Part shown: positions 1 through 64,000 of the stretch, piece by piece
Layout: each line of letters begins with the position of its first letter
Numbering within the stretch: the first letter of the stretch is position 1
Assembly: GCF_010726765.1 (NCBI RefSeq)
Contig: NZ_AP022601.1
Location: 4,774,001 to 4,838,000 of the forward strand
Length of the DNA: 64,000 bases
From: Mycobacterium gallinarum
GTDB lineage: Bacteria > Actinomycetota > Actinomycetes > Mycobacteriales > Mycobacteriaceae
Direction: 5' to 3'
The notes under the pieces: model-generated
Seen by the model: the letters and a program-made list of their open reading frames with translations, nothing else
Told to the model about the DNA's origin: nothing
Databases searched by the model: none
Program-made: the position numbers and the translations under genes

Positions 1-1200
1 CCACGCAAGATCGGGCAGCGTCGCGATGAGCGCGGCACAGCAGATCAGCGCAGTCGCTGCGGACGGAAGTCTCGGAAGTCCCCAAAGTCCCTGCCGCAGT
101 GTGACGACCGCGGCGGCACCCGCGAGCGCGTAGCCGGGAACCGCCAACGCCACCCACTTCTGCCCGTCGCGCAGCACACCGAGTCCGGGCAGTGCTCGTA
201 CCGTCGCCTCGACGGCCGCCAAACCCGGTCCGGTCGCCATGAGCGCGGGCACCACCACCGCGAGTCCGGCCAAGCACAACAGCGGCACCGCCGTGCGGGT
301 GCGGATCGCCACGGGCAACCCCAGCGCCACGATGCCGAGTAGGACAACCGCTGCGATGACAGCGAAAAGCGTTGTGCGCGAGGCTGGTACGGCCTCGCTG
401 TTCCAGATCCCGCCGAGGCTGGCCAGCGTCCCGAACGTGCCGAGCCCGGGTTCGGCTCGCGCGGCGAACGCCGCCACGCCCTCGGCCTGCGACGGCGCCA
501 ACGACCTCGCCACGACCGCAGCCGCCAGCCACGGCAGCGCCGCGATCAACGCGGTGCCAAGCGCGACCGCTGCGCACCGCCACCGTGGCCACCCCGTTCC
601 CGGCGCAAACACACACGCCGTGGCCACGCTCGCGGCGAGCATCAGCCCCGTCGGCGTCAGCCCGGCCAGTGCGATCCAGAACACGAGCGCGCCCACATCG
701 GTCCAACCTGGTTCCGGCTCGCGCAGGCGCAGCATCGCGGTCGCCACCCACGGCAGGCAGCCATAGCCGACGATCAGGCTCCAGTGCCCCTGCAGCAGAC
801 GTTCGGCGACGTAGGGATTCCAGATCGCCAGCGTCGCCGCAACGCACTGGCCGGCCATCCCCGCTCCGGTTGAATTGCCGGCACCGCCGGCGGAGGGCAG
901 GACCACGGCCGCCAACCGCGCCGCTCCCCAGCCGGCCAGCCACAGACCGACAATCACCAGCAATTTGACCACCACGCCGCCGTCGACCACCGTCGATGCC
1001 AGCGCCACCGCGAAATCCTGCGGCAGCGCCCGCGGTGCGGCCTCGGCGAGCCCCAGCGCCGCATCCGACAGATATGAGCGTGGGGTGGACACCGCATCGC
1101 GAAGCAGCAGATAACCCGGCGCCAACAGCGGCGCGTTCACCGCCAGGGACAGCACCAGCGCATACGCCGGGGCGATCAGCGATCGCGCCCGTACGGGCAC
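1..1200 (-). CDS. Conserved polytopic membrane protein, Rv0226c-like (3' end outside window)
   Basis: An open frame runs without a stop from a GTG at 1200 to the window edge, giving the first 400 codons of a longer protein. The translation is hydrophobic, with repeated membrane stretches rich in Ala, Leu, Val and Gly and a periplasmic-looking loop with an Asn-Pro-Tyr-Val motif near residue 170. It lies 14 bp downstream of the DUF3068 gene on the same strand. This matches the mycobacterial order Rv0227c-Rv0226c, where Rv0226c is a conserved membrane protein of the trehalose-mycolate export neighbourhood. Role and orthology are inferred from context. The exact start is uncertain because no good ribosome binding site is visible. 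Confidence 0.75.
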   Translation of the reverse strand, partial: MPVRARSLIAPAYALVLSLAVNAPLLAPGYLLLRDAVSTPRSYLSDAALGLAEAAPRALPQDFAVALASTVVDGGVVVKLLVIVGLWLAGWGAARLAAVVLPSAGGAGNSTGAGMAGQCVAATLAIWNPYVAERLLQGHWSLIVGYGCLPWVATAMLRLREPEPGWTDVGALVFWIALAGLTPTGLMLAASVATACVFAPGTGWPRWRCAAVALGTALIAALPWLAAAVVARSLAPSQAEGVAAFAARAEPGLGTFGTLASLGGIWNSEAVPASRTTLFAVIAAVVLLGIVALGLPVAIRTRTAVPLLCLAGLAVVVPALMATGPGLAAVEATVRALPGLGVLRDGQKWVALAVPGYALAGAAAVVTLRQGLWGLPRLPSAATALICCAALIATLPDLAW

Positions 1201-1214
1201 CGTGAAACGCGCGG

Positions 1215-2411
1215 TCAGACCGGTCTGTCCGGCGGCAGATCGGTCGGCTTCTGTGCAGGCAGCTTCTCGGTCTTGGCCTCGGCGCCCGGCACCTTCATCC
1301 CCTGCGTGTCGAAGAAGCTGTGATCGGCCTCGTCGAGTCCGGGATCAATGAGGGCGGATTCCGCCCGCAGGCTGAACGATCCCAGCAGCGCACCGCCGAC
1401 CAGTGACACCAGGCCGATGGCGATGAAGGTGATCGGCAGGATGCGCCCCCACAGCCCCACCCGGTCCCGCTCCTCTCTGGCGCTGGCGACCTGGGACTCT
1501 ATGGTCTCCTCGTTGTAGGCAACCTTGAAGTCGACGAAGGTCACTTCAGGCTTGAGCGGCTCACGTGCGTAGTAGTGGTAGCCGTGGTTCTCTTTCTTGA
1601 CGATGGTGCCCGACACCGGATCCACCCAGAAGGTGCGCTGCGCGGCGTAATAGCGCGACATCGTGATCCGCTCGTCGGGTTCGCCGGGGACACCCCACAT
1701 CGCGGCGGAGGCGGTGACCTCGCTGTCGGCGTCGTCGTCGAGCAGTGACGCGTACTTGATCGGCTCGACGAGCTTTCCGTCGGAGTCGTAGCCGACGTTC
1801 TGGCTGAACCGGTACGTCGTCAGCCCGTTGACGTCTTCCTCGCCGTCGTAGTTGGCGTCGAACGGCTTCTGCGCGATCGGGTCGAATACGGAGTATGTCC
1901 GTTTCTCGGTGTCGAACGGGAACCGGTACGTCAGCCCCTCGTGCGGCAGCGCGATATTGGTCGGCGGCTGGTCATCGTCGATGGCACGCGGCTTCTGGAC
2001 CGCGCCGCCGGGATTGCTTTCGCTCGAGACCGCTTCGGCCGTCTCGCGGTTCACCGTGACGGTGTCGACCATCGCGAGCAGCAGGCCGTCGTCCTTCTGC
2101 TTGTCGGTGCGGCGCAGCGTGCTGCCGACCTGCAAAGTCACCACGTCCGCGTTCGACGGCGCCTCGACGGAGACCTGCTCCTGCAGCGCCAGCGGCACGT
2201 CACGGTCGACGACGAACTTCTCCCGGTTCAGCGAGGCGGGATCGAACGCCGTCCCGGTGCCATCACTGATCAGTGTCGCGTCCAGGTTCAGCGGAACCTT
2301 CGCGATCTTCCCGAGGGTATAGGTCGACAGCAAGAGCGCGGCGATCAACAAGCCAGCGCCCAGCCCCATAATGCCGCAAGCCGCGATACGGAGCGCCACT
2401 GCGCGGTTCAA
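1215..2411 (-). CDS. DUF3068 (PorA-family) membrane protein, Rv0227c-like
   Basis: The 398-residue protein has one membrane helix at about residues 11-31, a long extracytoplasmic domain, and a second helix near 325-348 followed by a charged tail. This is the usual topology and length of DUF3068 proteins. The start is a TTG at 2411, chosen because AAGGAGG lies just upstream with good spacing. It is co-directional with the partial membrane gene downstream and divergent from the acyltransferase at 2563. In Corynebacteriales this gene sits beside the TMM acetyltransferase and related mycolate-transport genes, so an envelope role is likely. The biochemical function is not evident from the sequence. 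Confidence 0.85.
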   Translation of the reverse strand: MNRAVALRIAACGIMGLGAGLLIAALLLSTYTLGKIAKVPLNLDATLISDGTGTAFDPASLNREKFVVDRDVPLALQEQVSVEAPSNADVVTLQVGSTLRRTDKQKDDGLLLAMVDTVTVNRETAEAVSSESNPGGAVQKPRAIDDDQPPTNIALPHEGLTYRFPFDTEKRTYSVFDPIAQKPFDANYDGEEDVNGLTTYRFSQNVGYDSDGKLVEPIKYASLLDDDADSEVTASAAMWGVPGEPDERITMSRYYAAQRTFWVDPVSGTIVKKENHGYHYYAREPLKPEVTFVDFKVAYNEETIESQVASAREERDRVGLWGRILPITFIAIGLVSLVGGALLGSFSLRAESALIDPGLDEADHSFFDTQGMKVPGAEAKTEKLPAQKPTDLPPDRPV

Positions 2412-2562
2412 ACCGTGCCTCCTTCACCTGCGGGAGTCCCGCAAACCCGTTCGACCCTAACAGCACAAGTTAAGTTGGATGTTTACTCCGAGTGCAGCCA
2501 ACCATGAGCGGCCCGAGTACCCGTATTCAGCGGCTTTCGCTCCTCCCGGCACACTGTTTGTC

Positions 2563-3765
2563 GTGACGGATTCCAGCACTGAGTCCGGCGGCGCCGAAAA
2601 CGCCGTCGGCGGAACGCGCGGATTCCTGCCCGCCGTCGAGGGCATGCGGGCCTGCGCGGCGGTCGGCGTCGTCGTCACCCACGTCGCCTTCCAGACCGGT
2701 CACACCGGCGGCATCACCGGCCGGTTCTTCGGCAGATTCGACCTGGCGGTCGCGGTGTTCTTCGCGCTCTCGGGCTTCCTGCTGTGGCGTGGTCACGCCG
2801 CCGCAGCCCGCGGTCTGCGGCCCAAGCCGCCGACGGGTCACTACCTGCGGTCACGGATCGTGCGCATCATGCCCGGCTATCTGGTTGCGGTCGTGGTGAT
2901 CCTCACGTTGCTGCCGGAGGCCAAGGCCGACCTGACGGTTTGGCTGGCGAACCTGACGCTGACTCAGATATATGTGCCGCTGACGCTGACCGCCGGCCTC
3001 ACCCAGATGTGGAGCCTGTCGGTCGAAGTGGCGTTCTATCTCGCGCTGCCGCTCCTGGCGCTGCTGGCGCGACGCCTGCCGGTGCGGGCCCGGATCCCGG
3101 CCATCGCGGCGACGGCGGTGGCCAGCTTCGCCTGGGCTTTACTGGTTGGGGCCAGCCCTGTCTCCGCGCCATACGGCGTCAACCCGCTGAACTGGCCGCC
3201 CGCGTTCTTCTCCTGGTTCGCCGCGGGCATGCTGCTGGCCGAGTTGACGGTGACGCCAGTTGGGTGGGCGCACCGGCTGGCCAGGAGGCGCGTGCTGATG
3301 GCAGGCATCGCGGTGGTTGCTTTCGCGGTGGCCGCGTCACCGATCGCCGGTCCCGAGGGGCTCACGCCGGGCACGGTGAGCCAGTTCATCGTGAAAACGG
3401 CGATGGGTGCGGTCGTCGCCGGCGCCTTGATCGCCCCGCTGGTGCTCGACCGGCCCGACACCTCACACCGCCTGCTGGGCAGCGCGACGATGGTGACGCT
3501 CGGCCGATGGTCCTACGGCCTGTTCGTCTGGCACCTCGCGGCGCTGGCGATGGTGTTCCCCGTCATCGGCGAGTTCGCGTTCAACGGGCACATGCCGATC
3601 GTGCTCGTGCTGACGGTGGTGTTCGGGTTCGCCATCGCGGCCGTGAGCTACGCGCTGGTCGAGTCGCCGTGCCGAAACGCGTTGCGGCGCTGGGAGCGAC
3701 GAAACGATCCGACGCCCCTCGATAGCTCGGTCACCGATGTGACGGAGCCTGCCGCCGCGCGATGA
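2563..3765 (+). CDS. tmaT: Membrane acyltransferase family 3, probable trehalose-mycolate acetyltransferase (TmaT-like, Rv0228)
   Basis: This 400-residue integral membrane protein of the Acyl_transf_3 (OafA/YrhL) family has about ten hydrophobic helices. It carries the family features: an early Arg/His-containing segment (GMRACAAVGVVVTHV) and the SLSVEVAFYL motif in the middle. In Corynebacterium the orthologue acetylates trehalose monomycolate before MmpL3-type export; that role is transferred here by synteny with the DUF3068 gene. The GTG at 2563 is preferred over an ATG 28 codons earlier because the longer N-terminus is not membrane- or family-like. The gene is convergent with the acyl-CoA ligase and overlaps its end by 35 bp. 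Confidence 0.75.
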   Translation: MTDSSTESGGAENAVGGTRGFLPAVEGMRACAAVGVVVTHVAFQTGHTGGITGRFFGRFDLAVAVFFALSGFLLWRGHAAAARGLRPKPPTGHYLRSRIVRIMPGYLVAVVVILTLLPEAKADLTVWLANLTLTQIYVPLTLTAGLTQMWSLSVEVAFYLALPLLALLARRLPVRARIPAIAATAVASFAWALLVGASPVSAPYGVNPLNWPPAFFSWFAAGMLLAELTVTPVGWAHRLARRRVLMAGIAVVAFAVAASPIAGPEGLTPGTVSQFIVKTAMGAVVAGALIAPLVLDRPDTSHRLLGSATMVTLGRWSYGLFVWHLAALAMVFPVIGEFAFNGHMPIVLVLTVVFGFAIAAVSYALVESPCRNALRRWERRNDPTPLDSSVTDVTEPAAAR

Positions 3766-5218
3766 CCTCGTCGCGTACCGCGGAGCGGCGGGCTTTTCCG
3801 GCATCGTCGCGCAGTGGGGTATCGCTGAACTCCACCGTGTGCGGCAGCTTGTACCCCGCGACGCGCTCGCTCAGAAACGCGATGACGGCACCCTCGTCAA
3901 GGTCGTTGCCCTGCACGATCGCATGCGGCACCTGCCCCAGATCCTCATGCGGTACGCCGACCACCAGACAGGACAACACATCCGGGTGTGCCGACAGCGC
4001 CGACTCGATCTCCGCGGGGTAGACGTTGCGTCCACCGACGGTGAACATGTCCACGCGGCGGTCGTTGAGGTACAGGAAGCCGTCCTCGTCGAAATAGCCG
4101 AGATCGCCCAGCGAATCCCAGCCGTCGCGTTGTTTCGCGGTGGCGCCGATGTAGCGGTACGTCGGCGAGGTTCCCGGCGAGCGCCGCATGTAGATCTCGC
4201 CGGTCACACCGGGCGGGCACTCGTTCCCGTCGTCGTCGAGCACCTTCATCTCACCGGCGACCACCACGCCGACCGACCCCGGGTGAGTCAGCCACTGATC
4301 GCCGGAGATGAACGTCAGCGCCTGTAACTCGGTGCCGCCGTACAGTTCCCAGATCACTTCGGGTCCAAGGATGTCGATCCACGCCTGCTTGATTACCGGC
4401 GGGCACGGCGCGGCCAGGTGCCAGAACCGCCGGATCGACGACAGGTCATACGCATCTCTGTCCGCTTCCAAAGCGGCCCGGTAGACCGGGAGCAGGCGTT
4501 GCATGATCGTCGGCACCGTCGCCAAGAACGTGACACGGTGTTCGGTGACCAGCTGCAGGAACTCGTGCGGGTCGAACCGCGGCATGAGCACCAGATGATG
4601 CCCCTGCACCAGGCCGATCGTGAAGGTGGTGAACCCCGTGTTGTGTGACAGCGGCACCGAGACGAGGTTGACGTCGCCTTCCTGCGCGCCCAGCGGGTAG
4701 CCGGCCGCAGCAGGGAACCGGGTGTCGCCGCCGGCCTCGATCAGCTTGGGCCTGCCGGTGCTCCCACCGGACGCCATGGCCTTGAAGACCGGCGACACCG
4801 CCTCAGGTAACGGCGCGTCGGAAACCGATTCGTCGGGCGCGAAATCGGCTGCCAGACTGGGCGTCACGCCGTAGGGGTCCTCGCGTCCGACCAGCAGGGC
4901 CGGCGGTCGCAGCTCCAGCAGCGCAGCCAACTCGATGTCGGGCAGGCGTGCGGACAGCGGCTGCGGCACCGCACCCAGCTTCCAGCACGCCATCACCGCC
5001 TTGACCCACTCAATCGAGTTGGGCAGCACGATCGTGACGTAATCGCCCTGTCCGACACCGAGTTCGGCGTAAGCGCGCGCGAGTCGGTTGGTCGACGCGT
5101 CCAGCTCGCGGCGCGTGAGCGTGCGGCCCGCGCAGGTGACCGCAGGTGCGTCCGGTTCTGATTCGGCGAGGGCGGAGAACTGCGTCGGGATGGGTGGAAC
5201 CGGCGACGGCTGCGCCAT
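3731..5218 (-). CDS. AMP-dependent acyl-CoA synthetase (bile-acid-CoA-ligase-like FadD)
   Basis: The 495-residue adenylate-forming enzyme should activate a carboxylic acid to its CoA thioester through an acyl-AMP. Visible motifs are the P-loop ASGGSTGRPK near residue 150, the YGGTE segment near 298, the GDLGYFDEDG hinge region near 375 and a C-terminal lysine-containing GKARR stretch. The length is typical of short ligases acting on ring or sterol-type acids. The substrate cannot be told. The ATG at 5218 overlaps the php stop codon (TGATG), so the two are translationally coupled in an aftD-php-ligase operon. Confidence 0.85.
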   Translation of the reverse strand: MAQPSPVPPIPTQFSALAESEPDAPAVTCAGRTLTRRELDASTNRLARAYAELGVGQGDYVTIVLPNSIEWVKAVMACWKLGAVPQPLSARLPDIELAALLELRPPALLVGREDPYGVTPSLAADFAPDESVSDAPLPEAVSPVFKAMASGGSTGRPKLIEAGGDTRFPAAAGYPLGAQEGDVNLVSVPLSHNTGFTTFTIGLVQGHHLVLMPRFDPHEFLQLVTEHRVTFLATVPTIMQRLLPVYRAALEADRDAYDLSSIRRFWHLAAPCPPVIKQAWIDILGPEVIWELYGGTELQALTFISGDQWLTHPGSVGVVVAGEMKVLDDDGNECPPGVTGEIYMRRSPGTSPTYRYIGATAKQRDGWDSLGDLGYFDEDGFLYLNDRRVDMFTVGGRNVYPAEIESALSAHPDVLSCLVVGVPHEDLGQVPHAIVQGNDLDEGAVIAFLSERVAGYKLPHTVEFSDTPLRDDAGKARRSAVRDEVIARRQAPSHR

Positions 5219-6189
5219 CAGTAGGCGCCCTGCGCTTCAAAGATCCGGCGCGGGTTGTCGACGAGCATCGTGGTCAGCTGTTCGTCGGTGACCCCGCGCT
5301 CTTTCAGCGCCGGGATCACGTCGTTGTGGATGTGCAGGTAATGCCAGTTCGGCATCACCACCGGCACCATGTCCTCCGGCAACCAATCCATGAGGCAGGC
5401 GGCGTCGTGAGAGAGCACCATCTTGTCGGCATGACCGCGTTCGCACATCTGCGCGACGGTGTTGACGCGCTCCTCGAAACCGAGGAAGACGTCGACGCCG
5501 AACCGGTCCATGCCGATGTAGGAGCCCGCCTCGATGAGCTCGGTGAGGTAGCCCAGGTCGGTGGAGTCGCCGGAGTGGCCGATGACCACGCGCGACAGGT
5601 CCACGCCTTCCTCGGCGAAGATCGCTTGCTGTTCGAGACCGCGGCGGGTGGCAGCGTGAGTGTGCGTCGAGATCGGCACACCCGTGCGTCGGTGTGCCTG
5701 CGCGACCGCGCGCAACACCCGCTCCACTCCGGGCGTCACTCCCGGTTCGTCGGTGGCGCACTTGAGGATCGCGGCCTTGATGCTGGTGCCCGCAATACCG
5801 TTCTCGATGTCGCTGACGAACATGTCGACCATCGGCTCACCCAGCGGCGTCTCGGGTCCGCTGAAGTGGAAGTACATCGGCACGTCGTTGTATGTGTAGA
5901 CGCCGGTGGCCACCACGATGTTGAGGTCGGTCTGTTCGGCGATCTGCGCGATGCGCGGAATGTATCGACCGAGCCCGATGACGGTGAGGTCCACGATGGT
6001 GTCGACGCCGCGCGCTTTGAGTTCGTTGAGTCGCGTGACCGCGTCGGCCTGACGCTTGGCCTCATCGCCCCAGACTTCGGGGAAGTTGTTGTGGATCTCC
6101 GGAGACAGCACGAAGACGTGTTCGTGCATGAGCGTGACCCCCAGGTCGGTGGTCACGATTTCTCCCCGGGCGGTATTCAGCTGCGGCAC
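5218..6189 (-). CDS. php: Phosphotriesterase-family amidohydrolase/lactonase (Rv0230c-like)
   Basis: The 323-residue (beta/alpha)8 metal hydrolase has the phosphotriesterase ligand set: His22-Glu-His24 (LMHEHVF), a lysine for the carboxylated bridge (AILKCATD), histidines in STHTHAA and VIGHSGD, and an aspartate in LSHDAAC. Family members act on lactones such as acyl-homoserine lactones, with weak phosphotriesterase activity. The GTG at 6189 gives VPQLNTARGE, the normal family N-terminus. The frame stays open upstream, but that part overlaps aftD and is not conserved. The gene starts 10 bp after the aftD stop and is coupled to the ligase gene downstream. Confidence 0.88.
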   Translation of the reverse strand: MPQLNTARGEIVTTDLGVTLMHEHVFVLSPEIHNNFPEVWGDEAKRQADAVTRLNELKARGVDTIVDLTVIGLGRYIPRIAQIAEQTDLNIVVATGVYTYNDVPMYFHFSGPETPLGEPMVDMFVSDIENGIAGTSIKAAILKCATDEPGVTPGVERVLRAVAQAHRRTGVPISTHTHAATRRGLEQQAIFAEEGVDLSRVVIGHSGDSTDLGYLTELIEAGSYIGMDRFGVDVFLGFEERVNTVAQMCERGHADKMVLSHDAACLMDWLPEDMVPVVMPNWHYLHIHNDVIPALKERGVTDEQLTTMLVDNPRRIFEAQGAY

Positions 6190-6199
6190 ATAGCCGATG

Positions 6200-9100
6200 C
6201 TAGGGCTCGGCGGTGTCCGTGGCTGTGAAACGGGTGCGATCGTCGGGCACGACGGACGCGGCCAGCATCGCCACCGAGATGAGAGCAAGCAGCTGCACCC
6301 CGACGGAGTGACCGATGTATCCGTCGACCGATCGCCACGGGTACTGGCTCAGGATGGCCCCCGCCAGGATCAGCCCGCCGGCGGTCGAAGTGACCGTGAC
6401 GGCGTCACAGAGGCGTTCGCGGTTGCGCAGCAAATACCGCAAACCCACAGCGACACCGACGACGATGACGCCCGTAACCCCGGAGATCAGCGCCCCGACC
6501 GCAAGGACCGCAGCACTTGTCGGCCACCTGCCCGGCCGCCACACGCGCGCGGGCTCCTGGGGTTCGGTGCGACGGCGCGCCGGGACGAAGGCCAGCAGCA
6601 AGAGCAACGGCAGCAGGGCGAGACCGCCGATGAGCCCGGCCCGGTAGAGGGCATTCGACGGAAACGTGAGTGTGACGGGCCCTTCGGTGCCCGGCGGCAG
6701 CACCCAGCCCTGCTGCCAGCCGTTGACCTTGACCGGTGTCAGCGCGGTGCCGTCGGCGCGGTGCGCGATCCAGCCGGGGTTCACGCTTTCCGGGACGACC
6801 AGCACCCGCGACGCGTTGGACGCCGGCACATTCACCTCGCGGTGATCGGCGCTCCACGCGTCGATTTGCGCGGGAACCGTTGCCGCCGAACGGATCCGAC
6901 TCGCCAGCGGTCCATTGAGCTGGACGCCGTCGGCGGTGAACGCGGCGCCGGGGCTGATCAGCAGCTCCTGCTGGCCGGCGGGCAGCCGGATCGGCCCAGC
7001 CTGGCACGGCTGCGCCGTCACCGGCTCGCCGTCGAGCAGCGCACCGACCGTCGTGCTGATCGACGTCTGGATGAACTGACCGGCGACACCGATGATGGGG
7101 CCACGGCCGCACGGTAGTTCGATCATCCGCGCACGGTTGCGTTCGGCGTCGGCCGCCGCGACCGGGGCACCCCGCGCGTCCAGGGCCGTCACCTCGGCCA
7201 ACCCGGGAGGCTTGAGCTGATCGAACCCGAGCGCCGTGCGGTCGATGATGTCGTCCCAGTCGAGGATCGACACCTTCACCGTGTCGGTCACGCGGGGTTT
7301 GAGGTCAAGGGTCTGCGCGCCGGCGTCGCCGGCGAGCCTGCGCACCTGCGGTCCATCGCCGAGGTCGACGGCCACCAGCGTCGGATGGGCAGGAAGCTCA
7401 GACGAACTGGGCGTCACCCGGACGGCGGCCACCTCGCGGCGGCTGGGCAATCTCAGCGTCAAGGTGGGCGGCGACTTGTGTTGTACGACGCCTTGACGCG
7501 CGGTCCACGCCGTATCCGGGTCGCCGTCGGCGGCGGCATACGCCGAACCGAGCACGTCGATCGGGTCCGCGTCTCCGGTGGCGATCGCAGTGCCGGGTGC
7601 CCGCACCAGGTCGGCGAGGTTGGGACCCTGACGTGCCCGCACCCACACGGTCGGCGTCACGGCCATCGGCTCCGGCACCGTCAGTGTGCGGCTCAGGTTC
7701 ACCGGTTCCTCCGGTGACAGAGCCATGGTCGCGGCGCACCGAATGCCGTCGGGGCTCTGCGCACAGCCCGACCTGCCCAGCAGTTCTGATCCCAGATCCC
7801 ATTGCGCCACAGCCGAATCCGCGGGTGGCCCCGGGACAGCCACCGTGTGCCGGAGGTCGACGGGGTGGGCGAACCCGTTCGCGTCGTACTGGGTGACGGC
7901 GAAATCGGTGATGCCGAACTGGACGCCCGGCGACCCGTCCTCGGTGGCGACGGCGGTGATACGCACCCACGGCGACTCGCCGTACGGCAGCGCCGCGGTC
8001 AACGGCTTACCCGCTTCATCGAAGCGCAGTGTGCTGGTGCCGTTGACGGTCGATATCTCGATGCGGCGTACCTGCGAGCCGACCGCGGTGGCGCTCGGGG
8101 TGACCGTGATGGTCGCGTTGGTGACCGGATGATCGAAGTCGACCTGAAGCCACTGGCCGATCGCCGACTGCAACGCGTTGGACACCCAGCTCGTCGACGA
8201 ATCGGCGTCGACGGCGGCGGCTGGGCCGGTCGCGGGTGCGACGTTGGGAAGGGCGGTCGAATCCGACGCCGAACTCGACACCGAGACCCGGCCGCCGGAC
8301 CACTGGCCGTAGACCGTCTCGGCGTCTGGGGTCGGATAGTCCATCACACGGTTGAATGTGTTGCGCGGATCGTCGGGAGTCCGGATCGCCGACGAGTGGT
8401 CGTCGACGCGTCCGTAGTCGGTTTCCCGCGCGAGCGGGGTGTCGGTGACGACGACACCGGTCCCCGCAGGCACGGACAGACCGGCTTGCTGCGCATCCGC
8501 CGTCAGCAGCATGGGCCCCAGCGGTGGCTGCCCCAGGAGGCGGCGACGCTCGTCGAGGCGTAGCAGGACCTCGGGTGCGCCGTCGACGCGCGCCATCGCA
8601 TCGGAGTCGGCCAGGTAGGGCGTCACCGGAACCGCGGGCGTGACCGGGTTCACCCGGTAGATCTCCACCGCGGGATAGCGCGGTCGCAGACCACTGTCGG
8701 TGATGAAGCCCGGCAGTGTGCCGGGCCCGACCGGGTCGCCGAACGCGGCGACCCGCTGCAGCCCCGGCGAACCGTCGATCGCGCGATGCACCAATACCGG
8801 CCGAGCCGATCGCGACGCCTCCGGATCGAGGTCGTTGCGGACCACGACAAACGAGATACCTTGCCGGGCAAGGGTATCTGCCAATCCGGCGGACGGTCTT
8901 CCGGCCGCGAACAGGCGTTGCACGGAGTCCAGGGCGCGAATGGTCTCCGGCGGCGTCAAGGGGATCGAGTCCCGCACTCCCCACGCGCTGTCGCCCAGCA
9001 CCTGCAGCGGTTCGTCGTGGCTGCTGCCCCACACCTGAGTGGCGAACGGGGCGCCCGGCGCCACCAGCACCCGCCCGGAATCGTTGTGCTCGTCGAGCCA

Positions 9101-10471
9101 GTCGGCGGTCTCGTGCCAGTACTGCGGGATCGCGTCGAACGCCCCCGGTGGGGTGAGCCGACCCGTCCAGGCCAGTGACGTCGCAGCCATCACTGCCACC
9201 AGCACGACGACGCCGACCGCCACCCGCTTGTCGCGTTCGGGGTGGGCGAACGCATCCCGCCACACCGCGCGCGGTGCGCTGCCCGGCAGCGGGATGCGGC
9301 CAAGCAGGTGCGCGAGACCGAGCGTGATCGGCAGCCGCAGCAGCGGTTCGAGTTTGTGAATGTTGCGCAGCGGAGTGCCGTCCGCATCGAGGAAGGCTTG
9401 AACCGCATGGGCCATGGGCGATCCCAGTCCGCCCGAGTATCCGAGCGCGAGCACCGTGACGCCGGCGAGCAGGATGGTGATCAGACGTCCGCGGGCCGGC
9501 ATGGACCGCATCGCCAGGCCCGCCAGACCGGCAGCGGCAACCAGCGTCGTCGCGAGCACCGCCACCGAACCCGTCACCAGCGAGGCGCCCGCCGTCGCGT
9601 TCGGCGCGACGAACGGGGTCCACACGTCGGTGCCGCGCAACATCTCGGTCAGCGACATCCACCGCGTCGTCACTCCGGAGGATTCGATGAAGTCGAGGAA
9701 CGGCGGGCTGATCCGGCCGAGCAACGCCAGCGCGACCACCCACCACGTCACCGCGAGCACGATGCACAGCGCCCACCAACCGGTGAAGCGCCACCACAAC
9801 CGGTTCGGTTTGTGACAGACCAGCCATATCGCCGCGACCAGGCATGCGGTCAGCGTTGCGACGGCGTTGACCGCGCCCATCAACGCGATGGCCACCGCCG
9901 ACCGCGCAGCCAGCACCCGAACACCGCCGGTGCTTATTCCCACCCCTCCGGACCCGCCCGTGCCGCGCAGGGCCAGAATCACCGGCAACAGCACCCACGG
10001 CGCCAGCATCATGGGCAGCGTCTCCGACGAGATCGCACCGATGGTGGTCAGTACCCGGGGGGACAGCGCGAACGCGACTGCGGCGATCACGCGGGAGGTG
10101 GCGCTGCCGATGCCGAGCGCTTCGGCGATACGTAGGAGGCCCCAGAATCCGACGACCAGCAGCAGCGCCCACCACAGCCGCTGGACCACCCAGCCAGGCA
10201 GTCCGAGCAGGTCCCCGGCGAGGAAGAAGGTGCCGTGCGGGAACAGATAGCCGTAGGCCTGGTTCTGGGCCTGGCCGAACGGCAGCTCGCTGTTCCAGAG
10301 ATTGAAGGCGCGGGACAGGAACCGCAGGGGGTTCGCGGTCAGGTCGAGCTTCGTGTCAGGGGAGATCTGTCCGGGTGACTGCGCGAACGACAGAACCAGC
10401 GCCGCCGCAGCGGCCACCCACAACCAGCGCCGCGACAGGGGCGCGAAATTAACTTCGGTCGCCGTACTCAA
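6200..10471 (-). CDS. aftD: Alpha-(1->3)-arabinofuranosyltransferase AftD
   Basis: This is a very large (1423 residues) GT-C membrane glycosyltransferase of arabinogalactan and lipoarabinomannan assembly, using decaprenyl-phospho-arabinose on the periplasmic side. The first extracytoplasmic loop holds the conserved ISPDTKLDL segment, followed by about ten helices up to residue 440. A long periplasmic part with F5/8-type carbohydrate-binding modules follows (for example around 690-830 and 960-1070), and the C-terminus has further helices. The length matches mycobacterial AftD (about 1400). The start is a TTG; no ATG fits better. The gene overlaps the small membrane gene upstream by 23 bp and is followed after 10 bp by php. 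Confidence 0.93.
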   Translation of the reverse strand: MSTATEVNFAPLSRRWLWVAAAAALVLSFAQSPGQISPDTKLDLTANPLRFLSRAFNLWNSELPFGQAQNQAYGYLFPHGTFFLAGDLLGLPGWVVQRLWWALLLVVGFWGLLRIAEALGIGSATSRVIAAVAFALSPRVLTTIGAISSETLPMMLAPWVLLPVILALRGTGGSGGVGISTGGVRVLAARSAVAIALMGAVNAVATLTACLVAAIWLVCHKPNRLWWRFTGWWALCIVLAVTWWVVALALLGRISPPFLDFIESSGVTTRWMSLTEMLRGTDVWTPFVAPNATAGASLVTGSVAVLATTLVAAAGLAGLAMRSMPARGRLITILLAGVTVLALGYSGGLGSPMAHAVQAFLDADGTPLRNIHKLEPLLRLPITLGLAHLLGRIPLPGSAPRAVWRDAFAHPERDKRVAVGVVVLVAVMAATSLAWTGRLTPPGAFDAIPQYWHETADWLDEHNDSGRVLVAPGAPFATQVWGSSHDEPLQVLGDSAWGVRDSIPLTPPETIRALDSVQRLFAAGRPSAGLADTLARQGISFVVVRNDLDPEASRSARPVLVHRAIDGSPGLQRVAAFGDPVGPGTLPGFITDSGLRPRYPAVEIYRVNPVTPAVPVTPYLADSDAMARVDGAPEVLLRLDERRRLLGQPPLGPMLLTADAQQAGLSVPAGTGVVVTDTPLARETDYGRVDDHSSAIRTPDDPRNTFNRVMDYPTPDAETVYGQWSGGRVSVSSSASDSTALPNVAPATGPAAAVDADSSTSWVSNALQSAIGQWLQVDFDHPVTNATITVTPSATAVGSQVRRIEISTVNGTSTLRFDEAGKPLTAALPYGESPWVRITAVATEDGSPGVQFGITDFAVTQYDANGFAHPVDLRHTVAVPGPPADSAVAQWDLGSELLGRSGCAQSPDGIRCAATMALSPEEPVNLSRTLTVPEPMAVTPTVWVRARQGPNLADLVRAPGTAIATGDADPIDVLGSAYAAADGDPDTAWTARQGVVQHKSPPTLTLRLPSRREVAAVRVTPSSSELPAHPTLVAVDLGDGPQVRRLAGDAGAQTLDLKPRVTDTVKVSILDWDDIIDRTALGFDQLKPPGLAEVTALDARGAPVAAADAERNRARMIELPCGRGPIIGVAGQFIQTSISTTVGALLDGEPVTAQPCQAGPIRLPAGQQELLISPGAAFTADGVQLNGPLASRIRSAATVPAQIDAWSADHREVNVPASNASRVLVVPESVNPGWIAHRADGTALTPVKVNGWQQGWVLPPGTEGPVTLTFPSNALYRAGLIGGLALLPLLLLLAFVPARRRTEPQEPARVWRPGRWPTSAAVLAVGALISGVTGVIVVGVAVGLRYLLRNRERLCDAVTVTSTAGGLILAGAILSQYPWRSVDGYIGHSVGVQLLALISVAMLAASVVPDDRTRFTATDTAEP

Positions 10472-10622
10472 CCCTGTTGAGCACCGACGACGCCGGATCG
10501 CCTGCCTGCAGCGGCGGCTTGCTGTCCTGCTGCACCATCAGCGTCACCCCGAATACGGCGGCCGCACCCAGCAGCAGGCCGACAACGATGCTGGCCGCGG
10601 CGGGCACGAGAAACCGATCCAT
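10449..10622 (-). CDS. Small membrane protein preceding aftD (Rv0236A-like)
   Basis: The 57-residue protein has one hydrophobic helix at about residues 5-29 and a short polar tail. It starts at an ATG at 10622 and ends inside the aftD start region, overlapping it by 23 bp, so the two are probably translated from one message. An equivalent 57-residue gene, Rv0236A, occupies the same place in M. tuberculosis. Its function is unknown. The fixed position suggests an accessory role for AftD, which is inference. Confidence 0.8.
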   Translation of the reverse strand: MDRFLVPAAASIVVGLLLGAAAVFGVTLMVQQDSKPPLQAGDPASSVLNRVEYGDRS

Positions 10623-10792
10623 CCGGCCAAAGTAGCAGACAATGTCGGCGTGCCCGCCGACGAGCGTGCGCCCTGCGCAGAACCGGCCGAGGACGTCGTC
10701 GACCTGGTCTGCGGCCACGTCGACGAGATCAGGCGCGCGGTGAACGGAGCTGGCTGCAGGACCGGGGGATCGAATGCGGCTTCGTTTCCTAC

Positions 10793-10798
10793 TAGGGT
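10793..10798 (+). promoter_or_regulatory. Probable -10 element of lpqI
   Basis: TAGGGT lies eight bases before the lpqI ATG and there is no Shine-Dalgarno sequence. This is the arrangement of a leaderless mycobacterial transcript. Inferred from sequence only. Confidence 0.4.
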
Positions 10799-10806
10799 CG
10801 GGGCCC

Positions 10807-11979
10807 ATGGTCTCAATTGGTTCGGGGTTGCGCGGGCTGTGCGCCGCCGTGGCGTTGCCCGTGCTCGTGTCCGCGTGCTCGACGGCGGCGGATCAGGAGG
10901 TCCCGCATCCGGAGATGGCGGCGACGGCGGTGCCGCAGGCGCCGGTACTGGTCCCCGCCCCGGCGTGCGGCCAGGGGCCGGAGCTGCTGTCGCAGATCTC
11001 GACCCGCGACAAGCTCGCGCAGCTGTTGATGGTCGGCGTCACCAACGCGGCCGACGCTCGAGCGGTGGTCGAGAGCCAGCACGTCGGCGGGATCATGATC
11101 GGCAGCTGGACCGACCTGTCGATGGTCACCGACGGCTCGCTGGTCGACATCGCGAACTCGGCGGCGCCGCTGCCGCTGGCGGTGAGCGTCGACGAAGAGG
11201 GTGGCCGGGTTTCGCGGCTGTCTGCGGTGATCGGCACCCAGCCGTCGGCACGAGAGCTGGCGCGGACCCAGACACCCGAGCAGGTGTATGCCATTGCGCT
11301 GCAACGTGGTCAGGCGATGCGGAGCAAGGGCATCACGATCGACTTTGCGCCGGTGGTGGATATCTCGAACGCCCCGGACGACACCGCGATCGGCGACCGC
11401 TCCTTCGGATCGGACCCCGCCGTGGTCACCGACTACGCCGGCGCCTACGCGCGCGGCCTGCGCGACGCGGGAATGCTGCCGGTGCTCAAGCACTTCCCGG
11501 GGCACGGCAGCGGTTCCGGGGACTCCCACACCGGCAGTGTCACCGCGCCTCCGATCGGTGATCTGCAGAACGCAGACCTGGTTCCGTATCGCACCCTCAA
11601 CGCTCAGTTGCCGGTCGGAGTGATGGTCGGCCACATGCAGGTTCCCGGGCTCACCGGCAACGAACCGGCCAGCCTCAGCCCGAGCGCGTATGCGCTGCTG
11701 CGCTCCGGCGAATACGGTGGCCCGCCGTTCAACGGACCCGTCTTCACCGACGACCTCTCCTCGATGCGGGCCATCTCGGATCGCTTCGGGGTCGCCGAGG
11801 CGGCGCTGCGCGGATTGCAGGCCGGCGCCGACGCCGCGTTGTGGGTGACGACGGGCGAGGTGCCTGCCGTGCTGGACCGGTTGGAAAAGGCGGTTTCGAC
11901 AGGCGAGTTGTCGATGCCTCAGGTCGACGCGTCGGTCCTGCGGATGGCTGCCGTCAAAGGGCCACATCAGCGGTGCTGA
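10807..11979 (+). CDS. lpqI: Lipoprotein beta-N-acetylglucosaminidase LpqI (NagZ, GH3)
   Basis: The 390-residue secreted lipoprotein has a signal peptide ending in VSAC with the lipidated cysteine at residue 24. The GH3 domain carries the NagZ signature KHFPGHGSGSGDSH, which supplies the His/Asp acid-base pair, and the nucleophile aspartate in FTDDLSSM. It removes N-acetylglucosamine from muropeptides in peptidoglycan recycling. The ATG at 10807 is chosen over one 33 bp upstream because it gives a proper signal peptide and sits behind a leaderless-type promoter. It is divergent from the aftD operon. Confidence 0.9.
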   Translation: MVSIGSGLRGLCAAVALPVLVSACSTAADQEVPHPEMAATAVPQAPVLVPAPACGQGPELLSQISTRDKLAQLLMVGVTNAADARAVVESQHVGGIMIGSWTDLSMVTDGSLVDIANSAAPLPLAVSVDEEGGRVSRLSAVIGTQPSARELARTQTPEQVYAIALQRGQAMRSKGITIDFAPVVDISNAPDDTAIGDRSFGSDPAVVTDYAGAYARGLRDAGMLPVLKHFPGHGSGSGDSHTGSVTAPPIGDLQNADLVPYRTLNAQLPVGVMVGHMQVPGLTGNEPASLSPSAYALLRSGEYGGPPFNGPVFTDDLSSMRAISDRFGVAEAALRGLQAGADAALWVTTGEVPAVLDRLEKAVSTGELSMPQVDASVLRMAAVKGPHQRC

Positions 11980-12025
11980 TATGAGGCCGGAGTCGCGCTG
12001 CTGACCCCGCGAGTTCGCCCATTGC

Positions 12026-12039
12026 TTACTCTTGAGTAA
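12026..12039. promoter_or_regulatory. Operator palindrome at the TetR start
   Basis: TTACTC-TT-GAGTAA is a perfect 6+6 inverted repeat. Its last base is the first base of the TetR start codon, and TACTCT inside it could serve as the -10. The same palindrome recurs at 14904-14917 between fabG4 and fadA2. Autoregulation by the adjacent TetR protein is the simplest reading. Confidence 0.65.
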
Positions 12040-12662
12040 TGGCAGGTGGAACGAAACGGTTGCCGCGCGCGGTGCGTGAGCAACAAATGCTCGACGCCGC
12101 CGTGCAGATTTTCTCGGTCAACGGCTACCACGAGACGTCGATGGATGCTATCGCCGCCGAAGCCAAGATCTCCAAACCCATGCTGTACCTCTACTACGGC
12201 TCCAAAGAGGAACTGTTCGGTGCGTGCCTGAACCGCGAGCTGTCCCGATTCGTCGAAGATGTGCGCGACAAGATCGATTTCACGCAGAGCCCGAAAGACC
12301 TGCTGCGCAACGCTGTTCTGGCGTTTCTCACCTACATCGACACCAACCGGGCGTCGTGGATGGTGCTTTACAGCCAGGCCACCAGTTCTCAGGCGTTCGC
12401 TCATACCGTGCGCGAGGGCCGCGAGCGGATCATCGACCTCGTCGGTCGACTCCTACGGGCGGGCACGCGCCATCCGGAGCCCGAGACCGACTTCGACATG
12501 ATGGCCGTCGCGCTGGTGGGTGCCGGCGAAGCCATCGCCGCGCGCGTCAGCACCGGCGATGCCTCGGTGGACGAAGCCGCGGAACTGATGATCAACCTGT
12601 TCTGGACGGGTCTGAAGGGTAAGCAGTCCGAGAAGGACGCGACGGCGATCAGCGCCAGCTAG
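12039..12662 (+). CDS. TetR-family regulator, Rv0238-like
   Basis: The 207-residue protein has an N-terminal TetR helix-turn-helix (about residues 10-60: IFSVNGYHETSMDAIAAEA, then SKPMLYLYYGSKEEL) and an all-helical ligand domain. No Shine-Dalgarno is present and the start codon lies within the operator palindrome, which indicates a leaderless, autoregulated transcript. It is convergent with htdX, 18 bp away. Identical operators here and in the fabG4/fadA2 promoter suggest it controls neighbouring fatty-acid genes. The ligand is probably an acyl-CoA or lipid, but that is a guess. Confidence 0.88.
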   Translation: MAGGTKRLPRAVREQQMLDAAVQIFSVNGYHETSMDAIAAEAKISKPMLYLYYGSKEELFGACLNRELSRFVEDVRDKIDFTQSPKDLLRNAVLAFLTYIDTNRASWMVLYSQATSSQAFAHTVREGRERIIDLVGRLLRAGTRHPEPETDFDMMAVALVGAGEAIAARVSTGDASVDEAAELMINLFWTGLKGKQSEKDATAISAS

Positions 12663-12680
12663 GCGTCATCAGCACGACCA

Positions 12681-13505
12681 TTACAGCGCCGTCACCGAAC
12701 CCAGCAGATGGGGATCGCCCTTGGTGGCGTGGCGCAGCGCCAGCTCCCAGCCGTCGGTTTGCCGCTCGACGTAAAGGTTTGCCCGCGCAGGCAACACCAC
12801 CGGCTTGACGAACCGCACCGAGTACTTCACCGCGTCGGGCAGTTGACCCTCGATATTCGCCAGAACCGCTGCTGCACTGAACATTCCGTGTGCGATCACC
12901 GTCGGAAAGCCGAACAGCTTGGCCGCGATCGGGTTGGTGTGAATCGGGTTGTGGTCCCCGCCGACGGATGCGTAGTGCCTTATCTGGCCCGGCGTGATGC
13001 GCAGCACCGCGTTCGGGGGACCCAACTTCGGTTGCTTCTGCGGCGGCGGCTTCGGCTCGTCGGAGAGGCTGGTCTTCTGCTGATGCAGGAAGGTCGTCAC
13101 CTGATGCCATGCGGTCTCGTTGCCGACGTTCACCTCGGTGATGATGTCGACGAGAAGGCCGCGACGGTGCTCACGCAGGTTCTCTGCGTGCACCTTGACC
13201 GACACGGAGTCGGTCACCGCGATCGGGCGGTGCTGCGTGATGTGGTTCTCGATGTGCACCGAACCCAAGGCGGCGAAAGGGAAGTCGAAGCCCGTGACCA
13301 ACGACATGACGGTCGGAAACGTCAGTGCGAACGGATAGGTCAGCGGCACGGTGTCGCCGAATCTCAGCCCGGTCACCGCGGCGTAGGCCGCCACGTTCGC
13401 GCTGTCGATCGGCAGATCCTCGACGGTCAGGGTACGGTCCGGCAGCGACTCGTCGCGCGGGATGAACGGCAGCGCACCCACGGCCGCGCGGAGCATGTTG
13501 TTCAT
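12681..13505 (-). CDS. htdX: (3R)-hydroxyacyl-thioester dehydratase HtdX
   Basis: The 274-residue double hot-dog MaoC-type dehydratase carries the hydratase-2 motif in the C-terminal half: the catalytic Asp/His pair in GGDHNPIHTNP and the following IAHGMF. It dehydrates 3-hydroxyacyl-thioesters in type II fatty-acid or mycolic-acid metabolism. It starts at an ATG at 13505, 5 bp after fabG4 on the same strand, so ketoacyl reduction and dehydration are encoded together. The length is close to the M. tuberculosis protein (280). Confidence 0.9.
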   Translation of the reverse strand: MNNMLRAAVGALPFIPRDESLPDRTLTVEDLPIDSANVAAYAAVTGLRFGDTVPLTYPFALTFPTVMSLVTGFDFPFAALGSVHIENHITQHRPIAVTDSVSVKVHAENLREHRRGLLVDIITEVNVGNETAWHQVTTFLHQQKTSLSDEPKPPPQKQPKLGPPNAVLRITPGQIRHYASVGGDHNPIHTNPIAAKLFGFPTVIAHGMFSAAAVLANIEGQLPDAVKYSVRFVKPVVLPARANLYVERQTDGWELALRHATKGDPHLLGSVTAL

Positions 13506-13510
13506 CGCGC

Positions 13511-14893
13511 TCACGCCCCCAGCATGGCCTGGCCGCATACCCGGATCGTGTTGCCCGTGACGGCATTCGATGCGGGGCTGGCGAAGTAGGCGATGGTCTC
13601 GGCGACGTCGACCGGCTGGCCGCCCTGATACAGCGAGTTGAGCCGGCGGCCCACCTCGCGCGTGGCCAGCGGGATGGCCTCGGTCATCTTGGTTTCGATG
13701 AAGCCGGGCGCGACGGCGTTGACGGTGATGCCCTTGTCGGCATACTCGGCGGACAGCGCGTCGGTCAGCCCGATCATGCCCGCCTTCGTGGCGGCGTAGT
13801 TCGTCTGGCCGCGGTTGCCCGCGATGCCGGCCATCGACGACAACCCGACGACCCTACCTCCCTCGCCGATCGTCCCGTTGTCCACCAAGCCTTCGGTAAG
13901 GCGAAGCGGGGCAAGGAGATTGACGGCCACGACGGCGTCCCAGCGGCCTTCGTCCATGTTGGCGAGGAGCTTGTCGCGGGTGATGCCCGCATTGTTGACG
14001 AGGATGTCCAGGCGGGAGCCGTGGTAGTGCTCGCGCAGGTGTTCGGCAATGCGGTCCACCGCATCGTCGGCCGTGACATCGAGCGTGAGCGCGGTCGCGC
14101 CGACCTTCGCGGCGACGTTTCCGAGGTCCTCGTGGGAACCTTCGACGTCGACGGCGATCACGCTGGCACCGTCACGCGCGAACACCTCGGCGATGGTGGC
14201 ACCGATACCGCGCGCCGCACCGGTGACCAAGGCGATCTTGCCGTCGAGCGGGCGATCCCAGTCTGCTGGCGGTGCGGAATCGTCGGCACCGACCCGGAAC
14301 ACCTGCCCGTCGACATAGGCGGACTTTCCCGAGAGCAGGAACCGCAGCGTCGACTCGAGGCCGGTCGCGGCGGGCTTCGCCTCGGCTGCCAGGTAGACGA
14401 GGTTCACGGTGGCGCCGCGCCGCATCTCCTTGCCGAGTGAGCGCGTGAACCCCTCGAGCGCGCGCTGCGCAATCCGTTCACCGACGCTGCCGGTGTCCTC
14501 GGGGGTGGTCCCGATGACGACGACGCGTCCCGACGGCCCGAGGTTGCGAAGCAGCGGCGTGAAGAACTTGTACAAGCCTTTGAGGTCGACGGGTGCGGTG
14601 ATGCCGGTGGCGTCGTACACCAGCCCGCCGAACGAGTCGGCCCAGCGGCCACCGAGGTTGTTGGAGACGACGTCGTAGTCCTCGGACAGCGCAGTCCGCA
14701 GCGGTTCGACCACCCGGCCACCGCCGGCTGAGCCGGCAATCGAGCCGGAGCCGCCGATCAGCAGCGTGCCTGCGAGTGGCGGATCGCCGGCCCGGTAGCG
14801 GCGCAGCGTCTCGGGCTGCGGGATGCCGAGCTGCTTGGCGAGGAACGATCCGGGCGTCGAGTGGACGAGTTGCGAGTACAGATCGGTAGCCAT
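13511..14893 (-). CDS. fabG4: High-molecular-weight 3-oxoacyl reductase FabG4
   Basis: The 460-residue SDR has an extra N-terminal flavodoxin-like half (residues 1-210) and a C-terminal catalytic Rossmann half. The latter has TGAARGIG at about 225, NNAG, a Ser in GLSSMAG and YAATK near 395. It is the NADH-preferring high-molecular-weight FabG type. It starts at an ATG 47 bp from the divergent fadA2, with the TTACTC-CA-GAGTAA operator between them, and forms an operon with htdX. Confidence 0.93.
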
Positions 14894-14902
14894 GGGGACG
14901 AA

Positions 14903-14933
14903 CTTACTCCAGAGTAAGAAGGGTGGGTACTAT
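14903..14933. promoter_or_regulatory. Shared operator and promoter between fabG4 and fadA2
   Basis: CTTACTC-CA-GAGTAAG (14903-14918) is a perfect 7+7 palindrome, 10-25 bp from the fabG4 start. A TACTAT -10 for fadA2 lies at 14928-14933, seven bases before its ATG. The palindrome core is identical to the one over the TetR start at 12026. One bound repressor could control both directions. Confidence 0.65.
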
Positions 14934-14940
14934 GGGTCTC

Positions 14941-16239
14941 ATGGCTAGTGATACCCGTCGACGGGTCGCGATTCTCGGTGGCAACAGAATTCCCTTCGCA
15001 CGCTCGGACGGCGCGTACGCCAACGCGTCCAACCAGGACATGTTCACCGCCGCGCTGGACGGCCTGATCGACAGGTACAACCTGGCGGGCGAGACGCTGG
15101 GGGCGGTGATCGGCGGCGCGGTGCTCAAGCACAGCCGCGACTTCAACCTGATGCGCGAGTGCGTCCTAGGCAGCTCGCTGTCGGCGTACACGCCGGCGTT
15201 CGACATTCAGCAGGCGTGCGGGACGGGATTGCAGGCCACCATCGCCGCCGCCGACGGCGTCGCCGCGGGCCGCTACCAGGTCGCGGCGGCCGGGGGTGTT
15301 GATACCGCCTCCGACGCTCCGATCGCGTTCGGCGACGACCTGCGACGGGTACTGCTGGGGCTGCGACGTTCGAAGTCCAACGTCGACCGCCTCAAGCTGG
15401 TCGGCAAGCTGCCCGCGTCGCTCGGTGTGGAGATCCCGGTCAACAGCGAGCCGCGCACGGGGCTGTCGATGGGTGAGCACGCCGCGATCACCGCAAAGAA
15501 GATGGGCGTCAAGCGTGTCGATCAGGACGAGCTGGCGGCGGCCAGCCACCGGAACATGTCCGCCGCCTACGACCGCGGGTTCTTCGACGACCTCGTCACC
15601 GGATTCCTCGGCGTCTACCGCGACAACAATCTGCGCGCCGATTCGTCGGCCGAGAAGCTGGCCAAGCTCAAGCCGGTGTTCGGCGTGAAGGCCGGTGACG
15701 CGACGATGACGGCGGGCAACTCGACCCCGTTGACCGACGGCGCCTCGGTGGCGCTGCTGGGCACCGACGAGTGGGCGTCCGCTCGCGGAATCGAGCCGCT
15801 GGCGTACTTCGTCGACGGCGAAACCGCGGCGGTCGACTACGTCAACGGCGATGATGGCCTGTTGATGGCGCCCACCTACGCGGTGCCTCGGCTGTTGGCG
15901 CGAAACGGCCTGAGCCTCAGCGACTTCGACTTCTATGAGATTCACGAGGCGTTCGCCTCTGTGGTCCTCGCCACACTGGCGGCGTGGGAGTCCGAGGAGT
16001 ATTGCAAAGAGCGGCTCGGTCTCGACCAGGCACTGGGCAGCATCGACAGGTCCAAGCTCAACGTCAACGGATCGTCGCTGGCAGCGGGCCATCCATTCGC
16101 CGCGACCGGCGGTCGGATCGTTGCGCAGCTGGCCAAGCAATTGGCCGAAAAGAAGAAGCAGACGGGCGGGCCGGTCCGCGGTTTGATCTCGATCTGCGCA
16201 GCTGGCGGCCAGGGCGTGGCGGCGATTCTCGAGGCCTGA
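14941..16239 (+). CDS. fadA2: Acetyl-CoA acyltransferase (thiolase) FadA2
   Basis: The 432-residue thiolase carries all active-site elements: the nucleophile Cys93 in QQACGTG, the His of GHPFAATGG near residue 385 and the second Cys in ICAAGGQG near the C-terminus. It cleaves 3-ketoacyl-CoA in beta-oxidation or runs in reverse. The ATG at 14941 follows a leaderless-type promoter; a GTG 18 bp earlier is less likely. It is divergent from fabG4-htdX under a common operator. Confidence 0.92.
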   Translation: MASDTRRRVAILGGNRIPFARSDGAYANASNQDMFTAALDGLIDRYNLAGETLGAVIGGAVLKHSRDFNLMRECVLGSSLSAYTPAFDIQQACGTGLQATIAAADGVAAGRYQVAAAGGVDTASDAPIAFGDDLRRVLLGLRRSKSNVDRLKLVGKLPASLGVEIPVNSEPRTGLSMGEHAAITAKKMGVKRVDQDELAAASHRNMSAAYDRGFFDDLVTGFLGVYRDNNLRADSSAEKLAKLKPVFGVKAGDATMTAGNSTPLTDGASVALLGTDEWASARGIEPLAYFVDGETAAVDYVNGDDGLLMAPTYAVPRLLARNGLSLSDFDFYEIHEAFASVVLATLAAWESEEYCKERLGLDQALGSIDRSKLNVNGSSLAAGHPFAATGGRIVAQLAKQLAEKKKQTGGPVRGLISICAAGGQGVAAILEA

Positions 16240-16298
16240 GAAGTATTTCGGTGAAGGCTGTAACGGCTGCGTAAGAGGCGTCGATAGACCGGATAGCT

Positions 16299-16338
16299 CC
16301 GTGTTGGCGTCTGACCCCCCGACCCGACGTCAGCACGG
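16299..16338 (+). terminator. Possible terminator hairpin after fadA2
   Basis: A 13-bp stem (16299-16311 with 16326-16338) closes a 14-base loop. It contains two G-U pairs that form only in the plus-strand RNA, so it would end fadA2 transcripts. The U-run is weak (CUCUUAAU). The rest of the 185 bp between fadA2 and the transporter shows nothing else. Confidence 0.4.
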
Positions 16339-16424
16339 GGCTCTTAATCCATTTCTCCCGCGAGTGTGGGCTTGTGGCACGTCCAACAGCCTTAGAGCGT
16401 GCGGGTAACCCACGTTCGCCAGGC

Positions 16425-17546
16425 CTAGGTGCCGGGCGGCGGATCCTTCTTGGCCTTGATCGGCCCGGCGGCCGGCGGCGGAGTGAACAAACCTCCGCCG
16501 AGGCTGCCGCGAGCCGTCTGCACGGCGACCAGCCCCCACGTCCCCAGCAGGGCGAGGTAGGCGATCGCGGCGGCCACCCGGAACGCGGGCAGCCCGGTGT
16601 GGTTCGCCAGCTGCGTCGTGCCGGTGACGAACGTGCCGACGGGGAACGTCAGGCTCCACCACGTCAGCGCGAACGGCATCCCGCGCCGCAGTGTGCGGAC
16701 GGTGAGTTCGGTGGCCAGCACGATCCACAGCACCGCGAAGCCCCACACGGGCACACCGAACAACACCGCGAACACGTTCATCCCGCCGGCCAGGTCGGGC
16801 GGGACGGCCAATGCCGCATTCGCACCGAGCAGGCCCGCGGCGGTGATGCCCTGACCCAGTGGGCCGAGCACGATCCACAGCGTCGGCACCCGGGTGGTTC
16901 CCGATGTGCCGTAGAGGGCGAGGCGGCTCCAGATCATCGAGATGATGATCAGCGCGGCGACGAGCGACAGCCCGAACATCGCGTAGCAGCCGTACAGCAT
17001 CGTGGTGCGCCCGGTGCCTTCGGCCATGTGGGGGATCAGCAGCGCGCCTGCCGCCGCGGACACCATCGGCGGCACGACGGGCATCAGCCAGCCGCCGAAG
17101 GCCGCGTCCGGTTCGACGTTGATCTGCGTGAACATCAGGAACGGGATGGTCGCGGCGGTGAACAATCCGCCGATCGTGCCCGCCGTCCACAACACCCACG
17201 CCAGGTCCACGGCAATGCGCTCGCCGATCAGGTCTTTGCCGATCAGCAATGCGCCCGATCCGACTGTCAGCAGTGCCATCGGCGCGGCGCCGTAGAAGTG
17301 CGCCATCTGAGGGTTGCGGGCGTGGCTGCGCGAGGCCGACGGATGCCGAACGCGTTGCACCGTCACTGCGATGATGAGCACGACGAGCAGGACCGCGGCC
17401 GCCACCCATACGATCCGCGTGAACACGTGCAACCCCGGAATGTGGATCGGCAGCGTGGCACCGGCGGTGGCGACGATGCCCGTACCCATCACCGACGCGA
17501 ACCAGTTTGGGCCGAAGTGTTGGAGTCGAGCCAGTTCGGTCGTCAT
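16425..17546 (-). CDS. TDT/SLAC1-family transporter (TehA-like)
   Basis: The 373-residue membrane protein has about ten helices and the family opening FGPNWFASVMGTGI. Relatives include TehA, Mae1 dicarboxylate carriers and SLAC1 anion channels. The substrate (tellurite, sulfite or malate) cannot be read from sequence. The C-terminal tail is Pro/Lys-rich. An ATG 18 bp upstream (17564) is an alternative start. It is divergent from the LLM oxidoreductase, with only about 30 bp between them. No such gene lies here in the M. tuberculosis order, so it is a lineage-specific insertion relative to that genome. Confidence 0.8.
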   Translation of the reverse strand: MTTELARLQHFGPNWFASVMGTGIVATAGATLPIHIPGLHVFTRIVWVAAAVLLVVLIIAVTVQRVRHPSASRSHARNPQMAHFYGAAPMALLTVGSGALLIGKDLIGERIAVDLAWVLWTAGTIGGLFTAATIPFLMFTQINVEPDAAFGGWLMPVVPPMVSAAAGALLIPHMAEGTGRTTMLYGCYAMFGLSLVAALIIISMIWSRLALYGTSGTTRVPTLWIVLGPLGQGITAAGLLGANAALAVPPDLAGGMNVFAVLFGVPVWGFAVLWIVLATELTVRTLRRGMPFALTWWSLTFPVGTFVTGTTQLANHTGLPAFRVAAAIAYLALLGTWGLVAVQTARGSLGGGLFTPPPAAGPIKAKKDPPPGT

Positions 17547-17576
17547 CGGCAAGTATGTTCGCATTCGCGTGCTTCG

Positions 17577-18518
17577 ATGACAGATATGGACATCAGCCTT
17601 TCCATCGTCGGACTGAACACCGCCGGGCCGTCTCCCGTCGACTCCCTGGTGCGCAACCTCGCCAAGCTACGCGACGAGGGCTTCCGCAGGGTCTGGATGG
17701 CTCAGCTTCCCTACGACGCCGACCTGCTCATCGCGCTCGGGATAGCGCTGCGCGAGGTCGACGGCATCGAGGTGGGCTCGGCCGTCATACCCATCCAGGT
17801 GCAGCACCCGATGCAGCTGGCCCAGCGCGCTCTCACGCTCAGCCTCGTGGGCGGCGGCCGATTCTCGCTCGGTATCGGCATGAGCCATCGCATGGTGACC
17901 GAAGGGGTGTGGGGAATCTCGTGGGACAGGGCGGTGCGTCAGATGCGTGAGTATCTCGACTGTCTGCAGCCGCTGTTGGCGGGGCAGCCCGCGGATTCGA
18001 CCGGCGAATTCTGGACGGCGCGCGGGTCGTTGCAGATTCCCGGCGCACCAGCACCGGACGTGTATCTCGCCGCGCTCGGTCCGCAGATGCTGCGGCTGGC
18101 GGGGCGGCGCACAGCCGGGACGCTCACGTGGATGACCGGGCCGAAGACCCTTGCCGAGCATGTCGTGCCGACACTGCGCGGTGCGGCGGCCGAGGCGGGC
18201 CGTCCGGAGTCGGCGGTGCGGGTCGCCGCTTCGCTGCCGATCAGCGTGACCGACGACGTCGACGGCGCGCGTAGGCAAGCCGCAGAGGAGTTCGCGATCT
18301 ACGGTTCGCTGCCGTCGTACCGCGCGATGCTCGACCGCGAAGGGTATGGCGGACCCGAGGATGCCGCGATCATCGGCGACGAGGAAACCGTGTCACAGCG
18401 CCTCGACGAACTGAGCGCAGCGGGTGTCGACGAGTTCACCGCATCGATCTTCGACGGGTCACCGGAGGTGCGTGCGCGCACCCGCGCACTGCTGCGAAGC
18501 AAGGACGAGAGGGGTTGA
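17577..18518 (+). CDS. LLM-class (F420-dependent-type) oxidoreductase
   Basis: The 313-residue luciferase-like TIM barrel has family segments MDISLSIVG at the N-terminus, GSAVIPIQVQHPMQLAQ near 65-80, SLGIGMSHR near 100 and a C-terminal SAAGVDEF region. In mycobacteria such proteins mostly use F420, sometimes FMN. Substrate unknown. The same frame stays open far upstream, antisense to the transporter, but that part is not coding. The ATG at 17577 is chosen; another ATG is at 17586. Confidence 0.85.
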   Translation: MTDMDISLSIVGLNTAGPSPVDSLVRNLAKLRDEGFRRVWMAQLPYDADLLIALGIALREVDGIEVGSAVIPIQVQHPMQLAQRALTLSLVGGGRFSLGIGMSHRMVTEGVWGISWDRAVRQMREYLDCLQPLLAGQPADSTGEFWTARGSLQIPGAPAPDVYLAALGPQMLRLAGRRTAGTLTWMTGPKTLAEHVVPTLRGAAAEAGRPESAVRVAASLPISVTDDVDGARRQAAEEFAIYGSLPSYRAMLDREGYGGPEDAAIIGDEETVSQRLDELSAAGVDEFTASIFDGSPEVRARTRALLRSKDERG

Positions 18519-18530
18519 AAATTGCCCTGG

Positions 18531-18546
18531 TGTGACTGCGATCACA
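18531..18546. promoter_or_regulatory. Perfect CRP-type site
   Basis: TGTGA-CTGCGA-TCACA matches the CRP/FNR-family consensus TGTGA-N6-TCACA at every defined position. It sits just upstream of a TACGAT -10-like hexamer (18551-18556) and the structured RNA at about 18562. It probably regulates that RNA. Confidence 0.6.
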
Positions 18547-18561
18547 AGCGTACGATCGATC

Positions 18562-18712
18562 GCACGACGGGTTCGGGAGTGACTAATCCGAAGTGCCGGT
18601 GAGGGTTGAGAGCCGGACGCGCGAGACCAATGTGACGCACCCATTGTCCTCCCGAACCCGCCCCCATGACATGAACCGCAAGACGCCCCCGGGCAGGGTC
18701 CGGGGGCGTCTT
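18562..18712 (+). ncRNA. Putative small RNA at the F6 (ncRv10243) locus
   Basis: This stretch has no convincing ORF but has the layout of an sRNA gene. It has an upstream CRP-type palindrome, a -10-like TACGAT, a 12-bp perfect long-range stem (18568-18579 with 18649-18660) and a strong terminator hairpin at its end. In M. tuberculosis the F6 sRNA lies in the fadA2-fadE5 intergenic region; the same flanks are present here, with two extra genes between fadA2 and this site. Boundaries are estimated, and identity with F6 rests on position and structure, not alignment. Confidence 0.6.
18680..18712 (+). terminator. Terminator of the putative sRNA
   Basis: A 13-bp perfect GC-rich stem (18680-18692 with 18700-18712) with a 7-base loop ends in GUCUU. 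It follows the sRNA candidate on the plus strand. Confidence 0.7.
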
Positions 18713-18755
18713 GATGCTCCCGTCGCGCCGCGTCGATCACCTGTAGGCGCAATGC

Positions 18756-18788
18756 AAAAGGCCCCCGGGAAGAGTCCGGGGGCCTTTT
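18756..18788 (-). terminator. Terminator of fadE5
   Basis: A 13-bp perfect stem (18756-18768 with 18776-18788) with a 7-base loop and four A/T pairs at its base lies 20 bp beyond the fadE5 stop. Read on either strand it ends in UUUU, so it may act in both directions. Confidence 0.75.
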
Positions 18789-18807
18789 GGTCTGAAGCGG
18801 CGAGGGG

Positions 18808-20643
18808 CTAGAACGCCGCTTCGTCCAGTTCCATCACGTCGTTGTCGAGGTGCTCGACGACCTGGCGGGTGCTGGTCAGCAACGGCAGGAAGTTCTTCGC
18901 GAAGAACGAGGCCACGCCGATCTTGCCTTCGTAGAATGCGCGATCGGCAGCCGCGGCGCCGTTGTCCAGCGCCTCGATCGCCACCGCGGCCTGCTTGGCA
19001 AGCAGCCAGCCGATCACCAGATCACCGACGCTCATCAGGAAGCGCACCGAACCGAGTCCGACCTTGTACAGCTCGGCCGGGTTCTCCTGCGCAGCCATCA
19101 GATAACCGGTGAGCGTGGCCGCCATGGCCTGCACGTCTTCCAGCGCGGTGGCCAGCAGCGCGCGCTCGGCCTTGAGCCGCCCGTTTCCGGACTCGTTCTT
19201 GACGAACTGCTCGATCTGTCCGGCGACGTGGGCCAGCGCCACACCCTTGTCGCGGACAATCTTGCGGAAGAAGAAGTCCTGCGCCTGGATGGCCGTGGTG
19301 CCTTCGTACAGCGAGTCGATCTTGGCGTCGCGGATGTACTGCTCGATCGGGTAGTCCTGCAGGAAGCCCGAACCACCGAAGGTTTGCAGGCTCTCGGTCA
19401 GCTTCGCGTAGGCCTGCTCTGAGCCGACACCCTTGACGATCGGCAGCAGTAGGTCGTTGACCTTGACGGCCAGATCGGCGTCGACGTCGTGCACGGTCTT
19501 GGCCACCGCGGCGTCCTGGTAGGTCGCCGTGAACAGGTACAGCGCGCGCAGACCCTCGGCGTATGCCTTCTGGGTCATCAGCGAACGACGCACATCGGGG
19601 TGGTGCGTGATCGTGACGCGCGGTGCGGTCTTGTCGGTCATCTGCGTCATGTCGGCACCCTGCACGCGCTCCTTGGCGTACTCCAGGGCATTGAGGTAGC
19701 CGGTCGACAGCGTCGCAATCGCCTTGGTGCCCACCATCATTCGGGCCTGCTCGATGACGTCGAACATCTGCGCGATGCCGTCGTGCACCTCGCCGACAAG
19801 CCAGCCGACGGCGGGCTTGTCATGCTGACCCAGCGAGAGCTCACAGGTGGCCGAGACCTTCAGGCCCATCTTGTGCTCGACGTTGGTGACGTAGACGCCG
19901 TTGCGCTCGCCGGGCTCACCGGTCTCGGGATCGAAGTGGAACTTCGGCACGAAGAACAGCGACAGACCCTTGGTGCCCGGACCGGCGCCCTCGGGGCGGG
20001 CCAGCACCAGATGCATGATGTTCTCGAACAGGTCATCAGAGTCGCCCGAAGTGATGAAGCGCTTGACGCCGTCGATGTGCCAGGTGCCGTCGGCCTGCTG
20101 CACGGCCTTGGTGCGGCCGGCGCCGACGTCGGAGCCCGCGTCGGGCTCGGTCAGCACCATGGTGGCGCCCCAATTGCGTTCGGCGGCCAGCACGGCCCAC
20201 TTCTTCTGCTCGTCGGTGCCGTTCTTGTAGAAGATCTCGGCCATGCCCGAGCCCATCGCATACATGTAGGCCGCCGGGTTGGCGCCGAGGATGTGCTCGA
20301 TCAAGGCCCACTGCAGCGCACGGGGCATCGGCATGCCGCCGAGTTCTTCGAGCACGCCGACCTTGTCCCAGCCGCCCTCGAGCAGCACGCGCATCGACTT
20401 CTTGAAGGACTCCGGCAGCGTCACCGTGTGTGTCTTGGGATCGAACACCGGCGGGTTGCGGTCGGCGTCAGCGAAAGATTCCGCGATGGGCCCCGCGGCC
20501 AGCTTCGCCATCTCACCGAGCATCTCGCGCGCCGTGTCGGCGTCGATGTCCGTGTAGTCGCCGTCACCGAGAACCTTGTCGAGTCCGAAGACCTCGAAAA
20601 GATTGAATTCCTGGTCACGTACGTTGCTCTTGTAGTGGCTCAC
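18808..20643 (-). CDS. fadE5: Acyl-CoA dehydrogenase FadE5
   Basis: The 611-residue FAD enzyme has the usual acyl-CoA dehydrogenase order (N-terminal helical, beta, C-terminal helical) plus the additional C-terminal domain found in the 600-residue class. The [11 protein letters not shown]/substrate motif is near residue 165, and the catalytic glutamate lies in [13 protein letters not shown] near 445. It performs the first oxidation step of beta-oxidation on a broad range of chain lengths. The size equals M. tuberculosis FadE5. Its promoter carries an operator-like palindrome (see 20692-20722). Confidence 0.93.
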
Positions 20644-20691
20644 TGTTCCTCCTCGTCGAGAGTGCCGCCTGTGGTTGGGTACTTTTGGCTA

Positions 20692-20722
20692 AGTTACCCA
20701 CCAGTAACTGCTCCGAACTATA
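20692..20722 (-). promoter_or_regulatory. fadE5 promoter with operator-like palindrome
   Basis: On the minus strand a TATAGT -10 lies at 20722-20717. Directly downstream is the palindrome AGTTAC-N6-GTAACT (20692-20709). Its core TTACCCACCAGTAA matches TTACTC-N2-GAGTAA at 10 of 12 defined positions. A further half-site (AGTTACCGG on the minus strand) overlaps the region upstream of the -10. The placement suits a repressor. Confidence 0.55.
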
Positions 20723-20881
20723 CCGCCCGGTAACTTCAACACAAAGCACGCGGGAGCAATTTCCACGACCTAAGCAACCCGGTGGTTGGTCGGGACCCTA
20801 AATGGGCAGTTGGCGACCGGTTTTCGGGGCGATTCTGGTCACTGTGAATCTCGTCACGGGGCCGCCCGATAGGGTGGACGC

Positions 20882-22470
<1,589 letters not shown>

Positions 22471-22482
22471 CGCCCGCGCCGA

Positions 22483-22644
22483 TCAGGGACGGCCGGCCAG
22501 TTCCTCGCGATAGCCGACGATGCGCGACTCGATCTCCTCGGCGTCGCCGGTGCGGCCCTCCTTGCGGGCCAATTCGGCGCGACTGCTCAACTCGCGGATC
22601 GCGTTACGGATGTCGTTGATGCTGTGGGGTTCCCGCAGACTCAT
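22483..22644 (-). CDS. Small conserved-looking hypothetical protein (53 aa)
   Basis: A 53-codon frame from ATG 22644 to TGA 22483 encodes a charged, helical protein (MSLREPHSIND, then an Arg/Glu-rich helix). It has normal high-GC third positions and fills the gap between Rv0245 and sdhB without overlap. AAAGG lies about 8 bases upstream of the ATG. It may be the last cistron of the sdh1 operon, 64 bp after sdhB. Function unknown. Confidence 0.6.
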   Translation of the reverse strand: MSLREPHSINDIRNAIRELSSRAELARKEGRTGDAEEIESRIVGYREELAGRP

Positions 22645-22708
22645 GGGCGCTGCCTTTCGTCGATGATTGGCCGCTCGACTAGAGGCTACCCGCGAGAGTG
22701 GTCGTGAA

Positions 22709-23461
22709 TCAGTTTCGCCGGAACAGCTTGTTCCCCAGCCACACCACCGGGTCGTACTTGCGATCGGCCGCGCGCTCCTTCAGCGGGATCAGCGCGTTGT
22801 CGGTGATCTTGATGTGTTCGGGGCACACCTCGGTGCAGCACTTGGTGATGTTGCAGAAGCCAAGGCCGTTCTCTTCCTGCGCCTGCACCGAACGGTCAGT
22901 CCGGGTGTCCAGCGGGTGCATGTCGAGCTCGGTCTGCCGCATCAGATACCGCGGACCCGAGAAGGCCTTCTTGTTCTCCTCGTGGTCGCGCACCACGTGA
23001 CATGTGTTCTGGCACAGGAAGCACTCGATGCACTTGCGGAACTCCTGTGACCGGTTCACGTCCTCCTGCATCATCCGGTATTCGCCGGGCTGCAGGTCCT
23101 TGGGCGGCGTGAACGACGGGATCTCTCTGGCCTTCTCGTAGTTGAAGGACACATCGGTGACGAGATCGCGGATCACCGGGAAGGTGCGCAGCGGCGTGAC
23201 GGTGATGGTCTCCGTCTCGGAGAACGTCGACATCCGCGTCATGCACATCAGCCGCGGCCGTCCGTTGATCTCGGCCGAGCACGATCCGCACTTACCCGCC
23301 TTGCAGTTCCACCGCACGGCCAGATCGCCGGTCTGCGTCTGCTGCAGGCGATGGATGATGTCGAGCACCACCTCGCCCTCGTTGACCTCGACGGTGTAGT
23401 CCTGCAGGTCGCCGCCGGCTTCGTCGCCGCGCCACACCCGCATCTTCGCTTGGTAGCTCAT
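22709..23461 (-). CDS. Succinate dehydrogenase 1 iron-sulfur subunit
   Basis: The 250-residue subunit carries a plant-type [2Fe-2S] domain with CKAGKCGSC near residue 55-63 and a distal Cys. A two-cluster ferredoxin domain follows, with CIECFLCQNTC near 140-150 and CCTEVCPEHI near 208. It passes electrons from the flavoprotein to the membrane anchor. It is the third gene of the sdh1 operon (Rv0247c-like), 9 bp after the flavoprotein gene. Confidence 0.93.
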   Translation of the reverse strand: MSYQAKMRVWRGDEAGGDLQDYTVEVNEGEVVLDIIHRLQQTQTGDLAVRWNCKAGKCGSCSAEINGRPRLMCMTRMSTFSETETITVTPLRTFPVIRDLVTDVSFNYEKAREIPSFTPPKDLQPGEYRMMQEDVNRSQEFRKCIECFLCQNTCHVVRDHEENKKAFSGPRYLMRQTELDMHPLDTRTDRSVQAQEENGLGFCNITKCCTEVCPEHIKITDNALIPLKERAADRKYDPVVWLGNKLFRRN

Positions 23462-23470
23462 CAGGCTCTC

Positions 23471-25384
23471 CTAACCTTTCCGAGCCGAGTGATGCTCGAG
23501 TTCCTCAGGGGTGAAGTACTTCTCCAGCTCCTCGACCTCGATGAGCTCGAGCAGGTCCTCGCGCATCGGGATCTGGTCCTCGCGGGTGATGGTGATGTCC
23601 GGCACGACCACGTCACCCTCGGCGCGACACACCAACAGCGTCTTACGCCAGGTCGCATCCATCGACGGATGGTCGTCGCGGGTGTGCCCGCCGCGGCTCT
23701 CGGTGCGCTCCAGCGCGGCCATCGCGATGCACTCGCTGACGATGAGCATGTTGCGCAGGTCGATGGCGAGGTGCCAGCCCGGATTGAAGTGCCGGTCGCC
23801 CTCGACCCGGACGCGCTTGAACCGCTCCCGCAACTCCTTGAGCTTCTCGATGGCCTCGGACACTTCGTCGGCCTTGCGAATGATGCCCACCAGGGTGTTC
23901 ATCGAATCCTGCAGATCGAGCTGCAGCGTGTAGGGATTCTCCGCCGCGTCGCCATTGGACGGACCCTCGAACGGCGCCAGCGCCAGCTTGGCCGCGTCTT
24001 CGATGGCCTGCTCGGACACCTTCGGCCGCTCGGACAGTGCCCGCACGTAGTCGGCGGCACCCATCCCCGCCCGCCGGCCGAACACCAGCAGGTCGGAAAG
24101 CGAATTGCCGCCGAGTCGGTTGGAGCCGTGCATGCCGCCCGAGCACTCACCCGCGGCGAACAGTCCCGGTGTCTTGGCTGCGCCGGTATCGGGATCTACC
24201 TCGACACCACCCATCACGTAGTGACACGTCGGGCCGACCTCCATCGGCTCCTTCGTGATGTCCACCTCGGCGAGCTCCATGAACTGGTGGTACATCGACG
24301 GCAGTCGGCGCTTGATCTCCTCGGCCGGCAGACGCGACGCGATGTCGAGGTACACCCCGCCGTGCGGGGTGCCGCGTTCCGCCTTGACCTCGGAGTTGAT
24401 GGCGCGGGCCACCTCATCGCGCGGGAGCAGGTCAGGGGTGCGTCGCGCGGAGTCGTTGTCCTTGAGCCACTGGTCGGCTTCCTCGATGGACTCGGCGTAC
24501 TGCCCCTTGAAGACCGGCGGAATGTAATCGAACATGAACCGCTTGCCCTCGGAGTTCTTCAGCACTCCGCCGTCGCCGCGCACGCCCTCGGTGACCAGGA
24601 TGCCCTTGACGCTGGGCGGCCAGACCATGCCGGTCGGGTGGAACTGGACGAACTCCATGTTGATCAGGGTCGCGCCGGCGCGCAGTGCCAACGCGTGCCC
24701 GTCGCCGGTGTACTCCCACGAGTTCGACGTCACCTTGTAGGACTTGCCGATGCCGCCGGTGGCCAGCACCACGGCGGGGGTCTCGAAGAGGATGAAGCTG
24801 CCGCTTTCCCGCCAGTAGCCGAACGCGCCTGCGATCCGGTCGCCGTCTTTGACCAGGTCGGTGATGGTGCATTCGTGGAAGACCTTGATGCGGGCCTCGT
24901 AGTCCCCGAACTCGGCCTTGTCCTCCTGCTGCAGCGAGACGATCTTCTGCTGCAGGGTGCGGATGATCTCGAGGCCGGTGCGGTCGCCGACGTGGGCCAG
25001 TCGCGGGTAGGTGTGGCCGCCGAAGTTGCGCTGGCTGATCCTGCCGTCCTTGGTGCGGTCGAAGAGCGCGCCGTAGGTCTCCAGCTCCCAAACGCGGTCT
25101 GGCGCCTCCTTGGCGTGCAACTCGGCCATCCGCCAGTTGTTCAGGAATTTCCCGCCGCGCATGGTGTCGCGGAAGTGGACCTGCCAGTTGTCCTTGGGGT
25201 TCGCGTTGCCCATCGCGGCGGCACAGCCGCCTTCGGCCATCACGGTGTGCGCCTTACCGAACAACGACTTCGTGACGACGGCCACCCGCAGGCCACGTTC
25301 CCGCGCCTCGATGACCGCACGCAAACCCGCGCCGCCGGCACCGATCACGACCACGTCGTAGGAGTGCCGTTCGACCTCAACCAT
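23471..25384 (-). CDS. Succinate dehydrogenase 1 flavoprotein subunit
   Basis: The 637-residue FAD subunit has the dinucleotide fold GAGGAGLRA near residue 16, the HTVMAEGGCAAA segment near 46-57 that includes the likely flavin-attachment histidine, and the substrate-site HPTGM and catalytic Arg region (RLGGNSL). It oxidises succinate to fumarate. Orthologous to Rv0248c by order and length. It lies between the anchor and iron-sulfur genes. Confidence 0.94.
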   Translation of the reverse strand: MVEVERHSYDVVVIGAGGAGLRAVIEARERGLRVAVVTKSLFGKAHTVMAEGGCAAAMGNANPKDNWQVHFRDTMRGGKFLNNWRMAELHAKEAPDRVWELETYGALFDRTKDGRISQRNFGGHTYPRLAHVGDRTGLEIIRTLQQKIVSLQQEDKAEFGDYEARIKVFHECTITDLVKDGDRIAGAFGYWRESGSFILFETPAVVLATGGIGKSYKVTSNSWEYTGDGHALALRAGATLINMEFVQFHPTGMVWPPSVKGILVTEGVRGDGGVLKNSEGKRFMFDYIPPVFKGQYAESIEEADQWLKDNDSARRTPDLLPRDEVARAINSEVKAERGTPHGGVYLDIASRLPAEEIKRRLPSMYHQFMELAEVDITKEPMEVGPTCHYVMGGVEVDPDTGAAKTPGLFAAGECSGGMHGSNRLGGNSLSDLLVFGRRAGMGAADYVRALSERPKVSEQAIEDAAKLALAPFEGPSNGDAAENPYTLQLDLQDSMNTLVGIIRKADEVSEAIEKLKELRERFKRVRVEGDRHFNPGWHLAIDLRNMLIVSECIAMAALERTESRGGHTRDDHPSMDATWRKTLLVCRAEGDVVVPDITITREDQIPMREDLLELIEVEELEKYFTPEELEHHSARKG

Positions 25385-25422
25385 TTTTGATAATCCTCAC
25401 TACCGTTTTCCGTAAAAGTCTG

Positions 25423-26262
25423 TCAGCCAATAAATCTCAGGTCAGAAATGGTGCCACTGGCGACCAACATGATGTAGAAGTCGGTCAGCATCAGCGTGCC
25501 CAGGGTGATCCAGGCATACAGCTTGTGCCGGGTGTTCAGCCTGCTGATCTGCGTCCACATCCAGTACCGGACGGGATGTTTGGAGAAGTGCTTGAGGCGG
25601 CCGCCGACGACGTGGCGGCAGGAGTGGCAGGACAGTGTGTACACCCACAGCATCACCACATTGACGACGAGAATGATGTTGCCCAAACCGAATCCGAAGC
25701 CGGATGGCGACTGGAAGGCGATGATCGCGTCGTAGGTGTTGATCACCGAGATGATCCCGGCGATGTAGAAGAAGTACCGGTGGGTGTTCTGGATGATCAG
25801 CGGAAAGCGCGTCTCACCAGTGTATGTCGCGTGCGGTTCGGCAACCGCGCACGCGGTCGGGGACTGCCACACCGACCGGTAGTAGGCGCCGCGGTAGTAG
25901 TAGCACGTCAACCGGAACAGCAGCAGGAACGGCAGCGTCACCGCCGCATACGGCAGCCACCACACGTCGGGAAGGAACTGACCGAAGTGGCTTGCTTCGG
26001 GGATGCACCCGGACTGGGTCGCCTCGTTCCACTTCACCACGCAGGGTGAGTAGAACGGCGTCAGGTAGTGGTATTCCGCCACGTAGTAGTTGTTCTGCAG
26101 GAAGGCCCGCACCGTCGCGTAGATGACGAACGCGGCGAAGCCCAGGTCGACGACCAACGGCGATTGCCACCATCGGTCGGTCCGCAAGGTGCGCTGCTTG
26201 ATCTGGGCACGGCCCGGCGAGAAGACGCCGGTCGCCTTGCGGTCGGCGGTTGGTGCGCTCAC
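25423..26262 (-). CDS. Succinate dehydrogenase 1 membrane anchor
   Basis: The 279-residue membrane protein has about five hydrophobic helices and His/Cys-rich loops, including CHSCRHVVGG near residue 218. It is the single large anchor of the mycobacterial Sdh1 complex (Rv0249c-like) and should carry electrons to menaquinone. The GTG at 26262 is the start. It lies 38 bp from both neighbouring operon genes. Confidence 0.9.
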   Translation of the reverse strand: MSAPTADRKATGVFSPGRAQIKQRTLRTDRWWQSPLVVDLGFAAFVIYATVRAFLQNNYYVAEYHYLTPFYSPCVVKWNEATQSGCIPEASHFGQFLPDVWWLPYAAVTLPFLLLFRLTCYYYRGAYYRSVWQSPTACAVAEPHATYTGETRFPLIIQNTHRYFFYIAGIISVINTYDAIIAFQSPSGFGFGLGNIILVVNVVMLWVYTLSCHSCRHVVGGRLKHFSKHPVRYWMWTQISRLNTRHKLYAWITLGTLMLTDFYIMLVASGTISDLRFIG

Positions 26263-26300
26263 TGTTGCCTTTCGGTGTTGATGTCCCGGTCGGTCCGCGC

Positions 26301-26597
26301 CTAGCGCGTACCGCCGAGACCCTCGTCGTCGACACCACGCCAGAAGTCGCTGTCGTACGCGGTGTCCGGGATCGAGATTTTTTCGCCGGCGTGGTGGTGT
26401 TGCACCACGCCGCGGGCAAGCTCCAGTTCCTCGGCGTCAATGTCGAGACGATCGATGTCGTTGAGGATCCGCTCGGCGTCGTTGACGATCCGACGCGTCG
26501 CAGGGCTGTCGCCATACCTCGACGCCAACGATGTGACACACCGCCGCAGGCTTCCGATTAGCTCGTGCAATTCGGCAAGTTCGGTAGTGCTGGACAA
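26301..26597 (-). CDS. Rv0250c-like small protein, first gene of the sdh1 operon
   Basis: The 98-residue acidic, largely helical protein has no membrane helix or metal motif. It starts at a TTG behind AAGGAGG. Its conserved place ahead of the Sdh1 anchor suggests an assembly or accessory role, which is inference. The upstream region carries a CRP-like palindrome at 26672. Confidence 0.82.
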   Translation of the reverse strand: MSSTTELAELHELIGSLRRCVTSLASRYGDSPATRRIVNDAERILNDIDRLDIDAEELELARGVVQHHHAGEKISIPDTAYDSDFWRGVDDEGLGGTR

Positions 26598-26671
26598 TTG
26601 ACCTCCTTGGGCTGAAGGGTGTCAGGCATCACGTTACGACACCTGACGTTGTTCACATCATGCAGTACCCA

Positions 26672-26685
26672 GTGAGACAGATCAC
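26672..26685. promoter_or_regulatory. CRP-like palindrome between the sdh1 operon and the PEP-mutase-family gene
   Basis: GTGA-GACAGA-TCAC is a perfect inverted repeat of the CRP inner consensus, but the outermost bases do not match. It lies 75-88 bp upstream of the first sdh1-operon start and 22 bp before the plus-strand gene, so either could be its target. Confidence 0.4.
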
Positions 26686-26706
26686 GTCTGAAGCGGAGGT
26701 TTGCCA

Positions 26707-27465
26707 ATGTCCGACCGGGTCCTGAAAGAGCGCGCCGAGTCCCTGCTGGCCTTGCACCAACCCGGAAGCCCGGTGGTCTTGCCGACGGTGTGGGACGCCT
26801 GGTCGGCCAAGCTGGCGGTCGACGCGGGGTTTGCCGCGCTCACTATCGGCAGCCATCCGATGGCCGACTCCATCGGCAAGGAGGACGGTGAGGTGATGTC
26901 GTTCGACGACGTCCTGACGCGGGTCGCCCAGATCACCGCGGCGGTCGACGTGCCGATCTCGGTGGATATCGAGTCTGGATACGGAGAATCGCCGAGCCGG
27001 CTCATCAACGGGTTGCTGGAAGCGGGCGCCGTCGGGCTGAACATCGAGGACACCGTCCACAAGGAGGGCAAGCGACTACGGTCGTCCGGCGAGCATGCCG
27101 AGTTGGTCGGTGCGCTGCGCAAGGCCGCTGACGATGCGGGTGTGCATGTGGTCCTGAATGCGCGCACGGACCTGTTCCTGCGCCAGGACGGCGATGAGTC
27201 CGACCGCGTGGAGAGAGCGATCGCGCGGCTCGAGGAGGCCGCGGCCGCGGGTGCCGACTCGCTGTATCCGGTGGGGCGCCACGATCCGGAGACGATGCGG
27301 CGGTTGACCTCTGAGCTTTCGTTGCCGGTCAATGCGATCGCGCTGCCGGAGGCCGACGACCCCGCGTCGTTCGGGCCGCTCGGTGTCGGCCGGATCAGCT
27401 TCGGCCCGTTCCTGCAGCGCGCGTTGTCGGTCAACGCCACGGAGATGCTGCAGCGCTGGGCATAG
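26707..27465 (+). CDS. Isocitrate lyase/PEP mutase superfamily protein
   Basis: The 252-residue TIM-barrel has the superfamily motifs PTVWDAWSA, the Mg-binding DIESGYG near 88-95 and GLNIEDT near 112. This points to a C-C or C-P bond lyase related to methylisocitrate lyase or carboxyphosphonoenolpyruvate mutase. The specific Cys loop of true isocitrate lyases (KKCGH) is absent, so substrate remains open. The ATG follows GGAGG with good spacing. It may be co-transcribed with the next two genes, which follow within a few bases. Confidence 0.85.
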   Translation: MSDRVLKERAESLLALHQPGSPVVLPTVWDAWSAKLAVDAGFAALTIGSHPMADSIGKEDGEVMSFDDVLTRVAQITAAVDVPISVDIESGYGESPSRLINGLLEAGAVGLNIEDTVHKEGKRLRSSGEHAELVGALRKAADDAGVHVVLNARTDLFLRQDGDESDRVERAIARLEEAAAAGADSLYPVGRHDPETMRRLTSELSLPVNAIALPEADDPASFGPLGVGRISFGPFLQRALSVNATEMLQRWA

Positions 27466-27468
27466 ACC

Positions 27469-27771
27469 GTGACGCGTGACGATGAGCCGAACTGGCAGGA
27501 TCAGCGGTCGTTGGTGATTTGGGCGGGCGTCGCCGTGCTGCTTCTGTTGGCGATCCTGGTCTATGCCGTGTCTTGCACCGCGGATGAGTCCAGGGTGCCC
27601 GAGACGCTGCCGACGGCGCCGTCGTCATCGGCAACCCCGTCGACCTACACCACGTCATCGACGTCTTCGACGCGCTACACCACTCCGAGTGTGGAAACCA
27701 GTCAGGACAGTCCTGTCATCCCCGGACCTACAACGGAAACCAGGGCGGAGTCTGAGACGACGACGGGCTGA
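27469..27771 (+). CDS. Ser/Thr-rich single-pass membrane protein
   Basis: The 100-residue protein has a membrane helix at about 15-36, then a low-complexity extracytoplasmic tail of Ser, Thr and Pro that could be glycosylated. It starts with a GTG 3 bp after the previous stop and ends 1 bp before the methyltransferase start, so the three genes look like one unit. No function recognised. Confidence 0.7.
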   Translation: MTRDDEPNWQDQRSLVIWAGVAVLLLLAILVYAVSCTADESRVPETLPTAPSSSATPSTYTTSSTSSTRYTTPSVETSQDSPVIPGPTTETRAESETTTG

Positions 27772-27772
27772 G

Positions 27773-28582
27773 GTGAGCGAACCGGGCAAATCCACTGCAG
27801 GTGGCCGCTGGGGCGAGAAGACTCGCTCCATGACCGAGGACATGTGGGGAACCGGCGACTACGAGGCGGTAGCGGAGAAGGTGACGTCCATCGGTGACGT
27901 CCTGGTCTCGAGAGCCGATATCAAGCCGGGCGAGAAGGTCCTCGACGTGGCCTGCGGAACTGGGAACGCTACCGTTCCCGCCGCGAAGTCAGGGGCAATA
28001 GTCACGGGCGTGGATCTGTCGCCGGGCCTGATCCGGATCGCGCAGGCGCGGGGAGCACGAGCCGGCGTGGACGTCGAGTGGATGGAAGGTGACGCGCAGG
28101 CCTTGCCATTCGACGATGACAGTTTCGATCGAGTCATCTCGGCGATCGGCCACATGTTCGCCCCCGATCACCAGCGAGCCGCGGACGAGTTGCGCCGGGT
28201 GTGTCGGCCCGACGGGCGGATCGCGATCGCTTGCTGGACTCCAGAAGGATCGATCGGGTCGATGTTCGAGACCCTGGGCTCGATATCGCCTCCGCCGCCG
28301 GACGGGTTCCAATCACCGCTGCTGTGGGGTACTGAGGATCATGTCCGTGAGATGCTTGGTGGCACAGTCAAATTCGAGCGGCACAGCGTCGAATTCCGCG
28401 AGCCGTCGCCCGAAAGTTACGCCGACTTCATGTTGGCGAGCTTTCCGCCTTTGATTGCCGCGCGGGCTCAGCTCGGCGAGAAGTTGGTGCGAGACGTCTA
28501 CCTGGGATGGGTGATCGACGTGAACGAGGCCACGGACGGGACGCTGTTCTACCGCGGCGAATATCTGGTCGCGGTCGCCTAG
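27773..28582 (+). CDS. Class I SAM-dependent methyltransferase
   Basis: The 269-residue protein has the SAM-binding motif I VLDVACGTGNAT near residue 60, an acidic GVDLSPG loop and a motif near PFDDDSFDRV, as in the UbiE/Methyltransf_11 group. Substrate unknown. It starts at a GTG immediately after the preceding gene; an in-frame ATG at 27831 would remove 19 residues and is possible. It is followed by a 183-bp intergenic region with the nirB promoter. Confidence 0.82.
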   Translation: MSEPGKSTAGGRWGEKTRSMTEDMWGTGDYEAVAEKVTSIGDVLVSRADIKPGEKVLDVACGTGNATVPAAKSGAIVTGVDLSPGLIRIAQARGARAGVDVEWMEGDAQALPFDDDSFDRVISAIGHMFAPDHQRAADELRRVCRPDGRIAIACWTPEGSIGSMFETLGSISPPPPDGFQSPLLWGTEDHVREMLGGTVKFERHSVEFREPSPESYADFMLASFPPLIAARAQLGEKLVRDVYLGWVIDVNEATDGTLFYRGEYLVAVA

Positions 28583-28612
28583 CCGGACGACGCCGCCACC
28601 ACACCGTCTGCA

Positions 28613-28622
28613 AAGTTAACTT
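28613..28622. promoter_or_regulatory. Palindrome in the nirB upstream region
   Basis: AAGTTAACTT is a 10-bp self-complementary site about 145 bp before nirB. The nirB -10 is probably TAGCCT at 28754-28759, six bases before its ATG (leaderless). GlnR or NnaR sites are expected in this region, but no clear GlnR box was recognised. Confidence 0.3.
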
Positions 28623-28765
28623 GAGTCGACCACGCTCAGGTTTCAGCATGGCATTCGCTGTCAGCGAACCCGCTCACATCAGGCTTTCGGCGGCGGTGAG
28701 CACACCGTGATGGCCGCTTCACACAAGGCGACATAGCGGCAATATCGGCTGCCTAGCCTCACGTC

Positions 28766-31312
28766 ATGTCTTCAAAGAACGTCGTGGTCGTCGGCCACGG
28801 CATGGTTGGCCACCGGTTCGTCGAGGCGTTGCGTTCGCGCGACAGCGCCGGTGAATGGCGGGTGACGGTGCTCGCCGAGGAGGCCGACGCCGCCTACGAC
28901 CGTGTCGGGCTGACCGGATACACCGAACACTGGAATCGCGCGCTGCTGGCTCTGCCCGGCAATACCTATCCCGACGACGACCTGGTGGAGACTCGGCTGG
29001 GCAGCCGGGTGACGGCCATCGACCGCGACGCCAAGTCGGTGCTGACGGCAGATGGCGGGCGGGTGAACTACGACGCGCTCGTGCTGGCCACCGGTTCCTA
29101 TGCGTTCGTTCCCCCGGTGCCCGGACGCGATTTACCGGCCTGCCACGTGTACCGGACCCTCGACGATCTCGATGCGATCCGAGACAGCGCAGAGCGCACG
29201 AAGGACGCGGGCGCCCCGGTCGGGGTGGTCATCGGTGGAGGTCTGCTGGGTCTGGAGGCCGCCAACGCGTTGCGCTCTTTCGGGCTGCACGCGCACGTCG
29301 TCGAGATGGCGCCGCGCCTGATGGCCCAACAGCTCGACGAAGCGGGTGGCGCCCTCCTGGGCCGGATGATCAGCGACCTCGGCATCACCGTGCACACCGG
29401 CGTCGGTACCGCCAATATCGCTCCGGCACAACGAAACCGACCGGTGCGCCGTTCTGCCGAAAACGATTCGATGCGGGTCACGCTGAGTGACGAGTCGTTC
29501 ATCGACGCCGGCGTGATCGTCTTCGCAGCCGGCGTGCGGCCCCGGGACGAGCTGGCCCGCGATGCAGGCCTTGCGATCGCCGAACGTGGCGGTGTCCTGA
29601 CCGACCTGTCCTGCGCCACAGACGATCCCAACATCTACGCGATCGGCGAGGTCGCGGCGATCAACGGCCGCTGCTACGGCCTGGTCGGTCCGGGCTACAC
29701 CAGCGCCGAGGTGGTGGCCGACCGCCTCGTCGGTGGCGGCGCGGAGTTCGGCGAGGCCGACATGTCGACCAAGCTCAAGTTGCTTGGGGTCGACGTCGCC
29801 AGCTTCGGCGATGCGATGGGTACCACCCCGGACTGTCTCGAGGTGGCGATCAACGACGCGGTCAACCAGACCTACGCCAAGCTGGTGCTTTCCGACGATG
29901 CCAAGACGCTGCTCGGCGGCATCCTCGTCGGGGACGCGTCGGCGTACGGCGTGCTGCGGCCGATGGTGGGCGAAGAACTGCCCGGCGACGCGCTCGCGCT
30001 GATCGCGCCCGCCGGATCAGACGGCGGCGGGGGACTGGGCGTCGGCGCATTACCGGCCGCCGCGCAGATCTGCTCGTGCAACAACGTCACGAAGGGCGAT
30101 CTCACCGCCGCCATCGCGGGTGGCTGCTGCGATGTGCCCGAGCTGAAGAAGTGCACGCTCGCCGGTACGTCCTGCGGTTCGTGCGTCCCCTTGCTCAAAC
30201 AGTTGTTGGAGGCCGAGGGCGTCGAACAGTCCAAGGCGTTGTGTGAACACTTCAGCCATTCGCGCGCAGAGCTCTTCGAGATCGTCACCGCTACATCGAT
30301 CCGGACGTTCTCGGCGCTGATCGAACGCTTCGGCACCGGAAAGGGCTGCGACATCTGCAAGCCCGTGGTCGCCTCCATCCTGGCGTCCACGAGCTCGGAC
30401 CACATCCTCGACGGTGAGCAGGCCTCGTTGCAGGACTCCAACGACCACTTCCTGGCCAACATCCAGCGCAACGGCAGCTATTCGATCGTGCCCCGATCGC
30501 CCGGTGGTGAGATCACGCCCGAACAGCTCATCCTGATCGGCGAGATCGCCCGCGATTTCAACCTTTACACCAAGATCACCGGCGGACAGCGCATCGACAT
30601 GTTCGGTGCGCGGGTCGATCAGCTTCCCGAGATCTGGCGGCGACTCGTGGACGGCGGCATGGAATCGGGCCACGCCTACGGCAAGGCGTTGCGCACGGTG
30701 AAGAGTTGTGTCGGCAGCACATGGTGCCGATATGGCCAGCAGGACTCGGTCGACATGGCGGTCGAGATCGAAAAGCGCTACCGCGGCCTGCGTGCACCAC
30801 ACAAGATCAAGATGGCGGTGTCGGGTTGTGCGCGCGAATGCGCGGAAGCCCAGAGCAAGGACGTCGGCGTCATCGCGACCGAGAACGGCTGGAACCTCTA
30901 CGTCTGCGGAAACGGCGGCATGTCGCCGAGGCACGCACAGTTGCTCGCGAGCGACATCGACGACGAGACGTTGATCCGCTACATCGACCGTTTCCTGATG
31001 TTCTACATCCGTACCGCCGACCGATTGCAGCGCACCGCACCGTGGTTGGAGTCGCTGGACGGCGGGCTGGAGCATCTGCGTGACGTCGTGTGCGACGACT
31101 CGCTTGGCCTGGCCGCCGAGTTCGAAGAGGCCATCGCCCGCCACGTCGAGGGCTACTCGTGCGAGTGGAAGGGTGTGCTCGAGGACCCCAACAAGCTGTC
31201 GCGCTTCGTGTCGTTCGTCAACGCCCCCGAGGTCGCGGATCCGACGATCGAGTTCACCGAACAGTCTGGGCGCATCGTGCCCATCGGAATGCCGAAGGTA
31301 CCCCAAAGATGA
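28766..31312 (+). CDS. nirB: Assimilatory nitrite reductase [NAD(P)H] large subunit NirB
   Basis: The 848-residue multidomain enzyme has an N-terminal FAD/NAD reductase (GHGMVGHRF near 10, VIGGGLLGLEAA near 155) and a BFD-like [2Fe-2S] domain with CSCNN near 435 and paired Cys at about 467-473. The C-terminal sirohaem/[4Fe-4S] reductase domain has CVGSTWC near 648 and CAREC near 690. It reduces nitrite to ammonium with NAD(P)H. It overlaps nirD by ATGA. Confidence 0.95.
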   Translation: MSSKNVVVVGHGMVGHRFVEALRSRDSAGEWRVTVLAEEADAAYDRVGLTGYTEHWNRALLALPGNTYPDDDLVETRLGSRVTAIDRDAKSVLTADGGRVNYDALVLATGSYAFVPPVPGRDLPACHVYRTLDDLDAIRDSAERTKDAGAPVGVVIGGGLLGLEAANALRSFGLHAHVVEMAPRLMAQQLDEAGGALLGRMISDLGITVHTGVGTANIAPAQRNRPVRRSAENDSMRVTLSDESFIDAGVIVFAAGVRPRDELARDAGLAIAERGGVLTDLSCATDDPNIYAIGEVAAINGRCYGLVGPGYTSAEVVADRLVGGGAEFGEADMSTKLKLLGVDVASFGDAMGTTPDCLEVAINDAVNQTYAKLVLSDDAKTLLGGILVGDASAYGVLRPMVGEELPGDALALIAPAGSDGGGGLGVGALPAAAQICSCNNVTKGDLTAAIAGGCCDVPELKKCTLAGTSCGSCVPLLKQLLEAEGVEQSKALCEHFSHSRAELFEIVTATSIRTFSALIERFGTGKGCDICKPVVASILASTSSDHILDGEQASLQDSNDHFLANIQRNGSYSIVPRSPGGEITPEQLILIGEIARDFNLYTKITGGQRIDMFGARVDQLPEIWRRLVDGGMESGHAYGKALRTVKSCVGSTWCRYGQQDSVDMAVEIEKRYRGLRAPHKIKMAVSGCARECAEAQSKDVGVIATENGWNLYVCGNGGMSPRHAQLLASDIDDETLIRYIDRFLMFYIRTADRLQRTAPWLESLDGGLEHLRDVVCDDSLGLAAEFEEAIARHVEGYSCEWKGVLEDPNKLSRFVSFVNAPEVADPTIEFTEQSGRIVPIGMPKVPQR

Positions 31313-31656
31313 GTCTTCTCAATGACATCCAGGTATGGACCGTGGCCTGCCCCTACGACTACCTGATCCCCAACCGCGGTGTGGGCGTGCTGCTGTCCGA
31401 CGGTACGCAGGCGGCGCTGTTCCGGCTCGACGACGGCACTCTGCACGCGGTCGGCAACATCGACCCGTTCTCCGGCGCCGCGGTGATCTCACGCGGAATC
31501 GTCGGTGACCGCGGCGGCCGCGCAACCGTGCAGTCGCCGATAAAGAAGCAGGCGTTCGGCCTCGACGACGGTGTCTGTCTCGACGATGCGAACGTCGCGC
31601 TGCCGGTCTACCCGACGCGCATCACTGCTGACGGTCAGGTCGAGATCGGCTCCTGA
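31309..31656 (+). CDS. nirD: Nitrite reductase small subunit NirD
   Basis: The 115-residue Rieske-fold protein carries none of the Cys-X-His pairs of true Rieske proteins, as is common for NirD. It therefore probably supports NirB structurally, not as an electron carrier. It starts within the nirB stop (ATGA), which implies coupled translation. It is convergent with the SodC-like gene, 12 bp away. Confidence 0.92.
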   Translation: MSLLNDIQVWTVACPYDYLIPNRGVGVLLSDGTQAALFRLDDGTLHAVGNIDPFSGAAVISRGIVGDRGGRATVQSPIKKQAFGLDDGVCLDDANVALPVYPTRITADGQVEIGS

Positions 31657-31668
31657 CCCCGGGGCGGA

Positions 31669-32406
31669 TCAGCCTCCGGTGCCGGGCAGCGGAGGCACGG
31701 TGATCTCCGGGATCTGCGGAGGCTGAATCACGGTGACGGTGCTGGTGCTCGTGCCGGGGGCGACGCTCGTGGTGGACTCGGCCGGGGCCGGAGATGTCGT
31801 CTCGGTGACGGTGGCCGGCGGAACTGCGGTCGTGGTGACGGTCGAGGTCGACGTCGAGGTCGACACGGAGGTACTGGTGGTGCTCGCCGGGCTGAGTACG
31901 CCGCAGGCGATGCGCTGGTCGGAAGTGGCGTCCTGGTGTAGCAGGATCGCCGAGCCGCCTGGACCCTTGAGTTGGTCCTCGGTGAAGCCGTCACTGGTGG
32001 CGACGAGTTTGCCGGCTCCGTCCGAGCGCACGAGCAGAGGCGGAAGATCTCCGCTCGCGGGCTCGCCGGTACGCCCGGGCGCCTGGAAGTGGTCGCCCGC
32101 GGACATGAAGTCGCCTTCGCACGTGCCGACCGCATGGATGTGCAGGCCGTGCAGGCCGGGCGAGAGGATTCCGGTTCCGATGGTTTCGACGGTCACTGTG
32201 GCGTATCCGCTGGTGAAGTCGATCGTCGCGTCGGCGACGGGTTCGCCGTCGGTCGACTTCAGCTGGGTGGTCAGCGTCTGTGCGCCGGACGCCGATCCGG
32301 AAGTGGTCGTCGTCGAAGAGCTGTCGGAGGACTCGTTCGCGCAGCCGCTCAAAATGGTTACGGGCGCGGCGAATAAGGCGATGGCGGCGGTGGCATGCTT
32401 GATCAT
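31669..32406 (-). CDS. SodC-like copper superoxide dismutase lipoprotein, divergent metal site
   Basis: The 245-residue lipoprotein has a signal ending in LSGC (Cys22). A Cu-SOD-like domain follows, with GLHGLHIHAVG near residues 83-93, SAGDHFQAPG, and ILLHQD near 163, then a Ser/Thr/Pro-rich tail of about 70 residues. The copper ligands HIH and the late His are kept. The mycobacterial SodC segment H-Y-H...H is here H-F-Q...R, so ligands used for zinc in other SODs are missing. M. tuberculosis SodC is already known to lack zinc. Activity is uncertain. The ATG at 32406 is chosen for its proper signal peptide. Confidence 0.78.
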   Translation of the reverse strand: MIKHATAAIALFAAPVTILSGCANESSDSSSTTTTSGSASGAQTLTTQLKSTDGEPVADATIDFTSGYATVTVETIGTGILSPGLHGLHIHAVGTCEGDFMSAGDHFQAPGRTGEPASGDLPPLLVRSDGAGKLVATSDGFTEDQLKGPGGSAILLHQDATSDQRIACGVLSPASTTSTSVSTSTSTSTVTTTAVPPATVTETTSPAPAESTTSVAPGTSTSTVTVIQPPQIPEITVPPLPGTGG

Positions 32407-32479
32407 GAGGCGCACGTACCCGTGCGGCGGTGGCGACAAACCCAGGGTTCGTTGGCTCCTTCCGAAGGCAAAGACCCCG

Positions 32480-33160
32480 CTACGCCGCGATCGGTAACCG
32501 GGCGCGCCGGAACCTGCTCGCGATCAACCGTACCGTCGCCGGGTGGGCGCCCAGCGGATCGGTGACGGCGTCGGCGCCACTGTTTCGCAGCCGATCCTGA
32601 AAGAGTCCGTCCGCCAACAGGTATGACGCCACGACGACGCGCTTGGCGCCGCGGTCGCGGAGCTGGGCGACCGCGCAGGCAACGGCCGGCTCACCCGTCG
32701 CGGCGAACGCCAGCTCAACGCGGGAGCTCGTGAGCGCCGACACCCATGCGGCCATCTTGTGAAGGTCGCTGCGGGCGGCCGGATCCGATGTTCCCGCCGC
32801 CGCCAGAATCACGGAGTCGCCTGGACGCCAATCACTTTCGATGAGTCGATCCGCAAGCACGCGCGCGATCTCGGGACTGGGTCCCAGCGCCTGAGCGACC
32901 GTCACGTCGGGATGCCCGCTCGCCGCGACATGCGTCGGGATGTCGGCGTTGACGTGGTAGCCCCGCGACAGGAACGCCGGAACGACGACGGCCGGTCCCG
33001 CGAGTCCGCGGAGGACATCGGCGGGCGTCGGGCCGAGCACATCGACAAAGGCCACGTGAACCGGGGTTCTCAACGCGGCCGTCACCCGATCCGCCAGCGA
33101 ACCGATCATTTCCACACCGGTGCGCTTACGAGTGCCGTGTGCTACGAGCACGTGTCTCAT
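32480..33160 (-). CDS. CbiX/SirB-family sirohydrochlorin chelatase-like protein (Rv0259c-like)
   Basis: The 226-residue protein has an N-terminal VAHGTRK motif with the metal-binding His, the PAFLSRGYHV loop near 75-84 and a second, degenerate half. The family inserts Fe or Co into sirohydrochlorin. Beside nirBD, an iron chelatase making sirohaem for NirB is a reasonable role. The ATG overlaps the end of nnaR by 4 bp, so it is translated with that regulator. Confidence 0.82.
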   Translation of the reverse strand: MRHVLVAHGTRKRTGVEMIGSLADRVTAALRTPVHVAFVDVLGPTPADVLRGLAGPAVVVPAFLSRGYHVNADIPTHVAASGHPDVTVAQALGPSPEIARVLADRLIESDWRPGDSVILAAAGTSDPAARSDLHKMAAWVSALTSSRVELAFAATGEPAVACAVAQLRDRGAKRVVVASYLLADGLFQDRLRNSGADAVTDPLGAHPATVRLIASRFRRARLPIAA

Positions 33161-34305
33161 CGTGCGTGCACCAAGTCCTCGTCGACGGCCAGTCGGTACC
33201 CCCGCTTGACGACCGTCGATACGATGTTCTTGTCTCCCAAGGCAGTTCGTAACCGCAACACGGCCGTCTCCACAGCGTGGGTGTCGGTACCGCTGCCGGG
33301 CAGCACCGAAAGCAGCGCGTGGCGTGACACCACCGCGCCGGGTTGATGCGCAAGCGCCCGGATCGTCGCCATCCCGGCCGGTGAAACCGCCTTGACCTCC
33401 CCGTCGACGAGGACGCAGGTGCCGCGGATCTCGAGCACGTGGCCGGCCACCCGGGTGGTGCGCGCGCACAGCAGCGGGAGTTCGTCGGTGATGTGGCGGG
33501 CCAACGCGCCCAACCGCATTCGCTCCGGTGCCGATGTAGGCACACCGAGCCGGACCAGTGGCCGCGCCGTCACGGGCCCGACGCACATCGCGTGCACATT
33601 CGTGCGCAGCGCGGCGAGCAGCCGATCCTCGATCCCCAACTCGGCCGCACGCATGAGTACCGACGCGACCGCCGGCGCCGAGGTGAAACTCACCGCGTCG
33701 AACTTCTCGTCCGCGATGCCCATCACCAATTGATCGAATTCACCGTTGCGCGGTGCGGGATGCCAGCGGTAGACCCGGATCGGCACCACCTGAGCGCCGG
33801 CGGCGCGCAGTTCGTCGAGGAACTCCGGAAACGGATCCCAGTCGTCGGTGGCGCCGTGCAGTTGCACCGCGATGCGTTTCCCGGCGATGCCGCCCTCGAC
33901 GAGGTAGTGCAACACCTCTCGCGACGATTCCGACTCGGGTGACCACTCCTCGGGCAGCCCGGCGGCGCGCAGAGCGCCCGTCGCCTTGGGCCCGCGCGAC
34001 ACGATGCGGGCATTCCCGAGCGCGGCGGTCAGGTCGTTCGCCAGCCCCCAGCCGTCGGCCGCCGCGATCCAACCGCGGAATCCGATGCCGGTGGTGGCGA
34101 TCACGATGTCGGGCGGTGCATCGATCAGCGCCTCGGTGTGTGCGCGCAGCGCCTCATCGTCGGGCAGCGGCACCATCGTGATCGCTGCCGCGCTGGTGAC
34201 GGTCGCGCCGCGGCGTTCCAGCAGCGTGCCAAGCTCCTCGGCACGCCGGGCGGAGGTCACCGCCACCCGAAACCCGGTGAGCGGTGCCCAGTCAGGCTCA
34301 CTCAT
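33157..34305 (-). CDS. nnaR: NnaR: uroporphyrinogen-III-synthase-like domain fused to a winged-helix regulator
   Basis: The 382-residue protein has an N-terminal HemD-type domain (residues 10-265) and a C-terminal OmpR-type winged helix (about 290-375, ending TVVKRGYRLAVDED). The architecture and location match Rv0260c and MSMEG_0432, named NnaR, a nitrate-assimilation regulator that acts on nirBD with GlnR in M. smegmatis. The HemD part probably senses a ligand and need not be an enzyme. A 7+7 inverted repeat lies just upstream (34331-34359). The chelatase gene overlaps its end. Confidence 0.85.
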   Translation of the reverse strand: MSEPDWAPLTGFRVAVTSARRAEELGTLLERRGATVTSAAAITMVPLPDDEALRAHTEALIDAPPDIVIATTGIGFRGWIAAADGWGLANDLTAALGNARIVSRGPKATGALRAAGLPEEWSPESESSREVLHYLVEGGIAGKRIAVQLHGATDDWDPFPEFLDELRAAGAQVVPIRVYRWHPAPRNGEFDQLVMGIADEKFDAVSFTSAPAVASVLMRAAELGIEDRLLAALRTNVHAMCVGPVTARPLVRLGVPTSAPERMRLGALARHITDELPLLCARTTRVAGHVLEIRGTCVLVDGEVKAVSPAGMATIRALAHQPGAVVSRHALLSVLPGSGTDTHAVETAVLRLRTALGDKNIVSTVVKRGYRLAVDEDLVHAR

Positions 34306-34330
34306 GTCACCTGTCTATTCACGTCATGTT

Positions 34331-34359
34331 TCCAGGCGATTACTTGGTCATTGCCTGGA
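34331..34359. promoter_or_regulatory. Inverted repeat upstream of nnaR
   Basis: TCCAGGC (34331-34337) and GCCTGGA (34353-34359) form a perfect inverted repeat with a 15-base spacer, 26-54 bp before the nnaR start. CATG sequences flank both arms. It could be an autoregulatory site. Confidence 0.4.
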
Positions 34360-34483
34360 CATGTCGCGGCTCGTCGGCAATGCATAACACCAAGTTAGAG
34401 GGGCTTTATTGCCCAGCAATGCGTCGTGGTGACCCCACCGTGAAATTACGCTCACGCGGCGGGTCGTGTGCGTGTGAGCGCGG

Positions 34484-35092
<609 letters not shown>

Positions 35093-35110
35093 CTACCAGC
35101 AGTGAGCGTC

Positions 35111-36010
35111 CTATGGGCTGCCTTCGAATGGCCTGCGCGGTCGCGTCCAGTGCATGCGCACCGTCTGCCCGGGCCGGATTTGGGCGACCCTGTCGATGTC
35201 GTCGTCGGCGACCACGCCGATCACCGGGTATCCGCCGGTGACTGGATGGTCAGGGCCCAAGATCACCGGGAAACCGTTCGGCGGCACCTGAATTGCTCCG
35301 CGCGTCGCGCCCTCGCTGGGCAGCTGGCGATCGGGCCACCGATATTCCAGCGGCATCCCGACCAGCCGCATCCCCACGCGGTCGCTCTTGTTGGTGGCCT
35401 GCCAGTTGGTGCGGATCAGCACATCGGGGTCGACGAACCAGTCGTCGCGCGGGCCCGGCACCACCATCAGTTCGAGCACGTCATCCTCGATCGGGGCCAC
35501 CGGTGCCTGATCCAGCTCGGGGAACTCGTCGCTGTGCTCGCCGACAGGCAGGACGTCACCCGGCGCAAGGGGCAGCGGCCCGATGGCCGACATGACGTCG
35601 TATGAGCGGGAGCCGAGCACGGGCTCGACGTCGATGCCGCCGCGGACGGCCAGATAGGTCCGAAGGCCCGAGTGCGGTGCGCCGAGCGTGATCACCTCGC
35701 CGTCGCGCACAAAGTGAATGCTGTTCGTGCCGAACGGAACTCCATTGACGGCCGGGTCGGTGTCGGCTCCGGTGACCGCGATGGCGACGCCTTTCTTGTC
35801 CCCGCCGCGCACACGCGCCGTCAGGCCGCCGAACGTCACCTCGATGGTGGCCAGCTCTCCCGGATTGGCCACCAGCCGGTTCGCCAGGGTGTGGGAGCGG
35901 CGATCGGCGGCACCGGACCTGCTCACCCCCATGTGAGCCAGACCCGGTCGGCCCAGATCTTCGATCAGCGACAGCGGACCAGAATGCAGGATCTCGAGTG
36001 TGGCGCCCAT
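35111..36010 (-). CDS. pxpC: 5-oxoprolinase subunit PxpC (KipA/biotin-dependent carboxyltransferase family), Rv0263c-like
   Basis: The 299-residue protein has [25 protein letters not shown] at its start, the typical PxpC opening, and GGYPVIGVV near the C-terminus. With PxpA and PxpB it hydrolyses 5-oxoproline using ATP. The ATG at 36010 is preferred; the frame opens 13 codons earlier, within pxpB. It is separated from pxpB by 11 bp. Confidence 0.87.
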
Positions 36011-36021
36011 GACTCGGCCTC

Positions 36022-36708
36022 CTAACCCACCGCTCGAAACTGCACCCACATGCCCGGTATCAGCAGCGCGGGCGGATCACGTTCGACATCCCACAGCGCC
36101 GCCTGACCGTCGGCGGTGCGTCCGATCAGCTGCCAGCCGCCGGGAGACTCGCGGGGATAAACCCCGCTGAACTGGCCGGCGAGACCCACCGCCCCGACCG
36201 GGACCTTGGTGCGCGGCTCGTCCCGCCGGGGGACCTCGAGTCGTGCATCCCCCCCGATCAGATATGCGAAACCCGGTGCGAAGCCGCCGAATCCGACGCG
36301 CCACGGTGCGTCGGTATGCGCCGCGACGACCTGATCGGCGCTCATTCCGGTGAGCCGCGCGACGTCGTCGAGATCGGGACCGTCGTAGACCACGTCGATG
36401 TGAACGTCGATCTGAACCGCACCGGCAGGCTCGGCCGACTCCGATGCGGCGACGACGTCCAGCTTGCCCAGTCGCTGCCGGGTGGGGCCCTGGTACCGGG
36501 TACCGGCCAGCTTGATCAGCACGGTGCGCGAGGCAGGAACGATGTCGAGCACCCCCGGCAGTTCGGCAGAACGGATCGCCGCTGACCACGCCAGCACTTC
36601 GTCGGTCCCGTCGAATTCCAGCAGCAGGGCCCGATCCCCGTAGTCGCGGATCTTGGCGGGACCCGCACCCGTCGCGTTGGCGTCCATGAGATCCACTGTC
36701 ACGCTCAT
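36022..36708 (-). CDS. pxpB: 5-oxoprolinase subunit PxpB (KipI family), Rv0264c-like
   Basis: The 228-residue protein has [13 protein letters not shown] near residue 20-32 and [13 protein letters not shown] near 135-147, both PxpB/KipI signatures. It pairs with PxpC in a 5-oxoprolinase. No PxpA (LamB/YcsF) gene is near, so that subunit must be elsewhere or missing. An in-frame ATG at 36687 is possible. It follows the YhhQ-type gene by 74 bp. Confidence 0.87.
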
Positions 36709-36717
36709 GGACCCAAA

Positions 36718-36731
36718 TTACCCGCGAGTAG
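36718..36731. promoter_or_regulatory. TetR-operator-like palindrome upstream of pxpB
   Basis: TTACCCGCGAGTAG matches TTACTC-N2-GAGTAA at 10 of 12 positions and lies ten bases before the pxpB start. It could be a weak site of the Rv0238-type regulator or coincidence. Confidence 0.3.
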
Positions 36732-36782
36732 CAACTGCTATGCGCGCTCTATGAGCCTTGCCAGAGGAGTTTTAACGAAGCC

Positions 36783-37487
36783 TCACACGGCGGGCCGATA
36801 CGTCGGCTCGCGGCGCTTGATGTACGCGATCACCCGGTACGTGATGGGCAGCACGAGGATCTCGACGACGGTCTTGTACACCCAGCCCAGCGCTACGTAG
36901 GTGAGGAAGTCGCCCCATGTGCTGATGCCTATCGCGCCTGCCGCGATGGTGCAGAACACCACGGTGTCAGCGAATTCGCCGACGATCGTCGACCCGATCA
37001 ACCGGGCCCACAGGTGTTTCTCCTTGGTCCGTTCCTTGATCTTGACGACCACCCACGCGTTGAGCGTCTGCCCGACGATGAAGCCCGCGAGCCCGGCGAT
37101 GATCAACTGCGTGAACGGCTTGACGACTGCCTCGAACGCCGCCTGGTTGGTGTAGAAGTCAGCCGCGGGCAGGTAGGCGGTGAGCCAGAACGTGAACGCG
37201 GCGATGGCCTCCATGACGAAGGCGATGTAGATGGCCTTGCGGGTGGCCCGGAAGCCGTACACCTCGGACAACACGTCGCCGATCACGTACGTCATCGGGA
37301 ACACGATGAACCCGCCGTCGGTGATCAGCGACCAGTCGCCGATGATCGGTCCGAACGCGATGCCCTTGGTGGCGGACACGTTGGAGATGAGCACGAGGCC
37401 GGTGAAGATCGCGACGAGCACGGGATAGTAGGCCGAACCCGTGAGTGCGAAACCCCGGTGCTCGGACTCTGTGCTGGTGGCGGTCAC
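36783..37487 (-). CDS. YhhQ/VUT-family transporter (queuosine-precursor type)
   Basis: The 234-residue membrane protein has six helices and the family motifs FPMTYVIGDVLSEVYG near 63-78 and EFADTVVFC near 170. Characterised members import queuosine precursors. Whether this organism modifies tRNA with queuosine cannot be seen here. It lies 12 bp after the siderophore lipoprotein gene on the same strand. Confidence 0.83.
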   Translation of the reverse strand: MTATSTESEHRGFALTGSAYYPVLVAIFTGLVLISNVSATKGIAFGPIIGDWSLITDGGFIVFPMTYVIGDVLSEVYGFRATRKAIYIAFVMEAIAAFTFWLTAYLPAADFYTNQAAFEAVVKPFTQLIIAGLAGFIVGQTLNAWVVVKIKERTKEKHLWARLIGSTIVGEFADTVVFCTIAAGAIGISTWGDFLTYVALGWVYKTVVEILVLPITYRVIAYIKRREPTYRPAV

Positions 37488-37499
37488 CGGAACATCTTG

Positions 37500-38411
37500 T
37501 CAGGCGATCGCCCTGGCGATGTGGGCCGGCAGCTGGTCGGCGACCACCGGATAGGACAGGGTCGAGGCGAAGGCGATGGCACCCCCGAGTTCCTTACCGG
37601 TGAACACATTCCGGGTGGCGGGCAGTTTCGCCACGGCCGGATCGGCGAGCAGGGCGGCCTGCTGTTCGTCGCTTTCCGTGGTCCAGATCAGCACGTCGGC
37701 CGAATCGATGTTCTCGGCGACGGCGCAGCCCATCTTCGTGAGGAATTCACTGCGCCAGTCCGGGGACATCACCGTGGGTCCGTCCGGACCGAGCGTGCCT
37801 TCGAGCAGCAGCACCCGCGTGCCGGCGAACCGCTGATTGTTCGAACCCGCGGCGGCGAATCGCTCGTCGACGGCGGCGATCAGCGCCTGCATCTCGTCGT
37901 GCTTGAACACCGCCTGGCCGATGGCGCCCGCCTGATCCTTCCACGGCTCGAAGAACGCGTCCTGACCCGATTGCGCGATCGTCGGGGCGATGGCCGTCAG
38001 CCGGTTGTAGGTGTCGCGGTCGAGGCCGGCATTGGTGGCGATGACCAGATCGGGCTGCAGTCCGGCGATCTGGTCGACCGGGATGCCGTCGACGAGGTTC
38101 AGCACCACCGGCTGCGCACCGCCGAGTTTCGATTGCGCCCATGGCCATACGCCCAACGGCTCGCCCCCGAACCAGTCCGTCACCGCGATCGGCACGACGC
38201 CGACGGCGAGCAGGTCGTCTTGTCCGGTGAGGCCCGCGCTGACCACCCGCTTGGGCGGCGCCGGGACCTTGGTCTCGCCGAACACGTGCTTGACGGTGAC
38301 CGAACCATCGTCGGCGACCTCGCCGGGCTTCGATTCGCAGGCGGCCGCGAAGGCCGCCGCCGCTCCGGCAGTCAACGCCAGGAAACTCCGCCGGGACAAC
38401 GAAGCACGCAC
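37500..38411 (-). CDS. fecB2: Iron-siderophore-type binding lipoprotein, Rv0265c-like
   Basis: The 303-residue ABC substrate-binding lipoprotein has a twin-arginine-like signal (SRRSFLALTAG) ending in a lipobox at Cys25. The rest is a class III periplasmic binding fold with PKRVVSAGLTGQDDLLAVGV near the start. It matches FecB2 of M. tuberculosis, which binds ferric siderophores or haem. No permease or ATPase is adjacent. It starts with a GTG. It is the first gene of a run leading to yhhQ and possibly pxpBC. Confidence 0.82.
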   Translation of the reverse strand: MRASLSRRSFLALTAGAAAAFAAACESKPGEVADDGSVTVKHVFGETKVPAPPKRVVSAGLTGQDDLLAVGVVPIAVTDWFGGEPLGVWPWAQSKLGGAQPVVLNLVDGIPVDQIAGLQPDLVIATNAGLDRDTYNRLTAIAPTIAQSGQDAFFEPWKDQAGAIGQAVFKHDEMQALIAAVDERFAAAGSNNQRFAGTRVLLLEGTLGPDGPTVMSPDWRSEFLTKMGCAVAENIDSADVLIWTTESDEQQAALLADPAVAKLPATRNVFTGKELGGAIAFASTLSYPVVADQLPAHIARAIA

Positions 38412-38424
38412 CCGGCGAGAGTAG

Positions 38425-39543
38425 CTAACTCACCTGAAAACTACCGAACAACACGACGGCCAGGCCGAGCGCAACGACGATGTTGACGACCGTCGCCGAG
38501 GCGAACAACGCGATGGGCCGCCAGCCCGCCTCCCTGAGGCCCTTCAGCGAGAACTCCAGGCCGATCGCGACGAACGCGAAGATCAGGAACCAGGTGCGCA
38601 GATCGTTGACCGTCGTGATCGCGGACTTGTCGCCGCCCAACTGCAGAAACAACGTGCCGATGATCGACGCGGCGATGAATCCCAGCACGAACTTCGGGAA
38701 ACGCTCCCAGAACTGAAAAAGGATCGGACGCGCCGCTTCACCTTCTTGGGAAGCCGACTTGCGCTCCACCTTCAACGCGAAATACGCGGTCAACGCGATC
38801 GCGACGACACCGATCAACGCGTTCTGCGTGGTCTTCACGATGGTCGCGATCTGCAGGGCGTCCTCACCGGCAATGGCTCCCGCGGCGGCGACGGCCGCCG
38901 TGGTATCGATGTTGCCGCCGATCCAGGCGCCCGCAACCGCATCGGAAAGGTTCAAAACGTCTGCGAGCCAAGGGAGTAGGAAAATCGACGGCAACGCGAA
39001 AACGATCACCAGGGAAGCGGCATAGGCCAGCTGCTCCTTCTTCGCCTGCACCGCACCGGCCGCCGCGATAGCCGCACTCACACCGCAGATCGACACCGCA
39101 GACGCCAACAGTGCGCGCAGCTTGTCCTCCAGCTTGAGGACTCCGCCCAGCCACCAGGTGAAGCCGAACACGATGGTGATCAACAGCAACGCCTGGATGA
39201 TCGCCGGCCCTGCCGCGGTGACGAGCACCTTCAGGTTGATGGACGCACCGAGCAGCACCAGACCGGTCTTGATGAAGAACTCCGTGCGGAACCCCCGTGC
39301 CAGCGCGTCCCGCAAGGCGAGTTTGGACAGCACGAAGTTGCCGATCAAGCCCAAAGCGATGGCATAGACCGGGAATTCGATGGACTTCGCGACCTTTGCG
39401 AACGGAGTTCCTGCCGCCCACTGCGGAACTTCCTGCTCCAGGAATCGCGTCGCGGCGCCCAGCGCGATGACAACCAGCACCCCGGCGACCGCGTACCCGA
39501 TCCCGGACGCGCGGACCTCGGGTTTGGTCTTGGTTTCTGTCAC
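38425..39543 (-). CDS. YeiH-family (UPF0324) putative sulfate/sulfonate exporter
   Basis: The 372-residue membrane protein has about ten helices. Family features include LVLLGASINL near 105-114 and AGAWIGGNIDTTAAVAAAG near 205-223. The substrate is not proved for the family. The GTG start at 39543 overlaps the stop of a 29-codon ORF (GTGA), which indicates coupling. An earlier in-frame start would extend into that ORF in another frame and is rejected. It is convergent in sense with nothing; fecB2 follows 13 bp downstream. Confidence 0.82.
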   Translation of the reverse strand: MTETKTKPEVRASGIGYAVAGVLVVIALGAATRFLEQEVPQWAAGTPFAKVAKSIEFPVYAIALGLIGNFVLSKLALRDALARGFRTEFFIKTGLVLLGASINLKVLVTAAGPAIIQALLLITIVFGFTWWLGGVLKLEDKLRALLASAVSICGVSAAIAAAGAVQAKKEQLAYAASLVIVFALPSIFLLPWLADVLNLSDAVAGAWIGGNIDTTAAVAAAGAIAGEDALQIATIVKTTQNALIGVVAIALTAYFALKVERKSASQEGEAARPILFQFWERFPKFVLGFIAASIIGTLFLQLGGDKSAITTVNDLRTWFLIFAFVAIGLEFSLKGLREAGWRPIALFASATVVNIVVALGLAVVLFGSFQVS

Positions 39544-39629
39544 GGGATCACGCTGCCCGGAATCGCACCGACGAGCACAAGAGCCAGCAGAGCCAGGCCT
39601 GCGATGACGGCGAGCCAATCCTCGTTCAT
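39540..39629 (-). CDS. 29-residue membrane microprotein coupled to the YeiH gene
   Basis: The frame from ATG 39629 to TGA 39540 encodes MNEDWLAVIAG followed by a Leu/Val/Ala helix and GSVIP. It would span the membrane once. Its stop overlaps the YeiH GTG by GTGA, the usual sign of translational coupling. The N-terminus resembles the opening of longer YeiH homologues as recalled, so it may be a split-off first helix. Too short for routine gene calling. Confidence 0.55.
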   Translation of the reverse strand: MNEDWLAVIAGLALLALVLVGAIPGSVIP

Positions 39630-39694
39630 GAGCGGCACCGTATGCCGAACCGCGCGCTAGATCAGCGGTTGCGCTCAGCGCGATTTAGACGGGC

Positions 39695-39991
39695 TCAGAT
39701 GGGCGGGACCTCGTAATACCCCGACGACGAGGCCGACGACGACGAGGTGAGGACGTCGCCACGGTTGAGATCTTTGCGCTCGATCCCCTTCATCAGCACG
39801 CCCACGTTCTCGCCGGCGCTCGCCTCGTCGAGCTGTTTGCGGAACTTCTCGATCGCGGTCACCTTGACCCCGGGACCCCCGTTGATCTGTACGGTGTCGC
39901 CAACGCGCAGCGTTCCACTTTCGACGCGGCCGGTCGCGACCACGCCCCGATTCTTGATGGCGAAGACCTCTTCGACGGTCATCTTGAACAT
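39695..39991 (-). CDS. Stand-alone EF-Tu domain-2-like protein
   Basis: The 98-residue protein aligns by eye to the second (beta-barrel) domain of EF-Tu: FKMTVEEVFAIKNRGVVATG, GRVESGTLRVGDTVQI, AIEKFRKQLDEASAGENVGV and KGIERKDLNRGDVL. A Ser-rich tail follows. There is no GTPase domain before it and no domain 3 after it, and the gene is intact with its own ATG. That ATG overlaps the SDR stop (TGATG), so the two are coupled. Function unknown. It is not a frameshifted tuf fragment, because upstream sequence is a complete SDR gene. Confidence 0.8.
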   Translation of the reverse strand: MFKMTVEEVFAIKNRGVVATGRVESGTLRVGDTVQINGGPGVKVTAIEKFRKQLDEASAGENVGVLMKGIERKDLNRGDVLTSSSSASSSGYYEVPPI

Positions 39992-40794
39992 CAGGAATGC
40001 GCCAATCTCTTGTTGACCAGACGGGTGAGCCAGCCGGGTGAGAATCGGGAGCCGGCCGCCAAGACCTTGGTCTGGGAGCCGACGGGGAAGTGCACCTGGT
40101 GGATGGCGCGGCGCAACCAGTGCGGGTCGACCGCCGCGGTGATGGCGTCGGCGATGTCCTGCGCGGTCAACCGAATGCCGAGCGACTCGGTGGTCCCGGT
40201 TTTGAGGTCGTCGGTCATCGCGGTGTTCACGAACAGCGGCCAGACCGCGATCACCCGGATGCCGTACCTGCTCCACTCGATGTCCAGCGCCTCGGTGATG
40301 CCGCGGATGAAGAACTTGGTCGCGCTGTAGTTGGCGAGTTCAGCCTGCCCGTAGATCGCCGAAGCGGAGGCGAGGTTGACGACGACCGAGTTGCGCGTGG
40401 CTCGCAGGTAGGGAAACGCGGCGTAGAGCCCGTTCACCACACCCTTGGTGTTGATGTCGATCTCCTTGAAATGACCGCCGAGGTCCATCTCCTCGAACCG
40501 GCCTGCGCGAAGAATGCCGGCGTTGTTGATCATCACGTCGAGGCGGCCACCCGCCGCCTTCGCGAACTCGGCGACCCGCTGGGCCATTTCGTCGGGGTCG
40601 GTGACGTCGAGGTGCCCGATGATCGCCCGCCCGACTCCGCGTTGGTCGATCTCGTCGGCGAGCGACTTGAGTCCGACCTCGTCGATGTCGAAGCCGCCGA
40701 CGAGGAACCCGTTTCGGGCGAACGTCAGTGCGGTCGCCCTCCCGATTCCGGCCGCAGCACCGGTGATGAATACGGACTTTCTCGTCGCGGTCAT
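39991..40794 (-). CDS. Short-chain dehydrogenase/reductase
   Basis: The 267-residue classical SDR has TGAAAGIG near residue 12, NNAG near 93, and the catalytic Ser and YSATK near 145-162. The C-terminal part ending NKRLAHS is hydrophobic or basic and could touch the membrane. Substrate unknown. It is preceded at 52 bp by a TetR gene and coupled to the EF-Tu-domain gene. Confidence 0.87.
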   Translation of the reverse strand: MTATRKSVFITGAAAGIGRATALTFARNGFLVGGFDIDEVGLKSLADEIDQRGVGRAIIGHLDVTDPDEMAQRVAEFAKAAGGRLDVMINNAGILRAGRFEEMDLGGHFKEIDINTKGVVNGLYAAFPYLRATRNSVVVNLASASAIYGQAELANYSATKFFIRGITEALDIEWSRYGIRVIAVWPLFVNTAMTDDLKTGTTESLGIRLTAQDIADAITAAVDPHWLRRAIHQVHFPVGSQTKVLAAGSRFSPGWLTRLVNKRLAHS

Positions 40795-40846
40795 CTGGGC
40801 TACATACCCGCTTTCGTGAAGTCCCGTGTTCTACGTGGCCGGTACA

Positions 40847-41440
40847 TCATTTCGGACGGATCACCATCGCAGCTTCGAGTAGGTCCAGGGTCCGTTGCAT
40901 CCGGTCGGTCAGCTCGGACAGATGGCCGTCCAGGGCGGCCATCAACCCGCCGGACAATGCCCCGACGAACACACGGACCTCGAGATCCTGTGGGTCGCGA
41001 CCGGTGCGCTGTGCCTCTGACTCGGCGAGTCGCTCGACGGTGTGCCGGTACTCGTCCAGCTGGGCGGCTTTGAGTTCCGGCACCGAAAGGACCAGTCGCA
41101 GCCGGGCGCGTTCGAATCGCCACTCGGCCGCGGTCACCGCGGCCAGAGTGATCTCGAGTGAGCGCCGAAATGCCGCGAACCGTGGCATGTCTGACGGCAG
41201 CCCGGCAAGCGCGTCGATGGTCACCTGGTCCAGGTCGTTCGCAATCAGCACCGACTCTTTGGTGGGGAAGTAGCGGAAGAAGGTGCTCGGTGCGACATCC
41301 GCTGCGGCGGCGATCTGTTCGATCGTGGTGTTCGCGTAACCGTTGGCCTTGATGAGCCGCATGGCCTCGCGCCGGATGGTGTCTCGAGTCTGGATTTTCT
41401 TGCGGTCCCGCAAACCCAGCGCTGGCTCGGCTGCCGTCAT
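40847..41440 (-). CDS. TetR-family regulator
   Basis: The 197-residue protein has a TetR helix-turn-helix near residues 15-62 (INANGYANTTIEQIA-like, then STFFRYFPTKESVL) and a MftR-type C-terminal domain. It lies 12 bp downstream of lysE and 52 bp upstream of the SDR on the same strand, so it probably controls the SDR/EF-Tu-domain pair. No operator was identified. Confidence 0.87.
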   Translation of the reverse strand: MTAAEPALGLRDRKKIQTRDTIRREAMRLIKANGYANTTIEQIAAAADVAPSTFFRYFPTKESVLIANDLDQVTIDALAGLPSDMPRFAAFRRSLEITLAAVTAAEWRFERARLRLVLSVPELKAAQLDEYRHTVERLAESEAQRTGRDPQDLEVRVFVGALSGGLMAALDGHLSELTDRMQRTLDLLEAAMVIRPK

Positions 41441-41452
41441 ACGCGGATTATT

Positions 41453-42052
41453 TCAGGACAAGATCAACGACACACCGAGTCCGGTCATAGTGACGGCAAT
41501 CAGCCCGTCGAGGATCCGCCAGGTAAGTGGTGTGGCGAACAGTCCGGACAGGCGCCGCGCTCCGAGTCCGAGGCTGACGAACCAGACGACGCTCGCGGTG
41601 ACCGCACCGACGCCGAACAGCCACCTCTGCTCGCTGTGCTCGTTGGCCAGGGTGCCCAGCAGAATCACCGTGTCGAGATAGACGTGCGGATTGAGCCACG
41701 TCAGCGCGAGGCAGGTGACCAGCACCTCGAGGAGTCGCGCCGGCCCCTTCTCCGAGGCCGTCAGTGTGGACGGCCGGCATGCGCGCCCGGCCGCGAGCAT
41801 TCCATATCCGATCAGGAACGCGGAGCCACCGAACCGGGCGATGTCGAGCGCGCCGGGGTGTGCGGCGATGAGGGCGCCGACGCCGGCGATGCCCGCGGTG
41901 ATGAGCAGGATGTCGGATACCGCGCACACCGCCACCACCGCGGCCACATGTTCACCGCGGATGCCCTGGCGCAGCACGAAGGCGTTCTGCGCGCCGATCG
42001 CGATGATCAGCGTCAGGGAGGCCAGGAAGCCGACGATCAGCGGGGAGTCCAT
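41453..42052 (-). CDS. lysE: LysE-family basic amino acid exporter
   Basis: The 199-residue membrane protein has about six helices and the LysE/ArgO motif [19 protein letters not shown] near residues 15-33. It exports lysine and arginine. The ATG at 42052 gives the same length as M. tuberculosis Rv1986. A three-half-site CATTAG/CTAATG operator lies just upstream. Its usual divergent partner lysG is not adjacent but 5.4 kb away (47488). Confidence 0.88.
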
Positions 42053-42089
42053 GGATACGACGGTAGGCATCCTGGCCGAATCAGTACAG

Positions 42090-42124
42090 CTAATGATTCT
42101 TCATCTGCATTAGATATGCTAATG
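42090..42124. promoter_or_regulatory. Putative LysG operator of lysE
   Basis: Three half-sites are present: CTAATG (42090-42095), CATTAG (42108-42113) and CTAATG (42119-42124). The last two form a perfect 6+6 palindrome with a 5-base spacer. The site is A/T-rich against the local background and lies 38-72 bp before lysE, as expected for a LysR-type regulator. Confidence 0.6.
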
Positions 42125-42170
42125 TCCGCCAACCGTTGCTGTCACAGTTGCACGGCCGCTCCCTTAAACG

Positions 42171-43277
42171 TCAGCCGAGCTTTTCGGCGAAGAACTCAGT
42201 AAGCGTGTCGAACGGGATCATTTCGATACGGTCGTAGAGGTCGACATGCCCCGCGCCGGGCACGATGACGAGGTCCTTCGGTCCTGCAGCGCGGGCAAAG
42301 GCGTCCTCGCTGAAGTACCGCGAGTGAGCCTTCTCTCCGGCGATGAACAGCAGGGGCCGCGGCGAGATGGACGCTATTTGGGTGAAGGGGTAGTAGCCGT
42401 TCATCGCCGGGTTACTTGTCAGCGTGAACGCCGTTGTCGAGCGTGGGTGTTCGCCGCGGGGAGTCCGGTAGTAATCGAAGAACTCGCGCTCGACCGCGGT
42501 CGATTGATCGGTCAACTCCACCGGCGTCCCAGGCACCATCTGGGGCTGCTCACCGTCGACTTCGGCCCAGCGTTGGTCGGCGACCTGCCTGAGCGTCTGC
42601 TGGCGCTGCTCCTCGGGAACGGTGTCGTTGAGACCTTGCCGCATCGCTCGTCCCATGTCATACATGCTGACGGTGGCCAACGCACGGATGCGTGGGTCGG
42701 CGGCTGCAGCGCTCAGCGAAAAGCTTCCGCTGCCGCACACGCCGATGACTCCGATGCGGTCTCTGTCGACCAAAGAGTTCGTCCCGAGGTAGTCCACGGC
42801 GCTGCTGAAATCTTCGGTGAAGGCCTCGGGCGACGCGATGTTGCGCGGTGACCCACCGCTCTCACCGCCGTAGGATGCGTCGAATGCCAGTGTGACAAAG
42901 CCCCTTTCGGCCATCTGCTGGGCGTACAGTCCCGACGACTGCTCTTTGACGCCTCCGTAGGGGTGACCCACGATGATCGCGGGGTGTCGCACGGCGCGGT
43001 CGATGTTCTTCGGGATGTAGAGATCCCCGACGAGATTGATGCCGAGTCGGTTGTCGAAGGTGACCTTCTCGACGTCGACGCGGTCACTCTGAGGGAATGT
43101 CTTGTCCCAGGTTCCCGCTTGGGATACGGCGCTGTCGCCCTGTGTCATCTCGCCGGACGACGGGGCGCAACTGGTCAGCGCGATCACGCCGAACGCTGTT
43201 AGTGCCGCGCCGAGGGCAGGCCGAAAACGGCGCCTGGCGGTGTGCGACGAGGTCGGCAGATCGGATGTCGTGCTCAT
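42171..43277 (-). CDS. Secreted alpha/beta hydrolase lipoprotein with Cys nucleophile
   Basis: The 368-residue protein has an Arg-rich signal and a lipobox at Cys37 (ALTSC). The fold resembles YcjY/dienelactone hydrolases. The nucleophile elbow reads GVCGSG, which puts Cys, not Ser, in the nucleophile position; the His is probably in GAGHVDLYD near 350. Substrate unknown. The ATG at 43277 follows AGGAG. It lies 61 bp after an SDR gene on the same strand. Confidence 0.82.
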   Translation of the reverse strand: MSTTSDLPTSSHTARRRFRPALGAALTAFGVIALTSCAPSSGEMTQGDSAVSQAGTWDKTFPQSDRVDVEKVTFDNRLGINLVGDLYIPKNIDRAVRHPAIIVGHPYGGVKEQSSGLYAQQMAERGFVTLAFDASYGGESGGSPRNIASPEAFTEDFSSAVDYLGTNSLVDRDRIGVIGVCGSGSFSLSAAAADPRIRALATVSMYDMGRAMRQGLNDTVPEEQRQQTLRQVADQRWAEVDGEQPQMVPGTPVELTDQSTAVEREFFDYYRTPRGEHPRSTTAFTLTSNPAMNGYYPFTQIASISPRPLLFIAGEKAHSRYFSEDAFARAAGPKDLVIVPGAGHVDLYDRIEMIPFDTLTEFFAEKLG

Positions 43278-43338
43278 TTTTGTTCTCCTGATGATGTGAG
43301 GTAGTTGGCGAATATTGTTGCGGGAAAGGAGGAAAGGG

Positions 43339-44106
43339 TCATCGGGCGGTGTAGCCGCCGTCGACCGGTAGCGCGACTCCGACGACGAAGGCGGCGCCGG
43401 GACTGCACAACCACAGCACCGCGGAGGCGATCTCTTCCGGCTCGCCGAGCCGGTTGATCGGTTGATTCGCAATGGCTTCGGCGCGGTCCAATTCGCCGTT
43501 GTCGATCATGTCGGTCACCATCGGCGTGGCGATGGTGCCGGGGCACACCGCATTGATGCGGACACCTCGCGGGGCGTATTCGAGGGCCGCGCTGCTGGTC
43601 AGGCCGATCACACCGTGCTTGGAGGCGTGGTATGCGGCGCGCCCCGGAATTCCGACGAGTCCGCCGAGTGACGAGCAGTTCACGATGGCTCCGCTGCCAT
43701 GGCTGCGCATCTGCGCCAGTTCATGTTTCATACATGCCCACACCCCGCGCAGGTTGATGGCGTTGACTCGATCGAACGTCTCGGCCGGTTCGTCCGCGGC
43801 GTCGCTCGGCGGCACCTGAATGCCGGCGTTGTTGAACGCCATGTCGAGACGTCCGTACTTGCGCACCACTTGGCCGACCGTTGCGGCGACGTTGTCTTCG
43901 TCGGACACGTCGCAGCCGAGGCCTATCGTGTCGAATCCGTCGGCGACAAGGGCCTCGGAGGCCTCCTTGGCCGCCGCCTCGTTGATGTCGGCGAGCGCTA
44001 CCGTTGCGCCCGATCGCGCGAATGCGCGGGCGGTGGCCAGGCCCATTCCTGACGCGGCGCCGGTGACGAACGCAGTCTGCCCGGTGAAGTCGTATGTCGG
44101 GTTCAT
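43339..44106 (-). CDS. Short-chain dehydrogenase/reductase, divergent from an XRE regulator
   Basis: The 255-residue classical SDR has TGAASGMG near residue 15, NNAG near 92, a Ser pair in NCSSLGG and YHASKHG near 158. An upstream in-frame extension of 238 codons is not coding. The start at ATG 44106 is 123 bp from the divergent regulator, with a 7+7 palindrome between. It is probably regulated by that protein and transcribed with the hydrolase. Confidence 0.88.
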   Translation of the reverse strand: MNPTYDFTGQTAFVTGAASGMGLATARAFARSGATVALADINEAAAKEASEALVADGFDTIGLGCDVSDEDNVAATVGQVVRKYGRLDMAFNNAGIQVPPSDAADEPAETFDRVNAINLRGVWACMKHELAQMRSHGSGAIVNCSSLGGLVGIPGRAAYHASKHGVIGLTSSAALEYAPRGVRINAVCPGTIATPMVTDMIDNGELDRAEAIANQPINRLGEPEEIASAVLWLCSPGAAFVVGVALPVDGGYTAR

Positions 44107-44139
44107 CTTGTTTTCCTTCGTTCGACTGACATCCAGGAA

Positions 44140-44157
44140 ACGCCGTTTAGACGGCGT
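44140..44157. promoter_or_regulatory. Palindrome between the SDR and XRE genes
   Basis: ACGCCGT-TTAG-ACGGCGT is a perfect 7+7 inverted repeat in the 123-bp divergent region, a candidate site for the XRE protein. Confidence 0.5.
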
Positions 44158-44229
44158 GAGGGAGTCACTGAGCAGAGGTGTACTCAGAGTGCATCCCTCA
44201 TCGAGGGCTGCCGACGTACCGTCGATGGC

Positions 44230-45111
44230 ATGGACAACCGAGCCGAGGTCCGCGAGTTCTTGACCTCGCGGAGAGCGAAGATCACTCCGGAGCAGGCCGG
44301 CATCCCCGTCGCCGGGCAGCGGCGCGTGCCTGGTTTGCGCCGCGGGGAGGTCGCGTCGCTGGCCGGTGTGAGCATCGAGTACTACTCGAAGCTGGAACGC
44401 GGTGCGCTCGGCGGTGTGTCGGCGTCGGTACTGGACGCGCTGGCCCGGGCTCTGCAGCTCGATGACGCCGAACGCGCGCACCTCTTTCACCTCGCACACG
44501 CCGCGGACGGAACGAATGCCGGGATGCGCCCGCGCCGCCGTCCCGGCACACGTTGGACCCCGAGACCCGCGCTGCAATGGGTGCTTGACGGGATCGCGCC
44601 GCCGGCCATCATCCGCAACGGACGGATGGACCTGCTGGCCACGAACTTTCTGGGCCGGGCGATGCATTCTTCGCTGTACGAGCGTGAACCGGGCGACGTT
44701 CCAAACTTCGCGAGGTACACGTTCTTTGATGATGACGCGCAGCGTTTCTACGTAGATTGGGAGACGGCCGCAGATACCTGCGTGGCGATCCTGCACACCG
44801 AGGCTGGTCGGGACCCTCATGACAAGGCCCTACATGACCTCGTCGGTGAATTATCGACCCGCAGTGCGGAATTCCGCTGTCGATGGAGTTCGCACAACGT
44901 GCGTCTGCACGGCGCGGGGGTCAAGCATTTCCACCACACCGTCGTCGGGGACTTGGAGTTGGCGTACGAAGGCGTGGATATGATCGCCGACCCGGGCCTG
45001 ACCCTAACCATCTACGTGGCCGAACCCGCCTCACCGACCGCGCACGCCCTCGACCTGCTTGCCTCTTGGGCGAGCACCACCTCTGACTCCGACGTTGGTG
45101 CTCCATCATGA
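44230..45111 (+). CDS. XRE-family regulator, MmyB type (copy 1)
   Basis: The 293-residue protein has an N-terminal helix-turn-helix (EVREFLTSRRAKI, then LRRGEVASLAGVSIEYYSKL) and a C-terminal PAS-like MmyB ligand domain from about residue 110. These regulators often control an adjacent SDR and may bind fatty acids or similar ligands. It is divergent from the SDR and coupled by ATGA to the lipoprotein gene. Confidence 0.88.
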   Translation: MDNRAEVREFLTSRRAKITPEQAGIPVAGQRRVPGLRRGEVASLAGVSIEYYSKLERGALGGVSASVLDALARALQLDDAERAHLFHLAHAADGTNAGMRPRRRPGTRWTPRPALQWVLDGIAPPAIIRNGRMDLLATNFLGRAMHSSLYEREPGDVPNFARYTFFDDDAQRFYVDWETAADTCVAILHTEAGRDPHDKALHDLVGELSTRSAEFRCRWSSHNVRLHGAGVKHFHHTVVGDLELAYEGVDMIADPGLTLTIYVAEPASPTAHALDLLASWASTTSDSDVGAPS

Positions 45112-45608
45112 AAGGAACTGGCTGGGTGCTCCTTTCGCTATCGCTTCTCGCTATCGGGTGCTCGAACTCCGAAACCGATAACACCCCAATATCGGCGACA
45201 GGTGTTGCCTCGCAACAAGAGGACTCACAGGCCCCGGTCATCGGCGAGATCCCGGTCGCCGGCATTCGGCTAGAGGTCGGCGGTCAACGGATCGCAGCGC
45301 AGCTCGCCGACAACCCCACTGCGATCGAACTGGCCGCGCAGCTACCGATGACCCTGTCGTTCAGGGATCTCAACGCAGTGGAGAAGATCGCCAGACTTCC
45401 GCGACCGCTCACGATGGATGGGGTGCCCGCCGGTGACGATCCCCAGATTGGTGACATCGGCTACTACGCACCTTCGCAGGATTTGGTTCTGTACTACGGC
45501 GACGTCGGCTACTGGAACGGCATCGTCCGCATCGGTCGGTTCGACGCCGCCCAATTGTCTTTCCTGGAGAAGCTCGACGGTTTCGATGCCGTCATCGAAG
45601 CTGCGTGA
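45108..45608 (+). CDS. Lipoprotein with cyclophilin-like domain
   Basis: The 166-residue protein has a signal peptide ending LAIGC (Cys18), then a cyclophilin-like beta barrel of the bacterial type: IRLEVGGQRIAAQLADN, TLSFRDLNAVEKI, GDIGYYAPSQDLVLYYGDVGY. Proline isomerase activity is not established for this group. It starts inside the XRE stop (ATGA) and its own stop overlaps a GTG of the next frame. Confidence 0.75.
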   Translation: MKGTGWVLLSLSLLAIGCSNSETDNTPISATGVASQQEDSQAPVIGEIPVAGIRLEVGGQRIAAQLADNPTAIELAAQLPMTLSFRDLNAVEKIARLPRPLTMDGVPAGDDPQIGDIGYYAPSQDLVLYYGDVGYWNGIVRIGRFDAAQLSFLEKLDGFDAVIEAA

Positions 45609-46060
45609 GCCGCCCAGCAGAGCGCCGTCCTGGCCGCCGTCGTGCCCCCGAAATGTGGAAGGCGGAATCGTCTGCCGCCGAGGGCGCCGGCGTCGAGATT
45701 TCGCGGAATGATCAGCGCCCCGCAGCCGCCGGCCCGGCGGAGACCTTCACCGGCGAGGTGAGCGTCAGACCGCTCTTCGAGCCCAATGCCGCCCGCGACT
45801 TCAGCTCGGCCGAGGTGTCGTTCACACCCTGCGCGCGGACCGCGTGGCACAGCCACTCCGCCGGACAAACGCTGATTGTCACCGCGGGCTGAGGTTGGGT
45901 GCAGGAGTGGGGCGGCGCACGACAGAACATCGCCGCCGGCGACGTCATCTGGACCGACCCCGGAGTCAAGCACTGGCACGGAGCCAACAGCGATACTGCC
46001 ATGACCCACATCGCTGTTCAGGGCGTGGTCGACGGCAGCCCCGCGGCCACGCAGGGCCCT
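45605..46060 (+). pseudogene. Cupin gene interrupted by an in-frame TGA
   Basis: The frame from about 45653 encodes a typical small cupin of the quercetin-2,3-dioxygenase/carboxymuconolactone-associated type: GPAETFTGEVSVRPLF, then ARTAWHSHSAGQTLIVTAG. It then meets TGA at 45890-45892 and continues as [23 protein letters not shown] and TAMTHIAVQ. The metal-ligand histidines occur on both sides of the stop. The normal C-terminus and stop are also gone, and the frame runs open into the MFS gene. The simplest view is a decaying gene. The stop replaces a position that is often Cys or Arg. Confidence 0.75.
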
Positions 46061-46156
46061 GGGATCGGTGCGAGAACCCACAGAAGCCCCAGTTCAGCCC
46101 CGCGAGGCGTCGCTAATCTGCTTCCATTGCGTCGGACCTGCGCAGAAGGGGCAACG

Positions 46157-47488
46157 ATGACCACCCACCTCCCCGATTCGGCCCTGGGTCAGCAGACGAT
46201 GGTGAAGGTCACCCGTCGCCTGCTCCCGTTCCTGATTCTCCTCTACTTTGTCAACTACCTCGATCGCGTCAACATCAGCTTCGCCGGCCCCAACGGCATG
46301 AACGAAGACCTCGCGATGAGCGCCAAGATGTTCGGCTTCGCGTCGGGCATCTTTTTCATCGGCTACCTGCTGCTCGAAGTGCCGAGCAATATCGCGCTGC
46401 ACAAGTTCGGCGGCCGCCGCTGGCTCGCACGCATCATGCTGACGTGGGGAATCATCAGCAGCGCAATCGCATTCGTGCCCAACGCGGAAACCCTGATCGT
46501 CCTGCGCTTCCTGCTCGGTGTGGCAGAAGCGGGCTTCTTCCCGGGAATCATCCTCTATCTCACCTTCTGGTTCCCGGAAAGGCACCGCTCCAAGGCCATT
46601 TCGTTGTTCATGGTGGCAGTGCCGGTGTCAACCGCCGTCGGTTCCACACTGTCCTCGCTGATCATCGAGTGGGGGCACGGCGTTCTGTTCGGCCTCGACG
46701 GCTGGCGGTTCATGTTCCTCGTCGAGGGCATCCCCGCCGTCATTCTCGCGTTCGTCTGCTGGTTCTACCTGACCGACCGGCCTGCCGAGGCCGAGTGGCT
46801 CGAGCACGACGAAAAAGGTTGGCTGGAAAGCATTCTGGATGTCGAACGGTCAATGGCAGAAACCGGCCAGCACTGGCCGCTCAAGAAGGCGCTCAGTCAC
46901 CCGAGAATCCTCCTGCTGGCGTTCATCTATTTCGGCATCACCTACGGCCTGTACGCGGTGGGCTTCTTCCTCCCCACCATCGTCGCCGGATTCCAGCAGC
47001 AGTACGGCACCCACCTGAGCATCATCGAGCGCGGCCTCGTGACGTCCGTGCCCTACGTCGTCGCTGCCATCGTGATGGTGCCATGGGCCCGCCACGCCGA
47101 CCGGACCGGCGAGCGGGTGTGGCACGTCGCGATCCCTGCGATCGTCGGAGCGGTGTCCATCCCGGTCGCGCTCTACATGACCGATCCCTACCTGGCGATG
47201 GTCGCTGTCACCCTGTCGACATGCTCGGTCATGTGTGCCCTGCCCGTCTTCTGGGCGCTGCCGTCCGCGTTCCTCACCGGGGTCGCCGCGGCGGGCGGTA
47301 TTGCGCTGATCAACTCGCTGGGGAACCTCAGTGGCTTCGGCGGCCCGTACATCACCGGGTGGCTGACCGATCTGACCGGCAACGCCAAGGCCGCGATGTG
47401 GGTGGTCGGGATCCTGTCGCTGGCCGCCGCCGTCGTGGTGGTGTACCTGGGCCACAAGCCCAGGCCCGAAACGGAGGCATCGGCCTAG
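46157..47488 (+). CDS. MFS transporter, anion:cation symporter (ACS) type
   Basis: The 443-residue carrier has twelve predicted helices. It has the ACS-type opening [20 protein letters not shown], the loop [21 protein letters not shown] and a signature [15 protein letters not shown] near 125-139. Relatives take up sugar acids, phthalate or tartrate. The ATG at 46157 follows AGAAGGGG. The frame is open further upstream through the broken cupin, but translation probably starts here. Its TAG overlaps the lysG GTG by one base. Confidence 0.88.
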
Positions 47489-48360
47489 TGCAGATAGACG
47501 GCCAGCAGCTGGCGGCGTTCGCGGCCGTCATCGAGCACGGCTCGTTCGATGCCGCAGCGGCCCAGCTCCACGTCACACCGTCGGCGATCAGCCAGCGCAT
47601 CAAGGCGCTGGAACAGCGGGTGGGACAGGTGGTGGTGGTGCGGGAGAAGCCCTGTGTGCCAACGTCCGCCGGCGTTCCACTGTTGCGGTTGGCTGCGCAG
47701 ACCGCGCTGCTGGAGGCCGAGACTCTCGCGGAGATGGCCGGGGGTGACGGGTCCTCTCCACGTATTGCGTTGGCTGTCAACGCCGATTCTATGGCGACGT
47801 GGTTCACCGGTGTGCTCGACACGCTCGAGGGGGTGCTGTTCGACATCCGCATCGAGGACCAGGATCATTCGGCGCGACTGCTGCGCGAGGGTGTGGTGAT
47901 GGGGGCGGTGACGACCGAGCGCACGCCGGTAACGGGTTGCCGAGTATTGCCGCTAGGCGTGATGAGGTACGTAGCCGTCGCAGCCCCGCGGTACATCGAA
48001 AGGTATCTGCCCCAGGGTTTCACGGCTCGCGCCGTGGCGGCAGCACCGTCGCTGGCGTGGAATCGAGACGATGCCCTGCAGGACATGTTGGTGCGCAGGG
48101 TGTTCCGTCGCGACATCACTCGTCCGCAGCATTTTGTGCCGACGGCTGAAGGGTTCGGGAGCGCCGTGCGGGCGGGCCTCGGGTGGGGGATGTTCCCGCA
48201 GAATCTGGCCGCACCCGCCCTGTCGGACGGATCTTTCGTTCGCGTGGTCGACGCTCACCTCGACGTCCCGCTGTTCTGGCAGTGCTGGAAGCTCGACAGC
48301 CGGTTGGTCGGGGCCATCACCGCGGCGGTTCAGTCCGCCGCCGTGAAGATCATGGTGTGA
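47488..48360 (+). CDS. lysG: LysR-type regulator LysG (ArgP family)
   Basis: The 290-residue protein has an N-terminal helix-turn-helix (LAAFAAVIEHGSFDAAA, VTPSAISQRIKALE) and the LysG/ArgP core with VREKPC, AVNADSMATWF, IEDQDHSARLLREG, LAWNRDD and LGWGMFP. It should activate lysE in response to lysine or arginine. The start is a GTG overlapping the MFS stop. Unusually, lysE lies 5.4 kb away on the opposite strand, with the MFS and other genes between. The end overlaps the sigma-factor gene by 11 bp. Confidence 0.9.
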   Translation: MQIDGQQLAAFAAVIEHGSFDAAAAQLHVTPSAISQRIKALEQRVGQVVVVREKPCVPTSAGVPLLRLAAQTALLEAETLAEMAGGDGSSPRIALAVNADSMATWFTGVLDTLEGVLFDIRIEDQDHSARLLREGVVMGAVTTERTPVTGCRVLPLGVMRYVAVAAPRYIERYLPQGFTARAVAAAPSLAWNRDDALQDMLVRRVFRRDITRPQHFVPTAEGFGSAVRAGLGWGMFPQNLAAPALSDGSFVRVVDAHLDVPLFWQCWKLDSRLVGAITAAVQSAAVKIMV

Positions 48361-48868
48361 CGCCCATTTCGCGCATTGTCTGCCGTAGGGCGCGCAGCGC
48401 GTAGTGCAGTCGCGACTTCACGGTGCCCTCGGCGATCCCGAGGTCGGCGGCGATGTCCGCCGTTGTCCAACCCATGACGTACGAGCGGTGAACCACCGCA
48501 CGGTGTTCCGGCGTCAGTCGCGCCAACGCGGTGTTGATCAACAGTCGATCCAGAGCGGCATCCACGTCGTCCGGGCAGGCCCGCTCGGGAGTGCCCGAAT
48601 CGTCCAGCGCGCTCACCTCTCGGCGGGAGCGTAGGGAGCGACTCTCATCGATGATCATGTTCCTGGCGACAGTGAACAGCCATGAACGTGCCGACCGCTC
48701 GCTGTCGTTCGTCACCTCCGGGTGCTGCCAGGCGCGCAGTAGCGTCTCCTGCACCACGTCTTGGGCGCGGGATCGATCGCCGGTCAATCGCCAGGCGTAA
48801 TGCCACAGGGCGGCGGCATGCTCGGTGTAGAGCGCCTGCATCCCATCTGCCGCTGCGGCTGTCGTCAT
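48350..48868 (-). CDS. ECF sigma factor, SigL-like
   Basis: The 172-residue protein has region 2 (DVVQETLLRAWQHPEV, then ARSWLFTVARNMIIDE) and region 4 (LTPEHRAVVHRSY, then TTADIAADLGIAEGTVKSRLHYALRAL), very like mycobacterial SigL. SigL is normally followed by the anti-sigma gene rslA. Here the gene ends convergently against lysG and no anti-sigma gene is present, so control must come from elsewhere. It could be a SigL paralogue. Confidence 0.87.
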   Translation of the reverse strand: MTTAAAADGMQALYTEHAAALWHYAWRLTGDRSRAQDVVQETLLRAWQHPEVTNDSERSARSWLFTVARNMIIDESRSLRSRREVSALDDSGTPERACPDDVDAALDRLLINTALARLTPEHRAVVHRSYVMGWTTADIAADLGIAEGTVKSRLHYALRALRQTMREMGVTP

Positions 48869-48919
48869 ACTTCGACGATGGCATCGCCCGAGGCGCAGTG
48901 GCAGGTAGTGGCTCCGCTA

Positions 48920-48932
48920 GTAGTGGAACTAC
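48920..48932. promoter_or_regulatory. Short palindrome between the sigma factor and XRE genes
   Basis: GTAGT-GGA-ACTAC is a 5+5 inverted repeat in the divergent region. GGTAGTGG occurs a second time 14 bp away. A weak operator candidate. Confidence 0.3.
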
Positions 48933-49080
48933 CAGCGCCGAGCTGGGCCGATTGCGGGCCGATTCCAGCTAGCGGGTAGGTAAGACGGACGGCAGCGGGG
49001 ACGCCAAGTTCCAGACGACAAGCCATTGTGAACACAGGGACATCGACATCGTGTTCCGCCACCCTCGGTTAGGCGCACCC

Positions 49081-49902
49081 GTGAAGCACAACGCGGCCAT
49101 GCTCGGCCAATTCCTCAGAGCCCGCCGGAGGAACCTGGTGCGCGCAGAACTGGGCATGCCTCGCACTGGACGGACGACGTCTGGGCTGCGTCGTGAAGAG
49201 GTGGCCTTTCTGGCCGGCGTGAGTGTCACCTGGTACACGTGGCTGGAACAGGGACGCGACGTCACCCCGTCACGCCAGGTTCTCGACTCGCTCGCGCGGA
49301 CGATGCGGATGTCGCACACCGAACACGTGTACCTGTTGGCCCTGGCCGGGTACAGCCCGCCGCATTCCACAGCGGAACCGACTCCTGTCACCGTCCCAGC
49401 TGACGTACAGCGTCTGCTGGAAGCCTGCGCCGACTTTCCGGCGATGGCGGTTGCCACCGACTGGACGGTATTGGCCTGGAACGCCGCATACGAATCCGTG
49501 TATCCGAACATCGCACGAGTCGCCGTCGCCGATCGCAACTTCCTATGGCTGCTCTACACCGATTCGTACCTGCGCGCGCTGATACCGGACTGGGAACGGA
49601 CCGGCATGTACAACGTCGCGTCATTTCGGGCCGAAGCCGGTACGCGGTTGGACGAGCCGCCGTTCGCGGACCTAGTCGCACGGCTCCTGCAGACCAGCGA
49701 CGCGTTCCGAACGGCCTGGGAGAGCTTCGACATCGACACGATGCCGTCGCGCGAGCGTCGTTTCCACCACCCCGACGTGGGTGATCTCTATATGGAGCAA
49801 CACATCCTGGCGCCCTCGGACCATCCGAACCTGCGCGTCGTGACCTTCATCCCGGTAGCCGTGACCGATACGGCCGACAAGTTGCGGGTCTTGGTGGGTT
49901 GA
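49081..49902 (+). CDS. XRE-family regulator, MmyB type (copy 2)
   Basis: The 273-residue protein has a helix-turn-helix (MLGQFLRARRRNL, then LRREEVAFLAGVSVTWYTWLEQGRDV) and the MmyB ligand domain. A GTG at 49081 is used; another GTG ten codons upstream is possible. It is divergent from the sigma-factor gene with about 210 bp between. Its target is unclear, since the next plus-strand gene is a monooxygenase 216 bp away. Confidence 0.85.
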   Translation: MKHNAAMLGQFLRARRRNLVRAELGMPRTGRTTSGLRREEVAFLAGVSVTWYTWLEQGRDVTPSRQVLDSLARTMRMSHTEHVYLLALAGYSPPHSTAEPTPVTVPADVQRLLEACADFPAMAVATDWTVLAWNAAYESVYPNIARVAVADRNFLWLLYTDSYLRALIPDWERTGMYNVASFRAEAGTRLDEPPFADLVARLLQTSDAFRTAWESFDIDTMPSRERRFHHPDVGDLYMEQHILAPSDHPNLRVVTFIPVAVTDTADKLRVLVG

Positions 49903-50118
49903 GTCCAGCCTCGGCGGCGAATCGATGAAATAGCTTTATTCAGAGTGCCTTTCGGCCCTTCGCCGTGCGTCACCTGTAGCTATGTGTGAGGTCGACCACT
50001 TCGATGAACAGAAGCCATCCACGAGTCGTATCACGTTCAGCCGGCGACTACACCGGATCTCGGACTGCGACATCGAGGGGACCCCATGGTTCTGCTATCA
50101 GTCGAAAACCGCAAGGAA

Positions 50119-51444
50119 ATGAACGCACTTCGCGTTCTCGTCGTCGGAGCCGGCGTCGGTGGCGTTTCCATCGCTCGGGGTCTACTGCGCGACGGACACG
50201 ATGTCACGGTCTTCGAGCAACGTCCGGATACGCGGCCCGGTGGCGGTGCGGTGACCATCTGGCCCAGTGGCTCAATGGTTTTGGAACAGCTTGCCGTCGA
50301 CATGGACGGGGCGGGTCAATTGCTTTCCACCGTGCGGATCGCGACGTCGACTGGTCGCCCCCTGATCAACATCGCGGTGGATACGATTGTCGACAGGTTG
50401 GGCGGCCCCGTTCGAATGGTCCCTCGCCGCGTTCTGCTCGACCGTCTGCTCGATGGCTTTCCGGCCGATCACATCCGATGCAACTCCCGTGTGGCCGCGG
50501 CATTCAATACGCCGGGCGGGGTGCGTGTCCAGTTCGACGACGGTAGCTGCGCGGATGGGGATCTGTTGATCGGCGCGGACGGTCTGCACTCGATGGTCCG
50601 CCGTATCGTCGGCGGGGCGCCCGCGAAATCGACCGGCTGGTGCAGCTGGCAGGGACTGAGCACCGTTGATCACATCGCCGAAAAGGATGTCGCAGTGCAG
50701 ATTATCGGCGAACACGGAAACCTTGGTCTGTGGCCAGCCGGTGGCTCTGATCTGCAGTGGTGGTTCGACTTGCGGTGGTCGCCCGACTTCGTCAGGCCGG
50801 ACCGTCCGATCGACGCGATCCGGTCCAGCTTCGCCGGGTGGTCCGAGTTGGTCGATCAGGTCTTGGCGACGTTGACCGACGACGATCTGGCGGCCTCCCC
50901 GTTTCCACATTTTCGGCATCCGATTCCCCGCTTGCGGCGGTCGGGTGCCATGACGTTGCTCGGCGATGCCGCTCACGCGATGCCGCCCGCCCTGGCGCAG
51001 GGGGCGAATCAAGCACTGCTGGACACGATGGTTTTGCGCAAGGCGCTTGCGGATCTCCGGGGCAATGATGAGCTTGCGAGCGCTCTGCGGTGGTATGAGA
51101 AAACCAGGCGACGCAGGCTCACCGTCTTGTCCTGGGTGACGTCGCGGCAGATATCGCAGAGTCAGTCGGTGTTGAAGTGGGTCGCCCTGATCTCGGACTC
51201 GTTTGGCACGTGGGTGATGACGGCGTTTCTGCGATGGTTGAGCCAGCGGCGGATATCCGTCAGTGCTGTTCTTTGTGCTTCTTCTTGCCGTTTCGCTGCG
51301 CTGGCGGACCTTCTAGTCGAACTTGGCATTGCGGCGCTGCAACGCGAGCACGGTCAGCGGTGTCCATTGGTTTTTCCGTTCGACGACCCGTTGTGGTCCT
51401 GGTGTTCACGCAACGCGGTGAGGGCACGCCGTCCCGACGCATGA
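50119..51444 (+). CDS. FAD-dependent monooxygenase (PHBH fold) with an atypical C-terminus
   Basis: The 441-residue protein has the FAD fold [22 protein letters not shown] at the start, the DG motif ([11 protein letters not shown]) near 155 and the GD motif [20 protein letters not shown] near 285-304. It should hydroxylate an aromatic or similar substrate. Family members usually end near residue 390-400. Here the last 50-60 residues look unrelated, run 91 bp into the end of qcrB on the other strand, and contain one copy of an 18-bp repeat, so the 3' end seems rearranged. An ATG at 50086 is an alternative start. Confidence 0.8.
51273..51290. repeat. 18-bp direct repeat, left copy (flanks qcrB paralogue)
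   Basis: TTGTGCTTCTTCTTGCCG is identical to 53247-53264. In the minus frame both encode GKKKHK, the end of the DUF808 protein. Here it lies in the abnormal tail of the monooxygenase gene. Confidence 0.6.
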
Positions 51445-53027
51445 TGCGCCGCGGTCAGCGCCTCCTGCTCAGACGGCGGGTCGGCGAACAAGAAACTTCC
51501 ACTGCCCGGTGCTCCCGCGGCGCCGAGCTTGTTCATCCGCTTCGGAATCGCAGCGCCCTGGTAGGCCAACGGAATTGGGTGACCGTCGGAGTCGACGGGC
51601 CCGAGCGGCTGATGCAATTCGACGTAGGCTCCGTGGGGCAACCGCTTGATGATTCCGGTCTCGATGCCGTGCTCGAGCACCGCACGGTCGCTGCGCTGCA
51701 GGCCGATGCACCACCGGTAGGTGACGTAGTACACGATTGCGGGCAGCACGACCATGCCGATTCGCCCGATCCAGGTGGTCGCGTTCAGCGAGACGTCGAA
51801 TTTGTACGCGATGATGTCGTTCATCGCGCTGAACGTGAGCACGATGTAGAACGCAATCGCCATGGCGCCGATGCCGGTGCGCACCGGGACGTCGCGGGGC
51901 CTCTGCAGCAGGTTGTGGTGAGCATCGTCGCCGGTGACCTTCTTCTCGATCCACGGGTAGATGATCAGCAGCATGAACACCAGGCCCATCAGCACCGCGA
52001 CCGCAACGGCGGCCGGTACCGTGTGGTTGCCGATGTAGAGCTCCCAGGCCGGCCACAAACGGATCAGCCCGTCCGTCCACATCAAATAGAAGTCCGGCTG
52101 GCTGCCGGCCGACACCTGGGCAGGCTTGTATGGGCCCAGATTCCAGATGGGGTTTATCTGCAGCAATCCCCCCATCAGGCCGAGGATTCCGACGACCATC
52201 GCGAAGAACGCCCCGGACTTGACCGCGAACACCGGCATCACCCGCACGCCGACCACGTTGCTCTCGGTCCGGCCAGGGCCGGGAAACTGTGTGTGCTTCT
52301 GAAACCACACCAGGGCAAGGTGAATTCCGATGAGCGCCAGCATGATTCCGGGAAAGATCAGAATATGAAGTGCGTACAGACGCGGCAACAGGATTCCGTC
52401 CTGGCTGCACTGGTATCCGACACCGCCACACGGAAAGTCGCCGCCGAACAGCGCCCAGTGCAGCCAGGTGCCGACCACCGGGATGCCGAGTGTGATGGAG
52501 GACAGGGCGGCGCGAATGCCCGTCCCGGACAGCAGATCGTCGGGCAGTGAGTAGCCGAAGAAGCCCTCGAATATGGCCAGGATCAACAGCAGCGAGCCGA
52601 TCACCCAGTTCGCTTCGCGGGGCCGCCGAAAAGCGCCGGTGAAGAAGATGCGGGCCAGGTGCACCATGATCGCCGCGGCGAACAACAGTGCCGCCCAGTG
52701 GTGGACCTGCCGGACGAACAACCCGCCGCGCACCTCGAAGCTGATGTCCAACGTCGACGCGTAGGCCTTCGACATCTCGATGCCGCGCAGCGGTTGATAG
52801 ACACCCTCATACGTGACTTCGGCCATCGATGGGTCGTAGAACAAGCTGAGGTAGATGCCGGTGAGGATCAGAACGATGAAGCTGTACAACGCGATCTCGC
52901 CGAGCAGGAACGACCAGTGGGTCGGGAACACCTTGTTGAGTTGCCGACGCACCGCCGCTGACGGGTGATAACGCGAGTCGATGGCATCGCCTTGGGCTGC
53001 GGCGATGTCGTTCAATTTTGAGTTCAT
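51354..53027 (-). CDS. Second cytochrome b subunit of the bc1 complex (QcrB paralogue)
   Basis: The 557-residue actinobacterial cytochrome b has eight core helices plus the actinobacterial extension. The haem histidines lie in [20 protein letters not shown] and [21 protein letters not shown]. The quinol-site region contains PDFY in place of PEWY, and the tail is hydrophilic ([15 protein letters not shown]). It looks complete and functional. It stands alone: no qcrC, qcrA or ctaE neighbours, unlike the main qcrCAB operon. It may swap into the supercomplex, for instance under quinol-site inhibition (inference). Confidence 0.88.
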
Positions 53028-53227
53028 ATGCGTCGGCTCCTGGGAAGCTACGCGGGGCTACTCTCCAAGATGCTCGGTCGACATGAGATGTGCTCGTAAC
53101 GGCGGCATAGTTCACCAATCGGTCACAATCGACGACTTCGCCGCGCCGTCAACGCATTAGTACCGGCAGTGACAATCGCTCCTACCGCGTTGTCGGACTT
53201 CGCATGCCGAGTTCGGCGGGCGCCCAG

Positions 53228-54193
53228 TTATGCGGCGGGCGCCTTCTTGTGCTTCTTCTTGCCGAACGGCAACACGTGCATGATCGCCACGACGACGGCG
53301 CCGACGACCAATCCGATGAGCGCCGAAGCCGCGGTGTTGACCAGCCAGGCCAGCACACCGCCGAGCCCCTCGGCGACCGCGCGTTTCACCAGGTCTTCGA
53401 GATGGTGCACCCACCCGTAGAGCGTGTGCCAGCCCAACGTATCCGTACCCAGTAGGAGGATGTGGCCGCCGACCCAGAGCATCGCGACGGTGCCGACGGT
53501 CGACAGCCCCGACAGCAGCTTGGGCATCGCGGCGACCAGCCCGCGACCGACCTTCTGTGCGAATGTCGACGAGCGCTGCGCGAGGTTCAGGCCGATGTCG
53601 TCCATTTTCACGATCAGCGCGACGACGCCGTAGACGGCGGCCGTGATGACGATCGCGACCACGACGAGGATCGCGAACCGCGACCAGAACCTCTCGCCCG
53701 CCACCTCATTGAGCGCGATCACCATGATCTCGGCGGACAGGATGAAGTCCGTCCTGATCGCCCCCGCCGTCATCTGCTTCTCGGCGTCTCCGCCGAGGGT
53801 CGATGCGGGTGCGGCATGCGCGTCGTGGCTCGCACTTTTGTGAAACCACCCAGCTACCTTCTCCGCGCCTTCGTAGCAGAGGTAGGTGGCGCCCAACATC
53901 AGGATCGGCGTCACGATCCACGGCACGAACTGGCTGAGGAGCAGGGCCGCGGGCAGGATGAACAGCAGCTTGTTGCGCAGCGAGCCGATCGCGATCCGCT
54001 TGATCATCGGCAGTTCGCGGTCGGCGGTGATGCCGTGCACATACTGCGGCGTCACCGCGGTGTCGTCGATCACAACGCCCGCAGCCTTGGCGGTCGCGCG
54101 TCCCGCCGCGGCACCGATGTCGTCGACCGATGCCGCGGCCAGCCGCGCCAGCGCCGCAACGTCGTCGAGAAGTCCGAACAGGCCCGCGCTCAT
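53228..54193 (-). CDS. DUF808 (YedI-family) membrane protein
   Basis: The 321-residue protein has the family opening AGLFGLLDDVAALARLAAASVDDI, a DDTAVTPQYVHG segment near 43-54 and about six hydrophobic helices. The C-terminus is Lys-rich (GKKKHKKAPAA). Function unknown for the family. The ATG at 54193 is preferred over an upstream extension. It is divergent from the SCO6745-type gene, with 35 bp between. Confidence 0.85.
   Translation of the reverse strand: MSAGLFGLLDDVAALARLAAASVDDIGAAAGRATAKAAGVVIDDTAVTPQYVHGITADRELPMIKRIAIGSLRNKLLFILPAALLLSQFVPWIVTPILMLGATYLCYEGAEKVAGWFHKSASHDAHAAPASTLGGDAEKQMTAGAIRTDFILSAEIMVIALNEVAGERFWSRFAILVVVAIVITAAVYGVVALIVKMDDIGLNLAQRSSTFAQKVGRGLVAAMPKLLSGLSTVGTVAMLWVGGHILLLGTDTLGWHTLYGWVHHLEDLVKRAVAEGLGGVLAWLVNTAASALIGLVVGAVVVAIMHVLPFGKKKHKKAPAA
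53247..53264. repeat. 18-bp direct repeat, right copy (DUF808 gene 3' end)
   Basis: Second copy of the repeat at 51273-51290, within the functional DUF808 coding sequence. The two copies bracket the qcrB paralogue and about 280 bp of flanking sequence. The 200 bp between qcrB and the DUF808 gene hold no recognisable gene. Confidence 0.6.
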
Positions 54194-54228
54194 CGCTTCC
54201 CCATGGGTCTGGAGGTTACCGTGAGCCA

Positions 54229-55134
54229 ATGGCCGGTGCCGATGGCGCGTTTCGCGCAACGCGAATTCTGGCCGGTGCCGTCGAAGCGTTCGCCGGGCAG
54301 GTCTACTTCGCTCCCGAAGCCCACGCCGGGTACGAGAAGCTCGGCTTCTCCGGCAGCCCGGGGCTTGTCGGCGGGGTGGCGATGCCCGATATGAACGCCT
54401 ACTTCTGCAGCCGCGGCGCGCTCCTCGGCCAGGTGCCGGGGGAGGTGGTGGCGTCGGCGTTCGCGGTGTTCAACCCGGCGATCGTGGTACCTGCCGTCGA
54501 ACACGGCTGGTCGCTGACGACGGCCGCGGAGATCATCGCGGCCAGGGATGAGGCCGCCGTGGGTCAGCTGCGAAGGATCCTCGGAACCAACCCGGACGGC
54601 GCCGACGAGCTGGCCCGACTCCTCGGACCGGTGAGCGGGTCGCTTCCGGTCGCGGGGCGCCCGCTCTATGCGGGGTTGATGAATGCCGACGTGCCCGAGG
54701 ACCCGCTCGGCGCGGCGTGGCGGTTCGCCGACCGCCTTCGGGAATTCCGCGGCGACGCGCATACGGCCGCCTGGACGTCGGCCGGTTACAGCGCCATCGA
54801 GATCGGACTGACGACCGAGCTGTACTGGGGGTTGCGGTCCAAGACGTACGTCAGGACCCGGGGCTGGTCGGACGCCGAACTCGACGCGGCGATCGCCGAC
54901 CTGAAAAGCCGCGGTTTGATCGACGATGGCGGGCTGACCGATAGCGGCAGGCAGGAGCGAGAGGCCATCGAGACCCGCACCGATGCGCAGTGCGCGCCGG
55001 TCCTACAAGCCCTTGGTGCCGACTTCGAGAAGGCCGTTGCCGTCCTACGGCGGTTCTCCGACGCCGTGCGTGCGGCGCACGGCTATCCCGCCGCGGGGCC
55101 GCACGACCTCGCGGCGCTACATGCCAAGCAGTGA
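54229..55134 (+). CDS. SCO6745-family protein
   Basis: The 301-residue soluble, largely helical protein has the family opening EAFAGQVYFAPEAH and, in the C-terminal third, a winged-helix-like segment (TRGWSDAELDAAIADLKSRGLIDD). It is common in actinobacteria and its function is unknown. The ATG at 54229 is used; the frame remains open upstream over the DUF808 start. Its end overlaps the permease gene by 18 bp, convergently. Confidence 0.82.
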   Translation: MAGADGAFRATRILAGAVEAFAGQVYFAPEAHAGYEKLGFSGSPGLVGGVAMPDMNAYFCSRGALLGQVPGEVVASAFAVFNPAIVVPAVEHGWSLTTAAEIIAARDEAAVGQLRRILGTNPDGADELARLLGPVSGSLPVAGRPLYAGLMNADVPEDPLGAAWRFADRLREFRGDAHTAAWTSAGYSAIEIGLTTELYWGLRSKTYVRTRGWSDAELDAAIADLKSRGLIDDGGLTDSGRQEREAIETRTDAQCAPVLQALGADFEKAVAVLRRFSDAVRAAHGYPAAGPHDLAALHAKQ

Positions 55135-56532
55135 CTCGACCCAGCCGCGCGCGAAGTAGACCACGAAGCCCGCGGCGACGACCCACATCAGCGGGCTGAT
55201 CTCGCGGGCCTTGCCCGCAGCCGAGCGTGTCACCACCCACACGATGAATCCCACACCGATGCCGTTGGCGATCGAGTAGGAGAACGGCATCGTCGCCACG
55301 GTGAGCACGACGGGCAGCGCAATGGAGAACTCGGATATGTCGATGTGCCGCAGATGCGCCACCATCATCGTTCCGACGACCACCAGCGCAGCCGCGGCGA
55401 CCTCGGTCGGAACGATCGACGCGATTGGCGAGATGAACATGGCGGCCAAAAACAGAACGCCCGTAACGAGATTCGCGAGACCCGTACGCGCGCCCTCCTC
55501 GATACCCGCTCCGGACTCGACGAAGACGGTTTGCGACGACGCCGACGTCGCCCCGCCGACAACCGCGCCCGCGCCCTCGACGATCAGCGCCGAACGCAGG
55601 CGCGGGAAGATCCCTTGATCGTCGGCGAGCCCTGACTCACGCGCGAGGCCGGTGAAACTGCCCATCGCGTCGAAGAAGTTCGCGAAGACCAGAGTGAACA
55701 CGAACATCACGAAGGCGATCGCGCCGATGCGGCCGAAGCTGTCGAAGAGGCTGAAGTCGCCGATCAGTGAGAGGTCGGGCAGCGCGAACGGTGATCCCGA
55801 CAAGGTCGGCACCGACAGGCTCCACCCGCCGGGCTTCTCGACCGCCGATCCGAGGTGCCAGATCGCCTCGACGACGACGGCGACCGCGGTGCCCGCGACG
55901 AGTCCGATGAGGATGCCGCCACGCACCCGCCGCGCGACGAGGATGCCCGTCACCAGGAGCGTGAACACGAATATGACGGTGGGGATTGTGCTGATGTCAC
56001 CGGCGCCGCCGATGCCCAAACCCACCGGAGGCGACGGTGTTCCGGTCGACCCGACGAAGCCGGCGTCGACCAATCCGATGAACAGGATGAACAAGCCGAT
56101 GCCGGCGGTGATCGCGATCTTCAGCTGGATCGGGACGGCGTCGAAGACGAGTCTGCGCAACCCGGTTGCCGCCAGGGCGACGATGATGAGCCCGTTGATG
56201 ACGACGAGTCCCATCGCCTCGGGCCAGGTCAACGAGTCGACCAGCGTCGTCGCGACGAACGAGTTGAGGCCGAGTCCCGCGGCAAACGCGAACGGCAGTC
56301 GCGAGATGAGCCCGAACAGGATGGTCATGACGCCCGCGGCCAGCGACGTCACCGCCGAGACCTGATCGAATTCCAGCTGGCTGCCCGTCACGTCGTCGAT
56401 GCCGGACAAGATGATCGGGTTCAGCACGATGATGTAGGCCATCGCGATGAAAGTGACTACGCCGCCGCGGATCTCGTTGGTGAGCGTGGACCCTCGCTCC
56501 GAGATCTCGAAGAAGCGGTCGAGGCGGTTCAC
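55117..56532 (-). CDS. NCS2-family purine permease (AzgA/PbuG type)
   Basis: The 471-residue membrane protein has about 13 helices and the AzgA/PbuG signatures: ERGSTLTNEIRGGVVTFIAMAYIIVLNP at the N-terminus, a GLGLNSFVA motif near 90, and SASSQTVFVESGAGI near 330. It imports hypoxanthine, guanine or adenine with protons. It starts with a GTG. The MarR gene lies 9 bp upstream on the same strand and may control it. Confidence 0.88.
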   Translation of the reverse strand: MNRLDRFFEISERGSTLTNEIRGGVVTFIAMAYIIVLNPIILSGIDDVTGSQLEFDQVSAVTSLAAGVMTILFGLISRLPFAFAAGLGLNSFVATTLVDSLTWPEAMGLVVINGLIIVALAATGLRRLVFDAVPIQLKIAITAGIGLFILFIGLVDAGFVGSTGTPSPPVGLGIGGAGDISTIPTVIFVFTLLVTGILVARRVRGGILIGLVAGTAVAVVVEAIWHLGSAVEKPGGWSLSVPTLSGSPFALPDLSLIGDFSLFDSFGRIGAIAFVMFVFTLVFANFFDAMGSFTGLARESGLADDQGIFPRLRSALIVEGAGAVVGGATSASSQTVFVESGAGIEEGARTGLANLVTGVLFLAAMFISPIASIVPTEVAAAALVVVGTMMVAHLRHIDISEFSIALPVVLTVATMPFSYSIANGIGVGFIVWVVTRSAAGKAREISPLMWVVAAGFVVYFARGWVESLLGM

Positions 56533-56541
56533 TCTTCGACC

Positions 56542-56976
56542 CTAAGGGGTATCGCGCACGCGTGCGATGTTCTGTAGCGCGGTCAGGAACACCCGACGCT
56601 CGTCGGCTGATAGCACCGAGAGCCAGCGCTCCTCGCCGCGCTGGATGTCCTTCTGCACCGCGTCTTTCACCAGGCGGCCCGATGTGGTGATGGAAAGCAG
56701 TCGTACGCGGCGATCGTCGGGGTCGGCGTGTCGCTCGATGTAGCCCTTGGTCTGCAGTTCGTCGAGCGTCGGGATGATGCGCGTCTTGTCGGCACCGATG
56801 GACTCAGCGAGCGCTGCCTGGGTGCGTACCGGGGATTCGTCGAGGGCGAGCAGCACGGCGTACCCCCACATCGACACATCGTGTTCCTTGAGCACTGGAA
56901 CCTCTGCGGCGATCAACTCACGGAGCAGCGGAGCCAGCATCGCCGCGAGGTCGGGGCGCCTTGCCTTGGACGGCAT
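56542..56976 (-). CDS. MarR-family regulator
   Basis: The 144-residue protein has the MarR winged helix: PVRTQAALAESIGADKTRIIPTLDELQTKGYIERHADPDDRRVRL spans residues 50-95, with the wing DPDDRR. The ATG start is at 56976. It is 9 bp from the purine permease gene and presumably regulates it. The SDR gene lies 65 bp further on, transcribed in the same direction. Confidence 0.88.
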   Translation of the reverse strand: MPSKARRPDLAAMLAPLLRELIAAEVPVLKEHDVSMWGYAVLLALDESPVRTQAALAESIGADKTRIIPTLDELQTKGYIERHADPDDRRVRLLSITTSGRLVKDAVQKDIQRGEERWLSVLSADERRVFLTALQNIARVRDTP

Positions 56977-57041
56977 GGACGAATATTAGTCAGCGACCGA
57001 TCCGACCTCGCGGCATTACTGCTGTGCGGCCTGCGAACGAC

Positions 57042-57830
57042 CTAGGAAACCTGCGCTGTCGGCATGATCGTGAGCTGCTGGAAGTTCACCCGGGCCGGCT
57101 GGCTGGCCAGGAAGTTGATCGCCTCAGCCACATCCTCGGATTCGAGCACATCGATCTGGCCCTTGGTCTCGGAGATCCATTCCGTGGCCCCGGCGTCGGT
57201 CACGTGGTTCGGCAGCTCCGTCTCGACGATGCCGGGCTCGATCGCGGAGACCCGGATTCCCTTGGGGCCGAGTTCTGCCCGCAGCGTCCGCGACATGTGC
57301 GTCACGTAGGCCTTCGTTCCCGAGTAGACGGCGAAGTTCGGGAAGATGTTCTGCGCGCCGATCGACGAGGTGTTGATCAGGTCGGCCACGCCCTTCTCGG
57401 CTGCCGACGCGATCAGTTGCGGAATGAACGCGCCGATCACGTACATCAGGCCGCTGATGTTGAGGTCGATCTGTTGCTGCCACTGATCGAAGCGCTGCTC
57501 CTCGACGGGTGCCGGAAGCATGACCCCGGCGTTGTTGAACAGCAGGTCGACGGTGCCCAGCTCGCGAGCCACCCGATCGGCGGCGGCGCGCACGGCTTCG
57601 GCGTCGGACACGTCGACGGGGACGGCCAGTGCGATGCCGCCGGCCTGCTCGATCTCGTTGACGAGCTTGTCGAGCCGTTCGGCGCGCCGAGCGAGCACGG
57701 CGACCTTGGCGCCGGATGCGGCCAGACGCTTGGCAGTGGCCTCGCCGATGCCGCTGGACGCACCGGTGACGACGGCGACGCGGCCGATGAGAGTGGTGTT
57801 GGTGTCGGTGGTGTTGGTTGAAGTGGTCAT
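57042..57830 (-). CDS. Short-chain dehydrogenase/reductase, divergent from an XRE regulator
   Basis: The 262-residue classical SDR has TGASSGIG near residue 20, NNAG near 95, and the Ser and YSGTKAY near 152-165. Its N-terminus is a Thr/Asn-rich stretch (MTTSTNTTDTNTT). It resembles YdfG-type oxidoreductases; substrate unknown. It is divergent from XRE copy 3 with an 8+8 palindrome between, the same plan as at 43.3-45.1 kb. Confidence 0.88.
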   Translation of the reverse strand: MTTSTNTTDTNTTLIGRVAVVTGASSGIGEATAKRLAASGAKVAVLARRAERLDKLVNEIEQAGGIALAVPVDVSDAEAVRAAADRVARELGTVDLLFNNAGVMLPAPVEEQRFDQWQQQIDLNISGLMYVIGAFIPQLIASAAEKGVADLINTSSIGAQNIFPNFAVYSGTKAYVTHMSRTLRAELGPKGIRVSAIEPGIVETELPNHVTDAGATEWISETKGQIDVLESEDVAEAINFLASQPARVNFQQLTIMPTAQVS

Positions 57831-57888
57831 GCCCACATCAACATCGCGGCGGCGCGATGCTTACCGCTTATTCGAGCACTGCTCTTCC

Positions 57889-57905
57889 TAGGTCTGGCAG
57901 ACCTA
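57889..57905. promoter_or_regulatory. Palindrome between the SDR and XRE copy 3
   Basis: TAGGTCTG-G-CAGACCTA is a perfect 8+8 inverted repeat with a 1-base centre in the 120-bp divergent region. This is a strong operator candidate for the XRE protein. Confidence 0.6.
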
Positions 57906-57950
57906 CGTTTGTTCCGGCGAGCACGGGTCGGGGGCCTCAGACTGGTCTAT

Positions 57951-58814
57951 GTGGAGCACAACGTGGAGTTGAGGGACTTCCTGCGTACCCGCCGTGCGCG
58001 TCTGAACGTCGACGATGTCGATGTCGGGGGCACCGGCCGAAAGCGGCGCGTGCCGGGGTTGCGTCGCGAAGAGGTCGCTGCGCTTGCCGGTGTGAGCGTG
58101 GATTACTACAGCCGCCTCGAGCAGGGCCGCCACCTGAATGTGTCCGATGAGGTTCTCGACGCCGTGGCTCGCGCGTTGCGCCTCGACGACACCGAACGCG
58201 CGTACCTGTTTCGGATCGCCAAGACCAACCCGCGACGTCCGCGCCGGCGTGCACCGGCGCCCGTGCAGCGCGTGCGGCCCGGTGTACGGCGCCTCCTCGA
58301 GAGGCTGGACGACGTGACACCCGCGTTCGTCTTCGGCCGCCGGATGGATGTGCTCGCCACGAACAACCTGGCGCGCGCACTGCTCACGGATTTCGAAGAG
58401 CTCCCGCCGCGTGAACGAAACCTGTTGCGCTACACGTTTTTAGACGAGTCCACCCAAGAGTTGTTCGTCGATTGGGAGGAGGTCGCCAAGGACAACGTCG
58501 GGACCTTGCGCCTCGACGCCGGACGTCATCCCGACGACCCGCTGCTGATGGAGTTGGTGGGTGAGCTGTCGGTGAAGAGTCCGGAGTTTCGCCGTTATTG
58601 GGCCGATCACAATGTGCGCGAACGCACGCATGGAACGAAGCGCTACCACCACCCCCTCGTCGGGGACCTGACGCTGCAGTATGAGTCCGTTGCGCTCCTC
58701 GGCGATCCCGACCAGACGCTGTGCCTCTACAGCGCGGAGGCGGCGTCGCCCTCGGAGACGGCCTTACGCCTGCTGGCCAACTGGACCGGTGAGCGCGTCA
58801 GCGAGGGTCGATGA
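57951..58814 (+). CDS. XRE-family regulator, MmyB type (copy 3)
   Basis: The 287-residue protein is close to copy 1: helix-turn-helix (VELRDFLRTRRARL, then LRREEVAALAGVSVDYYSRLEQGRHL), then the MmyB domain with TNNLARALLTDFEELP and WADHNVRERTHGTKRYHHP. It starts with a GTG at 57951. It probably represses the divergent SDR. Its end overlaps the NYN gene convergently by 17 bp. Confidence 0.88.
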   Translation: MEHNVELRDFLRTRRARLNVDDVDVGGTGRKRRVPGLRREEVAALAGVSVDYYSRLEQGRHLNVSDEVLDAVARALRLDDTERAYLFRIAKTNPRRPRRRAPAPVQRVRPGVRRLLERLDDVTPAFVFGRRMDVLATNNLARALLTDFEELPPRERNLLRYTFLDESTQELFVDWEEVAKDNVGTLRLDAGRHPDDPLLMELVGELSVKSPEFRRYWADHNVRERTHGTKRYHHPLVGDLTLQYESVALLGDPDQTLCLYSAEAASPSETALRLLANWTGERVSEGR

Positions 58815-59172
58815 GATCACGCAGGCGCTGGGCAGGGTAGACCGTCGCGCCGAGCGCCCCGACCCGCTCTGACAGCGCACGGTCCGAGGTAGCCACGCGG
58901 ACGTCCTGCGGATTCTCGGCGGACCCGACCAGCGTGACGATGTGGTCGTCGGCCGAGTTGGCCGCCGCTCGCGGGGCATGCGCGATGGTGATGACCGACG
59001 ATTCCAGCGGCGGTGACAACGGATGCTCGAACACCACCGTCACGTCCTCACCTTCGGTGGACGCCCAACGTTCTAGATGTTCGATCAAGGTGGACATCGC
59101 CGATCGGCGATTGCGCCACCAGCCGTCCGGACGGGATCCGACGACGTTCATGCCGTCGACGATCCAGCGCAA
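58798..59172 (-). CDS. NYN-domain (YacP-like) protein
   Basis: The 124-residue PIN-like nuclease-fold protein starts RWIVDGMNVVGSRPDGWW, with conserved acidic residues in VDGMN, DDHIV and TSDRAL. It is expected to act on RNA, but activity is unproved. The start is taken as TTG 59172, because the conserved region begins there and upstream sequence is not protein-like. Confidence 0.75.
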   Translation of the reverse strand: MRWIVDGMNVVGSRPDGWWRNRRSAMSTLIEHLERWASTEGEDVTVVFEHPLSPPLESSVITIAHAPRAAANSADDHIVTLVGSAENPQDVRVATSDRALSERVGALGATVYPAQRLRDLIDPR

Positions 59173-59276
59173 TACCGCTACCGGGCGGCGGGCAGTGCGC
59201 GCCTGGCGGGCAGGTGACGGCGGCCAAGCAGGAACTGGAGCCAGCGAATATCGAGAAGCATTTTCGGACCTTTCCG

Positions 59277-59687
59277 CTATGCGGATTTCTTGGTCAGCAA
59301 GGGCAGCAGGCGACGGCGTTCGTCGATGCTGTCGGCGAAATGGTGGAGCGCGTCGGGAATCGACTCGGCGACCGGGAAGCCGAGCCCGGCAGCCTGCATC
59401 GCGCGCATGACCGGGGCGCTGGTGATCAGCGACCACTCCACACCGCTGTGGAAGCAACCTTCGTCGACCGCGGACAGCAGCGAAAGTGCGTGTCCTGAAA
59501 AGGAACTCACGTGGCTCAGGTCGAGCACGAAGGGTTTCTCGGCGATGACGAACCGAAGCGCCAGCGCGGTGACCCGCTCGATGTTGGTGTCGTCGATCAC
59601 GCCTTCGACCGTCACTACGGTGGCCAACTGCCGGCACACCGCATGGATCTGAGCGCCAGCACAATCGAACGCCGGGTTGCCGTACAT
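59277..59687 (-). CDS. STAS-domain anti-sigma-factor antagonist-like protein
   Basis: The 136-residue protein has a STAS core (VVTVEGVIDD, ALRFVIAEKPFVLDLSHVSSFSGHALSLLSAVDEG). The serine in SFSGH sits where partner-switching antagonists are phosphorylated. No kinase or sigma factor gene is adjacent. The ATG at 59687 follows GGGGAGG. A 6+6 palindrome lies upstream. Confidence 0.8.
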   Translation of the reverse strand: MYGNPAFDCAGAQIHAVCRQLATVVTVEGVIDDTNIERVTALALRFVIAEKPFVLDLSHVSSFSGHALSLLSAVDEGCFHSGVEWSLITSAPVMRAMQAAGLGFPVAESIPDALHHFADSIDERRRLLPLLTKKSA

Positions 59688-59705
59688 GTTGCCTCCCCTC
59701 GGTCT

Positions 59706-59718
59706 CTTGAGTCTCAAG
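59706..59718. promoter_or_regulatory. Palindrome in the STAS gene leader
   Basis: CTTGAG-T-CTCAAG is a perfect 6+6 inverted repeat, 19-31 bp before the STAS start and next to a GATACCT -10-like element on the minus strand. An operator or a small leader hairpin. Confidence 0.4.
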
Positions 59719-59809
59719 GTATCCAGGCAAAGTAAGGCAACCGGGTGCTATCGCTAATACTTTGGTAAGAACGTGTTTTGGTACTGCGAGCTTTCGAATA
59801 GCAAACGAG

Positions 59810-61075
59810 TCAGTCTCGGCGCATCCATTGTGGACCCGTGTAGTTCTCCCACGGGTTGTAGTCGGCGAGCAGCGGTTCCTGCGGCGGACGCTGATCCTCG
59901 GGCACATGCTGCAGGTTGATCCGAATGCGGTACCAGATCGAACTGGGGCCCCGCATGCCGTCTACCAGAACGTCTGGTGCTTCGAGCCTTTCAGCTACCG
60001 ACGGGTAACGTTCGCGCCAGGTGTCCAGCGCCGCCATCGCCTCGTCTTTGGTTTTGGTGCGGGCGACCTCGATCAGCGGCATCACCGACTCCCGTCGTCC
60101 CGTTCCTTTCTTGGATCCGATGTCGCCGCCGGGGCGGCTCCGGGCACCGCGTGGTGCCTTCTCGGGCGGGCCGAGCTTGTCGGCGAGGTCGAGCAGCGAA
60201 TCGAGTGAACCCGCTGAGTCGTCTATTCCCTCCCACGGGTCGCCGTAATCCTCGAACCGCTGTGGCACGGTCGCGATGGTGAATTGCTCGGGATGGCAGT
60301 CCGCGACCTCGTCCCACACCAACGGTGTCGACACTCGCGCGTCGGGCAGCGATCGCACCGAGTAGGCAGACGCCACCGTGCGGTCGAACGCGTTCTGGTT
60401 GAAGTCGACGAACACACCCTCTCGCTCCTCCTTCCACCATCGGCTGGTGGCGAGGTCCGGAGCGCGGCGTTCCACCTCTCGCGCGATCGTCTGTGCGGCC
60501 AGGCGCACCTGCTTGAACGGCCAGCGTCGTTCGATGCGGGCATAGATGTGGAAGCCCCGCGATCCGGAGGTCTTCGGCCACGCCGTCAGCCCGTGGTCCT
60601 CGAGCACCTCACGCGCGACCAGGGCCACCGCCACGATCTGGCGCCAATCCACGCCGGGCATCGGGTCCAGGTCGACGCGCAGCTCGTCGGGGTGGGCCAG
60701 GTCGTCGGCGCGCACCGGGTGGGGATTGAGGTCGACACAGCCGAGGTTGACCGCCCACACCAGCCCACCCGCGGAGTGGATCACCGCTTCTTTGGCCGAC
60801 GTTCCAGACGCGTACTTCAGTTCGGCGACGTCGACGAAGTCGGGCCGCTTCGCGGGGGCACGCTTCTGGAACACCGCCTCTTCGGAGATACCTTTGACGA
60901 ACCGCTTGAGGATCATCGGGCGGTCGGCCACACCACGCAGCGCACCGTCGGCGACTCGCATGTAGTAGCGCATCAGGTCCATCTTGGTCACCCCGATCGC
61001 TGGGAAAACGACCTTGTCGGGGTTGGTGATGGGCACCTGCTGACCGTCGACCTCCATATGGAGCGGGGCGGGCAT
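59810..61075 (-). CDS. LigD-type (archaeo-eukaryotic primase) DNA polymerase domain protein, Rv0269c-like
   Basis: The 421-residue stand-alone LigD polymerase domain has the catalytic pair in LRVDLDPMPG near residue 133-142, SGSRGFHIYARI near 169-180, and the nucleotide-binding region FVDFNQNAFDRTVASAYSVR near 225. Such proteins (PrimPol/LigD-like) fill gaps or prime with ribonucleotides in repair. No ligase or Ku is attached. It is divergent from fadD2, as in M. tuberculosis. Confidence 0.88.
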   Translation of the reverse strand: MPAPLHMEVDGQQVPITNPDKVVFPAIGVTKMDLMRYYMRVADGALRGVADRPMILKRFVKGISEEAVFQKRAPAKRPDFVDVAELKYASGTSAKEAVIHSAGGLVWAVNLGCVDLNPHPVRADDLAHPDELRVDLDPMPGVDWRQIVAVALVAREVLEDHGLTAWPKTSGSRGFHIYARIERRWPFKQVRLAAQTIAREVERRAPDLATSRWWKEEREGVFVDFNQNAFDRTVASAYSVRSLPDARVSTPLVWDEVADCHPEQFTIATVPQRFEDYGDPWEGIDDSAGSLDSLLDLADKLGPPEKAPRGARSRPGGDIGSKKGTGRRESVMPLIEVARTKTKDEAMAALDTWRERYPSVAERLEAPDVLVDGMRGPSSIWYRIRINLQHVPEDQRPPQEPLLADYNPWENYTGPQWMRRD

Positions 61076-61119
61076 GGGTCCATGTTAGGTTCCGGACCCG
61101 ACATGCGACCCGCGTCACA

Positions 61120-61125
61120 TATTGT
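61120..61125 (+). promoter_or_regulatory. Probable -10 element of fadD2
   Basis: TATTGT lies six bases before the fadD2 ATG and there is no Shine-Dalgarno, which suggests a leaderless transcript. Confidence 0.4.
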
Positions 61126-61131
61126 GGGTTC

Positions 61132-62820
61132 ATGCCCAAGCTAACCGAACTTCCGTTGCAGGCAGCGGCCAAAATCCAGCAGTATGCCGAGCGCGGATCG
61201 GCCGAACTGCACTACGCCCGCAAGATGTTCGAAGCCGGCGCGCTGAAGCTGGAGGCACCGCAGAACATCGCCGCGTTCCTCGCCGACATCCGGCGCTGGG
61301 GCGAGTTCGGCATGATCCCGGCGCTCAACGCGCGCCGCACACCTGATCGCATCGCCGTCGTCGACGACGAGGGCGAGTTCACGTTCAAAGAACTCGACGA
61401 CGCAGCGCACGCCCTTGCCAACGGCCTGCTGGCAATGGGCGTCAAGGGCGGCGACGGGGTGGCGATCCTCGCGCGAAACCACCGATGGTTCCTCGTCTCG
61501 GTGTACGGCGCGGCCCGCACCGGAGCGCGCATCATCCTGCTCAACAGCGAATTCTCCGGGCCCCAGATCAAAGAGGTGTCCGAGCGTGAGGGCGCGAAGG
61601 TCATCATCTACGACGACGAGTACACCTCCGCCGTCTCGCAGGCCGACCCCGATTTCGGCAAGCTGCGCGCGCTGGCCACCAATCCCGATAAGGACGAGCC
61701 GTCCGGCAGCACCGACGAAACCATCGCCGACCTCATCGCCCGCAGCACTACCGCGCAGGCCCCCAAGGTCACCAAGCATTCGTCGATCATCATCCTGACC
61801 AGCGGGACCACCGGCACGCCCAAGGGAGCCAACCGCAGCACCCCGCCGTCGCTCGCGCCCATCGGCGGCGTGCTGTCCCACGTGCCGTTCAAGGCGGGGG
61901 AGGTGACGTCGCTTCCGGCGCCGATGTTCCACGCGCTCGGTTTCCTGCACGCCACGATCGCGATGATGCTGGGCTCCACACTGGTGCTGCGCCGGCGCTT
62001 CAAGCCGTCGACTGTGCTGGCGGACATCGAGAAGAACAAGGCCACCGCGATCGTCGTCGTACCGGTGATGCTGTCCCGGCTGCTCGACGAACTCGAGAAG
62101 ACCCAGCCCAAACCCGACCTGTCGTCGTTGCGCATCGTGTTCGTGTCCGGGTCACAGCTGGGCGCCGAGCTGGCTACACGTGCCCTGAAGGACCTCGGCC
62201 CCGTCATCTACAACCTGTACGGCTCGACCGAGATCGCTTTCGCGACCATCGCGCGGCCCAAGGACCTGTCGATCAATCCGGGCACCGTCGGCCCCGTCGT
62301 CAAGGGCGTCAAGGTCAAGATCCTCGACGACAACGGCGCCGAGCTACCGCAGGGCGAGGTGGGCCGCATCTTCGTCGGCAACACCTTCCCGTTCGAGGGC
62401 TATACCGGCGGCGGGCACAAGCAGATCATCGACGGGCTGATGTCCTCCGGCGACGTCGGCTACTTCGACGAGCACGGTCTGCTGTACGTCAGCGGTCGTG
62501 ACGACGAGATGATCGTCTCCGGCGGCGAGAACGTGTTCCCCGCGGAGATCGAAGACCTGGTGAGTGGGCATCCCGAGGTCGTCGAGGCCACCGCGCTCGG
62601 CGTCGAAGACAAGGAGTGGGGCCACCGGTTGCGCTGCTTTGTGGTCAAGGCCGAAGGTGCCTCAATCGACGAGGACGGCATCAAGGCGTACGTGCGCGAG
62701 AATCTGGCCCGCTACAAGGTCCCCCGCGAGGTTGTGTTCCTCGACGAGTTGCCGCGCAATCCGACTGGCAAGATCCTCAAGCGCGAACTACGTGAAATGG
62801 ACACCGAAGGGTCGGAATAG
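61132..62820 (+). CDS. fadD2: Fatty-acyl-CoA synthetase FadD2
   Basis: The 562-residue adenylate-forming enzyme has the P-loop ILTSGTTGTPKGANR near residue 222, YGSTEIAFA near 363, the GDVGYFDEHG motif near 440 and a C-terminal PTGKILKREL with the catalytic lysine. It activates fatty acids to acyl-CoA. Matches Rv0270 by position and N-terminus. The next SDR gene follows after 29 bp. Confidence 0.9.
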   Translation: MPKLTELPLQAAAKIQQYAERGSAELHYARKMFEAGALKLEAPQNIAAFLADIRRWGEFGMIPALNARRTPDRIAVVDDEGEFTFKELDDAAHALANGLLAMGVKGGDGVAILARNHRWFLVSVYGAARTGARIILLNSEFSGPQIKEVSEREGAKVIIYDDEYTSAVSQADPDFGKLRALATNPDKDEPSGSTDETIADLIARSTTAQAPKVTKHSSIIILTSGTTGTPKGANRSTPPSLAPIGGVLSHVPFKAGEVTSLPAPMFHALGFLHATIAMMLGSTLVLRRRFKPSTVLADIEKNKATAIVVVPVMLSRLLDELEKTQPKPDLSSLRIVFVSGSQLGAELATRALKDLGPVIYNLYGSTEIAFATIARPKDLSINPGTVGPVVKGVKVKILDDNGAELPQGEVGRIFVGNTFPFEGYTGGGHKQIIDGLMSSGDVGYFDEHGLLYVSGRDDEMIVSGGENVFPAEIEDLVSGHPEVVEATALGVEDKEWGHRLRCFVVKAEGASIDEDGIKAYVRENLARYKVPREVVFLDELPRNPTGKILKRELREMDTEGSE

Positions 62821-62849
62821 TTCGGCTGTCGCAGTGGTAGTAGCACTGC

Positions 62850-63629
62850 GTGAACATCGATCTGGCCGGTAAGACGGCCCTCGTCACAGGTTCCACCCAG
62901 GGCATCGGACTGGCGATCGGCCAGGGGTTGGCCGCCAGCGGTGCGCGCGTCGTGGTCAACGGGCGCACGCCTGACCGCGTCGAGGAAGCCGTAGGCAAGG
63001 TGGGCGGCGACGCCATCGGTGTGGCAGCCGACGTCGCGACCGACGAGGGCGTAGCCCAGCTCTTGGCGCGAGTGCCTGACGTCGACATCCTCGTGAACAA
63101 CCTCGGCATCTTCGAGGCGGTTCCAGCGCGCGAGATCACCGACGACCAGTGGCGTACTTACTTCGAAGTGAATGTCCTTGCGGCAGCACGACTTATCCGA
63201 AGTTATCTACCCGCGATGGCAGAACGCGGCTGGGGCAGGATCATCCAGATCGCCAGCGATTCGGCCATCGTGACTCCGGCGGAGATGATCCACTACGGCG
63301 TCTCGAAGACCGCGCTGTTGGCGTTGTCGCGAGGGTTCGCCAAGGATGCGTCGGGCACCGGTGTCACCGTGAACTCCGTCATCGCGGGGCCCACCCACAC
63401 CGCGGGTGTGGAGGACTTCGTCTACCAACTGGTCGACAAGTCGTTGCCGTGGGACGCCGCGCAGCGGGAGTTCATGCGAAACCACCGACCGCAGTCGCTG
63501 CTGGAACGACTCATCGATCCCGAAGAGATCGCCAACATGGTCACGTATCTGGCGTCTCCGCAGGCGTCCGCGACGACCGGTGGCGCGCTTCGAGTCGACG
63601 GTGGATACGTCGACTCGATCCTGCCTTAA
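62850..63629 (+). CDS. Short-chain dehydrogenase/reductase
   Basis: The 259-residue SDR has TGSTQGIG near residue 14, VNNLG (in place of NNAG) near 80, and a Ser and YGVSKTA near 138-154. Its C-terminal extension is typical of the YkvO/BacC-like group. Substrate unknown. It starts with a GTG. It probably shares the fadD2 transcript. Its stop overlaps that of the next, convergent gene by four bases. Confidence 0.85.
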   Translation: MNIDLAGKTALVTGSTQGIGLAIGQGLAASGARVVVNGRTPDRVEEAVGKVGGDAIGVAADVATDEGVAQLLARVPDVDILVNNLGIFEAVPAREITDDQWRTYFEVNVLAAARLIRSYLPAMAERGWGRIIQIASDSAIVTPAEMIHYGVSKTALLALSRGFAKDASGTGVTVNSVIAGPTHTAGVEDFVYQLVDKSLPWDAAQREFMRNHRPQSLLERLIDPEEIANMVTYLASPQASATTGGALRVDGGYVDSILP

Positions 63630-63937
63630 GGGGACAGTATCGCGGCGCCGGGAATCGACAGGCACACCAGCATCAGGGTCAGCAGGAACCAGCCAGCGCC
63701 CTGCCAGGCCACCCATGGACCCTGCACTTTCCACTCCCGGTACGTCTTGACGAATGCGCCGATGCCGCCGACGAACAAGACGGCCGGCACCAGCGATGCC
63801 GCGATCACCGACTCCCGGGCAGCCAACCCGTATAGGGCGAAGACGATGCCCGCCACAACGACGACGGCACCGAGGTAGACCGCCGCGGCGCGGAAGGCGC
63901 CGGGCCGGTCCCAGCGCTTCTCGACGTCATTGGTCAT
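63626..63937 (-). CDS. Small three-helix membrane protein
   Basis: The 103-residue protein has hydrophobic helices at about 17-38, 44-60 and 80-100, with a conserved-looking YREWKVQGPWVAWQGAGW loop. The ATG at 63937 is used. Function unknown. It is convergent with the SDR gene. Confidence 0.75.
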   Translation of the reverse strand: MTNDVEKRWDRPGAFRAAAVYLGAVVVVAGIVFALYGLAARESVIAASLVPAVLFVGGIGAFVKTYREWKVQGPWVAWQGAGWFLLTLMLVCLSIPGAAILSP

Positions 63938-63976
63938 ATCGAGCGGGTTCCCGCGTACCGCACGGAGCAACCGCGC

Positions 63977-64000
63977 TCAGTGCGGATGGTTGATGTACCA
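63977..64000 (-). CDS. C-terminal end of a gene continuing beyond the window
   Basis: The minus strand reads WYINHPH followed by TGA. This looks like the end of a coding sequence entering from the right edge, in the same direction as the preceding gene. Too short to identify. Confidence 0.35.
   Translation of the reverse strand, partial: WYINHPH

What the first reader, a model, noticed from the sequence alone, without database searches (positions are those of the whole stretch)
41453..48360. lysE and its regulator lysG are split by a 5.4-kb insertion
lysE and lysG are normally adjacent and divergent. Here they keep their outward orientation but are separated by a hydrolase, SDR, XRE regulator, cyclophilin-like lipoprotein, broken cupin and MFS carrier. 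The CATTAG/CTAATG operator stays next to lysE, while lysG starts inside the stop of the MFS gene. lysG has thus lost its native promoter and may be driven with the carrier.
Basis: partly seen in the sequence, partly recalled or inferred. Interest (0 to 1): 0.7.

Follow-up and report, generated by a model that had tools for sequence, protein, structure and literature searches.

The report
Transposon-prone gap between lysE and lysG
In many mycobacteria the lysine exporter gene and its regulator, normally side by side, have been pushed apart by inserted DNA, and in several of them the DNA is a Tn7-like transposon that lands at the same point beside the regulator's binding site; the stretch examined here is one such split pair, although it carries no recognisable transposon itself.

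Summary
Observation confirmed: lysE and lysG, the only such genes found in this genome, face outward 5,417 bp apart; the operator stays with lysE and the lysG start overlaps the MFS stop (TAGTG).

Not confirmed: one 5.4-kb insertion in this lineage. Relatives G213 and G341 show the earlier state, lysE <- operator -> MFS-lysG, with only MFS between. This genome adds about 4.0 kb (hydrolase, SDR, XRE regulator, lipoprotein, broken cupin) beside the operator, cutting MFS-lysG off from it.

The split is widespread in the genus: of 121 pairs countable on one contig, 30 are adjacent, 90 are outward but 1.5-268 kb apart, 1 is an exception. Outside mycobacteria 63 of 68 lysE loci have lysG adjacent.

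A cause was found in relatives. In 10 genomes a Tn7-like transposon end lies 66-74 bp from one operator landmark; TnsA, TnsB, TnsC and TniQ genes adjoin lysE in four of them, a decayed set in a fifth. In G144 the element cuts lysG at codon ~12 with a 5-bp target duplication. So the lysE upstream flank looks like a homing site of mycobacterial Tn7-like elements. Most split genomes, this one included, show no such end; here the link is position only.

The parts
41453..42070 (-). lysE, lysine exporter
   Evidence: TIGR00948 above cut-off; the only PF01810 match in the genome
42080..42124 (.). LysG operator / lysE promoter block, retained with lysE; ACAGCTAA at 42086-42093 is the landmark TTAGCTGT read in lysE orientation
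   Evidence: operator model above all 1,201 controls
42161..42163 (.). point at which Tn7-like elements insert in relatives (68-70 bp from the landmark), projected onto this genome; no transposon end is present here
   Evidence: distances; projection is inference; best end score in the window 5.1
42171..43274 (-). alpha/beta hydrolase (DLH-type), part of the block seen only in this genome
   Evidence: PF01738; absent from the lysE-MFS spacer of G213, G341, G081, G125
43339..44106 (-). SDR oxidoreductase, same block
   Evidence: PF13561
44230..45111 (+). XRE/MmyB-type regulator, same block
   Evidence: PF17765, PF13560
45108..45608 (+). cyclophilin-like lipoprotein, same block
   Evidence: PF18050; lipoprotein by eye
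45605..46090 (+). broken cupin: 45605-45892 in one frame, remainder in another
   Evidence: NF049940 positions 1-64 of 130, below cut-off; ORFs
46115..46156 (+). leader of MFS, where likeness to the short lysE-MFS spacer of relatives resumes; right edge of the added block
   Evidence: sequences printed, compared by eye
46157..47488 (+). MFS carrier, older insert shared by seven relatives
   Evidence: PF07690; 88.6-92.1% identity in G213, G125, G169, G277, G341, G081, G039
47488..48360 (+). lysG, LysR-type regulator; GTG start overlaps the MFS stop
   Evidence: TIGR03298, NF002964 above cut-off

Best explanation
The sequence just upstream of the lysE operator (in the ancestral order, the 5' end of lysG) is a recurrent insertion site in mycobacteria. 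In ten relatives it shows the end of a Tn7-like transposon (right end toward lysE, 66-74 bp from a fixed operator landmark), which breaks or displaces lysG while the operator stays with lysE. In the lineage of this window an MFS gene first came to lie between operator and lysG, giving lysE <- operator -> MFS-lysG as still seen in G213 and G341. Later a block of about 4.0 kb entered within 50 bp of the operator, at or next to that point, and cut MFS-lysG off. LysG should still act on lysE from a distance through the retained operator, but its autoregulation should be lost and its expression coupled to MFS (TAGTG). Shown by sequence: anatomy, layered history, fixed insertion point in relatives, target duplication in G144. 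Inferred: that the transposon's TniQ protein reads the operator side, that this genome's block came by the same route, and everything about expression.
For: lysE <- operator -> MFS-lysG in G213 and G341, and MFS in all seven clade relatives examined. 120 of 121 countable same-contig pairs are outward at gaps from under 100 bp to 268 kb, against 63 of 68 adjacent outside mycobacteria. Transposon ends in nine distinct lysE loci and G345; distances 68, 69, 68, 68, 71, 70, 68, 74, 66, 69 bp. TnsA, TnsB, TnsC, TniQ next to lysE in G144, G039, G037, G345; TnsA plus TnsB fragment in G140. G144: lysG cut at codon ~12, GCGGC on both sides; its sister G033 has intact adjacent lysG.
Against: This genome has no TnsB match at E 1e-30 (2 of 10 first-look candidates were scored) and no end (best 5.1). 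Only 9 distinct loci among the 97 genome labels scored show a clear end, so most separated pairs lack direct transposon evidence. The two G144 ends are on different contigs of a draft. In G039 the 5-bp duplication fits only if one end is shifted by a base (by eye). A second operator copy before lysG in many relatives is not explained by simple Tn7 insertion.
Confidence: 0.62

Rival explanations
1. A single 5.4-kb insertion carrying all six genes split a conventional lysE-lysG pair in this lineage.
For: All six genes lie between the pair now.
Against: G213 and G341 have MFS alone between, with the same TAGTG overlap; seven relatives have MFS beside lysE or lysG.
Confidence: 0.05
2. The lysE-lysG gap is an ordinary hotspot: gene blocks come and go by homologous or illegitimate recombination between conserved flanks, and the Tn7-like elements are just some of the visitors. 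This genome's 4-kb block came that way.
For: Cargo differs widely between lineages and most intervals show no transposon end; the block here has no transposase.
Against: Does not by itself explain ends 66-74 bp from one landmark in ten genomes or lysG cut at codon ~12 with a 5-bp duplication.
Confidence: 0.28
3. The whole lysE-lysG pair was duplicated and each copy lost the other half (reciprocal loss), leaving lysE and lysG apart, each with an operator.
For: Second operator copy before lysG in 13 of 65 split rows above every control; several lysG copies in G144, G162, G370.
Against: Random loss should also leave inward pairs: none among 121. No lysE remnant found in the scanned loci at E 1e-3.
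Confidence: 0.05

Closest known systems
Tn7 and Tn7-like transposons with TnsD/TniQ protein-guided homing (PMC10293859, PMC8649781: passages seen)
   Same: The elements in relatives have TnsA, TnsB, TnsC and TniQ, ends running TGT...ACA, a fixed distance and orientation to the target, and in G144 a 5-bp duplication.
   Different: Target is the operator flank of a regulator-exporter pair and the regulator gene is cut, where PMC8649781 stresses sites that leave the attachment gene intact. That paper says the actinobacteria-rich clade has no experimentally characterised member. The window itself has no such element.
lysE-lysG of Mycobacterium tuberculosis (Rv1986-Rv1985c; PMC5648196, abstract and passages seen)
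   Same: Same genes and a matching inverted-repeat operator; there LysG activates lysE with lysine or histidine and represses itself.
   Different: There adjacent with overlapping promoters; here 5.4 kb apart with the operator only at lysE.
Genomic insertion hotspots between conserved genes (recalled in general)
   Same: Variable cargo between two conserved anchors.
   Different: Anchors are a regulator and its own target, and a defined transposon family and insertion point are visible in ten genomes.

Membership tests
Tn7-like transposon (elements beside lysE in relatives) | TnsA endonuclease subunit | tested here: met
   NF033179 TnsA_like_Actin above cut-off in G144 and G037; no Pfam hit
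Tn7-like transposon (elements beside lysE in relatives) | TnsB DDE transposase | tested here: met
   Matches solved TnsAB/TnsB chains, best E 4e-14; Mu-transpos_C in G144. NCBIfam's best is IS481, below its cut-off
Tn7-like transposon (elements beside lysE in relatives) | TnsC/TniB ATPase | tested here: met
   TniB above cut-off in G144 and G039; relatives in G037, G345, G159, G272
Tn7-like transposon (elements beside lysE in relatives) | TniQ/TnsD target selector | tested here: met
   PF06527 in G144, G039, G037, G345, G159, G272
Tn7-like transposon (elements beside lysE in relatives) | Ends with inner repeats and 5-bp target duplication | tested here: met
   Both ends and GCGGC in G144, on two contigs; in G039 only with a one-base shift
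Tn7-like transposon (elements beside lysE in relatives) | Site-specific transposition activity | not testable with these tools
   Needs a transposition assay
Tn7-like transposon (the 4-kb block of this window) | tns genes | tested here: not met
   No TnsB match at E 1e-30 in G000; Pfam calls of the interval genes show none
Tn7-like transposon (the 4-kb block of this window) | Transposon ends | tested here: not met
   Best end score in the 64-kb window 5.1, against 34-44 for clear lysE-side ends
LysG/ArgP regulator | Family model | tested here: met
   TIGR03298, NF002964 above cut-off
LysE/LysG divergent pair | Adjacent divergent genes with shared operator | tested here: not met
   5,417 bp apart, operator only at lysE
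LysE/LysG divergent pair | Lysine-dependent activation of lysE by LysG | not testable with these tools
   Needs expression data

The most novel reading that the evidence does not exclude
The LysG operator / lysE promoter is a dedicated protein-guided attachment site of mycobacterial Tn7-like transposons: the target selector reads the operator side of a regulator-exporter pair, the element destroys the regulator gene beside it, and lysG is re-supplied by the island (in G144 another lysG lies right behind the TniQ genes), so that in many rapidly growing mycobacteria lysine export is run by a displaced or replaced regulator. The window is an eroded outcome of this process.
Probability: 0.4. Interest if true: 0.78.

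Novelty: new variant of a known kind. Interest (0 to 1): 0.6.

Why it matters
A divergent regulator-target pair is normally kept together; here it is broken repeatedly at nearly one point, giving natural replicates for asking how a LysR regulator copes away from its target. It also points to a new attachment site for Tn7-like elements in actinobacteria, a clade that PMC8649781 describes as without an experimentally characterised member, and to a door by which islands (up to 268 kb between lysE and lysG) enter in some species.

Tried and rejected
Operator mimicry. Five long TniQ proteins of elements beside lysE or inside the interval (G144, G345, G037, G159, G272) carry a C-terminal LysR-type HTH (the G159 one is below Pfam's cut-off), which suggested that the selector imitates LysG; the short TniQ of G039 has none. 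Control: 5 of 7 long TniQ from elements elsewhere carry it too. Two of these five (G281, G016) sit at the 3' end of dnaB, as does one of the two without it (G332); the sites of the rest were not identified. The G144 HTH gave no BLAST hit to the LysG panel at E 0.01, though ArgP models match it weakly, behind CbbR. Claim dropped.

Replacement of lysG by a foreign copy in the G098/G004 group: lysG and lysE trees differ, but the AU test does not reject agreement (p 0.25 and 0.18).

Remnant scan at E 1e-3: no lysE remnant; six lysG hits, five weak and more like other LysR genes, one the frameshifted rest of G031's own lysG. By eye, short lysG starts remain beside lysE in G067, G144 and G158.

The first rpoB tree mixed strands and is void; one search replaces it.

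Literature searches, listings seen: lysE, lysG, mycobacteri; Tn7-like, TnsD, attachment site, mycobacteri; Tn7-like, TniQ, target selector; Tn7-like, actinobacteri, TniQ, attachment site; 3 of 4; Tn7-like, LysR, TnsD; Tn7, Mycolicibacterium, TniQ, TnsC; 2 of 4; 20 of 151 listed; lysG, genomic island, transposon, mycobacteri; Tn7-like transposon, dnaB, actinobacteri: 0; TnsA, TniQ, Mycobacterium, insertion site: 0. No title or abstract start that I saw names lysE/lysG as a Tn7-like site. Passages were seen in PMC5648196, PMC10293859 and PMC8649781 only; LysR, lysG and lysE do not occur in the main text of PMC10293859, nor LysR and lysE in that of PMC8649781. Supplements and most subscription papers were not searched.
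Full report
WHAT IS THERE. lysE (41453-42070, -) and lysG (47488-48360, +) pass the curated cut-offs of their families, lysE narrowly. They are the only LysE (PF01810) and the only LysG (next best 35% identity, E 1e-4) found in the 6.30-Mb, two-contig genome G000. They face outward with 5,417 bp between. The interval holds an alpha/beta hydrolase and an SDR in lysE's direction, then an XRE/MmyB regulator, a cyclophilin-like lipoprotein, a cupin broken into two frames and an MFS carrier in lysG's direction. The operator block stays with lysE. The MFS stop and lysG start share bases (TAGTG).

THE OPERATOR. In adjacent relatives the lysG start directly abuts the block, so both promoters share about 45 bp. 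A 43-nt model from 19 adjacent genomes finds the block upstream of lysE in 97 of 97 genome labels (a few genomes have two labels), all above the best of 1,201 control gene upstreams. The M. tuberculosis operator (GCTAAT/ATTAGC) agrees (PMC5648196, passages). On the lysG side one search lists 68 rows; three (G370, G162, IS-1590) are adjacent genomes, which I set aside. Of the other 65, 13 score above every control and 15 above the 99.9th percentile; more keep a half by eye only (G081 scores -17.8, G133 -22.5). So a second operator copy often, not always, precedes the displaced lysG. G000 has none (-31.4).

HISTORY OF THIS LOCUS. On rpoB the clade is ((G039,G081),(G125,G000)), fully supported. 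G081 reads lysE <- operator -> MFS - operator remnant (by eye) - lysG, 1.5 kb in all. G213 and G341 have only MFS between and, like G277, already share the TAGTG overlap. G125 and G169 keep a clear operator copy before lysG (42.3 and 43.4). All seven relatives searched have the same MFS at 88.6-92.1% identity: next to lysG in G213, G341, G277, G081 and G039, on the lysE side in G125 and G169. MFS was therefore between the genes before G000 arose, and in G213 and G341 MFS-lysG is divergent from lysE across the operator. In G000, likeness to that short lysE-MFS spacer resumes at about 46115, and beyond the operator (42124) I see none (by eye). About 3.94-3.99 kb is thus an addition seen only in this genome among the eight. 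G277 (34 kb) and G039 (112 kb) also have inserts between lysE and MFS; that they are independent is inferred from size.

GENUS-WIDE PATTERN. Searches covered 396 genomes of the genus: 188 had lysG at E 1e-30 and 204 lysE at E 1e-20. The lists of places are capped, so only pairs printed for both genes on one contig were counted: 121. 30 lie within 335 bp, 90 are outward and 1.5-268 kb apart, 1 (G344) is 1.41 Mb apart on one strand; none is inward. The counted set leans to genes most like those of G000. On the rpoB tree of 59 genomes, adjacency and separation change at least 7 times, with three genomes whose genes lie on different contigs counted as separated. Outside mycobacteria 63 of 68 lysE loci have a divergent lysG within 45-168 bp; 5 show none in the fetched stretch. 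Among the 12 named mycobacterial loci, one is adjacent, two are split within 10 kb, nine show no lysG in the stretch.

A MECHANISM IN RELATIVES. Beside lysE in G144, G039, G037 and G345, and about 18-20 kb away in G159 and G272, lie TnsA, TnsB, TnsC and TniQ genes; beside lysE they are transcribed away from it. G140 keeps TnsA and a TnsB fragment. TnsA passes NF033179 in both elements tested; TnsB matches solved TnsAB/TnsB chains, best E 4e-14. Next to lysE the element ends in a motif like ATCCGCCACG..GAACCTACA. A 28-nt end model scores 34-44 in nine distinct lysE loci and 35.0 in G345; every other lysE row scores 12 or less. Eight of these ten were used to build the model, G028 and G345 were not; leave-one-out scores of the 11 training ends are 17.9-42.9. 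From the end to TTAGCTGT it is 68, 69, 68, 68, 71, 70, 68, 74, 66 and 69 bp; an eleventh, weak end (G158, score 8.4) is at 78. In G144 the end is followed by lysG codons 12 to 1 and the operator; on another contig an end of the same kind is followed by lysG from codon 12, with GCGGC at both, and the sister G033 has an intact adjacent lysG. G370 and G158 also show such an end directly before lysG codon ~12. In G039 the target spacer should have held MFS leader, not lysG (its sister G081), yet the distance is the same; this suggests recognition on the operator/lysE side, an inference. A left-end-like motif (24.8) stands upstream of MFS in G039, 978 bp from the MFS start.

CONTROLS AND COUNTER-EVIDENCE. 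TnsB relatives occur in 126 of 392 genomes at E 1e-30. Of 30 TnsB loci fetched, 12 abut the 3' end of dnaB and 3 abut lysE, so these elements use more than one site. The LysR-type HTH of the long TniQ proteins is shared with elements elsewhere (5 of 7) and is no evidence of operator mimicry. Most lysE loci of split genomes show no end. G000 has no TnsB match at E 1e-30 (2 of 10 candidates scored) and no end. The second operator copy before lysG is unexplained. G144 carries another lysG just behind its TniQ genes and a third about 80 bp from a transposon end on contig C5, which hints that islands bring lysG along; beside TniQ in G037 and G345 no lysG was found.

HOW IT MOST LIKELY WORKS HERE. 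LysG binds the operator at lysE in trans; distance should not matter (recalled, general). Lost in G000 is the shared promoter through which LysG would repress its own gene. lysG is probably made from the MFS transcript with overlapping stop and start. A consensus scan finds 3 promoter-like sites against 0.7 expected, one of them at the lysE operator, none just before lysG. None of the expression model is shown.

VERDICT. The single-insertion reading is replaced by a layered one. The strongest new result lies in the relatives: the flank of the lysE operator is a fixed insertion point of mycobacterial Tn7-like elements.

Noticed in passing
L352, L353, L358, L362, L364-L367, L370-L373 (unnamed relatives): 12 of 30 fetched TnsB loci abut the 3' end of dnaB, so dnaB looks like a second attachment site of mycobacterial Tn7-like elements.
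   Followed up: partly
L352, L353, L364, L366, L372: In five of these only the last 59 residues of DnaB match and the upstream reading looks like an intein end (by eye).
   Followed up: no
L334, L336, L337 (G370); L302, L341, L342 (G162): Several lysG copies or pieces, with contigs breaking inside lysG; both an intact and an end-joined lysG are assembled, as if two states coexist.
   Followed up: partly
G344 C1 (L331, L332): Only same-contig pair not outward: lysE and lysG 1.41 Mb apart on one strand, lysG with its own operator copy.
   Followed up: partly
G115 and G075 (12 listings): lysE and lysG matches with several internal stops in two 3.3-Mb genomes: decayed genes.
   Followed up: no
window 57963-58814: A second regulator clustering with the XRE/MmyB gene at 44230-45111.
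   Followed up: no
window 39695-39991: Small ORF whose translation resembles an isolated elongation factor Tu domain (by eye).
   Followed up: no
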